In this document: in pieces, positions 1-64,000 of the stretch
Layout: every line of letters begins with the position of its first letter
How positions within the stretch are numbered: position 1 is the stretch's first letter
NCBI RefSeq assembly: GCF_000336635.1
Contig: NZ_AOLY01000005.1
Location: 105,758-169,757, forward strand
Origin: Haloarcula japonica DSM 6131
GTDB lineage: Archaea; Halobacteriota; Halobacteria; Halobacteriales; Haloarculaceae
Reading direction: 5' to 3'
Length of the DNA: 64,000 nt
The notes under the pieces: generated by a model
Told to the model about the DNA's origin: nothing
What the model saw: only the letters and a program-made list of their open reading frames with translations
Databases searched by the model: none
Translations under genes and position numbers: made by a program

Positions 1-167
1 CGTTCCATATAGGTGAACAGCTGACTGCTGGCCCATGCGTCCTGAGCGAGGACCCCGAGTTCACCGACGAGCCGAAGCTATACGTCATCACCGACGAGGA
101 ACTCCCCGGCGACCTCATCAACGAAATCCGCCGCCTGGCGTTCGTCCGGACAATCGAACTGGCATAA
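1..167 (+). CDS. 3' end of an unidentified gene (truncated by window edge)
   Basis: An open frame enters from the left edge and ends at the TAA at 165-167. The last 54 residues are visible and finish with the motif LPGDLINEIRRL. That tail resembles the closing strand-helix-strand of an ACT-like regulatory domain, but too little is visible for a family call. The stop overlaps the ATG of the next gene (TAATG at 165-169), so the two are probably translationally coupled. Confidence 0.6.
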   Translation, partial: FHIGEQLTAGPCVLSEDPEFTDEPKLYVITDEELPGDLINEIRRLAFVRTIELA

Positions 168-502
168 TGCCGGCGACGCTCACCGTCGAGACGCCCGCCG
201 GCGAGACCCGCGAACTCACCGCCCAGGCCGGTGCGATCCTCCGAGATGTCCTCCTCGATGCCGGCCTCTCGCCCCACGGCCGCTACGCGACGCGGGTCAA
301 CTGCGGCGGCCGCGGCATCTGTGCCACCTGCGGCGTCCGCCTCGCCGAACCGCCCGAGCCCGACCACTGGCACGACGACCTCGCCGACCGATTCGGCTAC
401 CCGCGACTCTCCTGTCAGATTCAGGTCCGTGACGGGATGGCGGTCAAACTGCTGGACAAGCGAGTCTGGGGGTCACGACAGGCCGGTGACGGGACGGACT
501 GA
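167..502 (+). CDS. 2Fe-2S ferredoxin-like protein
   Basis: A 111-residue protein with the plant-type 2Fe-2S ligand pattern: NCGGRGICATC (C-x5-C-x2-C), then a fourth Cys in RLSCQI about 35 residues later. It should be a small cytoplasmic electron carrier or a subunit-like redox domain. I chose the ATG at 167 because it overlaps the upstream stop and removes an arginine-rich tail that a longer frame from 35 would add. It is distinct from the acidic halophilic ferredoxin at 27345: it lacks that protein's acidic N-terminal extension. The partner enzyme is unknown. Confidence 0.85.
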   Translation: MPATLTVETPAGETRELTAQAGAILRDVLLDAGLSPHGRYATRVNCGGRGICATCGVRLAEPPEPDHWHDDLADRFGYPRLSCQIQVRDGMAVKLLDKRVWGSRQAGDGTD

Positions 503-560
503 CTCGATACCGGGAGCGCGAACGACAAACGCTATTCCGCCGCCGGGCGTATCCCGGCCC

Positions 561-1163
561 GTGACGGACAGCTATCGGACCGTTCCGGGCCGTGGCGAGG
601 CACGCTTCGAGGTGCGGGGTTCGGAGTTCATCGGCCACGTCGCGCCGGCGACGACCGTCGAAGACGCCGAGGCGTTCGTCGACGCCGTCAGCGAGGAGTA
701 CGCTGACGCGACCCACAACGTCCCCGCCTACCGCGTTCGATCCGATCCCTTCCGGGAGTATTCCAGCGACGACAGCGAACCGAGCGGCAGCGCCGGCGAC
801 CCTGCGCTGAACGTCCTCCAGCAGCGCGAGGTCGAGAACGTCGTTGCCGTCGTCACGCGGTACTACGGCGGGACGAACCTCGGTGTCGGCGGTCTCGCCA
901 GTGCGTACTCCCGAGCGGTGAAGGAAGGCGTCGACGACGCCGGCATCGTCGAGGAAGTTCCCCACGAGCAGTTCACCGTGACCGTCGCCTACGACGACTC
1001 GGGCAGCGTTCGAAGCCTGCTCGAATCGGCGGGCATCGAGTTCGAGGCCGACTACGAGGCCGAAGTCGTCTTCGACGCTCGAGTCCCCACGACGGAGGGC
1101 AGCGAACTGCGGGACCGGATCCGGAGCGCGACCAGTGGGCGGGCCGCTATCGAACTGGAATGA
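561..1163 (+). CDS. IMPACT/YigZ family protein
   Basis: A 200-residue protein that starts at a GTG. It carries the YigZ/IMPACT signature: the early S-x-F-I-G segment (GSEFIGHVAP), D-A-T-H-N, then DGEPSGSAG-like EPSGSAGDP, and VVTRYYGGTNLGVGGLASAYS. The N-terminal UPF0029 domain is followed by a ferredoxin-fold C-terminal domain (about 135-200). In eukaryotes IMPACT regulates the kinase GCN2; in prokaryotes the role is not established. A longer frame from 231 overlaps the ferredoxin gene and was rejected. Confidence 0.88.
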   Translation: MTDSYRTVPGRGEARFEVRGSEFIGHVAPATTVEDAEAFVDAVSEEYADATHNVPAYRVRSDPFREYSSDDSEPSGSAGDPALNVLQQREVENVVAVVTRYYGGTNLGVGGLASAYSRAVKEGVDDAGIVEEVPHEQFTVTVAYDDSGSVRSLLESAGIEFEADYEAEVVFDARVPTTEGSELRDRIRSATSGRAAIELE

Positions 1164-1169
1164 CCCGCG

Positions 1170-2255
1170 CTACTCGTAGGTCGGCAGCCGCGCCGACTGC
1201 GCCGAGCCGTCGATAAAGGGCAGGTCGACCTGTTGTGCGCTGACCGGCTCACCGTCGATTCGGATTTTCAACGCTTCTTCGGGCCGTTCCCAGTTGAGGT
1301 TCGCCAGTGCGATAGGGGCTTCCCGCATCGGACTCTGCGCGGCGCGGGTCACGTCGCCGACGTGCTCGTCGCCGGCGAACACTGCGGCACCGGGGTCAGG
1401 ACACGCTTCGACGGCGAGGCCGACCAGCCGCTGGGTCGGATGGCCCCGATTCTCGATGCGGGAGACGACCTCCTGCCCGACGTAACACCCTTTCTCGAAG
1501 TCCAAGGCATTGCGGAGGCCGAGGTCGTTCGGGAGCGCGCCCTCGATTTCGGTGTCGAACAGCGGCGTCCCGGCCTCAAGCGTCAGGGTCTCCCAGGTCT
1601 GGTAGCCGAAAGGGACGGCGTTGAGCCCGCGGTTGACCAGCGTGTCGAAGACTGGCTCGGCGTCGTCAGCGCTACAGACCACGTCGTAGCTCTCCTCGCC
1701 TGCGAGGTTATCCGTCCGGATGACGGAGACGCCGGCGTCGCCGAGTTCCCCCCGCTCGAAGGTCAGCGGTGCCGGCGGGGTGCCGGTCTGGTGGAGGACA
1801 CTGGCGATTTTCTCTGTCGCTTTCGGCCCGTGGACGCCGAAGACGGCGAAGTCGTCGGTCGCCACATCGAACGCGACGTCCTGAATGAAGGTCTTGTCCG
1901 CCCACTCCCCGGCCAGTTCCTCGGCTTTCTGGGGCGGTGTGAACACGAGCAGGCGCTCGTCGGCGTTGTACACGTACATGTCCGTGTCGACGCGGCCGTC
2001 GGGGTCGAGCAAGAGCGCGTAACAGCCCGCGCCGTCCTCATCCGGGACGCGGTTCGAGACGGCGTTGTCGACGTAGTCGACGCGGTCCTCGCCGGTGACG
2101 ACGATGACGCCGTAGCCGTACTCCATCGCGCCGACGACGTTCCGGACCGCGCGGTGGGTCCGCTCCGGTCGCCCGTAGTTGTCGACGACCCGCCGACCAC
2201 CGACCTCCCTGAACGTCGCTCCGTGGGCCTCGTGAACGGACTCGAGAACAGTCAT
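1170..2255 (-). CDS. YgfZ/GcvT-like folate-binding aminomethyltransferase-family protein
   Basis: A 361-residue protein containing the YgfZ fingerprint KGCYVGQEVVSR (about residue 256), followed by the C-terminal barrel region. YgfZ/IBA57 proteins are GcvT homologues that use folate and support Fe-S cluster enzymes. No glycine-cleavage partners (GcvH, GcvP) sit nearby, which favours the YgfZ-type role over a true T-protein. It converges on the IMPACT-family gene, with only six bases between the stops. Annotation pipelines often label such genes 'gcvT', which would be misleading here. Confidence 0.85.
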   Translation of the reverse strand: MTVLESVHEAHGATFREVGGRRVVDNYGRPERTHRAVRNVVGAMEYGYGVIVVTGEDRVDYVDNAVSNRVPDEDGAGCYALLLDPDGRVDTDMYVYNADERLLVFTPPQKAEELAGEWADKTFIQDVAFDVATDDFAVFGVHGPKATEKIASVLHQTGTPPAPLTFERGELGDAGVSVIRTDNLAGEESYDVVCSADDAEPVFDTLVNRGLNAVPFGYQTWETLTLEAGTPLFDTEIEGALPNDLGLRNALDFEKGCYVGQEVVSRIENRGHPTQRLVGLAVEACPDPGAAVFAGDEHVGDVTRAAQSPMREAPIALANLNWERPEEALKIRIDGEPVSAQQVDLPFIDGSAQSARLPTYE

Positions 2256-2293
2256 TGCACGATCATGCGGCCCTCGCGGGGAAAAACGTCCCG

Positions 2294-3529
2294 TTAGCGT
2301 CGCCGGCGTGCGAGGGCAGCGGCCGCGAGCAGCGCAGCCATCGTCAGGCCGACGGTGAAGCCCGGACCGCTGCCGTCAGTCGTTTCGGTCGCCGTCGGTT
2401 CCGGCGTCTGGGCCGCCCCTCCTGTCGTCGTCTCCTCGCCCGGTCTGAACGCGGTGACGTTCGTCGTCGTGGTGAGGTCGCCGGCTGTCGCGGTGAACGT
2501 GACGTTGCCGGCTGTGGGGACTGTTGCCGTTATTTCGCCGTCCGCGTCAGTTTGTCCGACCTCGGTCCCGTTCCGAGTCACTGTCGCGTTCGCCACCGGT
2601 TCGTCGTACTCATCGGTAACCGTGAGCCGGACGTTCGCGTCGACGACGACCTGTCTGTTATCGGGAGAGAGCGTAATCTCCGGAGTACGCCGGATGTCCA
2701 CGTCGATAGACGTTTCGTCTTCAGCCACGCTGACGCGCCTCTCGACTGTCTCGTAGCCTTCCTTCGTCACTGTGACGTCGTAGCGGTCGTTGACCGGCAC
2801 GCTGACCGACGCCGTCCCGTCGGAGAGCGTTGGCACGGTGCCGTCGAATCCGCTGTTTGATTCGACCCGGACGGTCGCGTCCCGGATCGGTCTGGAGTCA
2901 TTGAAGTGGTCGTCGACGACCTCGGCCTGCAGCAGGACTGACCCCTCGCTAACTTGGACCGTCGTCGTCGTCTCGCCGGTGATGGACACGGTGGTCAGGT
3001 TACGGTAGAACCCCGGCTTGGTGACGATGACGCTGTACTCGCCTTCTTCGACAGGCTGTGTCGTGACGGTCCCGTCACTGCCTGCGTTCCTGTCGACCAC
3101 GTAGTTCCCGTCCCGATACAGCCGGATGCGGGCGTTCTCGGCCGGCTGGCCGTCCGCCGTCACCGCGTTGACTGTGGCCGTCGCTGACTCCGAGACCGCT
3201 ACCTCGATGGACTCCGCCTCGGCATCTTCGACGACGTAGGGGACGTTTCGGACGTATTCGTCGTCATCTATTTGCAGCATGACATCAGCTCCCTCGGGGA
3301 CATCGATAAGTGCCTGCCCGTTTGCCCGCGTCGTCTCATTCGATGGCCCCCCTGCTCCGCCATCCCACGTCGCCGAGATGTCGATACCACTGAGCGGGTC
3401 GCCGTCCTGGTTAACCACGGTGACGGTGAGTGTCACCTGTGATTGTGCAGCAGCCGTTCCCGCCACTACTCCGGCCCCTACCAGTAGTGTCAGCACTGCA
3501 GTTGTTAACAAGGCACGGTGGCCGAGCAT
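2294..3529 (-). CDS. Secreted surface protein with Ig-like/carboxypeptidase-regulatory repeats and PGF-CTERM anchor
   Basis: A 411-residue protein. The N-terminal hydrophobic stretch (about 8-28) ending GTAAAQ is a Sec signal peptide. The body is a chain of beta-sandwich modules with phrases such as GQALIDVPEGAD and DADGEITATVPTAG, typical of CarboxypepD_reg and big-Ig-like domains. A Thr/Glu-rich linker precedes GSGPGFTVGLTMAALLAAA-RRRR: a PGF motif, one transmembrane helix and a basic tail, the sorting signal processed by archaeosortase A. It is predicted to be a lipid-anchored, probably glycosylated cell-surface protein. Ligand unknown. Confidence 0.88.
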   Translation of the reverse strand: MLGHRALLTTAVLTLLVGAGVVAGTAAAQSQVTLTVTVVNQDGDPLSGIDISATWDGGAGGPSNETTRANGQALIDVPEGADVMLQIDDDEYVRNVPYVVEDAEAESIEVAVSESATATVNAVTADGQPAENARIRLYRDGNYVVDRNAGSDGTVTTQPVEEGEYSVIVTKPGFYRNLTTVSITGETTTTVQVSEGSVLLQAEVVDDHFNDSRPIRDATVRVESNSGFDGTVPTLSDGTASVSVPVNDRYDVTVTKEGYETVERRVSVAEDETSIDVDIRRTPEITLSPDNRQVVVDANVRLTVTDEYDEPVANATVTRNGTEVGQTDADGEITATVPTAGNVTFTATAGDLTTTTNVTAFRPGEETTTGGAAQTPEPTATETTDGSGPGFTVGLTMAALLAAAALARRRR

Positions 3530-3580
3530 ACCTGATTAATAAAAGTGTGGACGTAAATCAGTACTGCCGGTAGGGACTCC

Positions 3581-4525
3581 CTACGGCCGTCTAGACTGCT
3601 GTGAATCGACGAGCCGCTCGACTTCGGACGGTTCGAGCGGCGTCAACGGCCCGGACAGTGTCCGAGACAGCGCTGCTGCCGCGACCCCGTAGAGCAGCGC
3701 TTCGTCCGTGTCAGCACCGGCAGCCAGTTGCTGGAGCGTCGCGCCGATGAAGGCCTCGTGTTGTCCCGACTCGTCCACTGCGGACGTCTCGATGGCATCC
3801 TGCTCGTGAATGACGCCGTCGTGGTAGGCAACCGCGCCGTACTCGCTCCGTGTGAGAATCACGCGGGTGAGATCGTACTCCGTTGCGAGCGTGTGCACGA
3901 CTTCGCGCGGGCTTCCGGTTGTATCAAACACCGCGGAAACCTGGTCTTCGGCAGCAAAGAGGGTATCGACGGCCGGCAGCAGATCTGCAAGCGCGTCGCG
4001 CGCGTCGTCGGCGTCCCACAGCCCTGGATGGAAATCGAGATCGAATGCTCGCATCCCTGCGGCCGCCCTGAGTAACGCCCCCGTCGTGTCGGCGGCTGTG
4101 TCAGACAGTGAGAGGGTAGTGCCCGAGGTGAACACTACGTCCGCGTTCTGTATCTCGCCCATCGGTAGCTCGCCAGGCGTCAGCGTCGCCATCGCGGTGT
4201 TGCCGCGGTCTTGTAGCAGCCGCTCGGCACGGGGCGGGGCAGCGTCCTCGTGGAACGTGAGCCCCTGCCGTCCGGCGTCCGGGTCTGCCCAGACGACCTC
4301 TGTCTCCAGACCGAACTCGTGGAGCTCTGCGACGACGCGCCGCCCGAGCGGTGTGTCCGGAACCTTCGACAGCCACCGTGCGTCAGCCCCGAGTCGGCCG
4401 GCCGTCGCCGCGACACCGCTCGCTGTCCCGTCGACGTGAATCGACGCCTCGCGAGCCGTTTCGAACCGCTGTCCGTCTGGGGGTGCAAATCTGAGAGCGG
4501 TCTCGCCGAACGTTACGAGTGACAT
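3581..4525 (-). CDS. PfkB/ribokinase-family protein with altered active-site motif
   Basis: A 314-residue protein with the ribokinase fold order: start LVTFGETALRF, middle DTPLGRRVVAELHEFGLET, end near VERLVDS. Haloarchaeal relatives are labelled sugar or 2-keto-3-deoxygluconate kinases. The catalytic DTTGAGDAF motif is replaced by DESGQHEAF (about residue 247), and the N-terminal GG-x-x-x-N substrate motif by DGTASGVAA. The catalytic Asp and the anion-hole glycines are therefore not conserved, and activity should not be assumed. It stands alone between two minus-strand genes. Confidence 0.8.
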   Translation of the reverse strand: MSLVTFGETALRFAPPDGQRFETAREASIHVDGTASGVAATAGRLGADARWLSKVPDTPLGRRVVAELHEFGLETEVVWADPDAGRQGLTFHEDAAPPRAERLLQDRGNTAMATLTPGELPMGEIQNADVVFTSGTTLSLSDTAADTTGALLRAAAGMRAFDLDFHPGLWDADDARDALADLLPAVDTLFAAEDQVSAVFDTTGSPREVVHTLATEYDLTRVILTRSEYGAVAYHDGVIHEQDAIETSAVDESGQHEAFIGATLQQLAAGADTDEALLYGVAAAALSRTLSGPLTPLEPSEVERLVDSQQSRRP

Positions 4526-4605
4526 ACCGCGTGCATCGGGAGACGTAGGTTTAGTTTAATCGGCTGTATCGACTGCTGTGTCGGGGGACGGACCGGAATC
4601 CCTCG

Positions 4606-6759
4606 CTATCGCCGCCGACCGCCGTGTCCGGGGTAATCCCGCTCGAACCGGTCTTCGAGTTCCTGCCGGTCGATGTGGATGATCGTCGGTCGTCCGTGGG
4701 GGCACGCGTAGGGGTTCTCACACTCGTCCAGCGCGGCGAGTAGTTCCCGGACGGAGCCTTCAGTCAGCGACGTGTTTCCGGTCACAGAGGGGTAACACGC
4801 CAGATCGCCGAGCAGTTCGTCGGCCGCCGCTTCGACCGTTGCCGCCGCCTCGTCGTCGCCGGAGACGAACGCACCCAGCACGTCCCTGACGATGTCCGGA
4901 CCGGCCGCGTCGGCGATAACGCCCGGGAGGGTTCGGACCTCGACGCTTCGTTCACCCGTCTGCGCCGTATGGAACCCCAGACTCGCCAGCGCGTCGCTGC
5001 GCCGGTCGAACACGTCGGCTTCGCGGGCGGTCAGTTCCAGTTCGACTGGATCTGCGAGTGCCTGTGTCGTCGTTTCGCCTTCGAACTTGGCCTTGAGCCG
5101 TTCGTAGTTGACCCGCTCGTCAGCTGCGTGCTGGTCGACCAGTACGAGGCCGTCGTCCGTCTCCGCGACGACGTAGGTGTCGGCTAACTGCCCGAGAATC
5201 CGCATCGAGGGTAGCGACTCGTGGCTCGCCTCTGGCGCGTCGCCAAGGTGTGTCTGCTCCTGGCCACCGGTGAACTTCCGTTCCCCGCGCTCCGTCTCCG
5301 TTCGTCCCGCTACCGACGCGTCGCGGCGCGCACCGGCGCTATCTCCACTCGAAACGCTGCCCTCCGTCCGTCGTTCCCCGGATCCGCCCGACGTGTCGTC
5401 TTTCGCCTCGGTCGTGGAGGCTCGTTTCGCATCGGCTGATCGATCTGATGAAGGCGTCTCAGCGGACTGGTGACCTGCTCTCTCCGTCTGGGCACTCTCA
5501 GGTCGCTCCGTGGGATCAGGACTCGACTTCTGGAGTGGTGTATCAGCATCGCTCTCCGTCGTTGTGCTGTCCGGCCGCGCTGACGTTGCTGCCTCGTCTC
5601 CGGCGTCCAGGTCATCCGAATCTGACCGCTGGCGCTCGCCGTCGCTCGTTCCGTCCGATTCCGGCGTTATCTCCGTCTGCTCGGGTGCCGACCGGCCACG
5701 CGGCGCTGTCGAGCGCAGTAGCCCTTCCCGTAACAACGCGTCCTCGACGGCGGTCCGGACCTGCTCCCGAACGCCCTCGTCGTCGGCGAAGCGGACCTCC
5801 ATTTTCCGCGGGTGAACGTTCACGTCCACGTCGCCCGCGGGCACGTCTAGAAAGAGGACGGCGAAGGGGTAGCGGTCCGGCGCGATCTGGGTCCCGTAGG
5901 CGTCAACGACGGCGTCTCGAACGGTTCCAGCCCTGACGTAGCGACCGTTGACGTACGTCGAGAGGTACTCGCGGCCGGAGCGGTTCGTCTCGGGGTGGGA
6001 GACGAGGCCGTGGACGCCGTCGAGTGGTCCGTCGGGGAAACTACCAGCGTCGTCTCCACCCGCGTTCGCTTCCGACCCCGCACCGACCGAAATCATCGAC
6101 TCGGCGACCTCCCGCCCGTAGACGGACATCACTGTCTCTCGCAGGTCGCCCTGGCCGGTCGTCGAGAACGTTTCGCGGTCGCCGTGTGTCAGCGAGACGG
6201 CCACGTCCGGGTTAGCCAGTGCGTAACTGGCGACAACGGTGTTGACGTGTGCGAACTCCGTCGACTCCTGTTTGAGGTACTTCCGGCGGGCCGGGACGTT
6301 ATAGAAGAGGTCTTCGACCGCTATCGTCGTCCCTTCCGGACAGCCGGCGGGACCGACTGACGTGACGTCGCCGCCTTCGAGAACGAGTTCCGTCCCGACG
6401 TCGCCGCCGCGGGGTCTGGTCCGGATCGTCAGCCGCGACACTGCCCCGATTGCGTGCAGCGCCTCGCCGCGGAACCCGAGCGTTCCCACGCCACCTTCTA
6501 GGTCCGCAATGTCGCGGATCTTCGATGTCGTGTGTTTCTCGACGGCCGTCTCGACAGCCTCGCGATCCATCCCGACACCGTCGTCCGTGACCTGAATCCC
6601 GTCGGTTCCGCCGGCTTCGACGACGACATCGACCCGGTTCGCGTCGGCGTCGATGGCGTTCTCGACCAGTTCCTTGACGACGGAGGCCGGTCGCTCGACC
6701 ACCTCGCCGGCCGCGATGCGTTCGACGGTCCGGTCGTCGAGTCGCTGGATATCGGTCAT
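4606..6759 (-). CDS. mutL: DNA mismatch repair protein MutL (endonuclease-type)
   Basis: A 717-residue protein starting at MTDIQRLDD. The GHKL ATPase motifs are present: ELVENAIDADA (about 30-40), DDGVGMD (about 63-69) and LGFRGEALHAI (about 92). A long, low-complexity Ser/Thr/Asp/Glu/Arg-rich linker follows (about 335-510). The C-terminal dimerisation domain contains DQHAADERVNYE, the DQHA(x)2E(x)4E metal-dependent nicking motif of PMS2-like MutL, and CPHGRPT near the end. The protein should nick the error-bearing strand after recruitment by MutS, which is encoded at 17016-19775. A frame extension to 6948 adds 63 unlikely residues. Confidence 0.95.
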   Translation of the reverse strand: MTDIQRLDDRTVERIAAGEVVERPASVVKELVENAIDADANRVDVVVEAGGTDGIQVTDDGVGMDREAVETAVEKHTTSKIRDIADLEGGVGTLGFRGEALHAIGAVSRLTIRTRPRGGDVGTELVLEGGDVTSVGPAGCPEGTTIAVEDLFYNVPARRKYLKQESTEFAHVNTVVASYALANPDVAVSLTHGDRETFSTTGQGDLRETVMSVYGREVAESMISVGAGSEANAGGDDAGSFPDGPLDGVHGLVSHPETNRSGREYLSTYVNGRYVRAGTVRDAVVDAYGTQIAPDRYPFAVLFLDVPAGDVDVNVHPRKMEVRFADDEGVREQVRTAVEDALLREGLLRSTAPRGRSAPEQTEITPESDGTSDGERQRSDSDDLDAGDEAATSARPDSTTTESDADTPLQKSSPDPTERPESAQTERAGHQSAETPSSDRSADAKRASTTEAKDDTSGGSGERRTEGSVSSGDSAGARRDASVAGRTETERGERKFTGGQEQTHLGDAPEASHESLPSMRILGQLADTYVVAETDDGLVLVDQHAADERVNYERLKAKFEGETTTQALADPVELELTAREADVFDRRSDALASLGFHTAQTGERSVEVRTLPGVIADAAGPDIVRDVLGAFVSGDDEAAATVEAAADELLGDLACYPSVTGNTSLTEGSVRELLAALDECENPYACPHGRPTIIHIDRQELEDRFERDYPGHGGRRR

Positions 6760-6893
6760 ACGTGCCTCCGCATGTGATTGCCACGGGCTAACGGACGGAG
6801 CGACTTGATACTGTCTGCCCTCGTCCCGCCTATCAGCATAGTCATGAAAATAGTTAACACAAAACAGTCCTGACCGTCGCATGGTGACGACCC

Positions 6894-7037
6894 ATGTGCC
6901 ACCACAGAGAACGCTCTTGGACAGAAGCGACGGCGGACGACGAGGCAACTGACGAGGACGAGGAGGAACTCCCGTCCTTCCTCAACGAGGAGGCGACCGA
7001 AACCGAGGTGCTGACCGACGGCGGCGACGAGGCGTAG
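6894..7037 (+). CDS. Small acidic haloarchaeal protein, 47 aa
   Basis: The frame starts ATG at 6894 (MCHHRERSW) and ends TAG at 7037. The composition is strongly acidic after residue 10, with LPSFLNEE and VLTDGGDE motifs. This is the typical shape of haloarchaeal mini-proteins with an N-terminal MC-aromatic/His segment and a Glu/Asp tail. It is divergent from mutL, with 134 bases between the starts. A run of seven T at 7075-7081 lies 37 bases past the stop and fits an archaeal terminator. No function is known to me. Confidence 0.65.
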   Translation: MCHHRERSWTEATADDEATDEDEEELPSFLNEEATETEVLTDGGDEA

Positions 7038-7074
7038 CAGGGTTTCCCCTCGGCAGCGGTGTTGGCAAACCAGC

Positions 7075-7081
7075 TTTTTTT
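7075..7081 (+). terminator. Oligo-T transcription terminator
   Basis: A run of seven T follows the 47-residue gene and lies 76 bases before the next plus-strand start. Archaeal RNA polymerase terminates at such U-runs without needing a hairpin. Confidence 0.5.
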
Positions 7082-7156
7082 ATCGTGTGTGCGTTTCGCA
7101 AACCCGATAGCTAAAGTACGCTCGCCATCAGTCGCCACTATCCTGTGGATATCGAC

Positions 7157-8413
7157 ATGGAACAATACGACCAACTCTACCGGCTCTACAAGAGCGTAGA
7201 CACGACGACGCTGCGCGGCTATCAGGAGTTCGTCGACCTGTTTCCCCCGCTCAGCTCGACTGTCGCGCTGGAACAGTGGGAAACCGCCAGCGACCGCCTG
7301 GATGAACTCAAGGCCGACATCACCGAGGAGTTCCCCGGAACCGGCGAGACCTACGCGGAAATCGCGGCCCGGCTGACCCGCGACGAGGCCTTCACCGCGC
7401 TCGACCTCTACTCGAAGTACGACCGGTCGGTGAACGTGCTTGTGCTGGACGTCGACGAGACGCTCCGGTCAGCGGGCGACACCGACAACGAAATACCCCG
7501 CGATACGCTATATCTTCTGACGCAGTTTCACGAAGCCGGCGTCCCCATCGTCGTCTGTACCGGCCAGACCCTGGAGAACGTCAAGGGATTCATGATACAG
7601 GGCCTTGGCAACGACCTCGTCTCCTCCGGGCGGATGAGCATCGTCTACGAGTCCGGCAACGGCGTGTTCACGCCCAAGCACGGCGAGGACACCAAGCGCC
7701 TCCTCTACGAGCGCCTCGACGGCGCGGTCGTGGACGTGTTCGAGACCGTCCGCCGCCGGGTCCTCTCGGAGGCCCCCGACGTCGTCGGCAAGCGCTGTCA
7801 CCTCCAGGGCAACGAGTTCAACGTGACGCTGAAACCCAACGCCGAGGTCGGCAGCGACAACGCCGTCGAAATCATCGACGAGTCGTTGCGGTACCTCTGT
7901 GGTCTGGTCGGCGACGCCATCGCCGCACAGGTCGACGCCGAAGTCGAGGACCCCGCAGGCTACGCGCGGGCCTACTTCAGCCGCGATCCGGAGATTCTCG
8001 ACGTGTTGGCGGCCGGCGGCCTGTCGACCGACGCCGACATCGACGACGCGCCCGATGCGTTCCGCGAGGTCCTCGAACGCGTCGATCTGGGCTACTACGA
8101 GGGCGACGCGGCCGAACTCGTGAGTCTCGAACTGGACAAATCCGCCGGGGTCGAGGAGGCCTTCGACGTCCTCGGCATCGACGACCCGTTCGCGCTCGTG
8201 ATGGGCGACAGCAAGAGCGACCTGCGGGTGATGCGCTGGGTCGACGAGAACGACGCTGGCGTCGCCGCCGCGCCCGCACACTCCTCGCCGGACGTCCTCG
8301 ACCACGTCAGTTCGAGGGACGATTTGGTGTACGAGGCCGGCGACGCCAGTACGGTCCTCCGGACGATCTACGGGCTCAGTCTCATCGAGGAGTTGGGCGA
8401 GGAGAGCGAGTGA
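7157..8413 (+). CDS. HAD-superfamily hydrolase
   Basis: A 418-residue protein. HAD motif I is LVLDVDETL (D-x-D-x-T, about residue 100), motif II is VVCTGQT, and motif IV is LVMGDSKSDLRVM near residue 358. The extra ~90 N-terminal residues and a large cap between motifs II and III make it longer than a minimal phosphatase. It is predicted to be a cytoplasmic Mg2+-dependent phosphatase of unknown substrate. I prefer ATG at 7157; an in-frame GTG at 7145 would add four residues. The gene is monocistronic. Confidence 0.8.
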   Translation: MEQYDQLYRLYKSVDTTTLRGYQEFVDLFPPLSSTVALEQWETASDRLDELKADITEEFPGTGETYAEIAARLTRDEAFTALDLYSKYDRSVNVLVLDVDETLRSAGDTDNEIPRDTLYLLTQFHEAGVPIVVCTGQTLENVKGFMIQGLGNDLVSSGRMSIVYESGNGVFTPKHGEDTKRLLYERLDGAVVDVFETVRRRVLSEAPDVVGKRCHLQGNEFNVTLKPNAEVGSDNAVEIIDESLRYLCGLVGDAIAAQVDAEVEDPAGYARAYFSRDPEILDVLAAGGLSTDADIDDAPDAFREVLERVDLGYYEGDAAELVSLELDKSAGVEEAFDVLGIDDPFALVMGDSKSDLRVMRWVDENDAGVAAAPAHSSPDVLDHVSSRDDLVYEAGDASTVLRTIYGLSLIEELGEESE

Positions 8414-8505
8414 GCTACAATTTCCCGTTTTCTAACGGTCTCGAGCGACTGAATCGGACGGGCTTTCCACCCAACAGTTAGGCGTCCACCGACCGAACTG
8501 CTACC

Positions 8506-9012
8506 ATGAGCCTCGATAACGTGTTCGGACAGGTACCGGACCCGCAGTCGTACTCCTTCCCGGACTACTCGCTCCCGCAGGGCGACCCCGTCAAACCCAT
8601 CGCGCTGACCGACGACGAACTGACGGCGCTGCTCGACCTGTACGACGCGTTCAGCGCCGTGGACCCGACGGGTATGGACTCGAACCCGTTCCTGCGGGCC
8701 ACCAGCGAGTTCCTCCAGCAAACGCTCGGTGCGCCGCTGTCCCGCCCCGACGAGGAACTGAACGACGACATCGCCGCCTTGCTCAACGACTTTTCGGACG
8801 ATCTGGGCGGGCGGTCGATGGGCGTCGTCGACGCCACGCCGGCCCACCACCGCACGCTGTACTTCTTCCTGACCAGTTGCAAGGCGTACCACATGGCCCC
8901 GCATCTGCAGTTCGACCCGGACTCGGCCGCCGTCGAGACGCTGTATGCCGTCTACGAACGCGTCACCGACCAGGCGTTCTATCTCAAACGGCCGAAAAGC
9001 GTTTTGGAGTGA
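8506..9012 (+). CDS. Conserved haloarchaeal protein of unknown function
   Basis: A 168-residue soluble, acidic, mainly helical protein. I recognise no catalytic motif. A segment with paired His and aromatic residues (TPAHHRTLYFFL and KAYHMAPHL, about 120-145) is the most distinctive part and might bind a ligand or metal. No signal peptide or membrane helix. It lies 92 bases after the HAD gene and 64 bases before a small zinc-finger-like gene on the same strand, so it could share a transcript with the latter. Confidence 0.6.
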   Translation: MSLDNVFGQVPDPQSYSFPDYSLPQGDPVKPIALTDDELTALLDLYDAFSAVDPTGMDSNPFLRATSEFLQQTLGAPLSRPDEELNDDIAALLNDFSDDLGGRSMGVVDATPAHHRTLYFFLTSCKAYHMAPHLQFDPDSAAVETLYAVYERVTDQAFYLKRPKSVLE

Positions 9013-9076
9013 GTTCGGGCGTGTGCCAGGCAGACGCTCCGGTCCGTTTATCGGGGAGCGAAAGAAACTGCCGGCA

Positions 9077-9277
9077 ATGACAACCGACCAGCCCGAGATT
9101 CCGGTCGTATGCGAGGCCTGTGGGACGCGGACATCGGTCGCATTCGAGGACGTCGAGGACGCCGTCGCGCGCCACAACGAGCAGCTTCACGACGGCGAGC
9201 CGGTCGCTGAGGTGGATCCCGACGTACTGGAGGAACTCGCTGACCGCCTGGCAAAAGATATCGGCCTGCTAGAGTAA
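9077..9277 (+). CDS. Small zinc-ribbon-like protein, 66 aa
   Basis: The ATG at 9077 gives MTTDQPEIPVVCEACGTRTS. One CxxC pair (VCEACGT) and a later His-containing helix (DAVARHNEQLH) suggest a single C2-H/H zinc-knuckle or half zinc finger. The remainder is an acidic amphipathic helix (VLEELADRLAKDI). Its stop at 9277 abuts the stop of the minus-strand gene at 9278. A longer in-frame start at 8945 overlaps the upstream gene and was rejected. Function unknown. Confidence 0.65.
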   Translation: MTTDQPEIPVVCEACGTRTSVAFEDVEDAVARHNEQLHDGEPVAEVDPDVLEELADRLAKDIGLLE

Positions 9278-9727
9278 TCAGCCGTCCAGCGGGAGCCGCT
9301 CGTAGGCCTCACGGTCAGCGTCGGCGGCGAGCGTGCGCGGCCGCAGCCGGCAGACGTTCTTGACGGTTCGCGGGCCGAGGACGTGCGGCGAGACGAACCG
9401 CGGTCGCTCCGGCGCGGTTCCGGGGCCGTCGCCCAGTGCGAGGACCGCGCCGCTGAGGTCGGTGAGCGGGATACACGCCAGGTCGCCGTTCGCCGATTCG
9501 AACTGGACGTGGGTCGTCTCGCCGGGCATCGACGCCGCCTCTAGCAGGTCGAACACGGCGACGCCGGTGTACTCCCGTTCGATACGGTCGCCGGAGGCAC
9601 ACTCGAACGCGACCGGTCCGGAGACGACATCGAACGGGAGCCGCTCGGGTGCAACGTCCCAGGGGAGCAGTATCGGGTCAGCCCCGTCGATGCGGACCGT
9701 TGGCTGTCCCTCCGGTGTCTGCGTCAT
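9278..9727 (-). CDS. Small oxidoreductase molybdopterin-binding (sulfite-oxidase-like) domain protein
   Basis: A 149-residue protein. VAFECASGDRIEREYTGVAVFDLLEAA matches the core of the sulfite-oxidase molybdopterin fold (small Cys-containing strand, then G-V-x-x-x-D-L-L). It is shorter than full enzymes, so it may be a stand-alone pterin-binding or scaffold domain. The ATG at 9727 is preceded by an AAAGGAG Shine-Dalgarno five bases upstream, a good reason to reject the longer frame to 9796. It is the last gene of a minus-strand cluster with a membrane protein and a winged-helix regulator. Confidence 0.75.
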   Translation of the reverse strand: MTQTPEGQPTVRIDGADPILLPWDVAPERLPFDVVSGPVAFECASGDRIEREYTGVAVFDLLEAASMPGETTHVQFESANGDLACIPLTDLSGAVLALGDGPGTAPERPRFVSPHVLGPRTVKNVCRLRPRTLAADADREAYERLPLDG

Positions 9728-9796
9728 ACATCTCCTTTCTGCCTGAGAACCTTCAGCGGTTCGGGACGGCCGTGATTCGCCATCCACATCTGACAC

Positions 9797-10108
9797 TCAC
9801 TCCCGAGAGTGGAGCGAGTACGCGATAAAGAGGACGCCGACGAACTGGAAGGCGCGAGTGACGAGCGTCAGCGGTTGCTGGAACTGACTGGAGAGCAGGC
9901 CCTGGCGAAGGAAGACTGAGCCGGCGAACGCGACGACGAAGGCCACCGCCGTGAGGCAGAACAGCCCGACGGAGAGGTACTGCATCGCACGGCTGTTGTG
10001 TCGCCGATACCCCCGGTAGGCCTGGTAGCCGACGTACCCACCCAGTACTGTCGAGCCAAACGCCAGGGCGGTGATGAGCCAGTTCATGAGCGTCTCTATG
10101 GCGACCAT
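9797..10108 (-). CDS. Small three-helix membrane protein (DUF7521-like)
   Basis: A 103-residue protein with three hydrophobic segments (about 9-28, 42-66, 80-98) and a YRGYRRHNSRAMQYL cytoplasmic loop. Haloarchaea commonly pair such proteins directly behind a winged-helix regulator; I relate it to DUF7521 from memory. The start ATG at 10108 is one base after the stop of the regulator gene (10110), so the pair is an operon. The regulator may control or be controlled by this membrane protein; the signal is unknown. Confidence 0.7.
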   Translation of the reverse strand: MVAIETLMNWLITALAFGSTVLGGYVGYQAYRGYRRHNSRAMQYLSVGLFCLTAVAFVVAFAGSVFLRQGLLSSQFQQPLTLVTRAFQFVGVLFIAYSLHSRE

Positions 10109-10109
10109 G

Positions 10110-10493
10110 TCAGAGGTTCTCCCACATTTTTGTGAATCGGTCCGCGGTGTCCTGTTCGTCCTGTCCCGGGAACGCCGGCGGTTCGGCCCGCTCGATTTCG
10201 GTTTCGAAATCACCGTCCGCAAGCGCCAGCGAGAACTCCGAAAGCGTGGCAGCGAACACGCTGTAGTCGTTGCCGCCCGTCTCTATCTGGGTCTGTTCCT
10301 CGATGAGGCCGTACTCCTGAAGCCACTCAACCCGTCTGTACACGGTCGGTTGTGACATCTCACACTGGTCGGCGAGCTGTTTCGCGGACATGGGTTTGAC
10401 ACTCGTTGCTGCGAGGATGTCCCGGGCGTACTCGTCACTGAGCAGGTCGAGGATGTCGCCCACGGCCGGGTCCTCACTCACGTACTGGACCAA
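10110..10493 (-). CDS. Winged-helix HTH transcriptional regulator (ArsR-like)
   Basis: A 127-residue protein. Residues 10-75 form the winged helix: DILDLLSDEYARDIL, then AKQLADQCEMSQPTVYRRVEWL as recognition helix and QTQIETGGNDYSVF as wing. Such haloarchaeal proteins bind palindromic promoters as dimers. The given start is TTG at 10493; a GTG at 10481 is an alternative that fits better with the box A (minus strand TTTTATT at 10507-10513), since it would give a nearly leaderless mRNA. It is first of the cluster with the small membrane protein and the molybdopterin-domain gene. Confidence 0.8.
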   Translation of the reverse strand: MVQYVSEDPAVGDILDLLSDEYARDILAATSVKPMSAKQLADQCEMSQPTVYRRVEWLQEYGLIEEQTQIETGGNDYSVFAATLSEFSLALADGDFETEIERAEPPAFPGQDEQDTADRFTKMWENL

Positions 10494-10506
10494 CGTCCCG
10501 TCCCCG

Positions 10507-10513
10507 AATAAAA
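10507..10513 (-). promoter_or_regulatory. TATA box of the winged-helix regulator operon
   Basis: On the minus strand the sequence reads TTTTATT about 25-30 bases upstream of the GTG at 10481, the spacing expected for an archaeal box A driving a leaderless or very short-leader transcript. The flanks are GC-rich, so the AT block stands out. Confidence 0.5.
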
Positions 10514-10559
10514 GGTCCCGTCAGTTTCCGAGTCAGAAGTCAGCTGCGTCATAGAAGGG

Positions 10560-10755
10560 CACAGTGTCAGCGGAGACCGGCGGGGTCAGGGACCCGCCTT
10601 CGGGCGAAGTGGGGCAAGGGGACCAGTTCGCGGGCGGCCTGGCCCACATTCCTCCCAGGGTGGCAGCCCTAGGGAACCATAGGGCAGTGTGGTGGACAGA
10701 CAGCGGCCATCGCTGGAGGGCGCTGGTGGCACGGTGTTGTTAGGGCCGCTGCAGT
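10560..10755 (-). ncRNA. Candidate structured non-coding RNA in a 346-base gene-free gap
   Basis: The gap 10494-10839 holds no plausible gene. It contains a series of perfect stems: 10701-10708 with 10744-10751 (8 bp), 10666-10671 with 10680-10685 (6 bp, 8-base loop), 10595-10598 with 10603-10606 (closing a TTCG tetraloop on the plus strand), and 10583-10587 with 10591-10595. The only clear TATA element (10776-10783) points to minus-strand transcription starting close to 10755, immediately before the first stem. I found no RNase P or SRP RNA core motifs. The strand is inferred; the TTCG loop would favour plus. Confidence 0.45.
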
Positions 10756-10775
10756 CAAAGCAAGGAGGGGTTCCA

Positions 10776-10783
10776 TAATATAA
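10776..10783 (-). promoter_or_regulatory. TATA box for the candidate structured RNA
   Basis: The minus strand reads TTATATTA within otherwise GC-rich sequence. A start 25 bases downstream would fall near 10755, just ahead of the 8-bp stem that opens the structured segment. Confidence 0.45.
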
Positions 10784-10839
10784 CGTGCAGTCGAACTTCT
10801 GACCCAGAAAACGGCGGTTTGATATGCCAGTGTGGGCTT

Positions 10840-12024
10840 TCACTCGCCGTTGGGACAGCCGATTGACTGGCCGACCGTGACGAGTCGGTCCGCGGACACG
10901 CCTCTACCGCGAACCTTGTACCGGTAGCGCTCACAGCTCCACGACACTGATGTTGTCAGCCCGTGGCTGACCTGTGCCGGTTGTCCGTCGATCGTCAGCG
11001 CTTCGCTGGCGTTGTCCCCGTCAGTGGGTCGGTCGTATTTGCCCACAGTGATCAGACTGGTCCGGTTCATATAGCGGAGGCCGACGCTGTGGACCTGTCC
11101 CCGTGTCTGGGTCGCGTAGGTCAGTTCATATCCTGGCGGGATGTCGGGCTCCGGAACCTGGACCTCGGTGTCGGCTTCGAGCGCCCCGACCGACTCGTAG
11201 GTCTGCTGGTCCGGCGTCTCAGGGACCCTGACAGTCGTGTTGTCCGGGAAGTTAGGGGTAAACACATCCTCGGAGACACCGGTGTCGTAGGTGACGTTCG
11301 TGTGCGTCGTTGTCACGACTGTTCGCTCACCGTCGGCTGTCCATGCAGTGCGCTTTTTGACCGGGAAAAACCGCTCCGTGTCTACCCATATCGTCTGCTC
11401 GTAGGCCGCTGTGCCGTCTTTCGGTGCCACCTGAATGACGTAGGCTTCACGCCCATCGATTGATTCAGTACCGCGGTAGCTGACGGTCATCGAGCCGGCA
11501 GAGACGGTCGGCCGCTGCTCGCCGCGGGGAACAACGGGCAACGGCTCAACCGACGGTGAATCGGTTGTCGTGTCGGTTGCCGTCTCCATGTTAATATTCG
11601 AAAGCAGACGCTGCAGCCGCTCACCCTGGTCTGAATCGGTTCTACTGAGAGAGATACGTGTGGCGTTCGTGCGGTGCTGGTCGTACAGCCACAGCATCGA
11701 CCCGTTCGACACCCGGTGGTCGTATCGCTCGACGGTGCTGTTGACGACCGCCAGCCGTTTCTTCTGGGTCCCCGGCCGGAGCGCGGCGTCGTAGGTCGTC
11801 CGGCTCGCAACTGTCCCGTTCCGGGTAATCGTCGTCGTCTGTGTCGCGTTCACGCCGTCTATCGACTGGTAGCGTTGTTGCACATCCGCATCGATCTGGG
11901 GCTGATCGGCGGTTCCGGTACTCGCGAACGCAAGCGACCAGGTCGCAACAGCCAGTACACCAACAACGACTACCGTCGCGATGGTAAGAACCAGTCGTTC
12001 CGATGTGAGGTGTCGAGTGACCAT
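10840..12024 (-). CDS. LolA-like outer-membrane-lipoprotein-carrier-family protein (full length)
   Basis: A 394-residue protein with an N-terminal membrane anchor or signal (about 9-34). Next comes a LolA/DUF2092-like half-barrel: QRYQSIDGVNATQTT, SNGSMLWLYDQ, GREAYVIQVAPKD, IWVDTERFFPVKKRT. A second, C-terminal domain (about 275-394) starts at YESVGALEADTEVQVPE, resembling DUF4367-type modules. It should face outside the membrane and may bind lipid or another hydrophobic cargo. It is the downstream, intact member of a tandem pair behind an ABC-2 exporter. Confidence 0.75.
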   Translation of the reverse strand: MVTRHLTSERLVLTIATVVVVGVLAVATWSLAFASTGTADQPQIDADVQQRYQSIDGVNATQTTTITRNGTVASRTTYDAALRPGTQKKRLAVVNSTVERYDHRVSNGSMLWLYDQHRTNATRISLSRTDSDQGERLQRLLSNINMETATDTTTDSPSVEPLPVVPRGEQRPTVSAGSMTVSYRGTESIDGREAYVIQVAPKDGTAAYEQTIWVDTERFFPVKKRTAWTADGERTVVTTTHTNVTYDTGVSEDVFTPNFPDNTTVRVPETPDQQTYESVGALEADTEVQVPEPDIPPGYELTYATQTRGQVHSVGLRYMNRTSLITVGKYDRPTDGDNASEALTIDGQPAQVSHGLTTSVSWSCERYRYKVRGRGVSADRLVTVGQSIGCPNGE

Positions 12025-12085
12025 ATCTCGGGCTACCGGGCGCAGGGGACTGTCCGGCTACGTTTGATCTGTCTGAGCAACAATA

Positions 12086-12925
12086 TTACGTAGCACATAA
12101 TTGGCAGCGCAGGTAAAACCTCCTATCTGATGGTTCCGGAACGCTGACTGCTGTGTCGTCAGGGAAGTCGGGGGAAAACACGTCCTGGGGAACTCCGGTG
12201 TCGTACGTGACGTTCGCATACCTCGTCGTCACGACTGTGTGCTCCTCATCTGCCGTCCAGGCAGTCCGCTGCTTGGCCGGGAAAAACCGCTGTGTGTCGA
12301 CCCAGACCGTTTGCTCGTATGCTTTTGTCTCGTTTCTCGGCGTCACATGGACGACGTATGCTTCACGACCGTCAACCGGCTCCGTGCCCCGGTAGCTGAC
12401 GGTCATCCCCTCGATAGAGTTGACTGGCCGCCGCTCACTTCGAGGGACAACGGGTAGAGGTTCAACTGACCGGGGATCCGCTGTTGACTCGTCGAGTTTC
12501 GTGAAGAGGCGCTGTAACCGCTCACCTCTGTCGGACTCAGTCTCGGAGAGGGGAATTCGTGTCACACTTCGACGGCTTTCGTTGTACAGCCACAGCGTTG
12601 CCCCGTCCGAGATCCGTACATCATTCGCCTGTGACGTACTGTTGATGAGTACGAGCCGTTTCTTCTGGGTCCCCGGTTGAAGCGTCACGTCGTAGGTTGT
12701 TCTGCTCGTAATTGTCCCGTTCTCTGAGACTACCGTCGTCTGGGTTGCGCTGACGCCGTCTATCGACTCGTAGCGTTGCTGTACGTCCCCGTCAATCTGG
12801 GGTTGGTCGGCGGCGTCATCACTCGCGAACACAAGCGACCATGTCGCAACAGCTAGCACACCAACGACGACCACTGTCGCAATGGTGGGAACCAACCGTT
12901 CGGATGAGAGATATCGAGTGACCAT
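12086..12925 (-). CDS. Truncated tandem paralogue of the LolA-like protein
   Basis: A 279-residue protein that tracks the neighbouring LolA-like protein almost residue for residue from MVTR-LSSERLV to VPEPSD (about residue 267; by eye roughly 70-75% identical). It then ends in an unrelated 12-residue tail RRFYLRCQLCAT. The whole second domain (about 120 residues) is missing. The tail is translated from a copy of the spacer found upstream of this gene: minus-strand AGGAGGTTTTA at 12114-12124 and 13011-13021. This looks like a duplication followed by deletion; the product may still fold as a one-domain carrier. Confidence 0.7.
   Translation of the reverse strand: MVTRYLSSERLVPTIATVVVVGVLAVATWSLVFASDDAADQPQIDGDVQQRYESIDGVSATQTTVVSENGTITSRTTYDVTLQPGTQKKRLVLINSTSQANDVRISDGATLWLYNESRRSVTRIPLSETESDRGERLQRLFTKLDESTADPRSVEPLPVVPRSERRPVNSIEGMTVSYRGTEPVDGREAYVVHVTPRNETKAYEQTVWVDTQRFFPAKQRTAWTADEEHTVVTTRYANVTYDTGVPQDVFSPDFPDDTAVSVPEPSDRRFYLRCQLCAT
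12094..12124. repeat. Duplicated spacer, copy A
   Basis: This stretch matches 12991-13021 at CACATAA, GGCA and an 11-base TAAAACCTCCT block, in the same order and spacing. It marks the join where the truncated LolA-like gene runs into a copy of the spacer. Confidence 0.7.
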
Positions 12926-12990
12926 TTGTCGGGTACAGGGCTGGGGCCGTCCGACGCTGTGTGCGCAGCCCGAGCGGGAGTGTTACCTAT

Positions 12991-13021
12991 CACATAACCG
13001 GCATCTCAAGTAAAACCTCCT
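12991..13021. repeat. Duplicated spacer, copy B
   Basis: Partner of the copy at 12094-12124. It lies between the ABC permease stop region and the truncated LolA-like gene. The repeat unit appears to be spacer plus LolA-like gene. Confidence 0.7.
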
Positions 13022-13032
13022 GTCCACCGCAG

Positions 13033-13845
13033 TCAGTAGTCGCCGAGTACGCCGAGTCGTCTGGCCCGCCGGGTCGTGTACTGAAACACGACGTACCCCA
13101 GCAGTACGTAGCCGGCCGGGACACCGACGAGGAGCCCCAGGTCGAGGGCCGAGAACTGCCAGATTCGGGTCCCGTCGACCATCGCCCGCTGGAGGAGCGC
13201 GCTCCCGTGGGCCAGCGGCAGGACCCGCGTCCAGCCGAGTTCGAACACGGGCGCGGAGATGAGGATGATGAACCCGAACTGGAGCAGATTGAGCCAGTTC
13301 CCGATACGCTTGTACAGCACCGCGACGCCGCCGGCAGCGAATCCCAGACCAAGCACCGAGGCGATAGTCAGCGACGCGACGACGACAACAGTAAGGACGT
13401 TCAACTGGAGCGTCGTCCCGGTAATCGCAAGCATCACCGCAAGCACCACCGTGGAGGTGAGGAACGTCCGGACGACTTTCGCGACGCCCTTGCAGAACGC
13501 GACCGGTGCGAAGCCAAACGGCGTCATGACGTGCCGTTCGAGCGTTCCCCACTGGGCCTCGCTCCCGATATCGTTCGAGATTGACTGGTACGCGCCGACG
13601 GAAAGCGACCACAGGAAGTAGCCGACGATGATGCCCTCGATAGAGTCTGTTATCGCCTGCCCGGCAAGCATCCGACCGCCGTAGAACAGCAGGCCGAAGA
13701 AGAACACCGAGATGACGATGCCGCCGATGGCGTTGGCCGGATAGCGGACGAAGATGAGGTACTCGCGGTACAGCACCGCCCGTGCGAGGTCGAGATAGCC
13801 TGCTCGCATGGCGGTGTTGTCCGCGCGGTCAGCACTCGCAGTCAT
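13033..13845 (-). CDS. ABC-2 type transporter permease
   Basis: A 270-residue protein with six predicted membrane helices. The first two lie at about 32-52 and 66-86, and the remainder between 110 and 258. The conserved ABC-2 phrase SEAQWGTLERHVMTPFGF (about 96-113) marks the coupling region. I use the ATG at 13845 (MTASADRADN), 19 bases after the ATPase stop; the longer frame to 13929 would overlap the ATPase gene by 65 bases. With the ATPase it forms an exporter. The LolA-like genes downstream on the same strand suggest a lipid or lipoprotein cargo, which is inference. Confidence 0.88.
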   Translation of the reverse strand: MTASADRADNTAMRAGYLDLARAVLYREYLIFVRYPANAIGGIVISVFFFGLLFYGGRMLAGQAITDSIEGIIVGYFLWSLSVGAYQSISNDIGSEAQWGTLERHVMTPFGFAPVAFCKGVAKVVRTFLTSTVVLAVMLAITGTTLQLNVLTVVVVASLTIASVLGLGFAAGGVAVLYKRIGNWLNLLQFGFIILISAPVFELGWTRVLPLAHGSALLQRAMVDGTRIWQFSALDLGLLVGVPAGYVLLGYVVFQYTTRRARRLGVLGDY

Positions 13846-13864
13846 CTGCCTGATTCCGCCTCCC

Positions 13865-14887
13865 TCATCGTTCTTGCCCCGTGATTTCGACGAACACGTC
13901 CTCCAGGTCCGGTTCGACCGTGCCGACACCGGTCAGCGTCACGTTGTGGTCCCGGCACAGGGCCAGCAGGCGGTAGAACCCGTTACTGTCGGTCGCTACC
14001 TCGACGCGCTTGCCTCGTTCGGCGCTCGTCACATCGACCACCTCGAAGCGCTCCCGGATCATCGTCAGCAGGTCATCGGTGATATCCGGACTGGTAACGG
14101 CGAACGCGTTCGCGGTGAACTGGTCGAGTACGGCCGGCACGCTGTCATCGGCGATGATCTCTCCCTCATTCATGATGATGACCCGGTCACAGACGTCTTC
14201 GATGACGTCCATGTCGTGGCTGCTGACGACGGCCGTGAGATCGCGCTCGTCGACGATGCGGCGTAGTTCCCGACGCAGCGTCAGCGAGCTCTCCACGTCG
14301 AGTCCCAGCGTCGGTTCGTCGAGAAACACTAGGTCGGACTCGCTGGCCAGGACGCTAGCCAGCGACACCTTCTGTTTCATCCCGCGTGAGAGGTCCCGAA
14401 CCGGCTCGTCGGCCTTCTCCAGGAGGTCGAGTTTCGCCAGCAGGCGCTCGTGCCGGTCGGCGACGGCATCCGGCTTGACACCCTTGATCGTCGAGAAATA
14501 GCGCAGGTTCTCCCGGACAGTCAGCCGCCAGTAGTCGTTTCGCGCCCCTTCGAGCATCCCGTCGACGTGACGGTAGGCCGCTCGCGGGTGCTCGCTCATG
14601 TCGATACCCTGTATCCGAACACTCCCGGAATCAGGCAACACCAGCCCGAGAATTGATTTTATCGTCGTCGTCTTGCCCGCGCCGTTGGGTCCCAGCAGGC
14701 CGACGACCGTGCCCTGCTCGATACGAAACGACACGTCGTCGACGGCCGTCACCGCATCCGCACCGCTGCCGAACTGCTTCGATAGCCCCTCGACGGCGAG
14801 TGCGGGCGTCGCTCCGTCCCTCGGCGCAGCCGACTGCTCGGCGGTCCGCGAGCCCTGCCGAGGAGGGCGCTGGGATGACATTACCAT
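13865..14887 (-). CDS. ABC transporter ATP-binding protein
   Basis: A 340-residue protein. Walker A is GLLGPNGAGKTTT, the signature is DLSRGMKQKVSLA, Walker B is DLVFLDEPTLGLD, and the H-loop is VVSSHDMD. A C-terminal extension (about 245-340) is a regulatory/dimerisation segment typical of drug- or lipid-type ABC-2 ATPases. ATG at 14887 and 14881 are equally possible; about 30 N-terminal residues before PALAVEGLSKQF are disordered. It is first in the minus-strand series ATPase, permease, truncated LolA-like, full LolA-like. Confidence 0.92.
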   Translation of the reverse strand: MVMSSQRPPRQGSRTAEQSAAPRDGATPALAVEGLSKQFGSGADAVTAVDDVSFRIEQGTVVGLLGPNGAGKTTTIKSILGLVLPDSGSVRIQGIDMSEHPRAAYRHVDGMLEGARNDYWRLTVRENLRYFSTIKGVKPDAVADRHERLLAKLDLLEKADEPVRDLSRGMKQKVSLASVLASESDLVFLDEPTLGLDVESSLTLRRELRRIVDERDLTAVVSSHDMDVIEDVCDRVIIMNEGEIIADDSVPAVLDQFTANAFAVTSPDITDDLLTMIRERFEVVDVTSAERGKRVEVATDSNGFYRLLALCRDHNVTLTGVGTVEPDLEDVFVEITGQER

Positions 14888-14980
14888 CACTGAGGGCTTC
14901 AGACCCAAAAGGTCAGTCACGTCCTGTGGCGGGTCTGCCGTCGGTGTCGCTGTTCCGCACTCGGCGACTGGCCTGTCTGC

Positions 14981-16942
14981 TCAGGCAGGTTCGAGACCCG
15001 TCACCTCGAAGCGCGCGCCGCCGGCCTCGCTCTCGGTGGCTGTGACCGTCCACCCGTGGACCTCTGCGAGCCGCTGAACGATTTTGAGCCCGAACCCGGT
15101 CCCGTTCTCGCCGGTCGAGTAGCCCTCTTCGAACACCTGCTCGCGGTCGTCCTCCGGGATGCCTGGCCCGTCGTCGGCGACATAGAAGCCGTGTCGATCC
15201 GCGTCCTCGACGGCCCCGACTTGCACGGTTATGTTCTCCCCGTCGTGTTCCGCGGCGCGGCCGGACGGTACCTGAGCGTCAGTGGACCCGTGTTCCACGC
15301 TGTTCCGGAGGAGGTTCGACAGCAGCCGGCGGAGTTTCGCCGTATCAGCTTGGATCTGACAGTCGGTTTCGACGACGAGCGTCCCCCGGTCCCCTTCCAC
15401 GGTCTGCCAGCATTCTTCAGCGATGTCTGCGAGCGCGACGGATTCGAGGTCAGTCGCCGTTTCGCCGGCGCGGGCGAAGGTCAAGAGGTCCTCTATCAGC
15501 GCTCGCATTCGCTCGTGGGCGCGCGATACCTTGTCGAGCGCGTCGCTGTCACATTCTGTTTTGGCCAGTTCCAGATTCCCCTCCGCGACTGTCAGCGGGT
15601 TTCGGAGGTCGTGGCTGACGATGCTTGTAAACTCATCGAGGCGCTCGTTCTGGCGTTCCAGCCGCTGTTCGTAGGCCTTGCGCTGGGAGATGTCCCGTCC
15701 GATACCGACCGCTCCGGCTATCTCTCCGTCGGTATCCGTCAGCCGGGTGCCGGTGAACTCGTAGGGGACGAGCTCACCGTCGGCGGTCCGGATCTCGGCT
15801 TCGACGGTCGTCCGCCCCTGATTTAGCGCCTGGTCTATCGCCCCGTGAATCGTTTCCCGCTCGTCCGCGGGGAAGAACTCACAGACTTCCAGCTCAGTAA
15901 TCTCGGCGTCGCTGTACCCCGTGACCTCGGGGAGGCGCTTGTTCCACCGCCGGAAGCTCCCGTCCGCGTTGATGACGTAGAACAGGTCATCGAGGGTGTC
16001 GAGCGCCTGGTCGATGAACTCCCGTTCCTCGCGGAGCTGGCGCTCGCGGTCGAGGCGGTCAAGCGCCGCTTTCGCATGGACTGAGAGCGTCTGTGCGAGC
16101 GTGACATCCGTGTCGTCGAACGCACTGACCTCGCATGAGCCGATGAGGAGGACGCCGTGGTCCCCGAGCGGGAGCAGGAGTTCGCTGCGGATGTCCGTGT
16201 CCGGATTGTACCGGTTCGGGTTCGAACTGATATCGTCGTGGATTCGCGTCTCGCCGGTTTCGAAGGCCTGCCACGCAAGCCCGTCACCGGGCGTGAACAC
16301 CGGCGGGACGCCGATGAGTTCCTCGACCTGGTCGGTCCAGGTGACCGGAGACAGGCCGTTGTCGTCGGCGAAATGCACCGCGTTGGCCGGCATATTGAGG
16401 ATGGTCCGTGCCGCATCGACCATGATCTGGGCGATTGCGTCCTCGCTTGTGGCCCGCATGAACGCCCTGGCGGTGGTGTGTAACTCTTCGATAGCGCGCT
16501 CGCGCCGCGTGTCGTCGCGCGCGTCACCGCCGGAGCGGGCGGTTTCGTCACGCTCGCGCGTCCGTTCGACAGCACCGACGACGCTGTCCGCGAGTCGTGC
16601 GTACGGGTCGGATCCGGCGTCGGCCCGGACGTACTCGGTGACACCGGCCGAAACCGCTTTGCTGGCGACTGCCTCGCTCCCTTCGCTGGTGAACAGGACG
16701 AACGGCAGGTCCGGATACCGTTCGCCGACCGCTTCGAGGAACCCGAGACCGGTCCGTTCCGGCAGGTCGTAGCCGGAGACGACGCAGTCGAACGCACCGC
16801 CGTCGAGTCGCTTGGTTCCGTCAGTGACGCTCGACGCCGTCTCGACCGTGACACCGTCGTGCTTCCGTTCGAGAGCGGTTTCGGCCGCCTCGACAACAGT
16901 CGGATCGTCGTCGACGTGGAGCACGCGGATCCGGTCAGTCAT
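14981..16942 (-). CDS. Hybrid receiver-GAF-PAS histidine kinase with defective receiver
   Basis: A 653-residue cytoplasmic sensor kinase. Residues 1-115 form a receiver fold (DDDPTV acidic pocket; LPFVLFTSEGSEAVASKAV). A GAF domain (about 155-300) and a PAS domain (about 310-425, RRWNKRLPEVTGYSD) follow. Then come the HisKA box with DEFTSIVSHDLRNPL (phosphoacceptor His) and a HATPase_c with N box LLRNSVEHG and G boxes DDGPGIP and GTGFGLKIV. The residue aligned with CheY Asp57 is Gly57 (CVVSGYDLP), so the receiver cannot take phosphate there. No partner regulator adjoins. Confidence 0.9.
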   Translation of the reverse strand: MTDRIRVLHVDDDPTVVEAAETALERKHDGVTVETASSVTDGTKRLDGGAFDCVVSGYDLPERTGLGFLEAVGERYPDLPFVLFTSEGSEAVASKAVSAGVTEYVRADAGSDPYARLADSVVGAVERTRERDETARSGGDARDDTRRERAIEELHTTARAFMRATSEDAIAQIMVDAARTILNMPANAVHFADDNGLSPVTWTDQVEELIGVPPVFTPGDGLAWQAFETGETRIHDDISSNPNRYNPDTDIRSELLLPLGDHGVLLIGSCEVSAFDDTDVTLAQTLSVHAKAALDRLDRERQLREEREFIDQALDTLDDLFYVINADGSFRRWNKRLPEVTGYSDAEITELEVCEFFPADERETIHGAIDQALNQGRTTVEAEIRTADGELVPYEFTGTRLTDTDGEIAGAVGIGRDISQRKAYEQRLERQNERLDEFTSIVSHDLRNPLTVAEGNLELAKTECDSDALDKVSRAHERMRALIEDLLTFARAGETATDLESVALADIAEECWQTVEGDRGTLVVETDCQIQADTAKLRRLLSNLLRNSVEHGSTDAQVPSGRAAEHDGENITVQVGAVEDADRHGFYVADDGPGIPEDDREQVFEEGYSTGENGTGFGLKIVQRLAEVHGWTVTATESEAGGARFEVTGLEPA

Positions 16943-17015
16943 TGCCTCTCACCAGTGACAACTACCGTATAGATGTTCGGGCGCGAGTATCGCCGTTGAA
17001 AATCAGCCGACGCCG

Positions 17016-19775
17016 CTACGCGTCGTCCAGTTCGGCCTGCCACTCCTGCACTTTCGCCATCAGCTCGACCGGCGGCGTCTCGTTGACATCTAGGTCGGTC
17101 AGCTCCGAGAGAACGGCCTCCGTCTCAGGGTCGAGCGACGCTGCTCCCTCGTCATCGGGGGCCTCGACCGTGTCCTCTCCGGGCACGTGTTCCGGGCTGC
17201 CGTCAGTCGCTACCGGCTCGTCAGCGCCGGCCGATGCGTCGCCCGACTGGCCCGCACCGTCCCTGAACTGCCCCGAATCCAGGTCGAAGACGGCCTGTGT
17301 CGTCCCGCCGCTGTCCCCCTCGCTTCCACGAATCTCGATAGCTTTGTCGTCGCGTAGCCGGTCGAGTACGTCCTGTGACCGGTCGACGACCGGTTCGGGG
17401 ACGCCGGCGAGGTCGGCGACGTGGACGCCGTAGGAGCGGTCGGTCGGCCCGTCCCGAACGGTCCGGAGGAACGTCACATCGCCGTCCCCTTCCGCAGACC
17501 GCGGCTCGCCGTCGACCGCGACGTGGACGTTTTCGACGGTCGGCAGTTCCTCGCCCAGCGCCGTCAGTTCGTGGTAGTGGGTCGCAAACAGCGTCTTCGA
17601 CTGAATAGAGTTGACGATGTACTCCGTTGCCGCCCAGGCGATAGAGATACCGTCGAAGGTAGCCGTCCCGCGGCCCACCTCGTCCAGTATCACGAGTGAT
17701 TCCTCGGTGGCCGAGTGGAGGATGTTCGACAGCTCCTGCATCTCGACCATGAACGTCGAGCGGCCCTGTGCGAGCTCGTCCAGCGCGCCGACACGCGTGA
17801 AGATGCCGTCTACGAGGCCGACCGTCGCCGACCGCGCCGGCACGAAACTGCCTACCTGGGCGAGCAGCGTGATGAGCGCGGCCTGGCGCATGTACGTCGA
17901 TTTCCCGCTCATGTTCGGCCCGGTGACGATGAGGAACTGCCGGTCGTCGTCCATGTAGAGGTCGTTCGGGACGAACTCGGTAGTCTGCTCGACGACCGGG
18001 TGGCGGCCAGCTTCGATGGACAGTTCGTTGCCCTCGGCGACCGCCGGCCGGGTCCAGTCGTTCTCGACGGCGTGGACTGCAAGCGACGCGAACGCGTCCA
18101 GTTCCGCCAGCGTTCGGCCCACGTCCTGCAGCAACGTCGCGCGCTCGGCCACCCGCGCTCGGAGTTCCTGGAACCGCTCGTACTCCATGTCGTGGCGGCG
18201 CTCCTCCAAGCGTAACACGTCCCGTTCTTTCTCGTCGAGTTCGGGCGTCGTGTAGCGTTTGGAGTTCTTCAGCGTCTTGATATGCTGGTACTTCTCGGGA
18301 ACGGCGTCGGTTTCGCTCTTGCCGACCTGAATGTAGTAGCCGTCGGTCTTGTTCCGGTCGACCGAGAGGTGGGTGATGCCGGTCCGCTCCTTCTCGCGGT
18401 CCGGCAGGGTCTCCAGCCACTCTAGGGCGGCCTCGTGCTCGTCGATGATCTCGTCGAGGTCGTCGTCGTACCCCCGCTTGAACAGGCCGCCCTGGCGCAC
18501 TGTCCCCGGCGGGTCCGCGACCAGCGCGCTGTCGAGTTCCGCCGCCGTCGAATCGGCTGCCTCACGGTCAGCCCCGTCGAGGGCGTCGGCAAGGGGCGAC
18601 TCGGCCAGCCGCTCGGTTTCGGTCACGGCATCAGCGACCTGCCCCAACAGTGACAGGGTCTCCTGGACCGCTCGCAGGTCCCGCGCGTCCGCACTGCCCG
18701 ACGTGGCCCGCGCCGCCAGCCGTTCGAGGTCGTATGCATCCGACAGCGTCTCCCGGATCCGCTCGCGGGCCATCGCCGCCTCCGACAGCGCCGCTACGCA
18801 GGACTGCCGCCGTCGGAGCTCAGCCCGGTTTCGCCGTGGTCGCTGGAGCCATTGCTGGAGCAGTCGCCCGCCGGCGGCCGTGACCGTGTGGTCGATGGTG
18901 TCGAACAGCGATCCCGAGCTGTCGCCCTGCATCGTCTCGGTGAGTTCGAGGTTCCGCTGGGTCGTCGCATCGAGGTCGACGTGGTCGCGCTCGCCGTACG
19001 CTTGCAGGCGCGTGACCGCCGCCAGCGTCCCGACGCCGGTGTCCTCAACGTAGGATAGCACCGCCCCGGCGGCTCGCAGTGCCACGTCTTGATCACCGAT
19101 ACCGACGCTGTCGACCGTCTCGCTCCCGAACTGTTCGCGGACGGTATGGCTCGCTCGACCCGGCTCGAACGACGCCGAATCGTGGAGCGTCAGCGCTGCG
19201 TCCGTCCGATCGCGTAACCGGTCCAGAAACTCGTCGTCGTTCCGCAACTCCGGTCCGGGAAGAATCTCTGCCGGTGCGAACGTGTAGAGTTCGGTCAGCG
19301 CCTCGCCCGTGTCGGCGTCATCAAGCTGTGTGACTTGGAACTGGCCCGTGGTCACGTCTGTCGCGGCGATGCCGTAGGTGTCACCGCCGTCCCGGCTGGT
19401 CTCCCGGACAACCGCGGCGAGGTACTGCGCCGATTCGTCGCCGGTCTCCAGATGTGTCCCCGGCGTCACGACCCGCGTTATCTCGCGGGCGTGGCCGTTT
19501 TCGGTTTCGTGTTGGTCAGCAATAGCGACCCGGTAGCCCCGCTCGACCAGTGCGGAGACGTACGGCGTCAGGTCGTCGACCGGGACCCCCGCCATCGGAT
19601 ACGACGAGCCGTGCGAGGATTTCTGGCTCACCTTCAGGTCGAGCTCGTCGGCGACGATCTCGGCGTCCTCGGCGAAGAACTCGTAGAAGTCGCCACACTG
19701 CATCGCCAGCAGGTCCGCGTCAGTCCCCTCCTTGAGTGTGAGGAACTCCCCGACGATTCCCGTCGCCTCTGTCAT
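17016..19775 (-). CDS. mutS: DNA mismatch repair protein MutS
   Basis: A 919-residue protein starting at MTEATGIVGEF. The N-terminal mismatch-reading loop is present (MQCGDFYEFF; Phe-x-Glu wedge, about residue 28). The ATPase domain has Walker A GPNMSGKSTYMRQ, Walker B VILDEVGRGTATFDG and the THYHELT switch. The C-terminal ~110 residues are acidic and low-complexity before a final helix ending VQEWQAELDD. This is a MutS1-type recognition protein acting with MutL (4606-6759). The longer frame to 19880 has no support. Confidence 0.95.
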   Translation of the reverse strand: MTEATGIVGEFLTLKEGTDADLLAMQCGDFYEFFAEDAEIVADELDLKVSQKSSHGSSYPMAGVPVDDLTPYVSALVERGYRVAIADQHETENGHAREITRVVTPGTHLETGDESAQYLAAVVRETSRDGGDTYGIAATDVTTGQFQVTQLDDADTGEALTELYTFAPAEILPGPELRNDDEFLDRLRDRTDAALTLHDSASFEPGRASHTVREQFGSETVDSVGIGDQDVALRAAGAVLSYVEDTGVGTLAAVTRLQAYGERDHVDLDATTQRNLELTETMQGDSSGSLFDTIDHTVTAAGGRLLQQWLQRPRRNRAELRRRQSCVAALSEAAMARERIRETLSDAYDLERLAARATSGSADARDLRAVQETLSLLGQVADAVTETERLAESPLADALDGADREAADSTAAELDSALVADPPGTVRQGGLFKRGYDDDLDEIIDEHEAALEWLETLPDREKERTGITHLSVDRNKTDGYYIQVGKSETDAVPEKYQHIKTLKNSKRYTTPELDEKERDVLRLEERRHDMEYERFQELRARVAERATLLQDVGRTLAELDAFASLAVHAVENDWTRPAVAEGNELSIEAGRHPVVEQTTEFVPNDLYMDDDRQFLIVTGPNMSGKSTYMRQAALITLLAQVGSFVPARSATVGLVDGIFTRVGALDELAQGRSTFMVEMQELSNILHSATEESLVILDEVGRGTATFDGISIAWAATEYIVNSIQSKTLFATHYHELTALGEELPTVENVHVAVDGEPRSAEGDGDVTFLRTVRDGPTDRSYGVHVADLAGVPEPVVDRSQDVLDRLRDDKAIEIRGSEGDSGGTTQAVFDLDSGQFRDGAGQSGDASAGADEPVATDGSPEHVPGEDTVEAPDDEGAASLDPETEAVLSELTDLDVNETPPVELMAKVQEWQAELDDA

Positions 19776-19870
19776 ACACGTCCGTGTGGCCGTCCCGGGC
19801 GTAAGGATTGCGGGTCGGTCGCGGCCGCCGGGCGCGGCCAGTGAAGGGGCTACAGGCCGTAGAGCCGAGT

Positions 19871-20263
19871 ATGAACGCAAGCGCGACTATCGAGGCCTAC
19901 TACGAGGCGCTCCGGGCCGGCGAGCCGCTCGGCCCCTTTTTCGCCCCCGATACGGACCGCTCGGTCGTCAAGTTCGGCATCTCCGAACAGCTGGTCGGGA
20001 CTGACGCCGTCAGAGCGGGGCTGCGAGCGCAGACCGAGACGACGATGGACTGGACCGTCGACAGCCGCGCGCTCCGGGTGACGGAACGCGAGGGCTACGC
20101 CTGGTTCAGCGACGACGTGGTACTGTGCTGGACCGACACCGAAGGCACGGTCCGTCACGAGTACGGCACCCGCTGGAGCGGGACCCTCGAAGCCACCGGT
20201 GGGGCGCGCGAGTGGCAGTTTGTCGGCATGCACGTCAGCACGGCCGACTCGATCGAGGGCTGA
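19871..20263 (+). CDS. SnoaL-like/NTF2-fold protein
   Basis: A 130-residue protein with the NTF2-like order: helix SATIEAYYEALRAGEP, TDRSVVKFGISEQLVG, a strand-rich half (LRVTEREGYAWFSDDVVLCW) and VRHEYGTRWSGTLEATG. SnoaL-like and DUF4440-like proteins bind small hydrophobic ligands or act as isomerase-type enzymes. The substrate is not predictable. It diverges from mutS (95 bases between starts) and stands alone. Confidence 0.75.
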   Translation: MNASATIEAYYEALRAGEPLGPFFAPDTDRSVVKFGISEQLVGTDAVRAGLRAQTETTMDWTVDSRALRVTEREGYAWFSDDVVLCWTDTEGTVRHEYGTRWSGTLEATGGAREWQFVGMHVSTADSIEG

Positions 20264-20406
20264 CCCCGTCTGGAACTGGAGCGGGCGAACGGATACGGCC
20301 CGGTTTGGCTTACTTCTCCGTGACAAGCGCTCAGTAAGGGTACTGCCATTCAATGCCATTCCGGTTCTCGACGGTCGGCGAACGACTAACTGAGATCTGG
20401 GTTAAC

Positions 20407-20416
20407 TTTTATTAAG
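20407..20416 (+). promoter_or_regulatory. TATA box of the GH97 gene
   Basis: TTTTATTAAG lies 23-29 bases before the three clustered ATG codons at 20427, 20436 and 20439. The spacing favours a leaderless transcript beginning at 20436 or 20439, which would drop three or four residues from the annotated start. Confidence 0.5.
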
Positions 20417-20426
20417 TATCCCTCTG

Positions 20427-23400
20427 ATGACAGCAATGATGGTTGATGAACAATTACCTCTCAACTCCAGTCAGAGTCGAAGACAGTTCCTCAGGGGCGT
20501 CGGGTCGCTGCTGGCCGCATCAGCGTTCTCGGTCTCCGTGTCCGACGACGCTGCCGCACAGGTAACAGACGGCGACGATTCGCCCACACGGACCGTCCCG
20601 TCGCCCGACGGGACGGTGACGCTCTCCGTGGACGTCTCAGACGGCGTGGTAACGTACGAGGTCACGCACGACGACACCACGCTCATCGAAGAGTCCGAAC
20701 TGGGCTTCGAGTTCCAGAATCAGGACGCCTTTGGCTCCGGTCTGGCAGTGACAGGGAGCGAGCGGACCGAAGTCGACACCACCTGGACGCCGGTCTGGGA
20801 CCGCTACGACGAAATTCCGGAGCGGTACACGGAGCTCCGTCTGGGAATCGCGGAATCGGCCGGCCCGGAGCGGTTCGGTACGCTCGTCTTCCGGGTGTTC
20901 GACGACGGTGTCGGCTTCCGGTTTATCTTCGGAGAGCCCTTCGGCGACCAGTTCGTCATCACCGCCGAGCGGACCGAGTACAACTTCGCCGGGGACTACA
21001 CCTCCTGGTGGATCCCCAACGACTACAACAACTTCGAGGTGGAGTACGAGGAGACGCCGCTGAGCGAGGTCGCTGGCGAACTGGACGACACCAGTTTCGA
21101 CGGCGTCCACACGCCGATGACGATGCGGACCGATGACGGCCGCTATCTCGCCGTCCACGAGGCCGACCTCACCGACTACGCCTCGCTCGCGCTCACGTCG
21201 TCGGACGCCGGCGACACGACCTTCGAATCGACGCTCGCGCCGCTACCTGACGGGACGAAGGTGTCGGCCTCGGCCCCGCACGTCACCCCGTGGCGCACGG
21301 TCCAGGTGGGGACCAGCGCCGGCGACCTCGTCGAGTCGAACCTGGTGGTGAACCTCAACGATGACTACGACGAGTCGGTGTTCACCCAGGGCGTCGACTG
21401 GATCGAGCCCCAGAAGTTCATCGGCGTCTGGTGGCTGATGATCACCGGCCGCGCGCAGTGGGAGTACACGACGAACGATGACGGCACCGTCACCGGCAAC
21501 CACGGCGCACAGACCGGCCGCGCCAAGCAGTACATGGACTTCGCCAGCGAGCACGACATCCCCGGCGTTCTCGTCGAAGGGTGGAACGAGGGCTGGTCGA
21601 GCTATCCGGGAGATGGCAGCGGTTTCGATTTCTCCACACCGTATCCGGACTTCGACCTGGCGGAAGTGACCGACTACGGGCCGAGCCTCGATCCGCCCAC
21701 CCAGATGACGATGCACAACGAGACGGCGGGGGACTTCCGGAACTACGAGTCCCAGTTAGACGATGCCTTCTCGCTGTACGACGACTTGGGAATCCGGACC
21801 ATCAAAAGCGGCTATGTCTCCGACAGCGGCGACCTCGCGGGCGAGGGGTTCAACCACCACAACCAGGTGCTCGTCAACCACCACACGCTGGTCGCCGAGA
21901 CCGCGGCGGCCAACCGTCAGATGCTCGACGTCCACGAGCCGATTCATCCGACCGGCCGCCGACGGACGTATCCCAACCTGATGACCCGCGAGGGGGTCAA
22001 AGGCCAGGAGTACGACGCCTTCGGCGACGTGAGCCCCGAGCACCACGTCACGTTCCCCTTTACGCGGATGCTAGGCGGGCCGGTCGAGTACACGCCGGGC
22101 ATCTTCGACATGGACTCGGGGTCGGGCGGCATCGAGACCACCCGCGCGAAGCAACTGGCGATGTACCCGACGTACTTCAGCGGCCTCCAGATGGCCGCCG
22201 ACTTACCCAGTTCCTATCTGGCCGACCAGCCGTCGACGACCGCTGTCGGCGAGGTCGCCCAGGCCGAGTGGGGCGACACCGAGGGCTTCTCGACGGCCGC
22301 TCGCTGGGCCAACGCCCAGGGCGAGCAGTACGTCGCCATCGACCCCAACAGCGCCGCGCCCGGCGCGACCGTCTCCTGGACCGTCGAGGACGCCGGCGAG
22401 GGCGAGTACGACCTCCACTTCCGGTACGCCAGCGACGCCGAGGAGAACGCCGTCGGTCCGGATACTGACCGCACTGCGACGGTACTGGTCAACGGCTCCG
22501 CGGCCGGTCAGCTCACGTTCCCGCCCACCGAGTACTGGAACGTCTGGGAGAGCGTCTCGACGACCGTCTCGTTGACGGGCGACGGGGACGAGATCGCGCT
22601 CTCGCTGACCGCCGAGGACACCGGCGGTTTCAATCTCGACTCGATGGCGGTCACCGAACCCAGCGCGTCGATGCCCGAACCTGAGACGGTGCCCATCCGC
22701 GGTGAGACCGTCGATGCGTTCCAGTTCATCGAGGACGTGCCGGCCGCCGGCTGGGACGACACGCGCGTCATCGACGCCGAGATCGGCGACTACATGGTCA
22801 CCGCACGGCAGAAAGGCGAGGAGTGGTATCTCGGCGCGATGACCGACGAGGGCGGCCGCGCCGTCGACGTGCCCCTGGAGTTCCTCTCGCCCGCCTCGGA
22901 CAGCGACGGGCAGGGGCCGGGGAACGATAACGGGGAGAAGAACGGAACGAACGGGGCCAGCGGCAACGAGAAGGGCAACGGTAACGATACCGGTCCCAAC
23001 GGCCCGAAGTACGTCGCCGAGATCTATGCCGACGGCATCGACGCGGCCTACGACGAGAACCTGACCGACGTTCACGTCGACGAGGCCGTCGTCACACCGG
23101 AGACCACCCTGCTCGCGTCGATGGTCGGCAGCGGCGGGACGGCCGTCCGCTTCCGACGCGCAACGGGCCAAGAGATCAACGACCTGCCCGAGTACGAGCG
23201 GCCCGAACAGAACGTCGATGTCGATATCAGCGACGAGGTGTTCATTCAGGAGCCGTTCATCCGGGCCACCGGGCGCAACGACGGGGCGTTCATTGGCGGG
23301 ACCACGGTGACGCTCCACGTCGACGGCGAGGCCGTCGGAACAGAGAACGTCCGATTCCCGCCGAACGCCGGCGACGCCACGTACGAATTCGGCTACAGCA

Positions 23401-24179
23401 TCGACGCGGCCGGCGACTACGACGTATCGGTCACGCTCCCGGACGGCACGACGCTGGTGAGCGAGACGGTGACGGTCAAGCCACCGGCGACGGTGGCCGA
23501 ACTCGCCGACCCGTCCGGCGACGACACCGGTCCCGGCGGGTACACGTATCCGACCAACGGTGACTTCGAGGACGGCGCGTTCGACTTGGAGTCGCTGACG
23601 GTCGAACAGACGCCGAGCCTCCATCGCTTCACCTTCGAGGTGGCAAACCTTTACAACGCCTTCGGCAGCAGCCGCGACTTCTCGCCGCAGTGGTTCGTCC
23701 TCTGGCTTCGCGACCCGAGCGCTGACAGCGGGGCGACGAGCAGCCTCGATGACCTCGGCGCGAACGTCGACTTCGAGTCGCCGTGGCAGTACCGCCTGGA
23801 GATCAGCGGCTTCTCCAAGAGCGCGGCCGACGCCAGCGGCACGGCGCTGACCGACGCTGACGGGGGCCCGGTCTCCCTCGGCGAAGCCGTCGACGTGGAC
23901 GCGGGGACAGTCACGCTTACTCTCGACAGAGAGGCCGTCGGCGGCGCTGACGCGGGGGACCTCGAAGTCGTCGCGATGGTGCAGTCCGAGGACCGCGGGT
24001 CGCTACGGCCCGTCGCCGAAGAAGCCCAGAGCTACGTCTTCGGCGGTGCCAAGCCGGACGCGGTCGAGAACGCCCCGCGAATCATGGACCTGACGACGCC
24101 GGCGGGTGTCAGCCAGTCCGACGCGCTGGCCTACAGCGCCGACTCGCGGGCGACGCTGCCGTTCGTCTCGCTCGATTAG
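20427..24179 (+). CDS. Tat-secreted multidomain GH97 family glycoside hydrolase
   Basis: A 1250-residue protein. A twin-arginine signal (SRRQFLRGVGSLLAA, about 17-45) is followed by a GH97 N-terminal beta-sandwich (to about 300) and a (beta/alpha)8 catalytic domain. The acidic motifs are HNET (about 431), HEPIHPTG (about 504) and REGVKGQE (about 527), matching the inverting alpha-glucosidase subgroup (SusB Glu439, Glu508, Glu532). A CBM35-like module (about 606-748) is inserted before the GH97 C-terminal domain, which is itself split by a Gly/Asn linker (about 823-861). A further beta domain and a Glucodextranase_C-like domain (about 1031-1250) end the protein. Substrate: an extracellular alpha-linked oligosaccharide or polysaccharide. 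Confidence 0.88.
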   Translation: MTAMMVDEQLPLNSSQSRRQFLRGVGSLLAASAFSVSVSDDAAAQVTDGDDSPTRTVPSPDGTVTLSVDVSDGVVTYEVTHDDTTLIEESELGFEFQNQDAFGSGLAVTGSERTEVDTTWTPVWDRYDEIPERYTELRLGIAESAGPERFGTLVFRVFDDGVGFRFIFGEPFGDQFVITAERTEYNFAGDYTSWWIPNDYNNFEVEYEETPLSEVAGELDDTSFDGVHTPMTMRTDDGRYLAVHEADLTDYASLALTSSDAGDTTFESTLAPLPDGTKVSASAPHVTPWRTVQVGTSAGDLVESNLVVNLNDDYDESVFTQGVDWIEPQKFIGVWWLMITGRAQWEYTTNDDGTVTGNHGAQTGRAKQYMDFASEHDIPGVLVEGWNEGWSSYPGDGSGFDFSTPYPDFDLAEVTDYGPSLDPPTQMTMHNETAGDFRNYESQLDDAFSLYDDLGIRTIKSGYVSDSGDLAGEGFNHHNQVLVNHHTLVAETAAANRQMLDVHEPIHPTGRRRTYPNLMTREGVKGQEYDAFGDVSPEHHVTFPFTRMLGGPVEYTPGIFDMDSGSGGIETTRAKQLAMYPTYFSGLQMAADLPSSYLADQPSTTAVGEVAQAEWGDTEGFSTAARWANAQGEQYVAIDPNSAAPGATVSWTVEDAGEGEYDLHFRYASDAEENAVGPDTDRTATVLVNGSAAGQLTFPPTEYWNVWESVSTTVSLTGDGDEIALSLTAEDTGGFNLDSMAVTEPSASMPEPETVPIRGETVDAFQFIEDVPAAGWDDTRVIDAEIGDYMVTARQKGEEWYLGAMTDEGGRAVDVPLEFLSPASDSDGQGPGNDNGEKNGTNGASGNEKGNGNDTGPNGPKYVAEIYADGIDAAYDENLTDVHVDEAVVTPETTLLASMVGSGGTAVRFRRATGQEINDLPEYERPEQNVDVDISDEVFIQEPFIRATGRNDGAFIGGTTVTLHVDGEAVGTENVRFPPNAGDATYEFGYSIDAAGDYDVSVTLPDGTTLVSETVTVKPPATVAELADPSGDDTGPGGYTYPTNGDFEDGAFDLESLTVEQTPSLHRFTFEVANLYNAFGSSRDFSPQWFVLWLRDPSADSGATSSLDDLGANVDFESPWQYRLEISGFSKSAADASGTALTDADGGPVSLGEAVDVDAGTVTLTLDREAVGGADAGDLEVVAMVQSEDRGSLRPVAEEAQSYVFGGAKPDAVENAPRIMDLTTPAGVSQSDALAYSADSRATLPFVSLD

Positions 24180-24910
24180 CCCTCGTCGAGGGCGTCTATC
24201 GCCGCTTCGAGCGTGAACTGTCCCTCGTAGAGCGCGCTGCCGACGACGACGGCGGCGGCCCCGGCCGACCGGAGCGCCAGCACGTCGTCGATCGTCGCGA
24301 CGCCGCCGCTTGCGATGACTGGGATGTCGACGCTGTCGACCAGCCGGCGGACCGGGTCAGTCCGAACCCCTTCGAGTTGCCCTTCCACGTCCACGTCGGT
24401 AAAGAGGATGCCGCCGGCCCCGAGGTCGGCGTAGCGGGCGGCGGCTTCGGCGGGGTCCAGGCCGGTTCCTTCAGTCCACCCGGAAACGACCACCTCGCCG
24501 TCCTTCGCATCGAGGCTCACCAGCACGCTGCCGGGGTGTTCGTCGCTGATCTCGCGGACGACCTCTGGCGTCTCGACGGCCGCCGTACCCAGGATGACGC
24601 GGTCCAGCCCGCGGTCCAGCAGGCTGACGGCGTCCTCGGCGGTCCGGATGCCGCCGCCGAGCTGCACGTCCACGTCAGACCCCACCGCGTCGAGGACGCT
24701 TTCGATGGCCGCCGCGTTCTGTCGCTCGCCCTCGAACGCGCCGTCGAGGTCGACGAGGTGGAGCGTCCGCGCGCCGGCGTCGACCCACCGCTGTGCGGCC
24801 TCGACCGGGTCGCCGTAGGTCTTCTCCGTACCGCGTTCGCCGCCGACCAGCTGGACCACCTGTCCGTCCTGCATGTCGACCGCGGGGACGACCTCGAACT
24901 CGGGAAACAT
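24176..24910 (-). CDS. hisA: Phosphoribosylformimino-5-aminoimidazole carboxamide ribotide isomerase HisA
   Basis: A 244-residue TIM barrel with two half-barrel phosphate motifs: the N-terminal acid VPAVDMQDGQVVQLVGG, DVQLGGGIRT, and the C-terminal VIASGGVATIDDV and AVVVGSALYEG. It catalyses the ProFAR to PRFAR step of histidine synthesis. It converges on the GH97 gene and the two stops overlap by four bases. Its pathway partner HisI is at 30123, so histidine genes are dispersed. Confidence 0.95.
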   Translation of the reverse strand: MFPEFEVVPAVDMQDGQVVQLVGGERGTEKTYGDPVEAAQRWVDAGARTLHLVDLDGAFEGERQNAAAIESVLDAVGSDVDVQLGGGIRTAEDAVSLLDRGLDRVILGTAAVETPEVVREISDEHPGSVLVSLDAKDGEVVVSGWTEGTGLDPAEAAARYADLGAGGILFTDVDVEGQLEGVRTDPVRRLVDSVDIPVIASGGVATIDDVLALRSAGAAAVVVGSALYEGQFTLEAAIDALDEG

Positions 24911-25020
24911 GGGCGGTGGTCCGGCGGCGGCGGTCGAAAGCGTGTCGGTCCGATGCGTACAGACGGCTGTCTGACCCAGTGTACCCCCATGCTTTTACGC
25001 CGTGATAGGAAAGTTCAGCT

Positions 25021-25941
25021 ATGGTTTTGGCAACATCTGTCCTCACACCGCTCGCCCGTCGGCTCGAAGCAATCATGTTTGGGCGGTACGAGCGCGAATA
25101 CCAACTCTTCGAACAGGCCGTGCTGGTCGTCGCTGTCGGTCTGGCGCTGGCCTGGGGACTGGCCGCGTTCGGTGTTCTATCGCTTGGTACCGGCACGGAG
25201 TCACTGCTTGCGACCGCTGCGAGCATCGCCATCTCGGCGTTCGTCGTTGTCGGCTTGCTGCAGTTTCTCGTCCTTGCGAACGTCCTCGAGCGGACAAACG
25301 AGGACGTCGCTACCAAGGCCGCGGAACTCGAAGAGGCAGCCGAGCAACTAGAGACGACTGCCGAGGAGCTAGAGACGACCGCCGACGAGGTCGAAAACGC
25401 CGCTGAGACGGTCGACGAGGCCGCCGAGGATGTTGAGCAGACAGCGGACGAAGTCGAGCAGACGGCGGATGAGGTCGAACAGACGGCTGACGAGGTGGAA
25501 GAAACCGTCGACGAGGTCGAACAGACAGCCGACGAGGTCGAGCGGACGGCTGACGAAGTCGAACAGACTGCGACCGAGACCGGTGACGAGGACGCCGCCG
25601 AGAAGGTGACCGAAGTCAAAGACAAGACGACCGAAGTCAAGGATAAGACGACCGAAGTCAAGGACAAGACCACGGAGGTCAAAGACAAGGCGACGGAAGC
25701 GAAAGACAGGACGACTGAAGTGAAAGACAAGACCACGGAGGTCAAAGACAAGACCAGCGACGCGAAGCAGACCGCCGAATCGGTTACCGACGAGGTCGAA
25801 GCGGCCAAGCAGACAGCGAGCGAGGTCGAGGAGACGGCAGCGGAAGTCGAGGAGACGGTGCCGGCCGACGAGGACCGCCTCGCTGACGAGACTGCCGAGT
25901 CGGACACCGCCGACAGCGGCTCGGACGAACGGTCCCGCTAG
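25021..25941 (+). CDS. Membrane-anchored heptad-repeat coiled-coil protein
   Basis: A 306-residue protein. Two membrane helices (about 32-54 and 61-87) precede an ~200-residue helical tail. The tail first has about seven copies of an acidic VEQTADE heptad (about 137-184), then seven copies of a mixed-charge TEVKDKT heptad (about 197-248), then a shorter acidic stretch. The pattern resembles LEA-type or coiled-coil stalk proteins. The underlying 21-base repeats make the region prone to copy-number change. It could be a stress-related or membrane-shape protein; no enzyme motif is visible. Confidence 0.7.
   Translation: MVLATSVLTPLARRLEAIMFGRYEREYQLFEQAVLVVAVGLALAWGLAAFGVLSLGTGTESLLATAASIAISAFVVVGLLQFLVLANVLERTNEDVATKAAELEEAAEQLETTAEELETTADEVENAAETVDEAAEDVEQTADEVEQTADEVEQTADEVEETVDEVEQTADEVERTADEVEQTATETGDEDAAEKVTEVKDKTTEVKDKTTEVKDKTTEVKDKATEAKDRTTEVKDKTTEVKDKTSDAKQTAESVTDEVEAAKQTASEVEETAAEVEETVPADEDRLADETAESDTADSGSDERSR
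25432..25764 (+). repeat. Two 21-base tandem-repeat blocks inside the coiled-coil gene
   Basis: Block one (about 25432-25575) encodes VEQTADE units and block two (about 25609-25764) encodes TEVKDKT units. Each unit is seven codons, so gain or loss of a copy keeps the frame. Spacing is continuous with no spacer sequence, which rules out a CRISPR array. Confidence 0.85.
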
Positions 25942-26010
25942 CGGCTATCGCCGGCGCTAGACCGATTATCCGTTCGGTACGTTTTAACCCGGTGAGAGTC
26001 TGGCATCCGT

Positions 26011-27219
26011 ATGGTCGAACTTCTCTTTGCCCTCGGTGTTCTGGTGGCTATCTTCGTCGGCTTCAACATCGGTGGCTCCTCTACGGGCGTCGCGTTCGGC
26101 CCCGCCGTCGGGTCGAACACGCTCTCGAAGCTCTCGGCGGCCGCCCTGATGACGATATTCGCCATGGCCGGCGGCCTCCTCGTGGGCCCCGCCGTCGTCA
26201 AGAGCCTGGGCAGTGACCTCGTCGCGACGCAGTTCTCGCCGCTCATCAGCATCGTCGTGCTGTTTTTCATCGGCGTCGCGCTGTTCCTCTCGAACGTGGT
26301 CGGCGTTCCGGCGTCAACATCGATGACCGCGGTCGGGGCCATCGCGGGGCTGGGACTGGCACGCGGCACGCTCAACGCCGCCCTGATGCTCGAAATCGTC
26401 TCGTGGTGGCTCGTCTCGCCGATCATCGCCTTCTGGGTCAGTGGCGTCATCGGCCGGTACTTCTACCCCCGTCTCGTCGAGTGGTTCGCCGTCTCACAGA
26501 GCGAGGGGTCGCTACTGGATTTCGACCGGTCTGGAGCCGTTCCCCGCCCGAGCCTGGGTGAAAACACGACGCCACGCGAGTTCGTCGGCACCGTCGTCGT
26601 CATCGGTATCGGCTGTTACATGGGCTTCTCGGCGGGGGCATCGAACGTCGCCAACGCCGTCGCACCGCTCGTGGGCAACGGCTCGCTGGACCTGTACCCG
26701 GCTATCTTGCTCGGCGGCGGCGCTATCGGCCTCGGTGCGTTCACCATCGCTCGCCGGACGATGGACACGGTCGGCAACGACCTGACCGACCTCCCGCTGG
26801 TCGCCGCAATCGTCGTCGCGGCAGTCGCCTCGACTATCGTCACCTTCCTCTCCGCGCTGGGTATCCCGGCGAGTTTCGTCATTATCGCCACGATGAGCAT
26901 CGTCGGACTCGGCTGGGGTCGTGCGACGCGAACGACGCGCCTCTCCGACACCGTGCAGGGAGAGGCTCCTGTCGCCTCCGTCGGTGCACTGACCACCGAC
27001 GCGGAAGCCGCGGACGCCCCGACTGTCGGCGGCAAGAAGGGGACGCCAAAGCAAGCAGAGACCGAACCCATCGGCGAGGAATCGCGGGATGACATCCCGT
27101 CAGCGTCGGATCTGTTCGAACCCGGGACTACTGCCAGAGTGATCTTCCTCCAGAACATCGTCCCCTCGATTGCGACGCTCGCTGCCTATCTGGTGTTCAA
27201 GTTCCTGCCGATCGCCTGA
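26011..27219 (+). CDS. PiT-family inorganic phosphate transporter
   Basis: A 402-residue membrane protein of about ten helices. It has the two inverted PiT signatures: GFNIGGSSTGVAFGPAVGSNTLS (about 16-38) and the second GASNVANAVAPLVG (about 210-223), with the D-x-x-N-type ends. It should import phosphate with a cation, probably Na+. A hydrophilic loop rich in Thr/Glu/Ala (about 320-365) precedes the last helix. No PhoU adjoins. Confidence 0.9.
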   Translation: MVELLFALGVLVAIFVGFNIGGSSTGVAFGPAVGSNTLSKLSAAALMTIFAMAGGLLVGPAVVKSLGSDLVATQFSPLISIVVLFFIGVALFLSNVVGVPASTSMTAVGAIAGLGLARGTLNAALMLEIVSWWLVSPIIAFWVSGVIGRYFYPRLVEWFAVSQSEGSLLDFDRSGAVPRPSLGENTTPREFVGTVVVIGIGCYMGFSAGASNVANAVAPLVGNGSLDLYPAILLGGGAIGLGAFTIARRTMDTVGNDLTDLPLVAAIVVAAVASTIVTFLSALGIPASFVIIATMSIVGLGWGRATRTTRLSDTVQGEAPVASVGALTTDAEAADAPTVGGKKGTPKQAETEPIGEESRDDIPSASDLFEPGTTARVIFLQNIVPSIATLAAYLVFKFLPIA

Positions 27220-27344
27220 GTGGTAATCGGCCCCGAACAACTGCCGTCAGTTTCCGACGAATCCCCGCGTTGTCCCTCATTATTTTGCACGGCCTAAAAC
27301 CGAAGGGCAAAGTCTAACAGGGCGGGGTTCGAACCAATCAGGTG

Positions 27345-27734
27345 ATGCCCACGGTAGAGTACCTTAACTACGAAGTAGTGGACGATAACGGCTGGGACAT
27401 GTACGACGACGACGTCTTCGCAGAGGCGTCAGATATGGACCTCGACGGTGAGGACTACGGGTCCCTCGAGGTGAACGAAGGCGAGTACATCCTGGAAGCC
27501 GCCGAGGCGCAGGGCTACGACTGGCCCTTCTCGTGTCGCGCCGGTGCCTGTGCGAACTGTGCCGCCATCGTTCTCGAAGGCGACATCGACATGGACATGC
27601 AGCAGATCCTCAGCGACGAGGAAGTCGAAGACAAGAACGTTCGCCTGACCTGTATCGGCAGCCCGGACGCCGACGAGGTCAAGATCGTCTACAACGCCAA
27701 GCACCTCGATTACCTGCAGAACCGCGTCATCTAA
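27345..27734 (+). CDS. Halophilic plant-type 2Fe-2S ferredoxin
   Basis: A 129-residue product (128 after Met removal) starting [10 protein letters not shown]. The ligand cluster is [15 protein letters not shown] with a fourth Cys in VRLTCIGSP. The ~25-residue acidic N-terminal insertion ([19 protein letters not shown]) is the hyperacidic domain known from halophilic ferredoxins, and the sequence matches the Haloarcula type as I remember it. It is the main electron acceptor for 2-oxoacid:ferredoxin oxidoreductases. An in-frame GTG at 27342 sits immediately before; I use the ATG because the known mature protein begins at Pro-Thr-Val. Confidence 0.95.
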
Positions 27735-27836
27735 CGCGGCTCCTGCAGCGCACTACACTTTCTTCTTCCAGCAGCAACTGCATCCGACAGCCGTCGTACC
27801 GGAACCATTAGGGGCACCCCTGTATTGCGTATAGCC

Positions 27837-28865
27837 GTGCTCGGGTCGATACCGGACCTGCTTCGGCTGGTCGCCGTCCCGGTGTTCGGGTGGGCGGCCT
27901 ACCGTGATGTGAAAACCCGCCGGGTGCCGAACCGGACCTGGACCCCGCTTGCTGCGCTGGCGGTCGTACTCCTGCTGTGGGACGCCTACTCCGTTTGGAC
28001 CGGCCCGACAGCGGTCGGCCAGCGCCTGTTTCTCATCAGGGTCGCGATCAGTCTCGGCTTCGTCATTCCGCTGTCGTACGGCTTCTGGCTCATCGGCGGC
28101 TTCGGCGGTGCTGACGCGAAGGCGTTCATGCTCGTCGCCGTTCTCTTTCCCGTCTATCCGGTGTACTACCTGCCCATACCAAGCGTCGCGCTCCCGCTCC
28201 AGCAGACCGCTATCGGCGTGTTCTCGCTGACGGTGCTCTCGAACACTGTGCTTGCCGGCGTCGTCTACCCGCTGGCCGTCGCCGCCGGAAACCTCGCCAG
28301 AGGACGGTTTTCGCTGGCGATGTTCATCGGGCGGCCCGTCGCCGCCGCCAGCGTCACCGAGGAGTACGGCCGGCTGCTCGAATCGCCCGACGGGTTCGAC
28401 CGCGGCGGCCTCGACCTTGATGCCCTCCGGATGTACCTCCAATGGCGCGGCTGCTCACTCGCTGATATTCGTGTCGACCCCGAGCAGCATCGGCGTCCGA
28501 TCTCTCTGCCGGCGGTCCCGAACGATCCCGGCGACGGCTCGCTGGCGACCGACGGTGGCGACCCGGTGGCCGGCGACGGGACGAACGGTCGTGATGACGG
28601 TACCACGGCGGAGGCCGTGACTGATGCCACCGACCAGATCGACGATCCGTGGGGTGCCGAGCGGTTTCTCGCGGACATCGACCACTCGGCCTACGGCACG
28701 TCGCCGGAGCAACTCCGTGATGGACTGGACGTGCTTGTCGAACAGGACGAGGTGTGGATTTCGCCGGGGATTCCGTTCCTCGTCCCGATGTTCGCCGGGC
28801 TTGTCGTTTCGCTCACCTACGGCGACGTGCTGTTCTCGCTGTTGCAGGCGGTCGGGCTGGCCTAA
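27837..28865 (+). CDS. Type IV prepilin/preflagellin peptidase (A24 family)
   Basis: A 342-residue membrane protein. The two catalytic aspartates of A24 peptidases are visible in [11 protein letters not shown] (about residue 24) and in [11 protein letters not shown] (GxxD motif, about 90-100). About six helices are followed by a hydrophilic domain (about 180-310) and a final helix. It should cleave class III signal peptides of pilins and archaellins inside the membrane. The long soluble insert before the last helix is unlike the short bacterial enzymes. I chose GTG at 27837; TTG at 27825 is an alternative. Confidence 0.82.
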
Positions 28866-28891
28866 CGGCAGTGTTTAATTTAGCACAAGCA

Positions 28892-29144
28892 CTTAACAGA
28901 GCCAGAAAGCCCCCGTGCTATCGGCTCCTGCGACTCGCTGCGCGCGCTTCGCGTGCTTGCGTCGTCGGAGCCGATAGCACGGCCCCTTTCAGTCCCATGC
29001 CAAGCCGGTTGGACAATCCAAATAGGCGGGACTGAAAGGGGGCGGCTGGCTGCACTCCTGCGGCTCGCTCCGGTCCTCGGTCGTTTCACTCTCTCCGTTC
29101 CTTACGTCGCCGGGGTTCGTGCAGCCAGCCGGGGCTTTCTGGCT
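28892..29144. repeat. Nested cloverleaf palindrome: three abutting hairpins inside an outer inverted repeat
   Basis: This fills most of the 396-base gene-free stretch 28866-29261. The outer stem 28901-28913 pairs perfectly with 29131-29143 (13 bp). Inside, with almost no unpaired bases between them, lie hairpin 1 (28913-28928 with 28967-28982, 16 bp, 38-base loop), hairpin 2 (28983-28996 with 29028-29041, 14 bp, 31-base loop) and hairpin 3 (29044-29055 with 29119-29130, 12 bp, 63-base loop). The loop of hairpin 2 has its own 5-bp stem TTGGA-caa-TCCAA. No coding potential. CTTAACAG occurs at 28892-28899 and again at 29163-29170. Confidence 0.85.
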
Positions 29145-29163
29145 GTTGAGAACTTCTAGTGGC

Positions 29164-29216
29164 TTAACAGTTGTTGGTAATACGGTTTCATTATTCAGAA
29201 TGGATACTGGAATTAG
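29164..29216 (+). repeat. Left inverted repeat of the toxin-antitoxin cassette
   Basis: It pairs with 30003-30055 in inverted orientation; by my alignment 46 of 53 positions agree, including a 17-base perfect core (GTTGGTAATACGGTTTC). It begins TTAACAG at the outer edge and ends CTGGAATTAG at the inner edge. Confidence 0.85.
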
Positions 29217-29225
29217 TAGTCTGAA

Positions 29226-29259
29226 CGAAACGGTTATGACTATCCCACTCTAAGTGGGA
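29226..29259 (+). promoter_or_regulatory. Promoter and palindromic operator of the toxin-antitoxin operon
   Basis: A BRE-like CGAAA (29226-29230) and a TATA-like GGTTATG follow in order. Then comes a perfect palindrome TCCCACT-cta-AGTGGGA (29243-29259), ending two bases before the antitoxin ATG at 29262. The TATA-to-ATG distance implies a leaderless mRNA. The palindrome overlaps the expected start site, where an AbrB-type antitoxin would repress its own operon. Confidence 0.7.
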
Positions 29260-29261
29260 AT

Positions 29262-29546
29262 ATGGCTAAGGTGGATTCAAAAGGTCGAATTGTCCTCCCA
29301 CAGGAGGTGCGAGAACGTCTTGGTATAAACCCCGGTACAGAGGTAGACATCCACGAAGAGGGCGGGAAAGCTATCGTTGAACCAGAAGACAACCCCGAAA
29401 AGATTATCGAACGCATGGAGCAACTCGTTGAAGAAACGTCTTCAGAACGTAGAGAGACGACCCCGCTCGACAGGGGAAGTGACCCAATTGCTCAGAAACA
29501 CAGAGACGCTGTTCGAAGAGGAGTGGAAGAAAACAGTGATGAGTGA
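29262..29546 (+). CDS. AbrB/SpoVT-fold antitoxin (VapB/MazE-like)
   Basis: A 94-residue protein. Residues 1-45 are a swapped-hairpin AbrB domain: VDSKGRIVLPQEVRERLGINPGTEVDI, the standard DNA-binding half. The C-terminal half (about 50-94) is charged and should wrap and inhibit the toxin. It overlaps the next gene by eight bases (ATGAGTGA), typical of toxin-antitoxin pairs. Codon use is visibly more AT-rich than the flanking chromosome, a sign of transfer. The pair is enclosed by inverted repeats. Confidence 0.88.
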   Translation: MAKVDSKGRIVLPQEVRERLGINPGTEVDIHEEGGKAIVEPEDNPEKIIERMEQLVEETSSERRETTPLDRGSDPIAQKHRDAVRRGVEENSDE

Positions 29547-30006
29547 CGTTGGTGGCCCGTATCTTTTCGATGTCGGTGTGATTGCACTTGCACACACAGA
29601 GGCTCCTGTTCGTGATGCAGCACTCTCATACGTCCGTGATGCCATCACTGGTGACATAGATGCCGTTGTCCCATATCCCACGCTGTTGGGCGCACACACT
29701 GTCCTGACGACGTACTACGGACGGTCAAATGCAGATGCGTCCCGACTGCTACAGAATTTTATGGACGCGAAACGAATCCATTGGTACGACGGGATGACCG
29801 AAGACATAGTTCAAGGAGCTTTTGCTCAGGCGAGTGAAGCCAATGTTGGTGGATGGGACGGGTACTATGCTCAGGTAGCGATTGACGAAGGGGTGGAGAC
29901 AGTTTTGACTATTGATGACGACTTCAAACGATTTGATGTGTTCGATACCGAAGTCATTCTTTCATCCGACGAATTTAGAGAACTGAACAGGTTCCTTGAA
30001 AACTAA
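29539..30006 (+). CDS. PIN-domain toxin (VapC-like ribonuclease)
   Basis: A 155-residue protein starting [22 protein letters not shown] acidic residues are visible: Asp in LFDVGV (about 11), the Glu/Asp pair around DGMTEDIV (about 95), and Asp in GGWDGYY and TIDDDF (about 115-133). The fold predicts a Mg2+-dependent RNase that cuts tRNA or rRNA unless bound by the antitoxin. The frame is open upstream to 29377, but the overlapping ATG at 29539 is the natural start. The right inverted repeat begins at its stop codon. Confidence 0.85.
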
Positions 30007-30055
30007 TTCCAGAAGTTACTCTGAATAACGAAACCGTATTACCAACTACTGTTAA
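30003..30055 (-). repeat. Right inverted repeat of the toxin-antitoxin cassette
   Basis: Inverted copy of 29164-29216. Its inner edge overlaps the toxin stop codon (TAA 30004-30006) and its outer edge is CTGTTAA at 30049-30055. No clear target-site duplication flanks the pair. Confidence 0.85.
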
Positions 30056-30122
30056 CGAAATATCGTTCCACCTGACCTCCTGTTGCAGAAGACCTATTTT
30101 GCGGACACGCCTCGGCCCGAGT

Positions 30123-30485
30123 ATGACCGACGTCGACCTCGCGTTCGACGAGCAGGAGTACATCCCGGCGGTCGCGCAGGACGCCGACACCGGTGAGGTG
30201 CTCATGCTCGCCTACGTCACCGAGGAAGCGCTCCGGAAGACCCGCGAGACGGGGGAGGCCCACTACTACTCGCGGAGCCGGGACGAACTCTGGCACAAAG
30301 GGGCCACGAGCGGCCACACGCAGGCCGTCGAGGAGGTGCGAGTCGACTGCGACGGGGACGCGCTGCTGTACATCGTCGACCAGGCTGGCGGGGCCTGCCA
30401 CACTGGCTACGAGTCCTGCTTCCACCGGACTGTCGACGGCGAGACGGTCGGTGAGCAAGTGTTCGACCCCGACGACGTGTACTGA
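30123..30485 (+). CDS. hisI: Phosphoribosyl-AMP cyclohydrolase HisI
   Basis: A 120-residue protein. The signature sequence is [39 protein letters not shown], then [29 protein letters not shown] with the Zn/Mg-binding Cys and Asp residues. It is the monofunctional archaeal form, without a HisE fusion. It opens the adenine ring of PR-AMP in histidine synthesis. Its stop TGA overlaps the ATG of the next gene by one base, so the two are co-transcribed. Confidence 0.95.
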
Positions 30486-31636
30486 TGGCTCGATCCGATA
30501 CCGATATCGAAATCAGCGCGGGAACCCCCGATTCGGTGGAACGCCTCGAACAGGCTGCCGAAGCCCACGAACGGGCACAGGCACGCGTCGAGGAAATCGG
30601 TGCGGACGCGCTCCGTGACTGCCGTGAGATCTACCGTGAACTGTGGAACCTGCTCGAGAGCTACGACGGCCGGGCGACCGGCGGTGGCGACTTCGAGGCG
30701 TTCATGGAGTTTCAGGGCCAGGTCGGGACGCTGACCGACGACCTCCCCGACGATCTGCCCGAGCGCGATACCTTCGAAGAGATCGACGATTTCCTCCAGC
30801 AACGGCGGCTCACCGAGGATGATTTCGAGCAGGCCCGCGAGATGCTGTCGCCCATCGGCGACCTCGTCGGGCGGTTGGCTGAACTCGACGACGCACGCGA
30901 GCAGTACAAGAAAGCTCGGACCGATGCGAACCGTCGACGCGGCGAACTGAGCGACCGCATCGACGACCTGGAACGCCTCCAGCGGCTCGGCGACGCCGAT
31001 CTCGATGCCCCGGTCGAGCGGCTCCGTGACCCTATCGAGCGCTACAACGACGCCGTCACCGAGGCGTTCACCGAGTTTCGGCGCAACACACCGGCCAGAG
31101 ACGCGCTGGCGGTTATCGAACGGGCGGACGCGTACCCGCTTGTCGAGTTCCGGCCCCCACCTTCGGAGCTACTGACGTACGTCCGCGAGCACGACGCCGG
31201 AACCGAGCCGATTCCGAAACTACTGGAGTTCGCCGACTACTCCGCCTCGAAACTGGACCACTACGTCGACGACGCCGCGGCGCTCCGGAGCGCCGTCGCC
31301 ACTCGGCAGACGTACCTTCGGCGTCTCGACGCTGAGCCGGTACGGATCGACTGGCCGCCGCCAGCGGCCAACGCCCTGCCGTGGTTTTGCCGCGAGTACC
31401 GCTCGGTCGTCGCCCGCTTCGCCGACGAGTCCGTCGTCGCAGCCCTACGGGAGGTGCGAGAACTCGCAGAGCGGGACGACTACGAACGGCTTCGGGAGAG
31501 CGCCGTCGCTCGTTCGGAACTCACAGAGACGGAGCGCGAGCGGCTGGCGAGCGGTGCTGTCGAGCAGGAACTGTCGGCCGCCCGCGAGGCCAGCGCGGCT
31601 ATCGAGGACGCGCTGGACACTTATTCGTCGCTGTAG
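30485..31636 (+). CDS. Coiled-coil haloarchaeal protein (DUF7118-like)
   Basis: A 383-residue soluble, strongly charged, nearly all-helical protein with long coiled-coil segments (about 15-65 and 125-185) and a shorter C-terminal one (about 320-380). I associate it with DUF7118 from memory. No signal peptide, membrane helix or catalytic motif. It is translationally coupled to hisI, a pairing whose meaning is unknown. Its 3' end overlaps the convergent mutase gene by 16 bases (31621-31636). Confidence 0.65.
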   Translation: MARSDTDIEISAGTPDSVERLEQAAEAHERAQARVEEIGADALRDCREIYRELWNLLESYDGRATGGGDFEAFMEFQGQVGTLTDDLPDDLPERDTFEEIDDFLQQRRLTEDDFEQAREMLSPIGDLVGRLAELDDAREQYKKARTDANRRRGELSDRIDDLERLQRLGDADLDAPVERLRDPIERYNDAVTEAFTEFRRNTPARDALAVIERADAYPLVEFRPPPSELLTYVREHDAGTEPIPKLLEFADYSASKLDHYVDDAAALRSAVATRQTYLRRLDAEPVRIDWPPPAANALPWFCREYRSVVARFADESVVAALREVRELAERDDYERLRESAVARSELTETERERLASGAVEQELSAAREASAAIEDALDTYSSL

Positions 31637-33000
31637 GTATTCGTCTGCTGGGTCGCTCTGCTGACCATCGTCTCGGCGAGTTCCTCGGCGCGGTCGAGCG
31701 TGCGCGCTTCTGCGTAGACGCGGACGACGGGTTCTGTGCCCGACGGTCGGGCAAGCACCCAGCCGTCACCGTAGTCGAGGCGGTAGCCGTCAGTCGTGTC
31801 CAGGTTGGCCGTCGCGTCGTTGGCGTGCGATTCGATGCCTTCGAGCATCGCCTCGCGCTCTTCTTCGGTCTCGTATTCGAGGTTCCGTCGGACGTTGTAG
31901 TAGTCGTCGTAGTCCGCGGCGACTTCGCTTGCGGGCCGGTCAGCGACGAGTTCGAGGAACTTCGCGGCGGTGAACGCACCGTCTCTGGCGATGCGGTAGT
32001 CGGGAAAGAGGATGCCGCCGTTGCCTTCGCCGGCAATCGCGACGTGGGTCCCCTCGTTTTGCAGTTTGCGGATGCGGCTGACGATGTACGTCGAGCCGAT
32101 GGGAGTGAGCGAGAGGGTCGCGCCGGCGTCCTCGACCACGTCGACCAGCCGCTGGGAGGCGTTGACCGCCGAGACGACGCCGTCGCCGGACTCGATTTTC
32201 GCCGCCGCGAGCGCGGCCAGCGCGGCGTCGCCCTCGATGTGGGTCCCTGTCTCGTCGACGAACATCCCGCGGTCGGCGTCGCCGTCGTGGGCGAATCCGA
32301 GGTCGGCGTCGGTCGCGCGGACGAACGCCCGGAGGTCTCCGAGGTTCTCGGCAACGGGTTCGGGGTCGCGGCCGGGGAAGTGGCCGTCGGGCTGGCTGTT
32401 GACGGTGTGGACCTCACAGCCGAGTTCGCGGAACAGGTCGGGGCTCGTGAGCGAGCCAGCCCCGTGGCCGGAGTCGACGACGATAGTGAGGTCGGCGTCG
32501 GCGATGCGGTCGCGGTCGACGGCAGCAAGCACCTGCTCGCGGTATCGGCGGCGGGCGCTCTCGATGGCGGTGTCTGATCCGACAGTCTCCCAGTCCGCGT
32601 AGCTCGGGGTGTCGTCCCGAAGCGACTGTTCGACGTGATCGAGCGTGCCCCGTGTCAGTTCGACACCGTCCGCACCGATGAGCTTCACGCCGTTGTACGC
32701 AGCCGGATTGTGGCTGGCCGTGACCATCACGCCCGGGACTCCCTCGCGCTCGCAATAGGCCTGCAGTCCCGGCGTCGGGACGATGCCGAGGCGGTCCACG
32801 TCGAAGCCGACCCCAGTCAGCCCGCTTGTCGCGGCGTTGATAAACGTCCGCCCGGTCGTCCGCGTGTCCCGGGCGATTGCGACGCGGTCGTGGTCGTCAC
32901 GCCAGACGTCCCCGGCGGCCTGTGCAACCCGAAGGACGTACCGTGGTGTCAGCTCATCGCCCGCGACACCTCGGACGCCGCTCGACCCGAACACTTGCAT
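31621..33000 (-). CDS. Phosphoglucosamine mutase/phosphomannomutase-family enzyme
   Basis: A 459-residue alpha-D-phosphohexomutase. The N-terminal substrate loop is GSSGVRG, the phosphoserine loop is TASHNPAAYNGVKL (about 88-101), the metal loop is FAHDGDADRGMFVD (about 226-239), and the C-terminal phosphate loop is RPSGTEPVVRVYAE. The family interconverts 6- and 1-phosphates of glucosamine, glucose or mannose. The length and archaeal loop pattern fit GlmM, needed for UDP-GlcNAc and surface glycans, but phosphomannomutase remains possible. Confidence 0.9.
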   Translation of the reverse strand: MQVFGSSGVRGVAGDELTPRYVLRVAQAAGDVWRDDHDRVAIARDTRTTGRTFINAATSGLTGVGFDVDRLGIVPTPGLQAYCEREGVPGVMVTASHNPAAYNGVKLIGADGVELTRGTLDHVEQSLRDDTPSYADWETVGSDTAIESARRRYREQVLAAVDRDRIADADLTIVVDSGHGAGSLTSPDLFRELGCEVHTVNSQPDGHFPGRDPEPVAENLGDLRAFVRATDADLGFAHDGDADRGMFVDETGTHIEGDAALAALAAAKIESGDGVVSAVNASQRLVDVVEDAGATLSLTPIGSTYIVSRIRKLQNEGTHVAIAGEGNGGILFPDYRIARDGAFTAAKFLELVADRPASEVAADYDDYYNVRRNLEYETEEEREAMLEGIESHANDATANLDTTDGYRLDYGDGWVLARPSGTEPVVRVYAEARTLDRAEELAETMVSRATQQTNTYSDE

Positions 33001-33086
33001 TCGAGCGAGTGTCTGAGGCGGAGGGGCTTAGGAATGTCGCTGTCTGAATCCAACAGTCATTAGCCCCGTGACCATCCAGTGAGCGT

Positions 33087-33638
33087 ATGGCAAACGACGC
33101 ACTCATCGCGGCGCTGCGAGACGCTGACGCCGTCAAATTCGGAGAGTTCGAGCTCTCCCACGGCGGCACGTCGAGCTACTACGTCGACAAGTACGTCTTC
33201 GAGACCGATCCCGACTGTCTGGACCGCATCGCCGGGGCCTTCGCCGAGCGTATCGCCGAGTGGGACACGGACGCCACACTCGCTGGCGTCGCCCTCGGCG
33301 CGGTCCCGCTAGTCGCGGTCACCAGTGTCGAAACCGGCATTCCCTACGTCATCGCCCGCAAGCAGGCCAAGGAGTACGGGACGGGCAACCGAATCGAGGG
33401 CGACCTGACCGACGGCGAGGAGGTCATCATCCTCGAAGACATCGCGACGACCGGCCAGAGCGCGGTCGACGCCGCCGAGGCGCTCCGCGAGGCCGGCGCT
33501 GTTGTCAACCGTGTCCTCGTCGTCGTCGACCGTGAGGAGGGGGCCACTGAGAACCTCGCCGACCACGACCTCGAACTGTCGTCGCTCGTGACCGCGTCGG
33601 ACCTGCTCGCCGACGCGCCCGACGACATCGACGTGTAA
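33087..33638 (+). CDS. pyrE: Orotate phosphoribosyltransferase
   Basis: A 183-residue type I phosphoribosyltransferase. [17 protein letters not shown] is the N-terminal substrate region, [17 protein letters not shown] the flexible catalytic loop, and [21 protein letters not shown] the PRPP-binding motif with the acidic pair. It converts orotate to OMP in pyrimidine synthesis. It diverges from the mutase gene and stands alone upstream of a glutaredoxin-like gene. Confidence 0.93.
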
Positions 33639-33723
33639 CACTGGCCGGAACGCTCTCGCCCCTGCACGGCCGGGACACACCACCGATGTGTTCTTGACGC
33701 TGGCTCGCTTACGAATGGGTGTA

Positions 33724-33972
33724 ATGGCCAATCTCGAACTCTACGAGCTCGAAGGCTGTCCGTACTGTGCAAAGGTAATCAAGAAACTCGACGAGCTGGG
33801 TCTCGACTACGAATCTCACATGGTTCCGCGGTCCCACGGCGAACGGACCGAAGTGAAGGAGGTCTCGGGCCAGACCGGTGTTCCGGTACTCGTTGACAAG
33901 GACAACGGCGTCGACGGGATGCCCGAATCCGACGATATCGTCGAGTACCTCGAAGAGACGTACGGGCAGTAG
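33724..33972 (+). CDS. Glutaredoxin-like protein
   Basis: An 82-residue thioredoxin-fold protein starting MANLELYELEGCPYC. The dithiol CPYC motif (residues 12-15), the cis-proline segment TGVPVLVDKD and the GMPESDDIVEYLEE helix match glutaredoxins. It should reduce disulfides; haloarchaea use gamma-glutamylcysteine rather than glutathione, so the in vivo partner may differ. A longer frame to 33688 adds only 12 residues and has no support. Confidence 0.9.
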   Translation: MANLELYELEGCPYCAKVIKKLDELGLDYESHMVPRSHGERTEVKEVSGQTGVPVLVDKDNGVDGMPESDDIVEYLEETYGQ

Positions 33973-34030
33973 ACCCGGCACTTGCGGTCTTTCTCGTTTT
34001 TAGCTTGCAGCGAAGACGGGAAGCGCCCGC

Positions 34031-34999
34031 TCAGGCGACTTCTTCGCGGTCCTCGCCACGTTCCATAATCAGGTCCCGCAGGTCGGTTGCGTCTTGGATA
34101 TCGTCCATCTCGTCTTTCTCGATGAGCGCGGTCCCATCGACGGATTCGCGTCGGAGTTCGTCGACGACGTACACCGACCGGGTCCGGGTCACTTCGCCGA
34201 CTGATGACATAATGCGGGCCCGTTTCTCTGCCGTTTCGGTGAACGCCGAGTGACCGGCGAGGACCTGCCCGTGCTCGTCGTCGCTTTCGTTGACGCTCTT
34301 GAACGGCGCGCGGTCCGTCGGGTGGACCTCGAAGCCGATACGGGTGAACACTGTTACAATTGGCTCGTCTTCCGGTGCGACATCGGGGTCGTCCGGTGTC
34401 GGCTCGTCGTCCCGAACTTCTTCGGCCCCGTCAAGGACGCTCACTGGCGAAGTCAGCGGCGCGTCGAACAGGTCTTCGAGTTCGGCGGCCACCTCGACCG
34501 AAGCGTCCATCCCATCCTCGTATTTCGAGACTGTCCGCCGAGAGACGCCCAGTTCCTTCGCCAAGCGGCCCAGCGACCAGTCGCGGTCCTCGCGCACGTC
34601 GGCGAGAATCTCGGAGTCGATGTTGACGTAGAGTCCGCCCGGCGCGGCGTAGATGAGCGGTGGGACCTCCTCGACGAACAGGTCCATCGCGGTGTCGGGC
34701 GACAGCACGGGAACGCCGTGCCGGAAGTAGACGACACCGGGTTTCAGCTCCTCGTCGCGCGTTCGGAGGCCGATCACGATCGGGGTGGCATTCAGATACG
34801 TGCCCAGTCGCCGCATCTCGCCCCCGGTCTGTGCGTCGAAGGCGTCGATGTTGCCCAGTATCTTCAGGAGCAACACGTCCTCACCGCGACGGGCAGCGAT
34901 GTCGAAACTCTTCGGACGAATCGCACAGCGGTCGCTGACGAGGAAGCCAGCGTCTTCGAGCATCGCCATGACGTTTTCCACCAGCGCCGACCGTGACAT
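34031..34999 (-). CDS. Archaeal HTH-type transcriptional regulator with N-terminal nuclease-like domain
   Basis: A 322-residue protein starting [16 protein letters not shown]. Residues 1-125 look like a PDDEXK-derived fold ([22 protein letters not shown]). Residues 130-190 form a lambda-repressor-type [25 protein letters not shown]. The C-terminal part is acidic. This matches the family annotated as 'putative HTH-type transcriptional regulatory protein' across archaea. Targets unknown. A 12-residue longer frame to 35035 is unlikely. Confidence 0.82.
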
Positions 35000-35130
35000 A
35001 GTACTCTGTACCTCTACTGAGTCTAGCCCGCTCACCCATTATATGTATTGCGCCGTCCGTTCCCTCTCAGGCTGAATCGAGGGCTGGGCGTGACGAAAGG
35101 CGTTTGACTGCTTCGGGGCTACAGCGTAGC

Positions 35131-36396
35131 GTGACCGTCGTCGGCCTCGATGATACGGACTCGCGCGAACGGGGAATGTGTACGACCTACGCCGCCGCGA
35201 CCCTCGCCGAGTCGATACGGGACGCTGGGGGCATCGTCGAGCGACTGCTCCTCGTCCGGCTGAATCCCGCCGTCGAACACAAGACCCGTGGGAACGCGGC
35301 GCTGGCGGTGCATACGGACCTCGACGCCGACACAGCGCTTGGACTGGCCGGAGACGTGCTCGACATGGCTGAAACCGACGACCCACGGACCAACCCCGGC
35401 GCAATCGTCGCCGACTGCGACCCCGAAGATGTCCCGCCGCAGGTCGCAACGTTCTCTCGTGAGACAATCCAGTCGATACAGGACCCGATGGCCGCGACGA
35501 CGCTGGCTGACGTGGTCGGGTTCGCTCGCTGCCAGCGGGGCAACGGCCGCGGACTCGTCGGCGCGCTCGCGGCGGTCGGTGCTTGGGCCGCGCTGTCGGA
35601 CTGGACCTACGAACACATTGCCTACCGGGAGCAAGACCGGTGGGGCACTGAGCGCGCGGTCGACAGTGAGAGCGTCCGTGCGGCGGCTGATGAGTACTAC
35701 CCCGAGGTGTGGGACACCGTCGACCACGAATCGGGCTATCCGGTCTGTGTGCCACGAACCCCGTGCCCGATCCTCTACGGGATTCGCGGCGACGACCCCG
35801 ACGCCTGCCGCGCCGTCGCTGACGCCATCGACAGCGAACCCATCGCTCGCCGGGCGACGTTCGTGACGAACCAGGGGACCGACGTACATCTACAGGACGC
35901 CGCTGTCGACGCTGTCAGGGCCGACAGCGCCTACCGCGTCACCGGAACCGTTGTCGAAACCCCGGAGACGCGGGCGGGGGGACACGTGTTTTTCACCCTA
36001 GAAGGCGACGGCGCGACCCTCGACTGTGCGGCCTTCGAGCCGACAAAGGGCTTTCGCGACCGGGTCCGCTCGCTCAGAGTCGGCGACCGAATCACTGCCT
36101 GTGGCGAAGTGAGCGAAGGAACGCTCAAACTGGAGAAGTTTGCGGTCCGGGAACTCATTCGGACGGAATCCGTTACGCCGGACTGTCCGGACTGTAGTCG
36201 GTCGATGAAATCCGCCGGCCGGAATCAGGGCTATCGGTGTCGGGACTGTGGGACCAGCGCTGACGGCAAGACTGAGCAGTCCATCGAGCGGGGACTGGAA
36301 CGCGGCTGGTACGAAGTGCCGCCGGTCGCGCGCCGCCACATCGCGAAGCCGCTGGTCCGCGGCGGGTTCGATGCGCCTCCCCACCCATCTCGCTGA
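35131..36396 (+). CDS. tiaS: tRNA(Ile2) 2-agmatinylcytidine synthetase TiaS
   Basis: A 421-residue protein starting at GTG: VTVVGLDDTDSRERGMCTTY, the DDTD nucleotide-binding motif. FARCQRGNGRGLVGALAA is also characteristic. An OB-fold (about 255-335) and a C-terminal zinc ribbon CPDCSRSMKS...CRDCGTS follow. TiaS attaches agmatine to C34 of tRNA-Ile(CAU) so that it reads AUA, an essential archaeal function. It is divergent from the HTH regulator gene. Confidence 0.94.
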   Translation: MTVVGLDDTDSRERGMCTTYAAATLAESIRDAGGIVERLLLVRLNPAVEHKTRGNAALAVHTDLDADTALGLAGDVLDMAETDDPRTNPGAIVADCDPEDVPPQVATFSRETIQSIQDPMAATTLADVVGFARCQRGNGRGLVGALAAVGAWAALSDWTYEHIAYREQDRWGTERAVDSESVRAAADEYYPEVWDTVDHESGYPVCVPRTPCPILYGIRGDDPDACRAVADAIDSEPIARRATFVTNQGTDVHLQDAAVDAVRADSAYRVTGTVVETPETRAGGHVFFTLEGDGATLDCAAFEPTKGFRDRVRSLRVGDRITACGEVSEGTLKLEKFAVRELIRTESVTPDCPDCSRSMKSAGRNQGYRCRDCGTSADGKTEQSIERGLERGWYEVPPVARRHIAKPLVRGGFDAPPHPSR

Positions 36397-36513
36397 GACG
36401 GAGCGGTTCGAACCGGCTACCGGTGAGTAAGCACCACGAATATTCCGGTAATACAGGGATATAACTCGATTTAGACTACGGATAACAATATTGATATACC
36501 GTTATCTGCGGCC

Positions 36514-36720
36514 ATGAGCACTGAAGGGCCAGACACCCAGCAGCAAAATGCGGCGGACGGCGAGGTCACCGAGAAGCTATTGACTGTCGAACACGAGCCG
36601 GCTGCGGGTGGCGGCCAGCGCTCGATCCTGTATCCACCCGGCAGCACGGGCTCCGAACTGGAAGCGAACTGGCTGGCCGTTTCGTCGACCCTTCTGGTCT
36701 CTCTTGACGACGTTCAGTAG
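36514..36720 (+). CDS. Small haloarchaeal protein of a paralogous pair (DUF7511-like), copy 1
   Basis: A 68-residue acidic soluble protein. The C-terminal half carries a core shared with the next gene: a basic/Ser turn, IL-YPP, then an acidic residue before NWLAVSSTLLVSLDDVQ. I place it with DUF7511-type haloarchaeal mini-proteins from memory. The upstream 117 bases are AT-rich with several TATA-like blocks. Function unknown. Confidence 0.6.
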   Translation: MSTEGPDTQQQNAADGEVTEKLLTVEHEPAAGGGQRSILYPPGSTGSELEANWLAVSSTLLVSLDDVQ

Positions 36721-36776
36721 TCCTTACGCCCGATAATCGACTGGTAACAATAATAACACCTGTCGTGACTCGTGAC

Positions 36777-36980
36777 ATGGACTCCGATACCCGGTCGACG
36801 AGCGAGGTGACGGCGGCGGCTGACGCTGACGAGGGAACGCTGCCTGCCGTGGTACGCTCTCGTCCCGACGGCAGCGAGCGACTCATCTGCTACGCCCCGG
36901 ATGTCGACACGGCAGACGTAGAGGACCAGTGGCTCTCCGTCGATGCCGACTTTCCGGTCTCGACGCTGCTGATGCGTTAG
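36777..36980 (+). CDS. Small haloarchaeal protein of a paralogous pair (DUF7511-like), copy 2
   Basis: A 67-residue acidic protein. SERLICYAPDVDTADVEDQWLSVDADFPVSTLLMR aligns with the C-terminal half of the preceding small protein (QRSILYPPGSTGSELEANWLAVSS), so the two are diverged tandem copies. It has its own AT-rich 56-base upstream spacer. Its stop overlaps the convergent threonine synthase-like gene by four bases. An in-frame GTG at 36765 is an alternative start. Confidence 0.6.
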   Translation: MDSDTRSTSEVTAAADADEGTLPAVVRSRPDGSERLICYAPDVDTADVEDQWLSVDADFPVSTLLMR

Positions 36981-38047
36981 TCGTTCCGTCCGGTCAACGC
37001 GACAACCACGTCGTCACCGTCCTGGAGTTCTCCCCGCTTTCTGAACTGGGTTAGCGCCGCTGTCGCCGTTGCACACGTCGGTTCGACGTGAAACCCTGCC
37101 GCACCGAGCCGATCACGTTCCCGCTCCGTTGCCACCGCGGAGACGGCGACGGCGGCACCATCGGCCTCGTCGATAGCCTGCCGTATTTGCCGACCGCGCG
37201 GCGGGTCCCGGATGTGGATACCGTCGGCGAGGTCGTTGGCGGCAGCGTCGTCCGGCACATTCCCGCTCTTGTCCTCGTCGGCGATGGGACTGTACCCGAC
37301 TGCTTGCGTTCCCAGTATGCGCGGAACAGCGTCCGTCCACCCAGCTTGCTCCAGTGCCCGGAATCCGCGGTAGAGGCCGAGAAACAGCGTCCCGTGACCG
37401 AGCGGCGTGACGACGGCGTCCGGAACGTTCCAGTCTCTCTGGGCGGCAATCTCGTAGGCGGCCGTCGCCGTCCCGGCGAAAAAGGCGGGGTTCCAGGCGT
37501 GGCTGGCGTACCAGCCCGCGCCGTTTTCGACGGCGTCGATACAGGCCGCGGTTACGGACTCTCTGCTCCCCTCGACCGGGACCACGTCTGCGCCGGTCCG
37601 CTCGATGCGGCGAACCTTCGCTTCCTTCGCGCTCGCGGGAACGTAGATCTCCGCGTCCAGACCCGCCCGTGCCGCGTAGGACGCGACTGCCAGCCCGGCG
37701 TTGCCCGAGGAGTCTTCGAGCACGCGGTCGGCCCCGACTTCGAGCGCCTCGGCGATGACCGTCGCCGCGCCGCGGTCCTTGAAACTCCCCGTCGGGTGGA
37801 GATACTCCAGTTTGAAGCTGGCGTCCCACTCGGGGGCGTCGACCAGCGGCGTCCAGCCCTCGCCGAGGCTGACTCGCTCGTCCATCGGAAGGAACTCGGC
37901 GAAGTCCCAGACGCCGCTGGCCCGTCCGAACTGTGCCGGTCGGCTGTCGGGCAGTGGCTGAGTGGCATACTCCAGCGGTGCCCCGCAGGAACACCGCCAG
38001 GGTTCCCCACGCGGATGCTCCCGGTCACAGACGCTACAGGTGCGCAT
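36977..38047 (-). CDS. PLP-dependent threonine synthase-like enzyme
   Basis: A 356-residue fold-type II PLP enzyme. The N-terminal zinc-ribbon-like segment CSVCDREHPRGEPWRCSC is typical of archaeal threonine synthases. The PLP lysine is in PTGSFKDRGA (about 86-95), and the phosphate loop is EDSSGNAGLA. The C-terminal half holds LGHGTLFLGLYRG in place of the usual GGGG loop. It is annotated as threonine synthase by similarity, but related lyases are possible. Confidence 0.8.
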   Translation of the reverse strand: MRTCSVCDREHPRGEPWRCSCGAPLEYATQPLPDSRPAQFGRASGVWDFAEFLPMDERVSLGEGWTPLVDAPEWDASFKLEYLHPTGSFKDRGAATVIAEALEVGADRVLEDSSGNAGLAVASYAARAGLDAEIYVPASAKEAKVRRIERTGADVVPVEGSRESVTAACIDAVENGAGWYASHAWNPAFFAGTATAAYEIAAQRDWNVPDAVVTPLGHGTLFLGLYRGFRALEQAGWTDAVPRILGTQAVGYSPIADEDKSGNVPDDAAANDLADGIHIRDPPRGRQIRQAIDEADGAAVAVSAVATERERDRLGAAGFHVEPTCATATAALTQFRKRGELQDGDDVVVALTGRND

Positions 38048-38262
38048 AGGGCTACTGAGGCGCTGATCGTTCAAAAACCGGCGGCATCTCCGGCCGCAGT
38101 CATCGGTGTCTACGACCGTGACGGAGCGGACACAGCGGTGGCCGGGCGGCCGCTCCGTCGGCCGCCACGGGGAAAGGCAGGTCTGCGAGCGGGCATACGC
38201 GGCGCTTGGCGCTGTGTTTCACGGTCCTGAGCGAAGCGAACCCCTGCAGTAAACAGTGGTTT

Positions 38263-39219
38263 CTAGTAGGTGTCGATGTTCGTCCCGACCGAGCAGACGT
38301 ACTCGCCGGTTGCGACCTGTGGGAGCCGGCGGGCGCGCCAGAACACGCCGCTGGAGTCGGCAGTGATTTCGGCCTTCGGCTCGCCGAACACGTCGGTTAC
38401 TTCGAACAGCGTCTCGCCGCGGGAGACACGGTCACCGAGGTCGGGCTTGAGGTCGATGAGGCCACCGACGGGAGAGCCGTACTGTTCGAATCCGGTGGCG
38501 CGGGTCTGGGGTCGCGCATCGTGGTGGCCATCGAGGAAGCCGTAGTAGCGCAGTACGTTGAATACGCCGTCGACGCCCCGCTGGATGGAGTCTTCGTCCC
38601 AGCCGACACAGCCGCCGAGTTCGGGGTCGATTGTCGGAACGCCCTCGTCGGGCGCAGCGCGGGCCAGCTGTCCGTCGGGGCCTTTCTGGTCGAGGATGTA
38701 GCCACAGCCGAACACTTTCGCGAGTTCGAGACACTCCTCGTGGAGGCGATGGCGGGTGCCACACCGAACCCGCACCTCGTCGATCATCTGCGAGGTCGAC
38801 CCCTGATGCAGGTCGAGGACGTAGTCGGCGCTGATGGCGGCGTTGAACGTCGCCGCGGCGATGCGCTCGCTCGATGTCCCCGTTTTGTCGCCCGGATACG
38901 CCCGGTTCATCTTCGTGTCGTCGACCGGATTGCGGTGCTCGGCGACTTGGAACGCGTGGTAGTTGACGACGCCACAGACCAGAATCGTCCCTGACAGTTC
39001 CGTCGGGTCGAGTTGCGGGAGCGTTCGCTGGATGACGCCGACGCCGTTCAGTTCGTCGCCGTCGCTGGCCGCCTGTATGTAGAGCGTCCGTCCGTCGTCG
39101 ACACCGTTGACGACGGCGACCGGTAGCCCGAACGTCGACCCGTCGCGGGTCTCACCGACCTCCAGCCGCCCCGTGTCTTTCTCACCGGGAGCGGCGGTCG
39201 CCGTACCGAAAGTAACCAT
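38263..39219 (-). CDS. Succinylglutamate desuccinylase/aspartoacylase-family zinc hydrolase
   Basis: A 318-residue protein starting MVTFGTATAAPGE. The metallopeptidase fold shows the zinc motif region ASDGDELNGVG (Asp-Glu replacing His-x-x-Glu), DTKMNRAYPGD, and YVLDLHQGSTSQ with the later His ligand. The C-terminal ~75 residues form a beta-barrel (GGLIDLKPDLGDRVSRGETLFEV), resembling a lipoyl-like domain. The family deacylates N-acyl amino acids. The substrate is unknown; its strict AstE role is doubtful because no arginine-succinyltransferase genes are present. Confidence 0.8.
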   Translation of the reverse strand: MVTFGTATAAPGEKDTGRLEVGETRDGSTFGLPVAVVNGVDDGRTLYIQAASDGDELNGVGVIQRTLPQLDPTELSGTILVCGVVNYHAFQVAEHRNPVDDTKMNRAYPGDKTGTSSERIAAATFNAAISADYVLDLHQGSTSQMIDEVRVRCGTRHRLHEECLELAKVFGCGYILDQKGPDGQLARAAPDEGVPTIDPELGGCVGWDEDSIQRGVDGVFNVLRYYGFLDGHHDARPQTRATGFEQYGSPVGGLIDLKPDLGDRVSRGETLFEVTDVFGEPKAEITADSSGVFWRARRLPQVATGEYVCSVGTNIDTY

Positions 39220-39318
39220 TGTTCTCACGTTTGCCTTGGGAGCCTTTACTGGTTCGGATTTCGCCAACAGTTGTGCCGGACCGACGGCATCTTGGGGCCG
39301 CCGACCCTACCAGTCGGT

Positions 39319-39570
39319 GTGTCCCAGTCCGAGCCACAGAGCGGCAAGGCGGCGATGGTCGCGGCGCTGAACGTGCCACGCAACGCGAAAATCGGCTTCG
39401 TGCTCGCCGGCCTGTTTACGGCGGGGCTGTTCGCCCTATTCGTCCTGCCGGGAACCCAGCGGCCAGTCGGATTCTACGTGGCGCTTTCGTTCGTCCTCGC
39501 GACATCGCTGGGCGGCCTGCTGACGGCGCTGTTTACGGCGGTGTCGGCCGTCCGTCTCGCCAGGCGCTGA
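39319..39570 (+). CDS. Small two-helix membrane protein
   Basis: An 83-residue protein starting at GTG 39319; an ATG at 39355 is an alternative. Two hydrophobic helices (about 27-47 and 52-76) are separated by a short GTQRPVG turn, with a basic end RLARR. It resembles a DUF7536-type haloarchaeal membrane protein. It diverges from the AstE-like gene (100 bases) and converges on the TrkA-C/PhoU gene (13 bases between stops). Function unknown. Confidence 0.6.
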   Translation: MSQSEPQSGKAAMVAALNVPRNAKIGFVLAGLFTAGLFALFVLPGTQRPVGFYVALSFVLATSLGGLLTALFTAVSAVRLARR

Positions 39571-39583
39571 CACCGCCGTTCGC

Positions 39584-40804
39584 CTATCCCTCGGCCAGTT
39601 CTGTGAGCCGGTCGCCGCCGGTCCGAGTTCCCTTCGCGATGAGTACGTCACCCGTCTGGATCCCCGTTTCCGGACCCGGCGAGACGACCCAGTCGCCCCC
39701 CTCGCGTCCGGTCCGCTCGCTCTCCCCAGCGCCGCGCCGTATCGCGATGATGCGCATGCCCGTCGCCGTCTTCACCTTCGCGTCCCCGATGGTCGTCCCC
39801 GCGAGGTCGCTGTCGGGGTACACCGTGGTCCGGACGATGATCTCGTCGGACTCCTGGACGGCCTCGGCGACGACGGGATGGGTCGACAGCCCCCGCAGGA
39901 CGCCCTCGCTCATCTCCAGTGCGGCGTCGGAGATGACCTCCGTCGACCGAGCCAGGTGGACGAGGCCCCGCAGCGACACGGGGTCGTCGATGTCGGCAGC
40001 GGCCCGGAGCGTCCACGCCTCGAACCGGGACTGGAGCGCGTCGACCTCGGCTTCGAGTTCGACGACTTCCTCGGCGACCTCCGTGCTGTCGAACAGCACC
40101 GCACCGTATGCCAGGTCGACGGCTAACTCGCCCATGTCCTTCATCAGAACGATGGAATCGACGGCGCGTTCGAGGTCTCGGACGCCCCCTTCCGGCGGCT
40201 CCGGCGGTTCGTACACGTCGCCGGTCGCATCCCGATACACCTCGGCGATACCGTCCTCGGGGCCGCGGAACAGCACCACGTCGCCCGCTTCGAGGCGCGT
40301 CTCCCGGTCGGGGTTGAGCAACCAGTTCCCCTGCCGGCGTATCGCCAGCGCACGCACGCCCGTCTCGGTTTCGAGGTTCAGGTTCCCAAGCGTCTCGTCG
40401 GCCAGCGGGGAGTCCGACCCAACCGTCGCTCGCACGAGCGTCTCGACGGCCTCGGGCAGGGCCGCCCGCATCGTGTCCGGGAGGCCGATGTCCTCCAGCA
40501 CTATCTTGGCGATGTCGCCGGCGGCATCGCTGATCTTCTCCGCGGCTCCGACCATCCCCAGGACGGGGGCCAGCGACTCCGCGTCCGCCGTCGACCGGCA
40601 GGCCATCAGGAGGCTCATGCGCGCGCGCAACTGGAGGACGTCCATCTTCTCCTCTAACTCCAGTACCTCCGCGGCCACGTCGTCGCTACCCAGCAGGACG
40701 GCCGAGTACGAGAGGTCGATGAGCAACTCGGCGGTGTCTTTCATCTCGGCCAGCACCTGCTTGACGCTGACCGGTTCGTACTCGACCGTCCCTGTCGGGT
40801 CCAT
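39584..40804 (-). CDS. Dual PhoU-TrkA_C (RCK-C) regulatory protein
   Basis: A 406-residue protein made of two similar halves. Each has a PhoU-like helical bundle (DTAELLIDLSYSAVLLGSDDVAAEVLELE; GELAVDLAYGAVLFDSTEVAEEVVELE) followed by a TrkA_C domain (ETETGVRALAIRRQGNWLLNPDRETRLEAGDVVLFRG; KTATGMRIIAIRRG). No membrane helix and no NAD-binding domain. RCK-C domains bind nucleotides such as c-di-AMP or ions, so this may gate a K+ transporter in trans. Similar proteins in bacteria and archaea sit beside K+ channels; here it is alone. Confidence 0.85.
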   Translation of the reverse strand: MDPTGTVEYEPVSVKQVLAEMKDTAELLIDLSYSAVLLGSDDVAAEVLELEEKMDVLQLRARMSLLMACRSTADAESLAPVLGMVGAAEKISDAAGDIAKIVLEDIGLPDTMRAALPEAVETLVRATVGSDSPLADETLGNLNLETETGVRALAIRRQGNWLLNPDRETRLEAGDVVLFRGPEDGIAEVYRDATGDVYEPPEPPEGGVRDLERAVDSIVLMKDMGELAVDLAYGAVLFDSTEVAEEVVELEAEVDALQSRFEAWTLRAAADIDDPVSLRGLVHLARSTEVISDAALEMSEGVLRGLSTHPVVAEAVQESDEIIVRTTVYPDSDLAGTTIGDAKVKTATGMRIIAIRRGAGESERTGREGGDWVVSPGPETGIQTGDVLIAKGTRTGGDRLTELAEG

Positions 40805-40965
40805 AACGGCCGATTCGACGGCCCCGAGCAAAAGCGTTCCTCACTGTGTGAGGCGGTCGCGTGACCTGCTGTCGGTCGCCGAGTGTCGGTGTCACTGCCG
40901 GAGTGGACAGTGCACGGTTCCGACCGATTCAGTGTCCTTTTCAGTGTGGCGAAAGGTATTCTTGC

Positions 40966-41328
40966 ATGTCCAATATTGCCGACATTATTCGGGACTTCGG
41001 GGAGTCTAGGCCCCGTGTCGTTGCCGACCTGCACAGCACCACTTTCGAAATCAAGTACGTACGTGAGGACGTAGCGGGCAGGTACTCCGACAGGGACTTC
41101 GACGAAGCGTACAAACTGATAATGGCCAACACGGTCACTGGAGATGAGTTCAAATCACTCATCGGGGAGGGTCAGTTCAATGCACAGACGTTGTTTTTCG
41201 ACGATATCGTCGTGTTTTTCTTCCCCTCGCAGCGATACGAGGGCGTCTTCGCGTCCTTCGATTACGACGGGAGTTTTCCTGTGAACGAACTGGTGAAGCA
41301 GGTCTCGGAGACTCGGACGGAATCCTGA
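40966..41328 (+). CDS. Conserved haloarchaeal protein of unknown function (DUF7522-like)
   Basis: A 120-residue soluble protein starting MSNIADIIRDFGESRPRVV. Residues 20-45 hold a conserved-looking block LHSTTFEIKYVREDVAGRY, and the C-terminal half is FFDDIVVFFFPSQRYEGVFASFDYDGSFPV. It has an alpha/beta plan without visible catalytic residues. Close haloarchaeal paralogues are common, often as several copies per genome. Transcribed divergently from the PhoU-TrkA_C gene. The longer frame to 40861 was rejected. Confidence 0.6.
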   Translation: MSNIADIIRDFGESRPRVVADLHSTTFEIKYVREDVAGRYSDRDFDEAYKLIMANTVTGDEFKSLIGEGQFNAQTLFFDDIVVFFFPSQRYEGVFASFDYDGSFPVNELVKQVSETRTES

Positions 41329-41508
41329 CTGACTCCCCGACGGCGTCTCGTATGTAGGCTGAACGGCCGCGTCGGCGACTCTGTAAACGCCGAAACCGTA
41401 TCCAAGACGAACATCAACTGGACATCCGTCCAATAACAGTTCCTGACATTGTGCCACACACGCTTGGAAAGAAAATGTTTTTCCCGGCAGGTAGGGAACT
41501 GATTGCGT

Positions 41509-42654
41509 ATGTCCGACGACCTCAAGAAGGGACTCGAGGGTGTCATCGTCGCCGAGTCCGAACTCAGCGTTATCGACGGCGACGCTGGCAAGCTCGTGTA
41601 TCGGGGGTACACCATCGAGGACCTCGCGAAGGGTGCCAGCTACGAAGAGGTGCTGTACCTGCTCTGGCACGGCTACCTGCCGAACCGGGACGAACTCTCC
41701 GAGTTCAAGGAGGCGATGGTGGCCGCACGCGAGGTGGACGACGACGTCATCTCGACCGTGCGACAACTCGCCGAAGCGGACGAGAACCCGATGGCAGCGC
41801 TCCGGACCGCGGTGTCGATGCTCTCGGCGTTCGACCCTGCGCCCGAGGACGCCGAGCCGACCGACGAGACGGTCAACCTCGAAACTGGGCGGCGGATCAC
41901 GGCCAAGATCCCGACCATCATCGCGGCGTTCACCCGTATCCGCGACGGGAAGGACCCCGTCGACCCCCGCGACGATCTCGACCACGCGGCGAATTTCCTC
42001 TACATGCTCAACGGTGAGGAGCCGGACGACGTGCTCGCCGACGTGTTCGACCAGGCGCTCGTGCTCCACGCCGACCACGGTCTCAACGCCTCGACGTTCT
42101 CGGCTATCACGACCGCGTCGACGCTGTCGGACGTCCACAGCGCAGTCACCTCCGCCATCGGGACGCTGAAAGGACCGCTCCACGGCGGGGCCAACCAGGA
42201 CGTTATGGAGATGCTAAAGGAGGTCGACGACGCCGAATCCGACCCGCTCGACTGGGTCAAGAACGCCCTCGACGAGGGCCGCCGCGTCTCCGGCTTCGGC
42301 CACCGCGTCTACAACGTCAAGGACCCGCGTGCGAAGATTCTCGGCGAGCGGTCGAAGGAACTCGGCGAGGCCGCGGGCACGCTCAAGTGGTACGAAATGT
42401 CAACCACTATCGAGGACTACCTCATGGAGGAGAAGGGGCTGGCCCCGAACGTCGACTTCTACTCGGCATCGACGTACTACCAGATGGGCATCCCCATCGA
42501 CATCTACACCCCCATCTTTGCTATGTCCCGCGTCGGTGGCTGGGTCGCCCACGTCTTCGAGTACATCGAGGACAACCGCCTGATCCGACCCCGCGCCCGC
42601 TACGTCGGTGCGAAGCCGGAAGACACGACGTTCGTGCCGCTGGACGAGCGGTAG
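41509..42654 (+). CDS. Citrate synthase
   Basis: A 381-residue enzyme of the archaeal/short type II-like form. The substrate histidines are in HADHGLNASTFS and GPLHGGANQDV, and the FGHRVYNVKDPRAKIL motif is intact. The catalytic Asp region is NVDFYSASTYYQMGIPIDIYTPIFAMSRVGGW, with an arginine in IRPRARYVG. It condenses acetyl-CoA and oxaloacetate at entry to the TCA cycle. Start ATG 41509; a TTG at 41503 adds two residues. Confidence 0.96.
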   Translation: MSDDLKKGLEGVIVAESELSVIDGDAGKLVYRGYTIEDLAKGASYEEVLYLLWHGYLPNRDELSEFKEAMVAAREVDDDVISTVRQLAEADENPMAALRTAVSMLSAFDPAPEDAEPTDETVNLETGRRITAKIPTIIAAFTRIRDGKDPVDPRDDLDHAANFLYMLNGEEPDDVLADVFDQALVLHADHGLNASTFSAITTASTLSDVHSAVTSAIGTLKGPLHGGANQDVMEMLKEVDDAESDPLDWVKNALDEGRRVSGFGHRVYNVKDPRAKILGERSKELGEAAGTLKWYEMSTTIEDYLMEEKGLAPNVDFYSASTYYQMGIPIDIYTPIFAMSRVGGWVAHVFEYIEDNRLIRPRARYVGAKPEDTTFVPLDER

Positions 42655-42794
42655 GACGATTCCGCTGTCAGTCGTCCGTAGCCTGTTACTACCGCGTGGC
42701 CGTGACTGCGTTTTATCGTACGAATTCTAGCCATAGCAACGCTCTAATGGGTCTTTGTTCGCTCCGCTCGGCAGGACCACGTTTTTGCGCCGAG

Positions 42795-42813
42795 GGGTGC
42801 GTGAAGCGCACCC
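42795..42813. terminator. Inverted repeat between convergent genes
   Basis: GGGTGCG-tgaag-CGCACCC is a perfect 7-bp stem with a five-base loop. It lies between the citrate synthase stop and the channel gene stop at 42831, so it may separate the two transcripts. A preceding GTTTTTG at 42781-42787 gives a U-run on the plus strand. Confidence 0.4.
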
Positions 42814-42830
42814 GAGACGGAAAACGGAGG

Positions 42831-44465
42831 TTAGCCAAACACCGACTTGAACCGCGTCACGCCGTCGTCGGTGCCCGCGATGACGAGCTTGTCAGTCGGT
42901 TCGATAGTCACGTCAGGGCCGAGATCGGTGATGACTTGGCTGTCGCGTTCGATGGCGACGACCGTACAGCCCGTCCGTGAGCGGATATCGGCTTCGCCGA
43001 GCGTCGCATTACCCAGGCCGTCAGCGGCGATCCGGATAACCTCGACTTGCTGGTCCATCGAGATGACGTCTTCGTCTTCCAGAACGGTCGAGGCGAGCAT
43101 CCGGCCGCTGACCGTCGACAGCGCGAGGACGTAGTCCGCACCCGCCCGGTACATCTTCTGGACGTTCTCGCTTTCCTCGGCACGGGCGATGATTTCGACG
43201 TCCGGATTGAGGTCACGGATGACCAGCGTCGCGAACTCGGTGTCGGTATCCTCCGAGAGGGCGAGAATAACTGTTCTGGCGGCGCTGATGCCGGCGTGTC
43301 GCAGGTCGTCGGGCTCCGTGGCGTCGCCGACGACATCGACGCCCTGCTCGTCGGTCTGATCGAGTACCGTATGCGGTACCCCGGCGCTCGTAAGCGCTGA
43401 CGTGATCGTCTGCCCGACTTCCCCGGCACCGATGATTACCGTCTCCCCGCGGCGGAAGCCACGCACGCTGGAAAGAGTCATTTGCTTGAGCTGCTCCAGT
43501 TGGGACTCGGTCCCCGAGACCAGCAGGACTGTGCTGCCGTCGAGCTCGGCGTCGGGGTCGGGCGGACTCACGAACTGGCCGTGGAACCACGCGCCGATGA
43601 CGTTGACGCCGGTCTCCTCGCGGATGCCGCTGTCGGCCAGCGTGGTTCCGACGAGCTCGCTCCCGCGGTGGATCGGCAGTTCGGCGATGTCGAAGTCCTC
43701 ACCGATCTCTATCGAGTCCCCGAGCGTCGTCGAGACACCGGTCGTCACCTTGCTTGCGAGACTCTCGCCGAGCAGGCCACGCGGCGAGAGGACGGCGTCG
43801 GCGCCGGCAAGGTCGTGGTACTTCGCGCGGTCTGGCTCCTTGACGACGCTGACAGTCTGGACGGATTCGTCGACTTCGCGGGCGGTGAGGATGATACTGG
43901 TGTTCACCTGGTCGGATGCGTCGGCCACGACCGCCCTGGCGGACGACAGATGGGCTCGTTCGAGCCCGTCGACGGATTGCGGGTCAGCGTGGATGACGTA
44001 GTATCCGTCCTCGTAGAGCTCGTTGGCCCGGTCCCGGTCCGGTTCGACGATGACGTAGTCGACGTCCCAGGTGTCGAGTTCGGTGACGAGCGTCTCACCG
44101 CGAGGAGAGAACTGACAGATGACGACGTGATCGCTGAGGCCGTTCTCGACCGTGTTCGGCGCTTTCGTCTCCATCGCCTCTTCAAACAGCGGAAACAGCA
44201 ACACCGGCAGTGCGAGAAAGATGAGCACGACGCCTGTGATATCCATCACGATGATGAGTAGTAACATCTCCGTGCTCTGCCAGTCTCCATCCGAACCATA
44301 GCCCGTCGTGGTAAACGTTTCCACGACGATTTGCAGCGATTTCAGAAACGTACGCGGCTCGTTCTCGAAGGCGGACATCCCGTAGTCGTAGGCCAGCGCG
44401 TAGACGAGGATGATGCCAATGAGTCCGAGAACGTACAGCCCCGTCCGCCGCTGCCAGGTGTCCAT
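42831..44465 (-). CDS. Two-helix K+ channel with two RCK (TrkA_N/TrkA_C) domains
   Basis: A 544-residue protein. The first helix (about 8-28) and the pore segment TTTGYGSDGDW (filter TGYG) are followed by a second helix (about 66-92). Two RCK units follow, each with an NAD(P)-type Rossmann motif (HVVICQFSPRGETLVTEL and VIIGAGEVGQTITSAL) and TrkA_C ends (IREETGVNVIGAW; RTGCTVVAIER). The first Rossmann motif lacks the usual GxGxxG. It is an MthK-like ligand-gated potassium channel, important for a salt-in cell. Monocistronic. Confidence 0.9.
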   Translation of the reverse strand: MDTWQRRTGLYVLGLIGIILVYALAYDYGMSAFENEPRTFLKSLQIVVETFTTTGYGSDGDWQSTEMLLLIIVMDITGVVLIFLALPVLLFPLFEEAMETKAPNTVENGLSDHVVICQFSPRGETLVTELDTWDVDYVIVEPDRDRANELYEDGYYVIHADPQSVDGLERAHLSSARAVVADASDQVNTSIILTAREVDESVQTVSVVKEPDRAKYHDLAGADAVLSPRGLLGESLASKVTTGVSTTLGDSIEIGEDFDIAELPIHRGSELVGTTLADSGIREETGVNVIGAWFHGQFVSPPDPDAELDGSTVLLVSGTESQLEQLKQMTLSSVRGFRRGETVIIGAGEVGQTITSALTSAGVPHTVLDQTDEQGVDVVGDATEPDDLRHAGISAARTVILALSEDTDTEFATLVIRDLNPDVEIIARAEESENVQKMYRAGADYVLALSTVSGRMLASTVLEDEDVISMDQQVEVIRIAADGLGNATLGEADIRSRTGCTVVAIERDSQVITDLGPDVTIEPTDKLVIAGTDDGVTRFKSVFG

Positions 44466-44750
44466 CTACTACGTGCTTGCACAGCGGGAGTATAACAGTT
44501 CTGTCCGACTAGTGGTGACCATACCTCGGCACGGATGGCAGAGTGGGTAACACTATCCGTACGCTGTCTTGCACTTTCACTTTCACCGCGCTACGACGGG
44601 ATTTAAGTCAATCGCGTTCGTTTCCCCGCGTGCAGTCACACGCTCCCCCTTTCCGTTTCAGGCCACTACCCGCTTAGTTGCGACTGTAACACCCGTCGAT
44701 ACCGCATAGTCGGCCCACAGTATAACATGGTCCGGTGAATAGCCCCTCCC

Positions 44751-45962
44751 ATGCTCTCATTTGAGGATGTCCTCGCGGCACAGGACACCGTCTCCGAGAC
44801 GGCCAGACACACACCGCTCGATTACTCGCACACGTTTTCGGCGATGACGGGCGCGGATGTCCACCTCAAACTCGAACTGTTCCAGCGCACGGGGTCGTTC
44901 AAGATACGGGGCGCGACCAACCGCATCGCGTCGCTTTCAGACGCTGAACGGGAGGCCGGCGTCGTCACGGCCAGCGCCGGCAACCACGCCCAGGGGGTCG
45001 CGCTGGCCGCGACGCGAATCGGCGTCGACTCGAAGATCGTGATGCCGGAACGGGCCCCGGTTTCGAAAGTGAAGGCGACCCGGAGCTACGGCGGCAACGT
45101 GGTCCTCCACGGTCGGGACTACGACGCGGCCGCCGAACACGCCCACGAACTCGAACGCGAGGAGGGCCGGACCTACGTCCACGCCTTCGACGACGAGAAA
45201 GTAATGGCGGGGCAGGGGACCATCGGACTGGAAATCTACGAGGACCTCCCCGGCGTTGATACGGTCGTCGTTCCCATCGGCGGCGGCGGACTCATCAGCG
45301 GTATCGCGACGGCGCTCAAAGGTAAGGACGAACGCATCCGCGTCATCGGCGTGCAGGCCGAGGGAGCGTCCAGCGTGGCGGAATCTCTGGAGAAGGGCCA
45401 CCGCATCGAACGTGACAGCGTCGAGACCATCGCCGACGGTATCGCCACCCGTACCGTCGGCGAGCAGACGTTCGACGTCATCAGCGACCGCGTCGACGAG
45501 GTCGTAACGGTGTCGGATTCGGAAATCGCTGTCGCCCTGACGACGCTGTTAGAGCGCTCGAAAACGCTTGCCGAGGGCGCGGGTGCCGTCGCGCTGGCCG
45601 CCGTCATGGAGGAGAAGTTCGACTTCGAGGACGACGAGACGATCGTCCCCGCGCTGTGTGGCGGGAACATCGACCTGAACATGTTGACCAACGTCATCAT
45701 GCGCGGTCTCGTCGAGACCGGCCGCTATCTCAAGATACGGACTGTACTTCAGGACCGCCCCGGCGCGCTGGAGGAACTCGTCGAGGTCCTTTCGCGCGAG
45801 CAGGTCAACATCTACGGCATCGAACACGACCGGACCAGTCGCGACGTGGCGATGAGTTCGGCCGAGGTCGAACTGGACCTGGAGACTCGCGGCCACGACC
45901 ACGTCGATGAACTCATCGACTCGCTCACCGACGAAGGGTACGAGGTCGACGTGCTCGTCTGA
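44751..45962 (+). CDS. ilvA: Threonine ammonia-lyase (deaminase), biosynthetic
   Basis: A 403-residue fold-type II PLP enzyme. The PLP lysine is in RTGSFKIRGATNRI (about 44-57), the phosphate loop is VVPIGGGGLISGIA, and the Asn/Ser loop is SAGNHAQGVALA. The last ~75 residues form an ACT domain (LKIRTVLQDRPGALEELVEVL) for feedback control. It makes 2-oxobutanoate for isoleucine synthesis. The 285 bases upstream hold only promoter-like AT blocks (GATTTAAG near 44610). Confidence 0.94.
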   Translation: MLSFEDVLAAQDTVSETARHTPLDYSHTFSAMTGADVHLKLELFQRTGSFKIRGATNRIASLSDAEREAGVVTASAGNHAQGVALAATRIGVDSKIVMPERAPVSKVKATRSYGGNVVLHGRDYDAAAEHAHELEREEGRTYVHAFDDEKVMAGQGTIGLEIYEDLPGVDTVVVPIGGGGLISGIATALKGKDERIRVIGVQAEGASSVAESLEKGHRIERDSVETIADGIATRTVGEQTFDVISDRVDEVVTVSDSEIAVALTTLLERSKTLAEGAGAVALAAVMEEKFDFEDDETIVPALCGGNIDLNMLTNVIMRGLVETGRYLKIRTVLQDRPGALEELVEVLSREQVNIYGIEHDRTSRDVAMSSAEVELDLETRGHDHVDELIDSLTDEGYEVDVLV

Positions 45963-45998
45963 CTGCTCCGCCCGAGACACCAGATGGCCTGCATATGA

Positions 45999-46023
45999 AG
46001 GCCCTGCTGGACCAATAGGGCCT
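45999..46023. terminator. Inverted repeat downstream of ilvA
   Basis: AGGCCCT (45999-46005) pairs with AGGGCCT (46017-46023) across an 11-base loop, 37 bases past the ilvA stop. The rest of the 252-base spacer to 46214 holds no gene that I can support. Stem-loops are not the usual archaeal terminator, so this assignment is weak. Confidence 0.35.
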
Positions 46024-46214
46024 GAACTATCACGCCCGCGTCATCGCAACCCAACGGGACCGTTTCTGACCGGTTCCACTGCACACTGTCCCGCCCTCGC
46101 AAGCACAACACTGGCGCTGCAACGGCCGGAACAGGTGTGTATGTCATCACTGGCATCGCTGCACGCTAGTACTGCGCTCCAGATCTCTCGACATCCCCGT
46201 AACCGGTGGTCTGG

Positions 46215-46424
46215 ATGGTAGCACTCCCGTTCGCTGCGCCATCGACTGTAACCGTGCCGCTGCAGTCCGGTGGCGGGCTGTTGTACTACGCGGTCGTCTT
46301 GGTGATTCTCGCCGTCGTCGCTGGGATTGCCGGGTTCCGTGGCATCGCCGGGCTGAGCTTCCGCGTCGCGAAGTTCCTCATCGTCATCTTCCTGGTGCTG
46401 GCGCTCGTCACGCTCCTGCTCTGA
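46215..46424 (+). CDS. DUF1328-like small membrane protein
   Basis: A 69-residue protein starting MVALPFAAPSTV. Two membrane segments contain the DUF1328 pattern LYYAVVLVILAVVAGIAGFRGIAGLSFRVAKFLIVIFLVLALVTLL. The family is widespread as tiny inner-membrane proteins of unknown role. A GTG at 46206 is an in-frame alternative. Confidence 0.75.
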   Translation: MVALPFAAPSTVTVPLQSGGGLLYYAVVLVILAVVAGIAGFRGIAGLSFRVAKFLIVIFLVLALVTLLL

Positions 46425-46523
46425 TTCCGGCGATGTTTTAGCTGCAGCGACCACCACTTTGTGTATGCGATGGTCTGCACGTACAGTACCTGCCGACACA
46501 ACAGCACGGAACGGAGGGCGCTG

Positions 46524-46727
46524 ATGGACCCACGAACGAAGGCTAGCCTTCTGTGGGGCGTCGTTGGGACCCTCGCGTTTCTGGTTCTCACCCAGGGCTA
46601 CGAACTGCTGGCCGGGATGCCGGTGTCGATCCCGGTCAAAGCCGGCGTCGCCGTAGCCGTCGGTGTTGGGGCGACGTTCGCATCATACCGCATGCAGCCG
46701 AGACTGTTCGGAAACGAAAGCCCTTAA
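46524..46727 (+). CDS. Small haloarchaeal two-helix membrane protein
   Basis: A 67-residue protein starting MDPRTKASLLWGVVGTLAFLVLTQGYELL. Two helices (about 7-26 and 32-52) flank a GMPVSIPVKAG turn, and the tail is YRMQPRLFGNESP. I recognise it only as a common haloarchaeal membrane mini-protein. It ends 29 bases before tRNA-Ser. A start at 46461 would add 21 Cys-rich residues and was rejected. Confidence 0.6.
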   Translation: MDPRTKASLLWGVVGTLAFLVLTQGYELLAGMPVSIPVKAGVAVAVGVGATFASYRMQPRLFGNESP

Positions 46728-46756
46728 TCGCCCGCCCTCACACTCTCGAAGTACGA

Positions 46757-46838
46757 GCCAGGATGGCCGAACGGTAAGGCGCACGCCTGGAAAGCGTGTT
46801 CCCTTTCGGGATTCTGGGTTCAAATCCCAGTCCTGGCG
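46757..46838 (+). tRNA. tRNA-Ser(GGA)
   Basis: The acceptor stem GCCAGGA/TCCTGGC is perfect. The anticodon arm CACGC-CTGGAAA-GCGTG gives anticodon GGA. The long variable arm TTCCCTTTCGGGAT marks a class II tRNA, and the T arm is CTGGGTTCAAATCCCAG. No intron; CCA is not encoded; discriminator G. Confidence 0.97.
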
Positions 46839-46948
46839 TTTTCTGTGACTGACTGCGAGTGAAGAGCGCCCGCTTCTGGCACATCGGTGCGTCTCTCACC
46901 ACCGAACCACCGCACCGTTTTCCCGCCCCCAGCACTGATACTCGGTCG

Positions 46949-48427
46949 ATGGTCGAACAGCGCGACGGCGACGAGATAGACCTGCTGGACTCCTCGATTC
47001 GGACGACCAGCGGGGCGCTGTTCTCGACGACGCTGTTCGTTCTCAGCGGCATCGTCTACGCGTTCGTCACATCGCCTGGAGCCACCGGGACGTATTTCTT
47101 CGTCAGCATCTCGGTCTCGCTCGTCCTCCGTCCGATTCGGGGCATCAGCCAGACGCTGCAGAAGGTCGGCAGCGAACGGGGCGAAGCCGTCGGCCCGTAT
47201 CTCGGACTAGCAACGCTATTCGCCCTCGGCTATCTCCTCGTCGCCGGTGTGGCTGTGGCCGTGCTGGCCGGTGTCATCGTCCGCAATACGGTGGTGTCAC
47301 CGGGACTGCTCGTTCCCGTCGGTCTGTACGCCTTCGCCGTCGCGCTGTCGATGATTGCGACGAGCTTGGTCGGTGCCATTGGCTATCCGAGCGTGGAGAC
47401 GTGGCTCACCGGAACACAGAGTGCTATCCAGCTCATCGTCCTGCTGGCGCTGGCCTCGACAGTGACGACTGCCGGCGACTTGCTGCTTGTCGTGGCTGGG
47501 GTTCGGCTGGCGGTGCTCGTCCCCGTTACCGTCGCGCTGGGCGTCGTCCCGAACCTGCCGGACCGACACGCCGTCGAGCGCGCCTGGAACTTCGCCAAGT
47601 GGAGCGTCCCGGACCAGATCTTCGACCGCCTGTCGTACAACATGCCGGTGTACGTGCTGGGCGTCGTCGCGACGCCGGCGGCCGTCGGTATCTACGAGGC
47701 CGCTGACCGGTTCGCCGACTTCGGCGCGACGATTTCCTGGCGGCTCTCCTCGCCGCTGCTCACGAAGGTCAGCGGGGACTCCTCCGCTGGCGACACACAG
47801 CTCGCCTACCTCGACGGCGCAGTCACCGGCGGGACGGGTGTCACCTTCGTTGTTTTCGGCTACCTGTTGGCCGCCCACGACGTGGTCGCGCGGATTGCCT
47901 TCGCCGGCTCGGAGGGTGTCTTCTCGGCGACCGTCCTGCTCGTCGGGGGCGTGAACATCCTCCGTGGCTTCTGGACGCTCACGTCACACGCCATGGAGGG
48001 CGTCGGGAAACCGAGCGTGAGCTTTCGAACGAAACTCTACGGACTGGTGTTCAGCGTTCCAGTCCCAGCGATATTCGGTACGGAGTTCGGAGCCATCGCT
48101 GGGGCCGCCGGATACGGCGTGATGAATCTGGTCATCTTCGGGTACGTCCTCTATTACTCCCGGTCTGTCTTCGGACGGATTCCGCTCGAACCGCGGGTAG
48201 CAGCATCTCTCACCGTCGGCCTCGGCGTCTCGTTCGCACTCACGACCGGCGCGGTCGCCGGCCTCACGCGCGCCGGTCTTTCCCCGATTGCCGTCGCCAG
48301 CGTGGCCGCCGCGACGTGTCTCGTTGGCTTCGGCGGTTTCCTCGTCGCCGTGTCAACACCAGCCAGACTCGTCGCTGTTCGGACGGCAACACTGTGGCGC
48401 AGTCGCGCTCGCTCTCTGTTCGGGTGA
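46949..48427 (+). CDS. Flippase-like polysaccharide biosynthesis membrane protein
   Basis: A 492-residue integral membrane protein of about 14 helices in the MOP/Wzx-like pattern. LDSSIRTTSGALFSTTLFVLSGIVYAF is helix 1, RPIRGISQTLQKVGSERG the first cytoplasmic loop, and the mid-protein loop NFAKWSVPDQIFDRLSYNMPVYVLG is typical. It should move a lipid-linked glycan across the membrane, possibly for S-layer glycosylation. No glycosyltransferases adjoin. The frame is open to 46859 but MVEQRDGDEIDLL is the natural start. Confidence 0.85.
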   Translation: MVEQRDGDEIDLLDSSIRTTSGALFSTTLFVLSGIVYAFVTSPGATGTYFFVSISVSLVLRPIRGISQTLQKVGSERGEAVGPYLGLATLFALGYLLVAGVAVAVLAGVIVRNTVVSPGLLVPVGLYAFAVALSMIATSLVGAIGYPSVETWLTGTQSAIQLIVLLALASTVTTAGDLLLVVAGVRLAVLVPVTVALGVVPNLPDRHAVERAWNFAKWSVPDQIFDRLSYNMPVYVLGVVATPAAVGIYEAADRFADFGATISWRLSSPLLTKVSGDSSAGDTQLAYLDGAVTGGTGVTFVVFGYLLAAHDVVARIAFAGSEGVFSATVLLVGGVNILRGFWTLTSHAMEGVGKPSVSFRTKLYGLVFSVPVPAIFGTEFGAIAGAAGYGVMNLVIFGYVLYYSRSVFGRIPLEPRVAASLTVGLGVSFALTTGAVAGLTRAGLSPIAVASVAAATCLVGFGGFLVAVSTPARLVAVRTATLWRSRARSLFG

Positions 48428-48457
48428 CCACTGCCCGTTCGTCACTGCCGCCGCGGC

Positions 48458-48829
48458 TCAGAGCCAGCGGTAGAATTCTAGCGTGTACCCTTCAGGGTCC
48501 TCGACGAACGCGGCGAAGGCATCGGCGGCATCGACTTCAGTCGGTTCGAGTACCGGCGCAGCGCCGGCGTCGATGGCTGTCTCGAAGGTTCCTTCAACAT
48601 CATTGACAGTGAACGCGATGTGGTCCACGTCAGCGCGGTTCGGCGCGATTGGGGTGGTCCGGTCAGGATCGTGGCGCAGTTGCAGGTCACCGTCGCCGTC
48701 ACGGCCGAGATAGACGTTTTCGACGCCGTCTAACGTGAACCGATTCGTCTCCTCAAAGCCCAGCGCGCCGTAGAACTCCATCGCACGATCGAGGTCCGAG
48801 ACGCAGATAGCAGTGTGTGCGAGATCCAT
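48458..48829 (-). CDS. VOC (glyoxalase/bleomycin-resistance) superfamily protein
   Basis: A 123-residue protein with two beta-alpha-beta-beta-beta modules: LAHTAICVSDLDRAMEFYGALGFEE and VDHIAFTVNDVEGTFETAI. Metal ligand positions are His5 (DLAHTAI), Glu in NVYLGR-side strand, His (DHIAF) and Glu in GYTLEFYRW, as in glyoxalase I. It may detoxify methylglyoxal, but VOC proteins are functionally diverse. Confidence 0.85.
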   Translation of the reverse strand: MDLAHTAICVSDLDRAMEFYGALGFEETNRFTLDGVENVYLGRDGDGDLQLRHDPDRTTPIAPNRADVDHIAFTVNDVEGTFETAIDAGAAPVLEPTEVDAADAFAAFVEDPEGYTLEFYRWL

Positions 48830-48888
48830 GCCGCGGCGTTGTGGACGGGGCGAAATGAGTGTGCCGGTACCGCGGCTGTTCCGGCCAG

Positions 48889-49767
48889 TTACAGCAGGTC
48901 GCCGCGAGCGACGGGAACGACGCTGCCGCCGACCCGGACGCTGATATTCTCGCCGTTGCCGTCAGTCGAGAGATGCAACAGCGACGGTCGCCCCATCTCG
49001 TAGCCCTGCTCGACACGGGCCTCGACGGCAGGGCTGCCGAGCATCTCGTGGCGACCGAGATATGCGGCCAGGCAGCCGTTCGAGGAGCCGGTCGCAGGGT
49101 CTTCCGGGACGTTGTAGAACGGCGCAAACACGCGGACGGCGAGATCGTTGTCGTCGCTTCGGGGCTCTCGGCAGACGGCGAGCACGTTCTTTGCCTCGCG
49201 GTCGCCGGTCACGGCGTCGTAGGCGTCCCGGTCCAGGTCGATGGCTTCCAGCGCGTCGCGGTCGGCCACCGGGACGACAATCGTCGCCAGTCCCGTGGAG
49301 ACGATTTCGACCGGCCAATCGTGGTCCAGTCGGTCAGCCGGCAGGCCGAGCACGGCGGCGAGGTCATCGTGGGCCAACTGTTCGCCGAACTCGGGGGCCT
49401 GCTGTGTCATCCACAGGGTTTCGCGCCCGTCCCGCTCTCGCACTTCGACCGGGACCTCGCCGACAGGTAGGTCCAGCGTCACCGTTTCGGGATTCCCGTC
49501 AGCCAGATGGTCTCGAATGACCTGTACGGTCCCGAGAGTGGGATGGCCAGCGAAGGGTATCTCGGCGGCGGGCGTGAAGATGCGGACCGGCCACGCACTG
49601 TCGGCCGGTTCGCCGGTGACAAACGTCGTCTCGGAGTAGTTCATCTCGTCGGCGATGGCCTGCATTTCGTCCTCATGGAGGTCCCCGGCGTCCGTCACGA
49701 CGGCGAGCTGGTTCCCGGCGTATCGCTCCCTGGCGAACACGTCGACGATGTGAAACGGGTGGGGCAT
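48889..49767 (-). CDS. PhzF-family isomerase
   Basis: A 292-residue diaminopimelate-epimerase-fold protein. FHIVDVFARERYAGNQLAVV is the opening, the catalytic Glu is in NYSETTFV (about 45), EIPFAGHPTLGT closes the N-terminal half, and PATGSSNGCLAAYL is the C-terminal loop. The family includes phenazine biosynthesis isomerase PhzF and many uncharacterised epimerases; no phenazine genes are nearby. It precedes the VOC gene on the same strand. Confidence 0.88.
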   Translation of the reverse strand: MPHPFHIVDVFARERYAGNQLAVVTDAGDLHEDEMQAIADEMNYSETTFVTGEPADSAWPVRIFTPAAEIPFAGHPTLGTVQVIRDHLADGNPETVTLDLPVGEVPVEVRERDGRETLWMTQQAPEFGEQLAHDDLAAVLGLPADRLDHDWPVEIVSTGLATIVVPVADRDALEAIDLDRDAYDAVTGDREAKNVLAVCREPRSDDNDLAVRVFAPFYNVPEDPATGSSNGCLAAYLGRHEMLGSPAVEARVEQGYEMGRPSLLHLSTDGNGENISVRVGGSVVPVARGDLL

Positions 49768-49875
49768 ATCCGTTTGCTCGGCGTCGCTCCCAAAGAACGC
49801 TCCGGATGCCTGGCGGATGGTATCAAGCCACGCACAATCACCGGGCTATTTGCCGCCGTCAACCGTGTCGTACGC

Positions 49876-50487
49876 ATGGACACTGTTGCAATCGTCTGTT
49901 TCGACGGGTTCGACGAACTGGACGCCATCGGGCCCTACGAGGTGTTCGAGAACGCGGCGCGCTTTGGCGCGTCGTGGGACGTGACGCTCCGCTCGGTCCG
50001 AGAGACCGACAGCGTCACTGCGAGCCACGGACTCCGGGTCGAACCGGACGGACCGCTCGCTGACGTGACTCCGGACTTGCTTGTCGTGGCCGGCGGCGGG
50101 TGGAACGACCGGAGCGAGGCCGGCGTCTGGACGGAGACCGAGCGTGGGGACCTGCCCGACGCCGTTGCGGCGGCCCACGACCGCGGTGCGACCGTCGCCG
50201 GCGTCTGTACGGGTGGAATGGTCCTCTCCCGAGCCGGCTTGCTCGATGGCCGTCCCGCAGTGACACACGGCGGCGCAATCGAGGACCTGCGGGCGACCGA
50301 CGCCACCGTCGTCGATGCCCGGGTCGTCGACGACGATGACGTGCTGACCTGCGGCGGCGTCACGTCCGGGCTGGACCTTGCCGTTCACCTCGTCGAACGT
50401 GAGTGGGGCGTGGACGTGGCCGCTGCTGTCTGTGAAGAGATGGAGTATGAGCCTCGTGGCGATGTCTTCAGCGGCGAATCGGCATAA
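49876..50487 (+). CDS. DJ-1/PfpI family protein
   Basis: A 203-residue protein starting MDTVAIVCFDGFDELDAIGPYEVFE. The Glu in YEVFENA and the nucleophile elbow VAGVCTGGMVLSRAGLL (Cys about 113) with a following VTHGGAI form the DJ-1-type active site. It resembles isonitrile-hydratase or AraC-type amidase subgroups. A longer frame to 49507 overlaps the divergent PhzF gene and was rejected. Confidence 0.85.
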   Translation: MDTVAIVCFDGFDELDAIGPYEVFENAARFGASWDVTLRSVRETDSVTASHGLRVEPDGPLADVTPDLLVVAGGGWNDRSEAGVWTETERGDLPDAVAAAHDRGATVAGVCTGGMVLSRAGLLDGRPAVTHGGAIEDLRATDATVVDARVVDDDDVLTCGGVTSGLDLAVHLVEREWGVDVAAAVCEEMEYEPRGDVFSGESA

Positions 50488-50506
50488 GAGCGACCTGTTG
50501 CCCGTC

Positions 50507-51580
50507 TCAGGCGTTCGCGCGGGCGTCGTCGAGCAGCGCCTGCACATCGACGGCCTCGCCGGTTTCGCTGCTCTCGATGGCGGCGAAGACGATGGCCATC
50601 GACTGGAGGACGCTGTCGACGTTCGTCGGCATCGGCTCGCCGCCGTCGATCCAGTCACAGAACTGCTCGATGAGCCAGGCGTTCTTCCAGTGGGGCCGGT
50701 CGGCAAGCGGCACCGCCTCGCCGTCGCCCTTGCCGATGCTCTCGAAGTTCCCGACGTCGTACGCGTCGACGTGGAACCGCTCGACGTCGCGGCGGTCGAG
50801 AACGACGGTCTGGTCCGAACACTCGGCGCGGAACTGTTCGTGTCCCCAGCCGTTCAGCGTCGTCGCGTTGGCGTAACTACCCTCGTACTGGGCGCGGGTC
50901 CCGTCGGCGAAATGCAGCGTCACGAGGCCGCTGCAGTCTCCGTCGTAGTCGGCCTCCTCGGGCGTCCACGTCTCGGCGTAGACCCGCTCGCAGGGCGAAC
51001 CGGCTAGCGACGCGAGGATGTCGAGGTGGTGGATTGCGCCGTCGAGCAGGAGCATATCGTCCATCTCGTAGACGTAGTCGGCGTAGAAGCCGCGTTCGCG
51101 GACGTTGCCCGTGTACCGGGCCGTCAGATAGTCGATGTCGCCGGCTTCCTCGACGGCCCGGCGGAACGTCGCCTTGTCCCGGTCGAACCGGTGGCTCATC
51201 GTGACACCCATCTTCTTGCCGGCCTCGTCGACCTTCTCGGCGACGCGGACCGACGCCTCCAGCGTGTCAGCAATCGGCTTTTCGGAGATGATATGTAGAT
51301 CGTGGGCGAGTGCCGTCTCCACGACGGCCTCGTGGGTCGACGGCGGCGTCACGATAGAACAGATGTCGGCCGGCCGCTCAGAGAGCGCGGTTTCGAGGTC
51401 GGTGTAGCACTCCTCTGGCGACAGGCCGAGTTCCTGCTCTGCCAGTTCGTGCCGCTCCGGGTCGGTATCGACTGCGGCGACGACCTCGATTCGGTCGTCG
51501 TGAACGTTCGGTGGAATCGCGTCTGTCGCCCAGGTAGACCCCTGGCCACCCAGACCAACGTGGACTAATCGGTATGTCAT
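50507..51580 (-). CDS. Gfo/Idh/MocA-family NAD(P)-dependent oxidoreductase
   Basis: A 357-residue protein. The Rossmann N-terminus reads RLVHVGLGGQGSTWATDAI, the substrate lysine motif is IISEKPI (about 95), and the C-terminal sandwich includes MLLLDGAIHHLDILASLAG (GxxxHxxD-like). Such enzymes oxidise sugars, inositol or related alcohols. The substrate is unknown. It converges on the DJ-1 gene. Confidence 0.88.
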   Translation of the reverse strand: MTYRLVHVGLGGQGSTWATDAIPPNVHDDRIEVVAAVDTDPERHELAEQELGLSPEECYTDLETALSERPADICSIVTPPSTHEAVVETALAHDLHIISEKPIADTLEASVRVAEKVDEAGKKMGVTMSHRFDRDKATFRRAVEEAGDIDYLTARYTGNVRERGFYADYVYEMDDMLLLDGAIHHLDILASLAGSPCERVYAETWTPEEADYDGDCSGLVTLHFADGTRAQYEGSYANATTLNGWGHEQFRAECSDQTVVLDRRDVERFHVDAYDVGNFESIGKGDGEAVPLADRPHWKNAWLIEQFCDWIDGGEPMPTNVDSVLQSMAIVFAAIESSETGEAVDVQALLDDARANA

Positions 51581-51622
51581 GGCTCCGCTATTGCTTCAAC
51601 GAATAAATGCTGCACTATCTCA

Positions 51623-52558
51623 TCAGTACTCGTCCGCGTCCGGGAACTCGACACGTCGCTCCATCCCGTCTTCCGCGAGCACGACCTCGCCGTCGAACGC
51701 GTCGCGGGCTTCGTCGACTAGCTCATCGGCGCTCGTAGCGTAGCGCGTCGAGATGTGCGTCAGCGCCAGCGTCGACGCGCCGGCCTGTCGCGCTACGTCG
51801 GCGGCCTCCCGAGCAGTGGAGTGGGCCGTTGCCTTCGCCCGTTCCTTCCGGTCTTCGGCGAAGGTAGCGTCGTGGACGAGCAGGTCCGCGCCCTCGCTCC
51901 CCTCGATGACGCTCTCCGCCGGCAGCGTGTCGCCGGTGTAGACGAACCGCCGGCCGGGACGGGGTGGCCCGACAACGGCTTCCGGTTGGATGGTCTCGCC
52001 CTCGTGTTCGACGGCCTCACCGCGGTGGAGTTTGGAGTACTTCGGCCCCGGCGGGATGCCGAACTCCGCTTCAGCTTTCTCCCGGTCGAACTTCCCCTTC
52101 CGGTCGTCCTCGTCGAGGACGTAGCCGACGCTGGCACAGCGATGGGCTGTCTCGATTGCCCGAATCTCGTACTCCGACCGGTCGAGGACTACGTCTCCGG
52201 CCGATACTTCATTGACGCGGACGGGAAACGAGGGGGTCGTCCCGTTGGCTTGAATGAGCTGTTTGATGTTCCCGCGCGTGCCCGCCGGTGTGTGGATCGC
52301 GATGGCGCGCTCGCGCTCGTTGAAGTCCCACGTCTGGAGGAGCCCTGGAATCCCGAGTACGTGGTCACCGTGGCGATGCGTGACGAACAGGTGGTCGATA
52401 GCGAAACCGGTGCCGTAGCGCATCATCTGTCGCTGTGTGCCCTCGCCGCAGTCAAAGAGGAGGTAGTCGCCGTCGCGGTTGACGAAGATGCTGCTCGTGT
52501 TGCGCTGGGTCGTCGGCACGGCCCCACTCGTCCCGAGAAACGTCACGCGCATAGTCAT
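51623..52558 (-). CDS. rnz: Ribonuclease Z
   Basis: A 311-residue metallo-beta-lactamase. MRVTFLGTSGAVPTTQRN is the family N-terminus, FVTHRHGDHVLGIPGLL is motif II with the His/Asp zinc ligands, and VYTGDT and ALTHISTRY are the later ligands. The loop PPGPKYSKLHRGEAV is the exosite-type insertion of the short RNase Z. It trims the 3' ends of pre-tRNA. Start ATG at 52558, with a second ATG two codons on. The 362 bases to the next gene carry promoters and two stem-loops. Confidence 0.95.
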   Translation of the reverse strand: MTMRVTFLGTSGAVPTTQRNTSSIFVNRDGDYLLFDCGEGTQRQMMRYGTGFAIDHLFVTHRHGDHVLGIPGLLQTWDFNERERAIAIHTPAGTRGNIKQLIQANGTTPSFPVRVNEVSAGDVVLDRSEYEIRAIETAHRCASVGYVLDEDDRKGKFDREKAEAEFGIPPGPKYSKLHRGEAVEHEGETIQPEAVVGPPRPGRRFVYTGDTLPAESVIEGSEGADLLVHDATFAEDRKERAKATAHSTAREAADVARQAGASTLALTHISTRYATSADELVDEARDAFDGEVVLAEDGMERRVEFPDADEY

Positions 52559-52687
52559 CGCATCCTCTACTGTCGACGGGTAAACCGGTGTCGAAAGGGC
52601 GTCGTCACAGTAGCACTCTTCGTCTGGTCCACCTGGGTCGATACGACGGTCTTTGTGTGTCTAGTAGTGACATGACTATTCGTACTG

Positions 52688-52713
52688 GGCGGAAATAACG
52701 GCTGCTTTCCGCC
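52688..52713. repeat. Hairpin in the 362-base spacer 52559-52920
   Basis: GGCGGAAA pairs with TTTCCGCC over a 10-base loop. A second weaker one, GCTCT/AGAGC, follows at 52721-52739. The rest of the spacer is unusually AT-rich (52740-52860) with several TATA-like blocks and holds no supportable gene. Confidence 0.6.
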
Positions 52714-52920
52714 ATCTCGTGCTCTTTTCTGACGAGAGCTTAATCACCAGCAAAACAATTTAATAGTAAGTAAGTGTCGCTCAGTCTCACCTTTCCAATT
52801 CGGCGATAACAGAGATCGGCTTAGCAGGTTATTATGTTTTTCTGAACTGTCTCGCCGGTTTATGTGTCGTTCACCCGTCCAATCGTTCGCATTGCCTGCC
52901 GATCACCGCATGACCAACCC

Positions 52921-54141
52921 ATGATAAACACTCGCACACTTGCCGTTTTCGCTGCGTTGCTCGTCGTCGGCGGCCTCACCGCACAGGTCGGGGCTGTACC
53001 GGGCGTGACAGCGCAACAGGAATCGCCGTCGGAACAGGCCGGGAACACAGGAGTCACCGTTGACTCTCTGACTGCTCCAGAGAGCGTCGCACCGAACTCG
53101 ACTGCTGACGTAGCCGCGACGGTCACGAACAACGAGAACACCACAGTGACTGAATCCGTGGCGTTCCGGTTTGACGGGGCTGTCGTCGACCGGACGCTCG
53201 TCACGCTCGAGCCAAACGAGACCACCACAGTCCAGTTCTCCGCGGACACGACCGGCGTCGCGCCCGGTGACTATCGCCACGGTGTCTTCACTAGCGATGA
53301 CGGTCAGATCGCGCCTGTTACCGTCTCCGAGTCATTCACGCTGGAGAGCCTCGACGCACCGACGAACGCTACCGCCGGTGACAACATCACCGTTGACGCA
53401 ACCGTCGCCAACCCGAACGACTTCAACACGACACAGACTGTCGAGTTCCGACTGGGTGGCCAGCCGCTGGCCTCCGAGTCTGTGACGCTTGACGCGAACG
53501 AATCCACTGACGTGACGTTCACCGTCGATACGACCGGTGTCGAGCCGGATACGTACATCCATAGCGTCTTCACGCGCGATGACGGTGCGTTCGCCGAGAT
53601 CACCATCGAGTCTGCTACCGACGCACCTGAAGAGCCGACTGAGAACGAGACTGAGGAACCGCCAACGAACGAAACTGAAGAACCGACTGAAGACGAGACA
53701 GAAGAGCCTCCAGTGGACGAAACCGAAGAGCCGCCAGCGAACGAAACTGAAGAACCGACTGAAGACGAGACCGAAGAACCGCCAGCGAACGAAACTGAAG
53801 AACCGACTGAAGACGAAACCGAAGAGCCGCCCGCAAACGAGACCGAGGAGCCGACTGAAGACGAAACCGAAGAGCCGCCAGCGAACGAAACTGAAGAACC
53901 GCCAGCGGACGAGACCGAGGAACCGCCAGCGGACGAGACCGAGGAACCGCCAGCGGACGAGACCGAGGAACCGCCAGCGGACGAGACCGAGGAACCGCCA
54001 GCGAACGAGACCGAGGAACCGCCAGCGAACGAAACTGAAGAACTGACTGAAGACGAAACTGAGGAGCCGCCAGCGGACGAAACTGAGGAGACTGACGAAA
54101 CGGACAACACGACCGAAGAAGCCGCGACGACAGAAGGTTAA
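52921..54141 (+). CDS. Secreted protein with CARDB-like domains and a long acidic Pro-Glu-Thr repeat tail
   Basis: A 406-residue protein starting MINTRTLAVFAALLVVGG; the signal peptide probably ends near VTAQQE. Two Ig-like CARDB/NEW3 modules (about 42-135 and 136-235) share the phrases ESVTLDANESTDVTFTVDTTGVEPDTY and TLVTLEPNETTTVQFSADTTGVAPGDY. The C-terminal ~150 residues are 19 eight-residue EEPP(A)NET-type repeats, several holding N-x-T sequons. There is no PGF-CTERM or transmembrane anchor, so it is either released or held by charge. The minus strand is also open across the repeat, but that frame is a shadow. Confidence 0.8.
   Translation: MINTRTLAVFAALLVVGGLTAQVGAVPGVTAQQESPSEQAGNTGVTVDSLTAPESVAPNSTADVAATVTNNENTTVTESVAFRFDGAVVDRTLVTLEPNETTTVQFSADTTGVAPGDYRHGVFTSDDGQIAPVTVSESFTLESLDAPTNATAGDNITVDATVANPNDFNTTQTVEFRLGGQPLASESVTLDANESTDVTFTVDTTGVEPDTYIHSVFTRDDGAFAEITIESATDAPEEPTENETEEPPTNETEEPTEDETEEPPVDETEEPPANETEEPTEDETEEPPANETEEPTEDETEEPPANETEEPTEDETEEPPANETEEPPADETEEPPADETEEPPADETEEPPADETEEPPANETEEPPANETEELTEDETEEPPADETEETDETDNTTEEAATTEG
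53629..54084 (+). repeat. 24-base tandem repeat, 19 copies, within the secreted-protein gene
   Basis: Units encode EEP(P/T)(A/E/T/V)(N/D)ET. Adjacent copies differ by few bases, and runs of near-identical copies (for example four EEPPADET in a row) show recent expansion. The period is eight codons, so the frame is safe. Confidence 0.9.
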
Positions 54142-54169
54142 CGCGCACCACCCTGTCACCCGTTCACAT

Positions 54170-54175
54170 TTTTAA
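54170..54175 (+). promoter_or_regulatory. TATA box of the TrkA-like gene
   Basis: TTTAAT sits 24-29 bases before the ATG at 54199. The distance is right for a leaderless mRNA. Confidence 0.5.
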
Positions 54176-54198
54176 TGGTGGCCGTCGTACCGTAGTCC

Positions 54199-54864
54199 AT
54201 GAAGTTCGTTATCGTTGGCTATGGCCGCGTCGGCATCCGGACCGCACGGATCCTGCAGAGCGAGGGCCACGAGGTTGTTATCGTCGACAACGACCCTGTG
54301 AAAGTCGAACGGGCCACGGAGACCGGGTTCGAGACGATCCAGGGAGACGGCAACGAGGAGAGCGTCCTCATCGATGCTGGCATCGAAACTGCGGACGCTA
54401 TCGGTGGTCTCACGGGCGACCTGAACACGAACTTCACCGCCTGTATGATCGGCAAGGAGTTCGGCTGTCGGACCGTTCTGCGGATCGACGCCGACTACCG
54501 CGAGGAGATCTACGAGAAGTACGCCGCCGACGTGGACGAGATCATCTACCCCGAGCGGCTGGGCGCGGCCGGCGCGAAGACAGCACTGCTGGGCGGTGAC
54601 TTCAACGTCCTCGCCGACCTGACCGAACAGCTCTCGGTCGCGAGCATCCGTATCCCCGACGGCTCACCGTTCGTCGGGAAACGGGTCGTCGAGGTGGAGC
54701 TTCCCGGCGACGCTCACATCTACGCACACGGGAAGGACCACGAACCGATGACGATTCCACTCCCCCAGACCGAGATCGAACCCGGCGACAGCGTTGCGAT
54801 CATGGCTGATCCCGGTGGGCTGGACGACATTCGAGCGACGCTCCGGGGCGACGCGTCAGCCTGA
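54199..54864 (+). CDS. TrkA-type K+ uptake regulatory protein
   Basis: A 221-residue single RCK protein. The NAD-binding motif is FVIVGYGRVGIRTARIL, with the second-strand acidic end VIVDND. A TrkA_C domain follows (SVASIRIPDGSPFVGKRVVEVELPGDAHIYAH, about 140-215). It should bind NAD/ATP and gate a Trk/Ktr membrane subunit encoded elsewhere. No trkH adjoins. Confidence 0.9.
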   Translation: MKFVIVGYGRVGIRTARILQSEGHEVVIVDNDPVKVERATETGFETIQGDGNEESVLIDAGIETADAIGGLTGDLNTNFTACMIGKEFGCRTVLRIDADYREEIYEKYAADVDEIIYPERLGAAGAKTALLGGDFNVLADLTEQLSVASIRIPDGSPFVGKRVVEVELPGDAHIYAHGKDHEPMTIPLPQTEIEPGDSVAIMADPGGLDDIRATLRGDASA

Positions 54865-55148
54865 GGTTCCGGGGCTATATCCCGCGGTATCGTCTCTTTG
54901 CAGGTCAATAGCGCTTGCTGTCTGTGGCGAAAGCCGGGGGGAAGTAGGATATGAAAGGGAGGATCGCGGTGTCCGGGCGCGTCTGGGGAGGATAGGATGG
55001 CACGCAGTGGCACCGACATCCACTGGAGCCGTGGAAGCGCGCCCGTACCGGTTGGAATGCTACCGGTAAGCATAAATTCCCGTCAGACGAGCGGCCGACG
55101 GACGACAGACAGCACGGCTTTTTGCCCGTTCAGCCACTGCCTCCTGCT

Positions 55149-55256
55149 ATGACCTGGGCGACGTTGTTCGAACGCGCGGTAGACCACCAGACTACAGTCG
55201 ATGCTGTCCGCGTGGCCCTCGATGAGCACCGAGCGGAGGACGACGGCAATGCGTGA
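55149..55256 (+). CDS. 35-aa small protein coupled to a PIN-like gene
   Basis: A complete frame of ATG, 34 more codons and TGA at 55254-55256, reading MTWATLFERAVDHQTTVDAVRVALDEHRAED. It is acidic and helical, like other haloarchaeal proteins. Its stop overlaps the ATG of the next gene (55249) by eight bases, the same arrangement as toxin-antitoxin operons. An antitoxin-like or partner role is possible but not proven. It is preceded by 284 gene-free bases. Confidence 0.55.
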   Translation: MTWATLFERAVDHQTTVDAVRVALDEHRAEDDGNA

Positions 55257-55725
55257 GCCGTCGCCAGCGCGCGTCGTCGCGGATGCCGATGTCCTCGCCG
55301 CCGATCTGCTGTGTGGGCCAGACAGCGATGTCTGTGCCGCTATCGATCATATCCGCCGGCACTCGTGGGTTACGCTCGTCGCGAGCGACCACTTGTTAGA
55401 CGATGCTACTGCCGTCATCGCCGACCTCGCTGAGGACGATCTGGCAGCCGACTGGCGAGCCCGGATCGAAGCCGACTGTGACATCGTCGATCACCCGGCC
55501 GGTGACCACCCCGCGTTGGCCTCGGCCTACCGGGGCGGCGCACAACACCTCCTTTCTTACGATGACGACCTGCGCAGCGCCCGAACCAGCGCGTCGATCA
55601 ACCGGCATATGTCTCTGAGTATCAGACCGCCGGATGCCTTCGCTCGCCTGTTCGATCCGGAATCACTGTACCCCGTCGTCGAGGACGGCGAGTATCCCGG
55701 TCCGGACCGGGACCCACGCGCGTAG
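55249..55725 (+). CDS. PIN-like domain protein (DUF7384-type)
   Basis: A 158-residue protein starting MREPSPARVVADADVLAADLL. The first acidic residue (ADADVLA) and DHLLDDATAVIADLAEDDL, then GAQHLLSYDDDLRSA, follow the PIN order of strand-Asp, helix-Glu, Asp-Asp. It is a conserved single-copy haloarchaeal family as I remember it (DUF7384). RNase activity is possible. It converges on the transducer gene at 55732. Confidence 0.65.
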   Translation: MREPSPARVVADADVLAADLLCGPDSDVCAAIDHIRRHSWVTLVASDHLLDDATAVIADLAEDDLAADWRARIEADCDIVDHPAGDHPALASAYRGGAQHLLSYDDDLRSARTSASINRHMSLSIRPPDAFARLFDPESLYPVVEDGEYPGPDRDPRA

Positions 55726-55731
55726 CGAAAA

Positions 55732-57435
55732 TCAGTCGTCAGCCATCGTTACCGTGGTTGCAGAAACTGTCCCCGACGGCCCGGCCGCGTCCTCGGCAAC
55801 GTCGAATGCCGCAAGCACCTCACGCAACTCGTCGGTCTGGGCTGCCATCTTCTGTACCTCGGTGGTCACTTCGGTAATCGTCGCGGTCTGTTCCTCTGTC
55901 GCGGCGGCGACGGCCTCGGACTCCTCGTTGGTCTGCTCGCTCACTGACGCGACTTCGTCGACCATATCGACGACCTCCTGCGTAGTCTCTGCCTGCTCCG
56001 CGGTGGCTCCCGAGATTTCTTGAATCGAGGCGTTGACCTCGCCGAGCACGTCGACGATATCCTCGAAGTCACGGAGCGCAGATTCGATGGTCGTGGCGCT
56101 GTCAGCCACCTGCTGGTTCGTCGCCTCTACGTCGCTGACGGTTTCGCTGGCCTCGTGCTGGACTGATTCGATGCGGTCCGACACGTCCGTCGCGGCGTCG
56201 CGAGTCTCCTCGGCGAGCGTCTTCACCTCGTCGGCGACGACGGCGAACCCGTCCCCGCTTGCATCCGCGCGAGCCGCCTCGATAGAGGCGTTTAACGCGA
56301 GCATGTTCGTCTGCTCGGCGATATCTGTGATGACCTCGACGATGTCGTCGATCTCGCTGATCTGGTCGACCAGACTTTCGACCGCGATGGCGATATCGTC
56401 GATACGAGCCTCCATCTCGTCGAGTTCGTCGATGGCCTGCTCGGCGTCATCGCGTCCCTCTCGACCTCGCCGTGTCGCCTTCTCTGCGGTGTCGGCCGCG
56501 TTTTCGGCGGTGGCGGCGATCTCTTCGACGGTGGCAGACAGCGTGTTCATCTCCGAGGCGACGTCGTCGTGACGCGACGCCTGCTGGCTGGCTCCAGCCG
56601 AGATCTCCTGAATCGACCGGGAAATCTCGTCGCTCGCGTCGTCGATCTCTTCGATGCTTCGGGTGACGTGATCGCTCGTCTCGTCGACGTCCTCTGCGAA
56701 TTCGGCGACGGTTGCGACCGTCTCTCCGAGCGTCGTCACGAGGTCGTTGTAGTTCTCGACGACGGCGTCGAACTGTTCGTCGTCGGCCTCGAAGTCCTCG
56801 TCGATGGTGGCCGTCAGGTCCCCGTCTTTCGCCCGCTCGGCGGCGTCACCGAAGGCGACGACGAGGTCGTTGAGCGCCTGGGAGCGTCGTTCGAGGTCGC
56901 TGGTCATCGTCTGGAGTTCGGTGGTGTAATCGTCCATACTGGCGGCCATCTTCTCCAGTGACTGCCCGAAGGTCCCGGGCACGTCCTCGTCGAGAACGTC
57001 GGCGTCGAACTCCTGCCGGGAGAGTGCGTCAGCCTGCTCGGATACTGTCTGCAGATAGGACTGCATCGAGCGAAACGACGAAAGCAGTTCGGCGACCTCG
57101 TCGCCCCGCTCGCTCTCGGGTAGTTCGACATCGAGTTCGCCGGACGCGATGTGGTCTGCACCCGCGGCCATCGCTGTGACAGGTTCGACGAAGTCTTCGC
57201 GGGTGATGAACACCGTGTTGGCAAACGCGACGATAGCGCCAGCCAGCAACACGCCCGTGACGACGAACCGGACGGTCCCGCTGGCGACGAGAGAGACGAC
57301 TGCCAGCGCGACCGAGGCGGCGAACTGCAGACCGACGGCCGCGAGCACTTTCCGCTCGACGGAGCCGGAGACGCCGAAGAGGTCCAGTGATTCACGTATC
57401 ACCGCTTTGTACTGTCCGACCGGGTCTGTGAGCAT
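55732..57435 (-). CDS. Methyl-accepting chemotaxis-type transducer without an extracellular domain
   Basis: A 567-residue protein. Two membrane helices (about 28-50 and 53-75) are separated by only a few residues, so no outside ligand domain exists. A HAMP domain (about 75-130) and a second HAMP-like segment near 200 follow. The signalling coil has the universal tip DIAEQTNMLALNASIEAARA and flanking methylation helices rich in Glu/Gln-Glu. Haloarchaeal Htr proteins with this plan sense cytoplasmic or membrane signals. No che genes adjoin. The start is MLTDPVGQY; a longer frame to 57477 was rejected. Confidence 0.9.
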   Translation of the reverse strand: MLTDPVGQYKAVIRESLDLFGVSGSVERKVLAAVGLQFAASVALAVVSLVASGTVRFVVTGVLLAGAIVAFANTVFITREDFVEPVTAMAAGADHIASGELDVELPESERGDEVAELLSSFRSMQSYLQTVSEQADALSRQEFDADVLDEDVPGTFGQSLEKMAASMDDYTTELQTMTSDLERRSQALNDLVVAFGDAAERAKDGDLTATIDEDFEADDEQFDAVVENYNDLVTTLGETVATVAEFAEDVDETSDHVTRSIEEIDDASDEISRSIQEISAGASQQASRHDDVASEMNTLSATVEEIAATAENAADTAEKATRRGREGRDDAEQAIDELDEMEARIDDIAIAVESLVDQISEIDDIVEVITDIAEQTNMLALNASIEAARADASGDGFAVVADEVKTLAEETRDAATDVSDRIESVQHEASETVSDVEATNQQVADSATTIESALRDFEDIVDVLGEVNASIQEISGATAEQAETTQEVVDMVDEVASVSEQTNEESEAVAAATEEQTATITEVTTEVQKMAAQTDELREVLAAFDVAEDAAGPSGTVSATTVTMADD

Positions 57436-57567
57436 ACGCACCTTTTTCTTACAGTGTATAATAAGGTTCGAGTCCAATTCTCGGATATTGAAAAGGAATC
57501 AATGGCCGGAAATCGGATAAGAGACGAAATACCCGTCGGAATCAACGCCAGTGTCGGAACTGATTCT

Positions 57568-58365
57568 CTACCTGTTCTGATTGACCAGCGCTGCGATGCG
57601 CCGGACAACCCAGCGCGGCGTCACCCTGACCAGTCGGTCGATAAGCCGCATCGACCGCCGCGGAATGACAACAGTCTCGCCAGCGGCGGCCCCTTCGTAG
57701 GCTGCCGATGCGACCGCCTCGGGCGTGTTCGTGGCGACCGACCCGACCGTCGAGTCTGCCATCCCAGCCCGTTCCTGAAACTCTGTGTCGACCGGACCGG
57801 GGCAGACCACCGTCACATCGACCGGTGTCTCACGGAGTTCCTCGGCCAGCGCCTCGCTGAAGCTGTTGATGTACGCTTTGCTCGCGTAGTAGCCAGCGAG
57901 GTTCGGCCCCGGCTGGAACCCGGCGACTGAACCCATGTTGATAACCGCCCCGCCGTCGTCGAACTCGTCTATGAACAATCGCGTCAGCTCGACGGGGAGC
58001 GTGACGTTCAGGCGCAGTTGCGTCCGTTCTTCCGACAGCTCACTTTCCGCGAACGGGCCGTAAGTCCCCACGCCGACGTTGTTGATGAGGACATCGATAT
58101 CCAGTCCGCGCTCAATCACCTCCTCGTACAGGTTTTCAGCAGCCGACGGGCGGTCGAGGTCCATCGTGATCGGCGTCGCCGTGACGCCCCTCGTTTCGAG
58201 GTCCTCGGCCAGTCGCTCTAACTTCCGCTCGCTCCGGGCGACGAGCACCACGTCGTGCCCGCGTGCAGCGAACTCCCGTGCCAGCGCGTCGCCGATGCCC
58301 GCCGACGCACCGGTTATCAAGGCGGTGCCGCCGGTGCCGACGACCGGTACGTCGCTACCGCTCAC
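57568..58365 (-). CDS. Short-chain dehydrogenase/reductase
   Basis: A 265-residue protein. The cofactor loop is ALITGASAGIGDALARE, LINNVGVG marks the second motif, and the catalytic triad is Ser in INMGSVAG and Tyr-x-x-x-Lys in YYASKAYI. The C-terminal extension is basic, ending in a helix that may touch the membrane. The GTG start at 58365 overlaps the stop of the upstream XTPase gene by 11 bases (58355), so they are one operon. A TTG at 58380 would overlap more and was rejected. Confidence 0.88.
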   Translation of the reverse strand: MSGSDVPVVGTGGTALITGASAGIGDALAREFAARGHDVVLVARSERKLERLAEDLETRGVTATPITMDLDRPSAAENLYEEVIERGLDIDVLINNVGVGTYGPFAESELSEERTQLRLNVTLPVELTRLFIDEFDDGGAVINMGSVAGFQPGPNLAGYYASKAYINSFSEALAEELRETPVDVTVVCPGPVDTEFQERAGMADSTVGSVATNTPEAVASAAYEGAAAGETVVIPRRSMRLIDRLVRVTPRWVVRRIAALVNQNR

Positions 58366-59026
58366 CGTACCACTCCGCAAACTTCGCCAGCGCCCGACCC
58401 CGGTGGGAAATCGCGTTCTTCTGCTCGGTGCTCATCTCCGCGAACGTCGTTCCGTCGTGCTCGAAAATGGGGTCGAAGCCGAACCCGCCCTCGCCGCGGG
58501 GCGCGACAATCTCGCCGTTCACACGTCCCTCGAACAGCTTCACCGGCACTGTCTCGCCACTTTGCGCCGCGTTCCCGTTGTGGACCTGCTCGTCCGTCGT
58601 CGCTGCGCCGCGGTCGTCGGCCGACAGGTCCTGTCCGCGGCGGTCCTCGCGGTCGATGCCGCCTGGGTCCGGCGTCGCCTCGAACCCGTCGCCGTCGCAG
58701 TAAGCGATGACCGTTTTGAACGCCGCGCCGCGGTCGTCTTCCGGTTCGGTCATGCGCCAGACGCGCTCGACGCCGACAGTGTCCTCGACGTACGAGGAGT
58801 ACGGCCCGGGGAACCCGTCGAAGGCGTCGATGAACAGCCCCGCGTCGTCGACGATGACCGGGCCGTCCGCCGCTTGGTAGGCCGCCCGTGCGCCCTCTGC
58901 CGCGACCGTCTTCAGGTCGTCGGCCTGGACCTCCGGGTAGTCGAAGTCGAACTGCTGGACATCGTCGTCGAGATACTCGGTCGCCTCCCGGACCTTCCCG
59001 AGGTTGGTCGTGACAAAATTGAGCAT
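58355..59026 (-). CDS. XTP/dITP pyrophosphatase (RdgB/HAM1 family) with an insertion
   Basis: A 223-residue protein starting MLNFVTTNLGKVREA, the substrate-loop motif TTNxxK. It has VDDAGLFIDAF (catalytic acidic pair), GFPGPYSSYVEDTVG, APRGEGGFGFDPIF and MSTEQKNAISHRGRAL. It removes non-canonical purine nucleotides. The family is normally about 185-200 residues; the excess is a ~36-residue hydrophilic insertion (about 120-156, rich in Asp/Gly/Arg) between YCDGDGFEATPD and VKLFEGRVNGE. Confidence 0.9.
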   Translation of the reverse strand: MLNFVTTNLGKVREATEYLDDDVQQFDFDYPEVQADDLKTVAAEGARAAYQAADGPVIVDDAGLFIDAFDGFPGPYSSYVEDTVGVERVWRMTEPEDDRGAAFKTVIAYCDGDGFEATPDPGGIDREDRRGQDLSADDRGAATTDEQVHNGNAAQSGETVPVKLFEGRVNGEIVAPRGEGGFGFDPIFEHDGTTFAEMSTEQKNAISHRGRALAKFAEWYGER

Positions 59027-59071
59027 ACCGGCACACGGCGACCGGCGATAAAAGAGCCGTCGAAACAGCGG

Positions 59072-59347
59072 TCAGTCGACGACGACTTCGACCGGCTCGT
59101 CCTCGCTCTCGGACTCGAACTCCTCGCTGCTCCCGCCGCGTTCGAGATACAGCATCACGCCGGCGACCGCCAGCACGACCCACGAGCGCCAGTTCGCCAG
59201 GTTCAGCGTGTAGCCGATGCCGAAGGGCTTCTCGACCAGCATGTCGTCGCCCGGCTTCCAATAGGCCGACACCAACCGCTTGAGGCTCGGTCGTTCGAAG
59301 TTGTACGGCACGCCGAACAACGTTCCCGACTGGGGTTTCTCTGCCAT
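59072..59347 (-). CDS. Small membrane protein (DUF5808-like)
   Basis: A 91-residue protein. The N-terminal half is soluble: LFGVPYNFERPSLKRLVSAYWKPGDDMLVEKPFGIGYTLNL. One membrane helix (about 52-68, WRSWVVLAVAGVMLYL) and a very acidic tail follow. DUF5808 proteins have this F-G-x-P-Y-N-F motif. It lies 45 bases before the XTPase gene on the same strand and may be in its operon. Confidence 0.7.
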   Translation of the reverse strand: MAEKPQSGTLFGVPYNFERPSLKRLVSAYWKPGDDMLVEKPFGIGYTLNLANWRSWVVLAVAGVMLYLERGGSSEEFESESEDEPVEVVVD

Positions 59348-59466
59348 ACCGAGTGCTATTCGTGCCGAGGTTAAACCATTTGTCCACCACCTTTTTCTTC
59401 GTCACCGTTCCTCGCTCTCTTCGCTCGCTGCGGGGACGGCTCCTCGAAAAACGTGGGCGAAAAAGG

Positions 59467-59513
59467 CGCGAATCGCTCCGTGATTCGCGTGAAACCGCGG
59501 CCGAAGGCCGCGG
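59467..59513. repeat. Two perfect hairpins in the spacer 59348-59565
   Basis: CGCGAATC/GATTCGCG (59467-59474 and 59482-59489) is followed by CCGCGGCC/GGCCGCGG (59495-59502 and 59506-59513, a 3-base loop). The preceding 59400-59450 is rich in cgctcgctgcgg-like motifs, similar in texture to the palindromes at 28.9-29.1 kb. No gene is supported in this 218-base spacer. Confidence 0.7.
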
Positions 59514-59565
59514 TATGCTTGCCGCCGCAGACCACCGCCCAGCCGATCGCTGCGTTGTATCCTCC

Positions 59566-61227
59566 CTACTGATACCGACCTCGGCCCTCGATATCGTCGA
59601 GGCTGGCGAACACCGCGTCGGCGTGGTCGCTCTCGGTCCGGTAGGCGTCCTCGGCGGCCGACAGCAGCGCCTCGGGATCGTCCGCGGTCCCGGCGAGCGA
59701 CTGGGCGAGGACGTGGAGGTCCATCGCGTGGTCCTCGGTTTCCCGTGTGTAGTAGCCGAGGCCGAAGTCGATGAGAAACGTCCGGTCCGCCCGGTCGCCA
59801 CGGCTACCGACCCGGACGTTCCGGGTCGTCGGGTCGCCGTGGACGAAGCCGGCGTCGTGGATGCGGGCGAGCCAGCGGCCCACGTCTGCGACGCGAGCTT
59901 CGGAGAGGCACTCGCGGAGGTCCGCATCGCCCACGCGCTGGAAGACGAGACGAGATTTCTGCGGGTCCACGTCCCGGACAAGCGGCGTCGGGACGCCGTT
60001 GCGCCGGGCCTCGCTGGTGAGCCGGGCTTCCTGCCGGGTCCGCTCGGTCCTGAGCCGCTCGTCCAGCGTCGGGTGGCGGTAGCTCCGCGGCACGCGCTCC
60101 TTGATGACCCGGTCCCCGTCGAAGCGGACGGTCGCTTCCGCGCCCTGGACCTCGTCGTCCGCCGTCCGATGGCGGTCGACTGACTCCTCGGCCCCCCGCC
60201 AGGTGACGGCCACCTCGTCCGGCCGGAAGTTCGAGTCGATGCGGGAGTCCTCGATGGGGATGGTGTCCCCGGCCGCGTACATCTTCGCGCCCAGCATCGC
60301 GATCATCCCGGCGTTGTCCCGCAGGAAGCGATGCTCGGGAGCGTAGAACTTCGCGCCGCGTTGCTCGCACATCTCGCCGAGCATCCGCTGGAGGCGGTCG
60401 TTCTGGCCGACGCCGCCGCCAAGCACCAGTTCGTCGGCACCGGTCAGCGACAGTGCCCGCTCGGAGACCTCCGTCAGCATCGCGAAGATGGTCTCTTCCA
60501 TGCCACGGCAGACATCCTCGACCGGGACGCCATCATCGACGGCCTGCTTGGCGGCGCTCATGATGCCGGAAAACGAGAAGTCCATCCCCTTGACGACGTA
60601 GGGCAGTTCGTGGTACTCGCCGTCCTTGGCGTGCTGTTCGACCTTCGGTCCGCCGGGATGTGACCAGCCGATGTGGCGCGTGAACTTGTCGATGGCGTTG
60701 CCGACGCCGGTGTCCATCGTCTCGCCCAGCACGCGGTACCGGCCGTTCCGGTAGCCCAGAATGTGGGCGTTCGCACCGGAGGCGTTCAGACACACCGGGG
60801 AGTCAAAGCCCGAGCGGTGGCGGCCCACTTCGAGGTGGGCGACCATGTGGTTCACGCCGACCAGCGGTACGTCGAAGCGTTGGGCGACCGCTCTGGCTGC
60901 TGTGGCGACGATACGTAGACAGGGCCCTAGTCCCGGGCCGCGAGCGAAGGCGACGGCGTCGATTGGCGCGCTGTTTTCTCCGCTCCCGTTCGTACCGCCA
61001 GCGCCAGCCCGCTCGTGTGCGTGCTTGATAGCGGTCTTGACGACGGTCGGAATGGCCTCGCCCATGTGTTCGGCGGCCTCGCGCGGGTGGATGCCGCCGC
61101 TGTCCGGTGCGTACGCGTCAGTTTCGATGAAAACGTGATCGTCGTCGGTTACCTGCGCTGGGTCCGGCGTCTCAAAAACCGAAGCACTGGCTGCCCAGGC
61201 GGTACCTTCGATACCCAGAATACGCAT
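59566..61227 (-). CDS. Kae1-Bud32 fusion of the KEOPS complex (t6A tRNA modification)
   Basis: A 553-residue protein. Residues 1-330 are Kae1/TsaD: NHMVAHLEVGR (metal histidines), FARGPGLGPCLR, SHPGGPK, VLGGGVGQNDRL. Residues 345-553 are the Bud32 kinase: RVIKERVPRSYRHPTLDERL, FVHGDPTTRNV (catalytic loop) and LIDFGLGYYT. KEOPS makes N6-threonylcarbamoyl-adenosine at position 37 of ANN-decoding tRNAs. The fusion is found in several euryarchaea, including haloarchaea. It follows S27ae on the same strand, nine bases after its stop. Confidence 0.96.
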   Translation of the reverse strand: MRILGIEGTAWAASASVFETPDPAQVTDDDHVFIETDAYAPDSGGIHPREAAEHMGEAIPTVVKTAIKHAHERAGAGGTNGSGENSAPIDAVAFARGPGLGPCLRIVATAARAVAQRFDVPLVGVNHMVAHLEVGRHRSGFDSPVCLNASGANAHILGYRNGRYRVLGETMDTGVGNAIDKFTRHIGWSHPGGPKVEQHAKDGEYHELPYVVKGMDFSFSGIMSAAKQAVDDGVPVEDVCRGMEETIFAMLTEVSERALSLTGADELVLGGGVGQNDRLQRMLGEMCEQRGAKFYAPEHRFLRDNAGMIAMLGAKMYAAGDTIPIEDSRIDSNFRPDEVAVTWRGAEESVDRHRTADDEVQGAEATVRFDGDRVIKERVPRSYRHPTLDERLRTERTRQEARLTSEARRNGVPTPLVRDVDPQKSRLVFQRVGDADLRECLSEARVADVGRWLARIHDAGFVHGDPTTRNVRVGSRGDRADRTFLIDFGLGYYTRETEDHAMDLHVLAQSLAGTADDPEALLSAAEDAYRTESDHADAVFASLDDIEGRGRYQ

Positions 61228-61236
61228 CGGGCGGCC

Positions 61237-61371
61237 TTACTTCCACTCGGTGTAGCCGCACTTGCCGCAGTGCTGGCGGTCCTCGTGCTCGGCGAGGACG
61301 GTGTCACCACACCGGGGGCAGGTCTCGCGGTCGAGTTCGCCGTCGTCGCTGTAGTACTCGTTGTGTGGCAT
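61237..61371 (-). CDS. rps27ae: Ribosomal protein S27Ae
   Basis: A complete 44-residue protein that is easily missed: [13 protein letters not shown], then the zinc ribbon CPRCGD...CGKCGYTEW. The two CxxC pairs bind zinc in the small ribosomal subunit. Its ATG starts immediately after the S24e stop at 61372, and Kae1-Bud32 follows, giving a translation-related operon. Stop TAA 61237-61239. Confidence 0.95.
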
Positions 61372-61680
61372 CTATGCTTCCTCCGCTTCCTCTTCGCCGT
61401 CGGCGACGATCTTGTTGCGTTCGAGCATGTGGTCCTGCTCGACGTCGCGGGCGTACTCGGGGTTGTCGTAGACCTTCGCGTAGCCGACCGTCTTCCGCAT
61501 GCCGAACTTGGTGTCGAGCTTGTGGATGACGACTTCCTCGGCGTCCTTGTTCAGCGTGGCCGCAAGAGAGTCGCGGACAGAGAGACGGGAAGGGGTGGCT
61601 TCGTCGTGGACGACCTCGAACCGGACGTCCGTTCGGTGCAACATGGGATTTTCGTCTTCTTCGATGATGTCGATATCCAT
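61372..61680 (-). CDS. rps24e: Ribosomal protein S24e
   Basis: A 102-residue protein. MDIDIIEEDENPMLHRTDVRFEV is the family start, and LNKDAEEVVIHKLDTKFGMRKTVGYAKVYD is the signature. The tail is acidic (EEEAEEA), as usual in halophiles. It opens the S24e-S27ae-Kae1/Bud32 operon. The 203-base spacer 61681-61883 upstream holds no gene that I can support. Confidence 0.96.
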   Translation of the reverse strand: MDIDIIEEDENPMLHRTDVRFEVVHDEATPSRLSVRDSLAATLNKDAEEVVIHKLDTKFGMRKTVGYAKVYDNPEYARDVEQDHMLERNKIVADGEEEAEEA

Positions 61681-61883
61681 GGTTCGTTGTCCGTATCTAC
61701 CCGCCGAAGCGCGTAAAAGGATTTCGAAGCGGTTGACGCCGGCGTGACGGCCGAGCGTCCGCGATTGTTGATCGCCGTCCGTAACTCTGTTTTCGGGACG
61801 CTAGCCTGACGCGCTGAGCGGTCAGTTGTGGGCGTTTCGGCTGTAGTCTCGGTAGCAGGTCGATCCCCGTTCGCAGTGACTCC

Positions 61884-62891
61884 TTACTGCTCGCCCAGTT
61901 GCGCGAGCAGGTGCGAGAGATGGATTCGCTCGTTGGCCGCGTCGACGAGCGCCATATCCGTCTCACCGGCCATCGTGTGGATTTCGGCCAGTCGGTCGCC
62001 AGAGTAGCGTGACCGGGCTACTTCCAGCATGTCGTCGAGGATATCGGACGCGCCGTACCCCTCGTCGACGAGTAGATCGTCGAGCGTCGACCGAGCGTCG
62101 GTGAAGCGACCGTCTTCGGCCGCCTCGATCATCTGCTCGACTTGGTCGTCGGCCTCGACGGCATTGAGCGTCTCGAAGGCGGCGTCCATCGTCACCTCGC
62201 CCTCGGCTTCGGCGGTGGTCTGGGCGGCCAGTACTGCCGTCCGGAGGTCCCCCTCAGCGTAGCCGGCGACGTATTCGATGCCCTCATCGTTGTGGTCGAC
62301 GCCCTCCGCGGTGACGATGTCCTCAAGCACCGACGCCGTTTCCTCATGGGTTGGCTCGCGCATCACGACCGGGAAACACCGCGAGCGGATCGGCGGGATA
62401 ACGGCCGAAGGCTGACGCGTCGCGATAACGAACTGCGTCGCCTCATAGTACTGTTCCATCACCCGACGCAGCGCCTGCTGGAAGTCCTCGCGCATCCCCT
62501 CGGCGTTGTCCAGCAGGATGGTCTTGTAACTACCAGATACAGGCGAGTAGCTGGCGGACTCTTTGAGGACGTGATTGATGAGGTCGGCTTTCGAGGACTC
62601 GCGCCGTCGCTTGCTGTCGATGAACGACGAGAATCGCGGGTCGTTGGCGACCTCCTTTTTGGTCATACCGAACACGTCGGCCATGTTGAGTTCGGTGAAG
62701 TCCGCATCGGGGTTTTCGTGGACCTCGCGGGCGAACGCACGGACGGCGGCCGTCTTCCCGCTCCCTTTCGGCCCGTGGACCAGGAGGTTCATCGGCTCCT
62801 CGATGGCCCCCTGCAAGTGCTCGCGGGCCTTCGGCTGGCGGATCTCCGACAACTCCGGGGCGTGTGTCTCCGTCCACAGCGGCGCGTCCAT
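61884..62891 (-). CDS. Replication factor C small-subunit-like AAA+ protein
   Basis: A 335-residue clamp-loader ATPase. Walker A is VHGPKGSGKTAAVRAF, and the SRC sensor is IRSRCFPVV. The Walker B is LLDNAEGM where most RFC subunits have DEAD. The N-terminal WTETHAPELSEIRQPKAREHLQGAI and C-terminal collar helices agree with RFC. It fits the divergent third subunit of haloarchaea (RfcC). It should help load the PCNA sliding clamp with RfcA/RfcB. Confidence 0.85.
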   Translation of the reverse strand: MDAPLWTETHAPELSEIRQPKAREHLQGAIEEPMNLLVHGPKGSGKTAAVRAFAREVHENPDADFTELNMADVFGMTKKEVANDPRFSSFIDSKRRRESSKADLINHVLKESASYSPVSGSYKTILLDNAEGMREDFQQALRRVMEQYYEATQFVIATRQPSAVIPPIRSRCFPVVMREPTHEETASVLEDIVTAEGVDHNDEGIEYVAGYAEGDLRTAVLAAQTTAEAEGEVTMDAAFETLNAVEADDQVEQMIEAAEDGRFTDARSTLDDLLVDEGYGASDILDDMLEVARSRYSGDRLAEIHTMAGETDMALVDAANERIHLSHLLAQLGEQ

Positions 62892-63054
62892 CTGTTGGCA
62901 CTGGGTATGCCCGGCCCCGACAAGTATCCCGCGGTCCGCGGGCTCACGCTACTTGCTGGTACCAACGGTGCAGTAGCGGCGCGTTCGGCCCACCCATCAC
63001 GACCCAAATCTAACGGCGACCGGCACACTGGTACCGGCAGTCCCCGATCCTCGC

Positions 63055-63195
63055 TTACGAGAGTAGACTGTCCTCGGCTGGCTGCCAACCGCATTCCACG
63101 CACTCGAACTCCTCGTCGGCCGTTTTGATTACCGGCTCGTCGCATTTCTTACATTCCCGGAGGGGATTGTGGGGCCGAGTGGATGGTCGAGACAT
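63055..63195 (-). CDS. Tiny zinc-ribbon protein, 46 aa
   Basis: A complete frame, ATG at 63195 and TAA at 63055-63057: MSRPSTRPHNPLRECKKCDEP, VIKTADEEFECVECGWQPAED. Two CxxC pairs (CKKC, CVEC) form a four-Cys zinc ribbon. It has its own promoter. Such small zinc-finger proteins are numerous in haloarchaea and several affect biofilm or gene expression; the role of this one is unknown. Base composition is more AT-rich upstream. Confidence 0.75.
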   Translation of the reverse strand: MSRPSTRPHNPLRECKKCDEPVIKTADEEFECVECGWQPAEDSLLS

Positions 63196-63224
63196 ACGTT
63201 AACTAACTACACATTCTTTTCATA

Positions 63225-63232
63225 TAACCGTT
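63225..63232 (-). promoter_or_regulatory. TATA box of the zinc-ribbon gene
   Basis: The minus strand reads TTATATGA about 30 bases upstream of the ATG at 63195, within an AT-rich block (63196-63240). This implies a leaderless or very short-leader mRNA. Confidence 0.5.
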
Positions 63233-63404
63233 CGTTCTACGTACCTAGAATCATCGCTCCGACCAGCGAAGCTGGCGTCGCATTCCACCTGTGTGCTGGT
63301 TTCTCACGGATCCTCCTGCGCTCTGGTCGCTCGCAGCAACATGTCGACCGGAAGCGAGCGAACCAGTGGTTCGCCACCATCGGCCGGCAAACGACAGAAG
63401 GGAG

Positions 63405-63475
63405 TGCGCCGGCCGGGAATTGAACCCGGGCTATTGCCTTGGGAAGGCAATGTCCTACCACTGGACCACCGGCGC
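63405..63475 (-). tRNA. tRNA-Gly(CCC)
   Basis: On the minus strand the acceptor is GCGCCGG/CCGGCGC. The D arm is GGTCCAGTGGTAGGAC, the anticodon arm TTGCC-TTCCCAA-GGCAA gives CCC, and the T arm is CCGGGTTCAATTCCCGG. Discriminator A. No intron and no encoded CCA. Confidence 0.97.
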
Positions 63476-63681
63476 TCGTTGCACTCGCGCCGAGGTTCGC
63501 GATTCCCGCAGAATCGCTCACCACCGGCGCGCTGTGGTAGACTGCAGGTCGGTCGGACCTGCGAACCCTGTACCGAACTGTCAACAGCGACCGTACTTGA
63601 ACGTAGCGCTTCGACTGGACGCCCGTCCGAAAATATCACGCCGATGAATGGGTATTAGTTCCGTCCGGCCAACCAACAGAT

Positions 63682-64000
63682 ATGGCAACAGCCGACTCCG
63701 TCGTTCGGGCCGAGAACCCGTTCGACCTGACGTTCTCCGAGGCTGAACTGGACGCCAACCGGGAGCACATCACGTCGTTCATCGAGGCGCAGGTCGACGC
63801 CGCGGGTGTCGACACCGTCGTAATGGGGCTCTCGGGCGGCATCGACAGTACACTCGTCTCGCATTTGGCTGTCGAGGCACTTGGCCGCGACGCTGTCCAC
63901 GGCCTCGTGATGCCCAGCGAGGCCAACCGCGCTGACAACATGAGCGACGCCGAGCGAGTCGCCAACGACCTGCTCGGTATCGACTACGACGTCATCGAGA
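63682..64000 (+). CDS. nadE: NAD+ synthetase, 5' part (runs off the window)
   Basis: The first 106 residues are visible: MATADSVVRAENPFDLTFSEAEL, then the ATP-pyrophosphatase P-loop VVMGLSGGIDSTLVSHLAVEALG, and LVMPSEANRADNMSDAERVAN. This is the NadE adenylation fold that amidates deamido-NAD+ using ammonia. A TATA-like TATTA (63652-63656) lies about 28 bases before the ATG at 63682. The gene continues beyond 64000. Confidence 0.93.
   Translation, partial: MATADSVVRAENPFDLTFSEAELDANREHITSFIEAQVDAAGVDTVVMGLSGGIDSTLVSHLAVEALGRDAVHGLVMPSEANRADNMSDAERVANDLLGIDYDVIE

Follow-up and report, generated by a model that had tools for sequence, protein, structure and literature searches.

A high-copy palindromic element family of Haloarcula-type archaea, probably a non-autonomous MITE of IS6 type

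The palindromic sequence that lies between pibD and hisI in Haloarcula japonica DSM 6131 belongs to a dispersed family whose members, judging by their ends and flanking duplications, are probably non-autonomous MITEs of IS6 type with a palindromic core, mobilised in trans. The family is scattered through Haloarcula-type archaea, where a single genome can hold as many as about 70 copies, and the complete core is found repeatedly with its three-arm plan unchanged. The copy that led us to it is located in a 64,000-nucleotide stretch of contig NZ_AOLY01000005.1, here called the window, to which all positions refer. Its parts, and those of its surroundings, are as follows.

28859..28866, + strand: candidate left target duplication GGCCTAAC, at the end of pibD
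28867..28899, + strand: IS6-type left end GGCAGTGTTTAATTTAGC..., 33 bp, by comparison with class I ends (see below) and IS6 elements
28900..28913, + strand: 5' arm of the outer stem, AGCCAGAAAGCCCC, a constant sequence of the family
28914..28981, + strand: arm 1 hairpin, with a copy-specific 15-bp stem (28914-28928 / 28967-28981)
28982..29042, + strand: arm 2 hairpin, with the nearly constant stem CCCCTTTCAGTCCC / GGGACTGAAAGGGG (28983-28996 / 29028-29041)
29043..29130, + strand: arm 3 hairpin, with a copy-specific 12-bp stem (29044-29055 / 29119-29130) and a loop homologous to that of arm 1
29131..29144, + strand: 3' arm of the outer stem, GGGGCTTTCTGGCT
29145..29168, + strand: right-end remnant GTTGAGAACTTCTAGTGGCTTAAC, by comparison with class I right ends
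29164..30055, + strand: vapBC-type unit, outside the MITE, encoding an AbrB/MazE-type antitoxin and a PIN (VapC-type) toxin
30069-30076: candidate second target duplication CACCTGAC, 5/8 identical to GGCCTAAC

The window copy forms a cloverleaf, in which a perfect 14-bp outer stem (28900-28913 / 29131-29144) closes three hairpins of 15, 14, and 12 bp, with 0-1 base unpaired at the junctions; the arm 2 stem gains one further pair across a bulged G. A first-pass annotation, made from the letters alone, had given the four stems as 13, 16, 14, and 12 bp, which is right to within 1 bp, and had correctly described an outer stem closing a three-hairpin multiloop with hardly an unpaired base between the stems. 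The related loop starts that it saw in arms 1 and 3 correspond to an 18-base similarity of 89%. The element is larger than the 253 bases noted at that time, as it includes the left end (28867-28899) and the right-end remnant (29145-29168). The core of about 240-245 bp holds no transposase gene, and the open reading frames in it are only short and overlapping. Comparison of fold energy with shuffled sequence, which the annotation had proposed, sets this copy far apart: the RNA fold of the 253 bases reaches -158.7 kcal/mol against -102.3 +/- 5.4 for shuffles (z -10.5), the DNA fold has a z of -12.2, and none of 200 shuffles attains the value of the window copy in either fold.

Recurrence is extensive. 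When 60 relatives were searched at the DNA level, 41 gave family matches, and the exact outer arm AGCCAGAAAGCCCC is present in 33 of the 60, in whole-genome counts that range from 0 to 147 per genome with both strands counted (118 in G002, 116 in G010, and 147 in G025); one complete copy contributes two outer arms. A reversed-pattern control for the outer arm gave two matches in total over the 60 relatives. The copies are intergenic and lie near gene ends; many are truncated, and others carry internal deletions. Phage records contained no match to the element, and plasmids a single, weak one. A literature search, which covered neither ISfinder nor subscription journals, returned no paper on this palindromic family. 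In G025, runs of N fall inside palindromic cores (L188-L190, L196, L197, L199, L201-L203), that is, assembly gaps lie within the elements, which suggests that these elements may also break short-read assemblies.

Full copies combine a constant outer arm and a middle arm of nearly constant stem with arms 1 and 3, whose 12-bp stems are copy-specific and whose loops are homologous throughout the family. Read from the copies, these loops can occur in either orientation. The loops resemble each other because arms 1 and 3 share an origin, and in this sense the earlier proposal that the hairpins arose by copying has gained support. Among 73 parsed cores, the arm 1 stem shows 59 different pairings and the arm 3 stem 56, yet the stems are perfect over 12 bp in 37/73 and 40/73 cores, respectively. 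Watson-Crick pairing within copies amounts to 74% in arm 1 and 86% in arm 3; when strands are shuffled between copies, it falls to 43% and 52% (maxima 49% and 56%). The arm 1 value is too low, since misparsing of tandem outer arms affected some loci. This covariation, which had been suggested as a check, proves that the two strands of a stem are coordinated. Selection and template-switch correction both fit: the stems may stay matched because hairpins are selected for, or because template switching from one arm to the other at replication corrects quasi-palindromes. Several loci (L099, L108, L117, L124, L125, L102) carry tandem outer arms, up to six, at a spacing of 45 or 54 bp; some units in these arrays are identical, and others have differing spacers.

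The assignment to IS6 is based on the copies that we term class I. Their termini, GGYNGTGTTTAGTT..., lie exactly 34 bp beyond the core and are those of IS6-family insertion sequences from the same genus. In G025, for example, many near-identical copies have GGTAGTGTTTAGTTTAG... and GGTGGTGTTTAGTTAGGCG... as their ends, each at 34 bp from the core. Over all loci, both ends are present in 31 copies, with an end-to-core distance of 34 bp in 29/31 at one end and 31/31 at the other. The flanking 8 bp agree at all eight positions in 13 of these copies and at seven in 6 more (19/31), whereas only 0.11% of mismatched flank pairs agree at 7-8 of 8 positions. Two insertion sequences of about 697 bp (L214 and L220) have their outermost 14-19 bp in common with class I; L220 carries the duplication GTTTAAAC, and the proteins of both score 182-185 bits against the NCBIfam IS6 transposase model NF033587 (cut-off 125). 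With IS6-matching ends, an 8-bp duplication at the level of the family, and no internal transposase gene, class I has the attributes of an IS6-family MITE. From the ends and duplications we infer movement by an IS6 transposase: such a DDE enzyme would cut at the two 34-bp ends, the outer 14-19 bp or so of which are IS6-like, and the three-arm palindromic core, which lacks a transposase gene, would be carried along as cargo.

The window copy matches class I at its left end, which measures 33 bp against 34 in most family members, and is incomplete at its right end, where the outermost 10 bp or so (TAAACAC...) are absent. In the window, pibD, which encodes the type IV prepilin peptidase, and hisI are separated by the element together with the vapBC-type unit; in at least a dozen relatives the two genes stand side by side without either insert, which constitutes an empty site. 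The vapBC unit is flanked by 54-bp imperfect inverted repeats (29164-29217 and 30002-30055; 47/54 identical) and abuts the MITE, whose right end is recognisable to 29168, where the vapBC repeat takes over. A toxin-antitoxin pair between inverted repeats could be a mobile unit of its own. The right end of the MITE, next to this unit, was most likely overwritten or replaced later, so that the window copy is probably no longer mobile by itself. Because only five of eight positions agree between its flanking octamers GGCCTAAC and CACCTGAC, the insertion history of this copy is read from the family. Of the options listed in the first-pass annotation, the non-autonomous element is supported: copies are dispersed and have fixed boundaries, 8-bp duplications occur in the family, empty sites exist, and relatives encode an IS6-family transposase that matches.

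Many cores contain smaller palindromes. In 92 cores we counted 152 perfect small hairpins (stem of at least 7, mostly with a 3-base loop), 135 of them in adjacent pairs and 17 single. By spacer and position, the pairs can be sorted into families: TGATCA/TGATGA in the loops of arms, TGCT and ACTAA in the interval from arm 2 to arm 3, and GGGCA/TGCCC at the base of an arm. Here too the stems are copy-specific. On either side of one pair family in arm 2 stands the same 8-mer, GGGACTGA (L088 and L095; its complement in L116), a duplication as long as that of IS6. Orthologous arms with and without a hairpin pair exist (L227 and L013), and by a comparison of positions in G002, about 19 of the 22 copies of the commonest hairpin had an exact outer arm no more than 500 bp away. 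Two adjacent hairpins inserted as one unit, as in known double-hairpin elements, are found as modules in family cores; in the window copy no such insert is present. The core would appear to provide a landing site for double-hairpin inserts, so that hairpins come to lie within hairpins. The earlier idea of a recombination or integration target is partly true, in that cores of the family receive such insertions.

IS6-type ends do not explain the whole family, because the core also occurs in many copies without them: about two-thirds of outer-arm flanks lack IS6 ends. Many flanks of these class II copies are bounded by CTAG, a rare tetranucleotide (35 in the window against 210 expected), which is found on both sides in L013, L118, L119, L124, L109, and their orthologues. 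CTAG lies 27 to 75 bp from the core, at distances divisible by three (counts by phase 90, 13, and 2). Orthologous flanks are about 60-75% identical, or differ in length by multiples of three, in the midst of adjacent DNA that is 93-100% identical (for example, L124 vs L255 and L119 vs L252). Within triplets, the first position is purine-rich and, between orthologues, the most conserved (0.11 vs 0.19 and 0.17), yet the flanks are not coding. Protein coding was rejected: although frame 0 does seem depleted of stops, TGA is no rarer than its neighbouring codons, and in-frame stops are present whichever way the flank is read. Class II copies show no consistent target duplication, and CTAG as a plain 4-bp target duplication was discarded, as the empty sites lack a consistent CTAG. 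At several loci (L118, L089, L251, L248), the CTAG boundary provides the TAG stop of the upstream gene; at loci without the element (L249, L250, L264-L266), the last codons of the upstream gene differ. At one locus, two genomes (L229, and L233 from the window's own genome) keep both flanks but have lost the core, between 4-bp repeats (ACAG); the right flank there lacks one base, which puts it out of triplet phase. One tentative and, in our opinion, rather doubtful reading of class II treats the core as a module in its own right that has two carriers. The second of these would be a new kind of archaeal element, CTAG-bounded and located at fixed intergenic positions, and its hypervariable, triplet-phased flanks would perhaps reflect a protein that binds or builds them in 3-bp steps.

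The same observations bear on the question of what moves. If the core were the true mobile unit, passing between carriers by a hairpin-dependent route such as that of a Y1/HUH single-strand transposase (cf. IS200/IS605, PATEs, and REPINs), the outer ends would be secondary. In favour of this are the presence of one core in two unrelated contexts, IS6-type ends and CTAG-bounded segments, the loss of the core alone with retention of its flanks in L229 and L233, and the resemblance of the paired hairpins with 3-base loops to IS605-type ends and to the terminal-only PATEs of about 52 bp (PMC3119063). We nevertheless consider this unlikely, since the duplications and ends of class I are of DDE type and lie exactly 34 bp from the core, and no core was clearly identified outside the two flank types. 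Integron attC sites were also considered and set aside; reasoning from sequence, the GTTRRRY-like motifs are in the wrong orientation.

A conserved structured RNA, or a cis-acting mRNA 3' element that has multiplied, would account for the strong folding, the massive compensatory variation of the stems, and the intergenic position close to gene ends. The first-pass annotation had mentioned a structured RNA; nothing found here speaks for it specifically. The same covariation is predicted by palindrome correction at the DNA level, the orthologous site is empty in those dozen or more relatives, outer arms vary between 0 and 147 per genome within one genus, and many copies are truncated, with internal deletions in others. 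Rfam yielded no gathering-level match for the window copy, the two chance-level ones being far below the cut-off. We regard this explanation as highly improbable. Template switching creates perfect hairpins, and a single mutational or chance event of that kind at the window locus could in principle have produced the cloverleaf; the annotation had reserved this verdict for a sequence with neither recurrence nor compensatory change. A dispersed, recurrent family of constant plan, with covarying stems and fold z values below -10, refutes it.

The IS6-type MITE that we favour can be set beside several known systems. REPs are short and conserved in stem sequence, whereas the family here has copy-specific stems and, in class I, DDE-type duplications. 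High-copy intergenic palindromes that are often paired are common to it and to REP/REPIN (BIME) sequences with their RAYT transposases (PMC2817692). A review of IS6 describes 8-bp duplications, halobacterial clades, and two MITEs of 227 and 336 bp (PMC7986276); IS6-type ends, the 8-bp duplication, and the absence of a transposase gene are shared with such MITEs, whereas the very high copy number and the three-arm core with copy-specific stems are features that an IS6 MITE need not have. The SMRs and PATEs of Haloquadratum walsbyi (PMC3119063) are likewise numerous, transposase-free palindromic repeats of haloarchaea that nest in palindromes, and those PATEs that consist of termini only, at about 52 bp, are similar to the double hairpins of family cores. 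PATEs, however, lack terminal inverted repeats and target duplications, both of which class I possesses, and SMRs lack duplications and any relation to known transposons, whereas class I ends match IS6; class I is therefore neither. Class II copies, CTAG-bounded and without a consistent duplication, stand nearer to SMRs. The mitochondrial double-hairpin or repetitive hairpin-forming elements of Allomyces and sponges (PMC2800124) also consist of paired hairpins that have entered intergenic DNA as well as each other; here, in contrast, the pairs reside in archaeal chromosomes, inside a MITE core, with one family showing an 8-bp duplication.

For haloarchaea, the result is a palindromic repeat family of high copy number for which a candidate transposase can be named, boundaries can be tested, and empty sites are available. 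Its stems vary freely without losing their perfect pairing, which makes it a natural experiment in the maintenance of long palindromes, whether by selection or by template switching. The nested double hairpins, moreover, extend to archaeal chromosomes a phenomenon known mostly from mitochondrial DNA.
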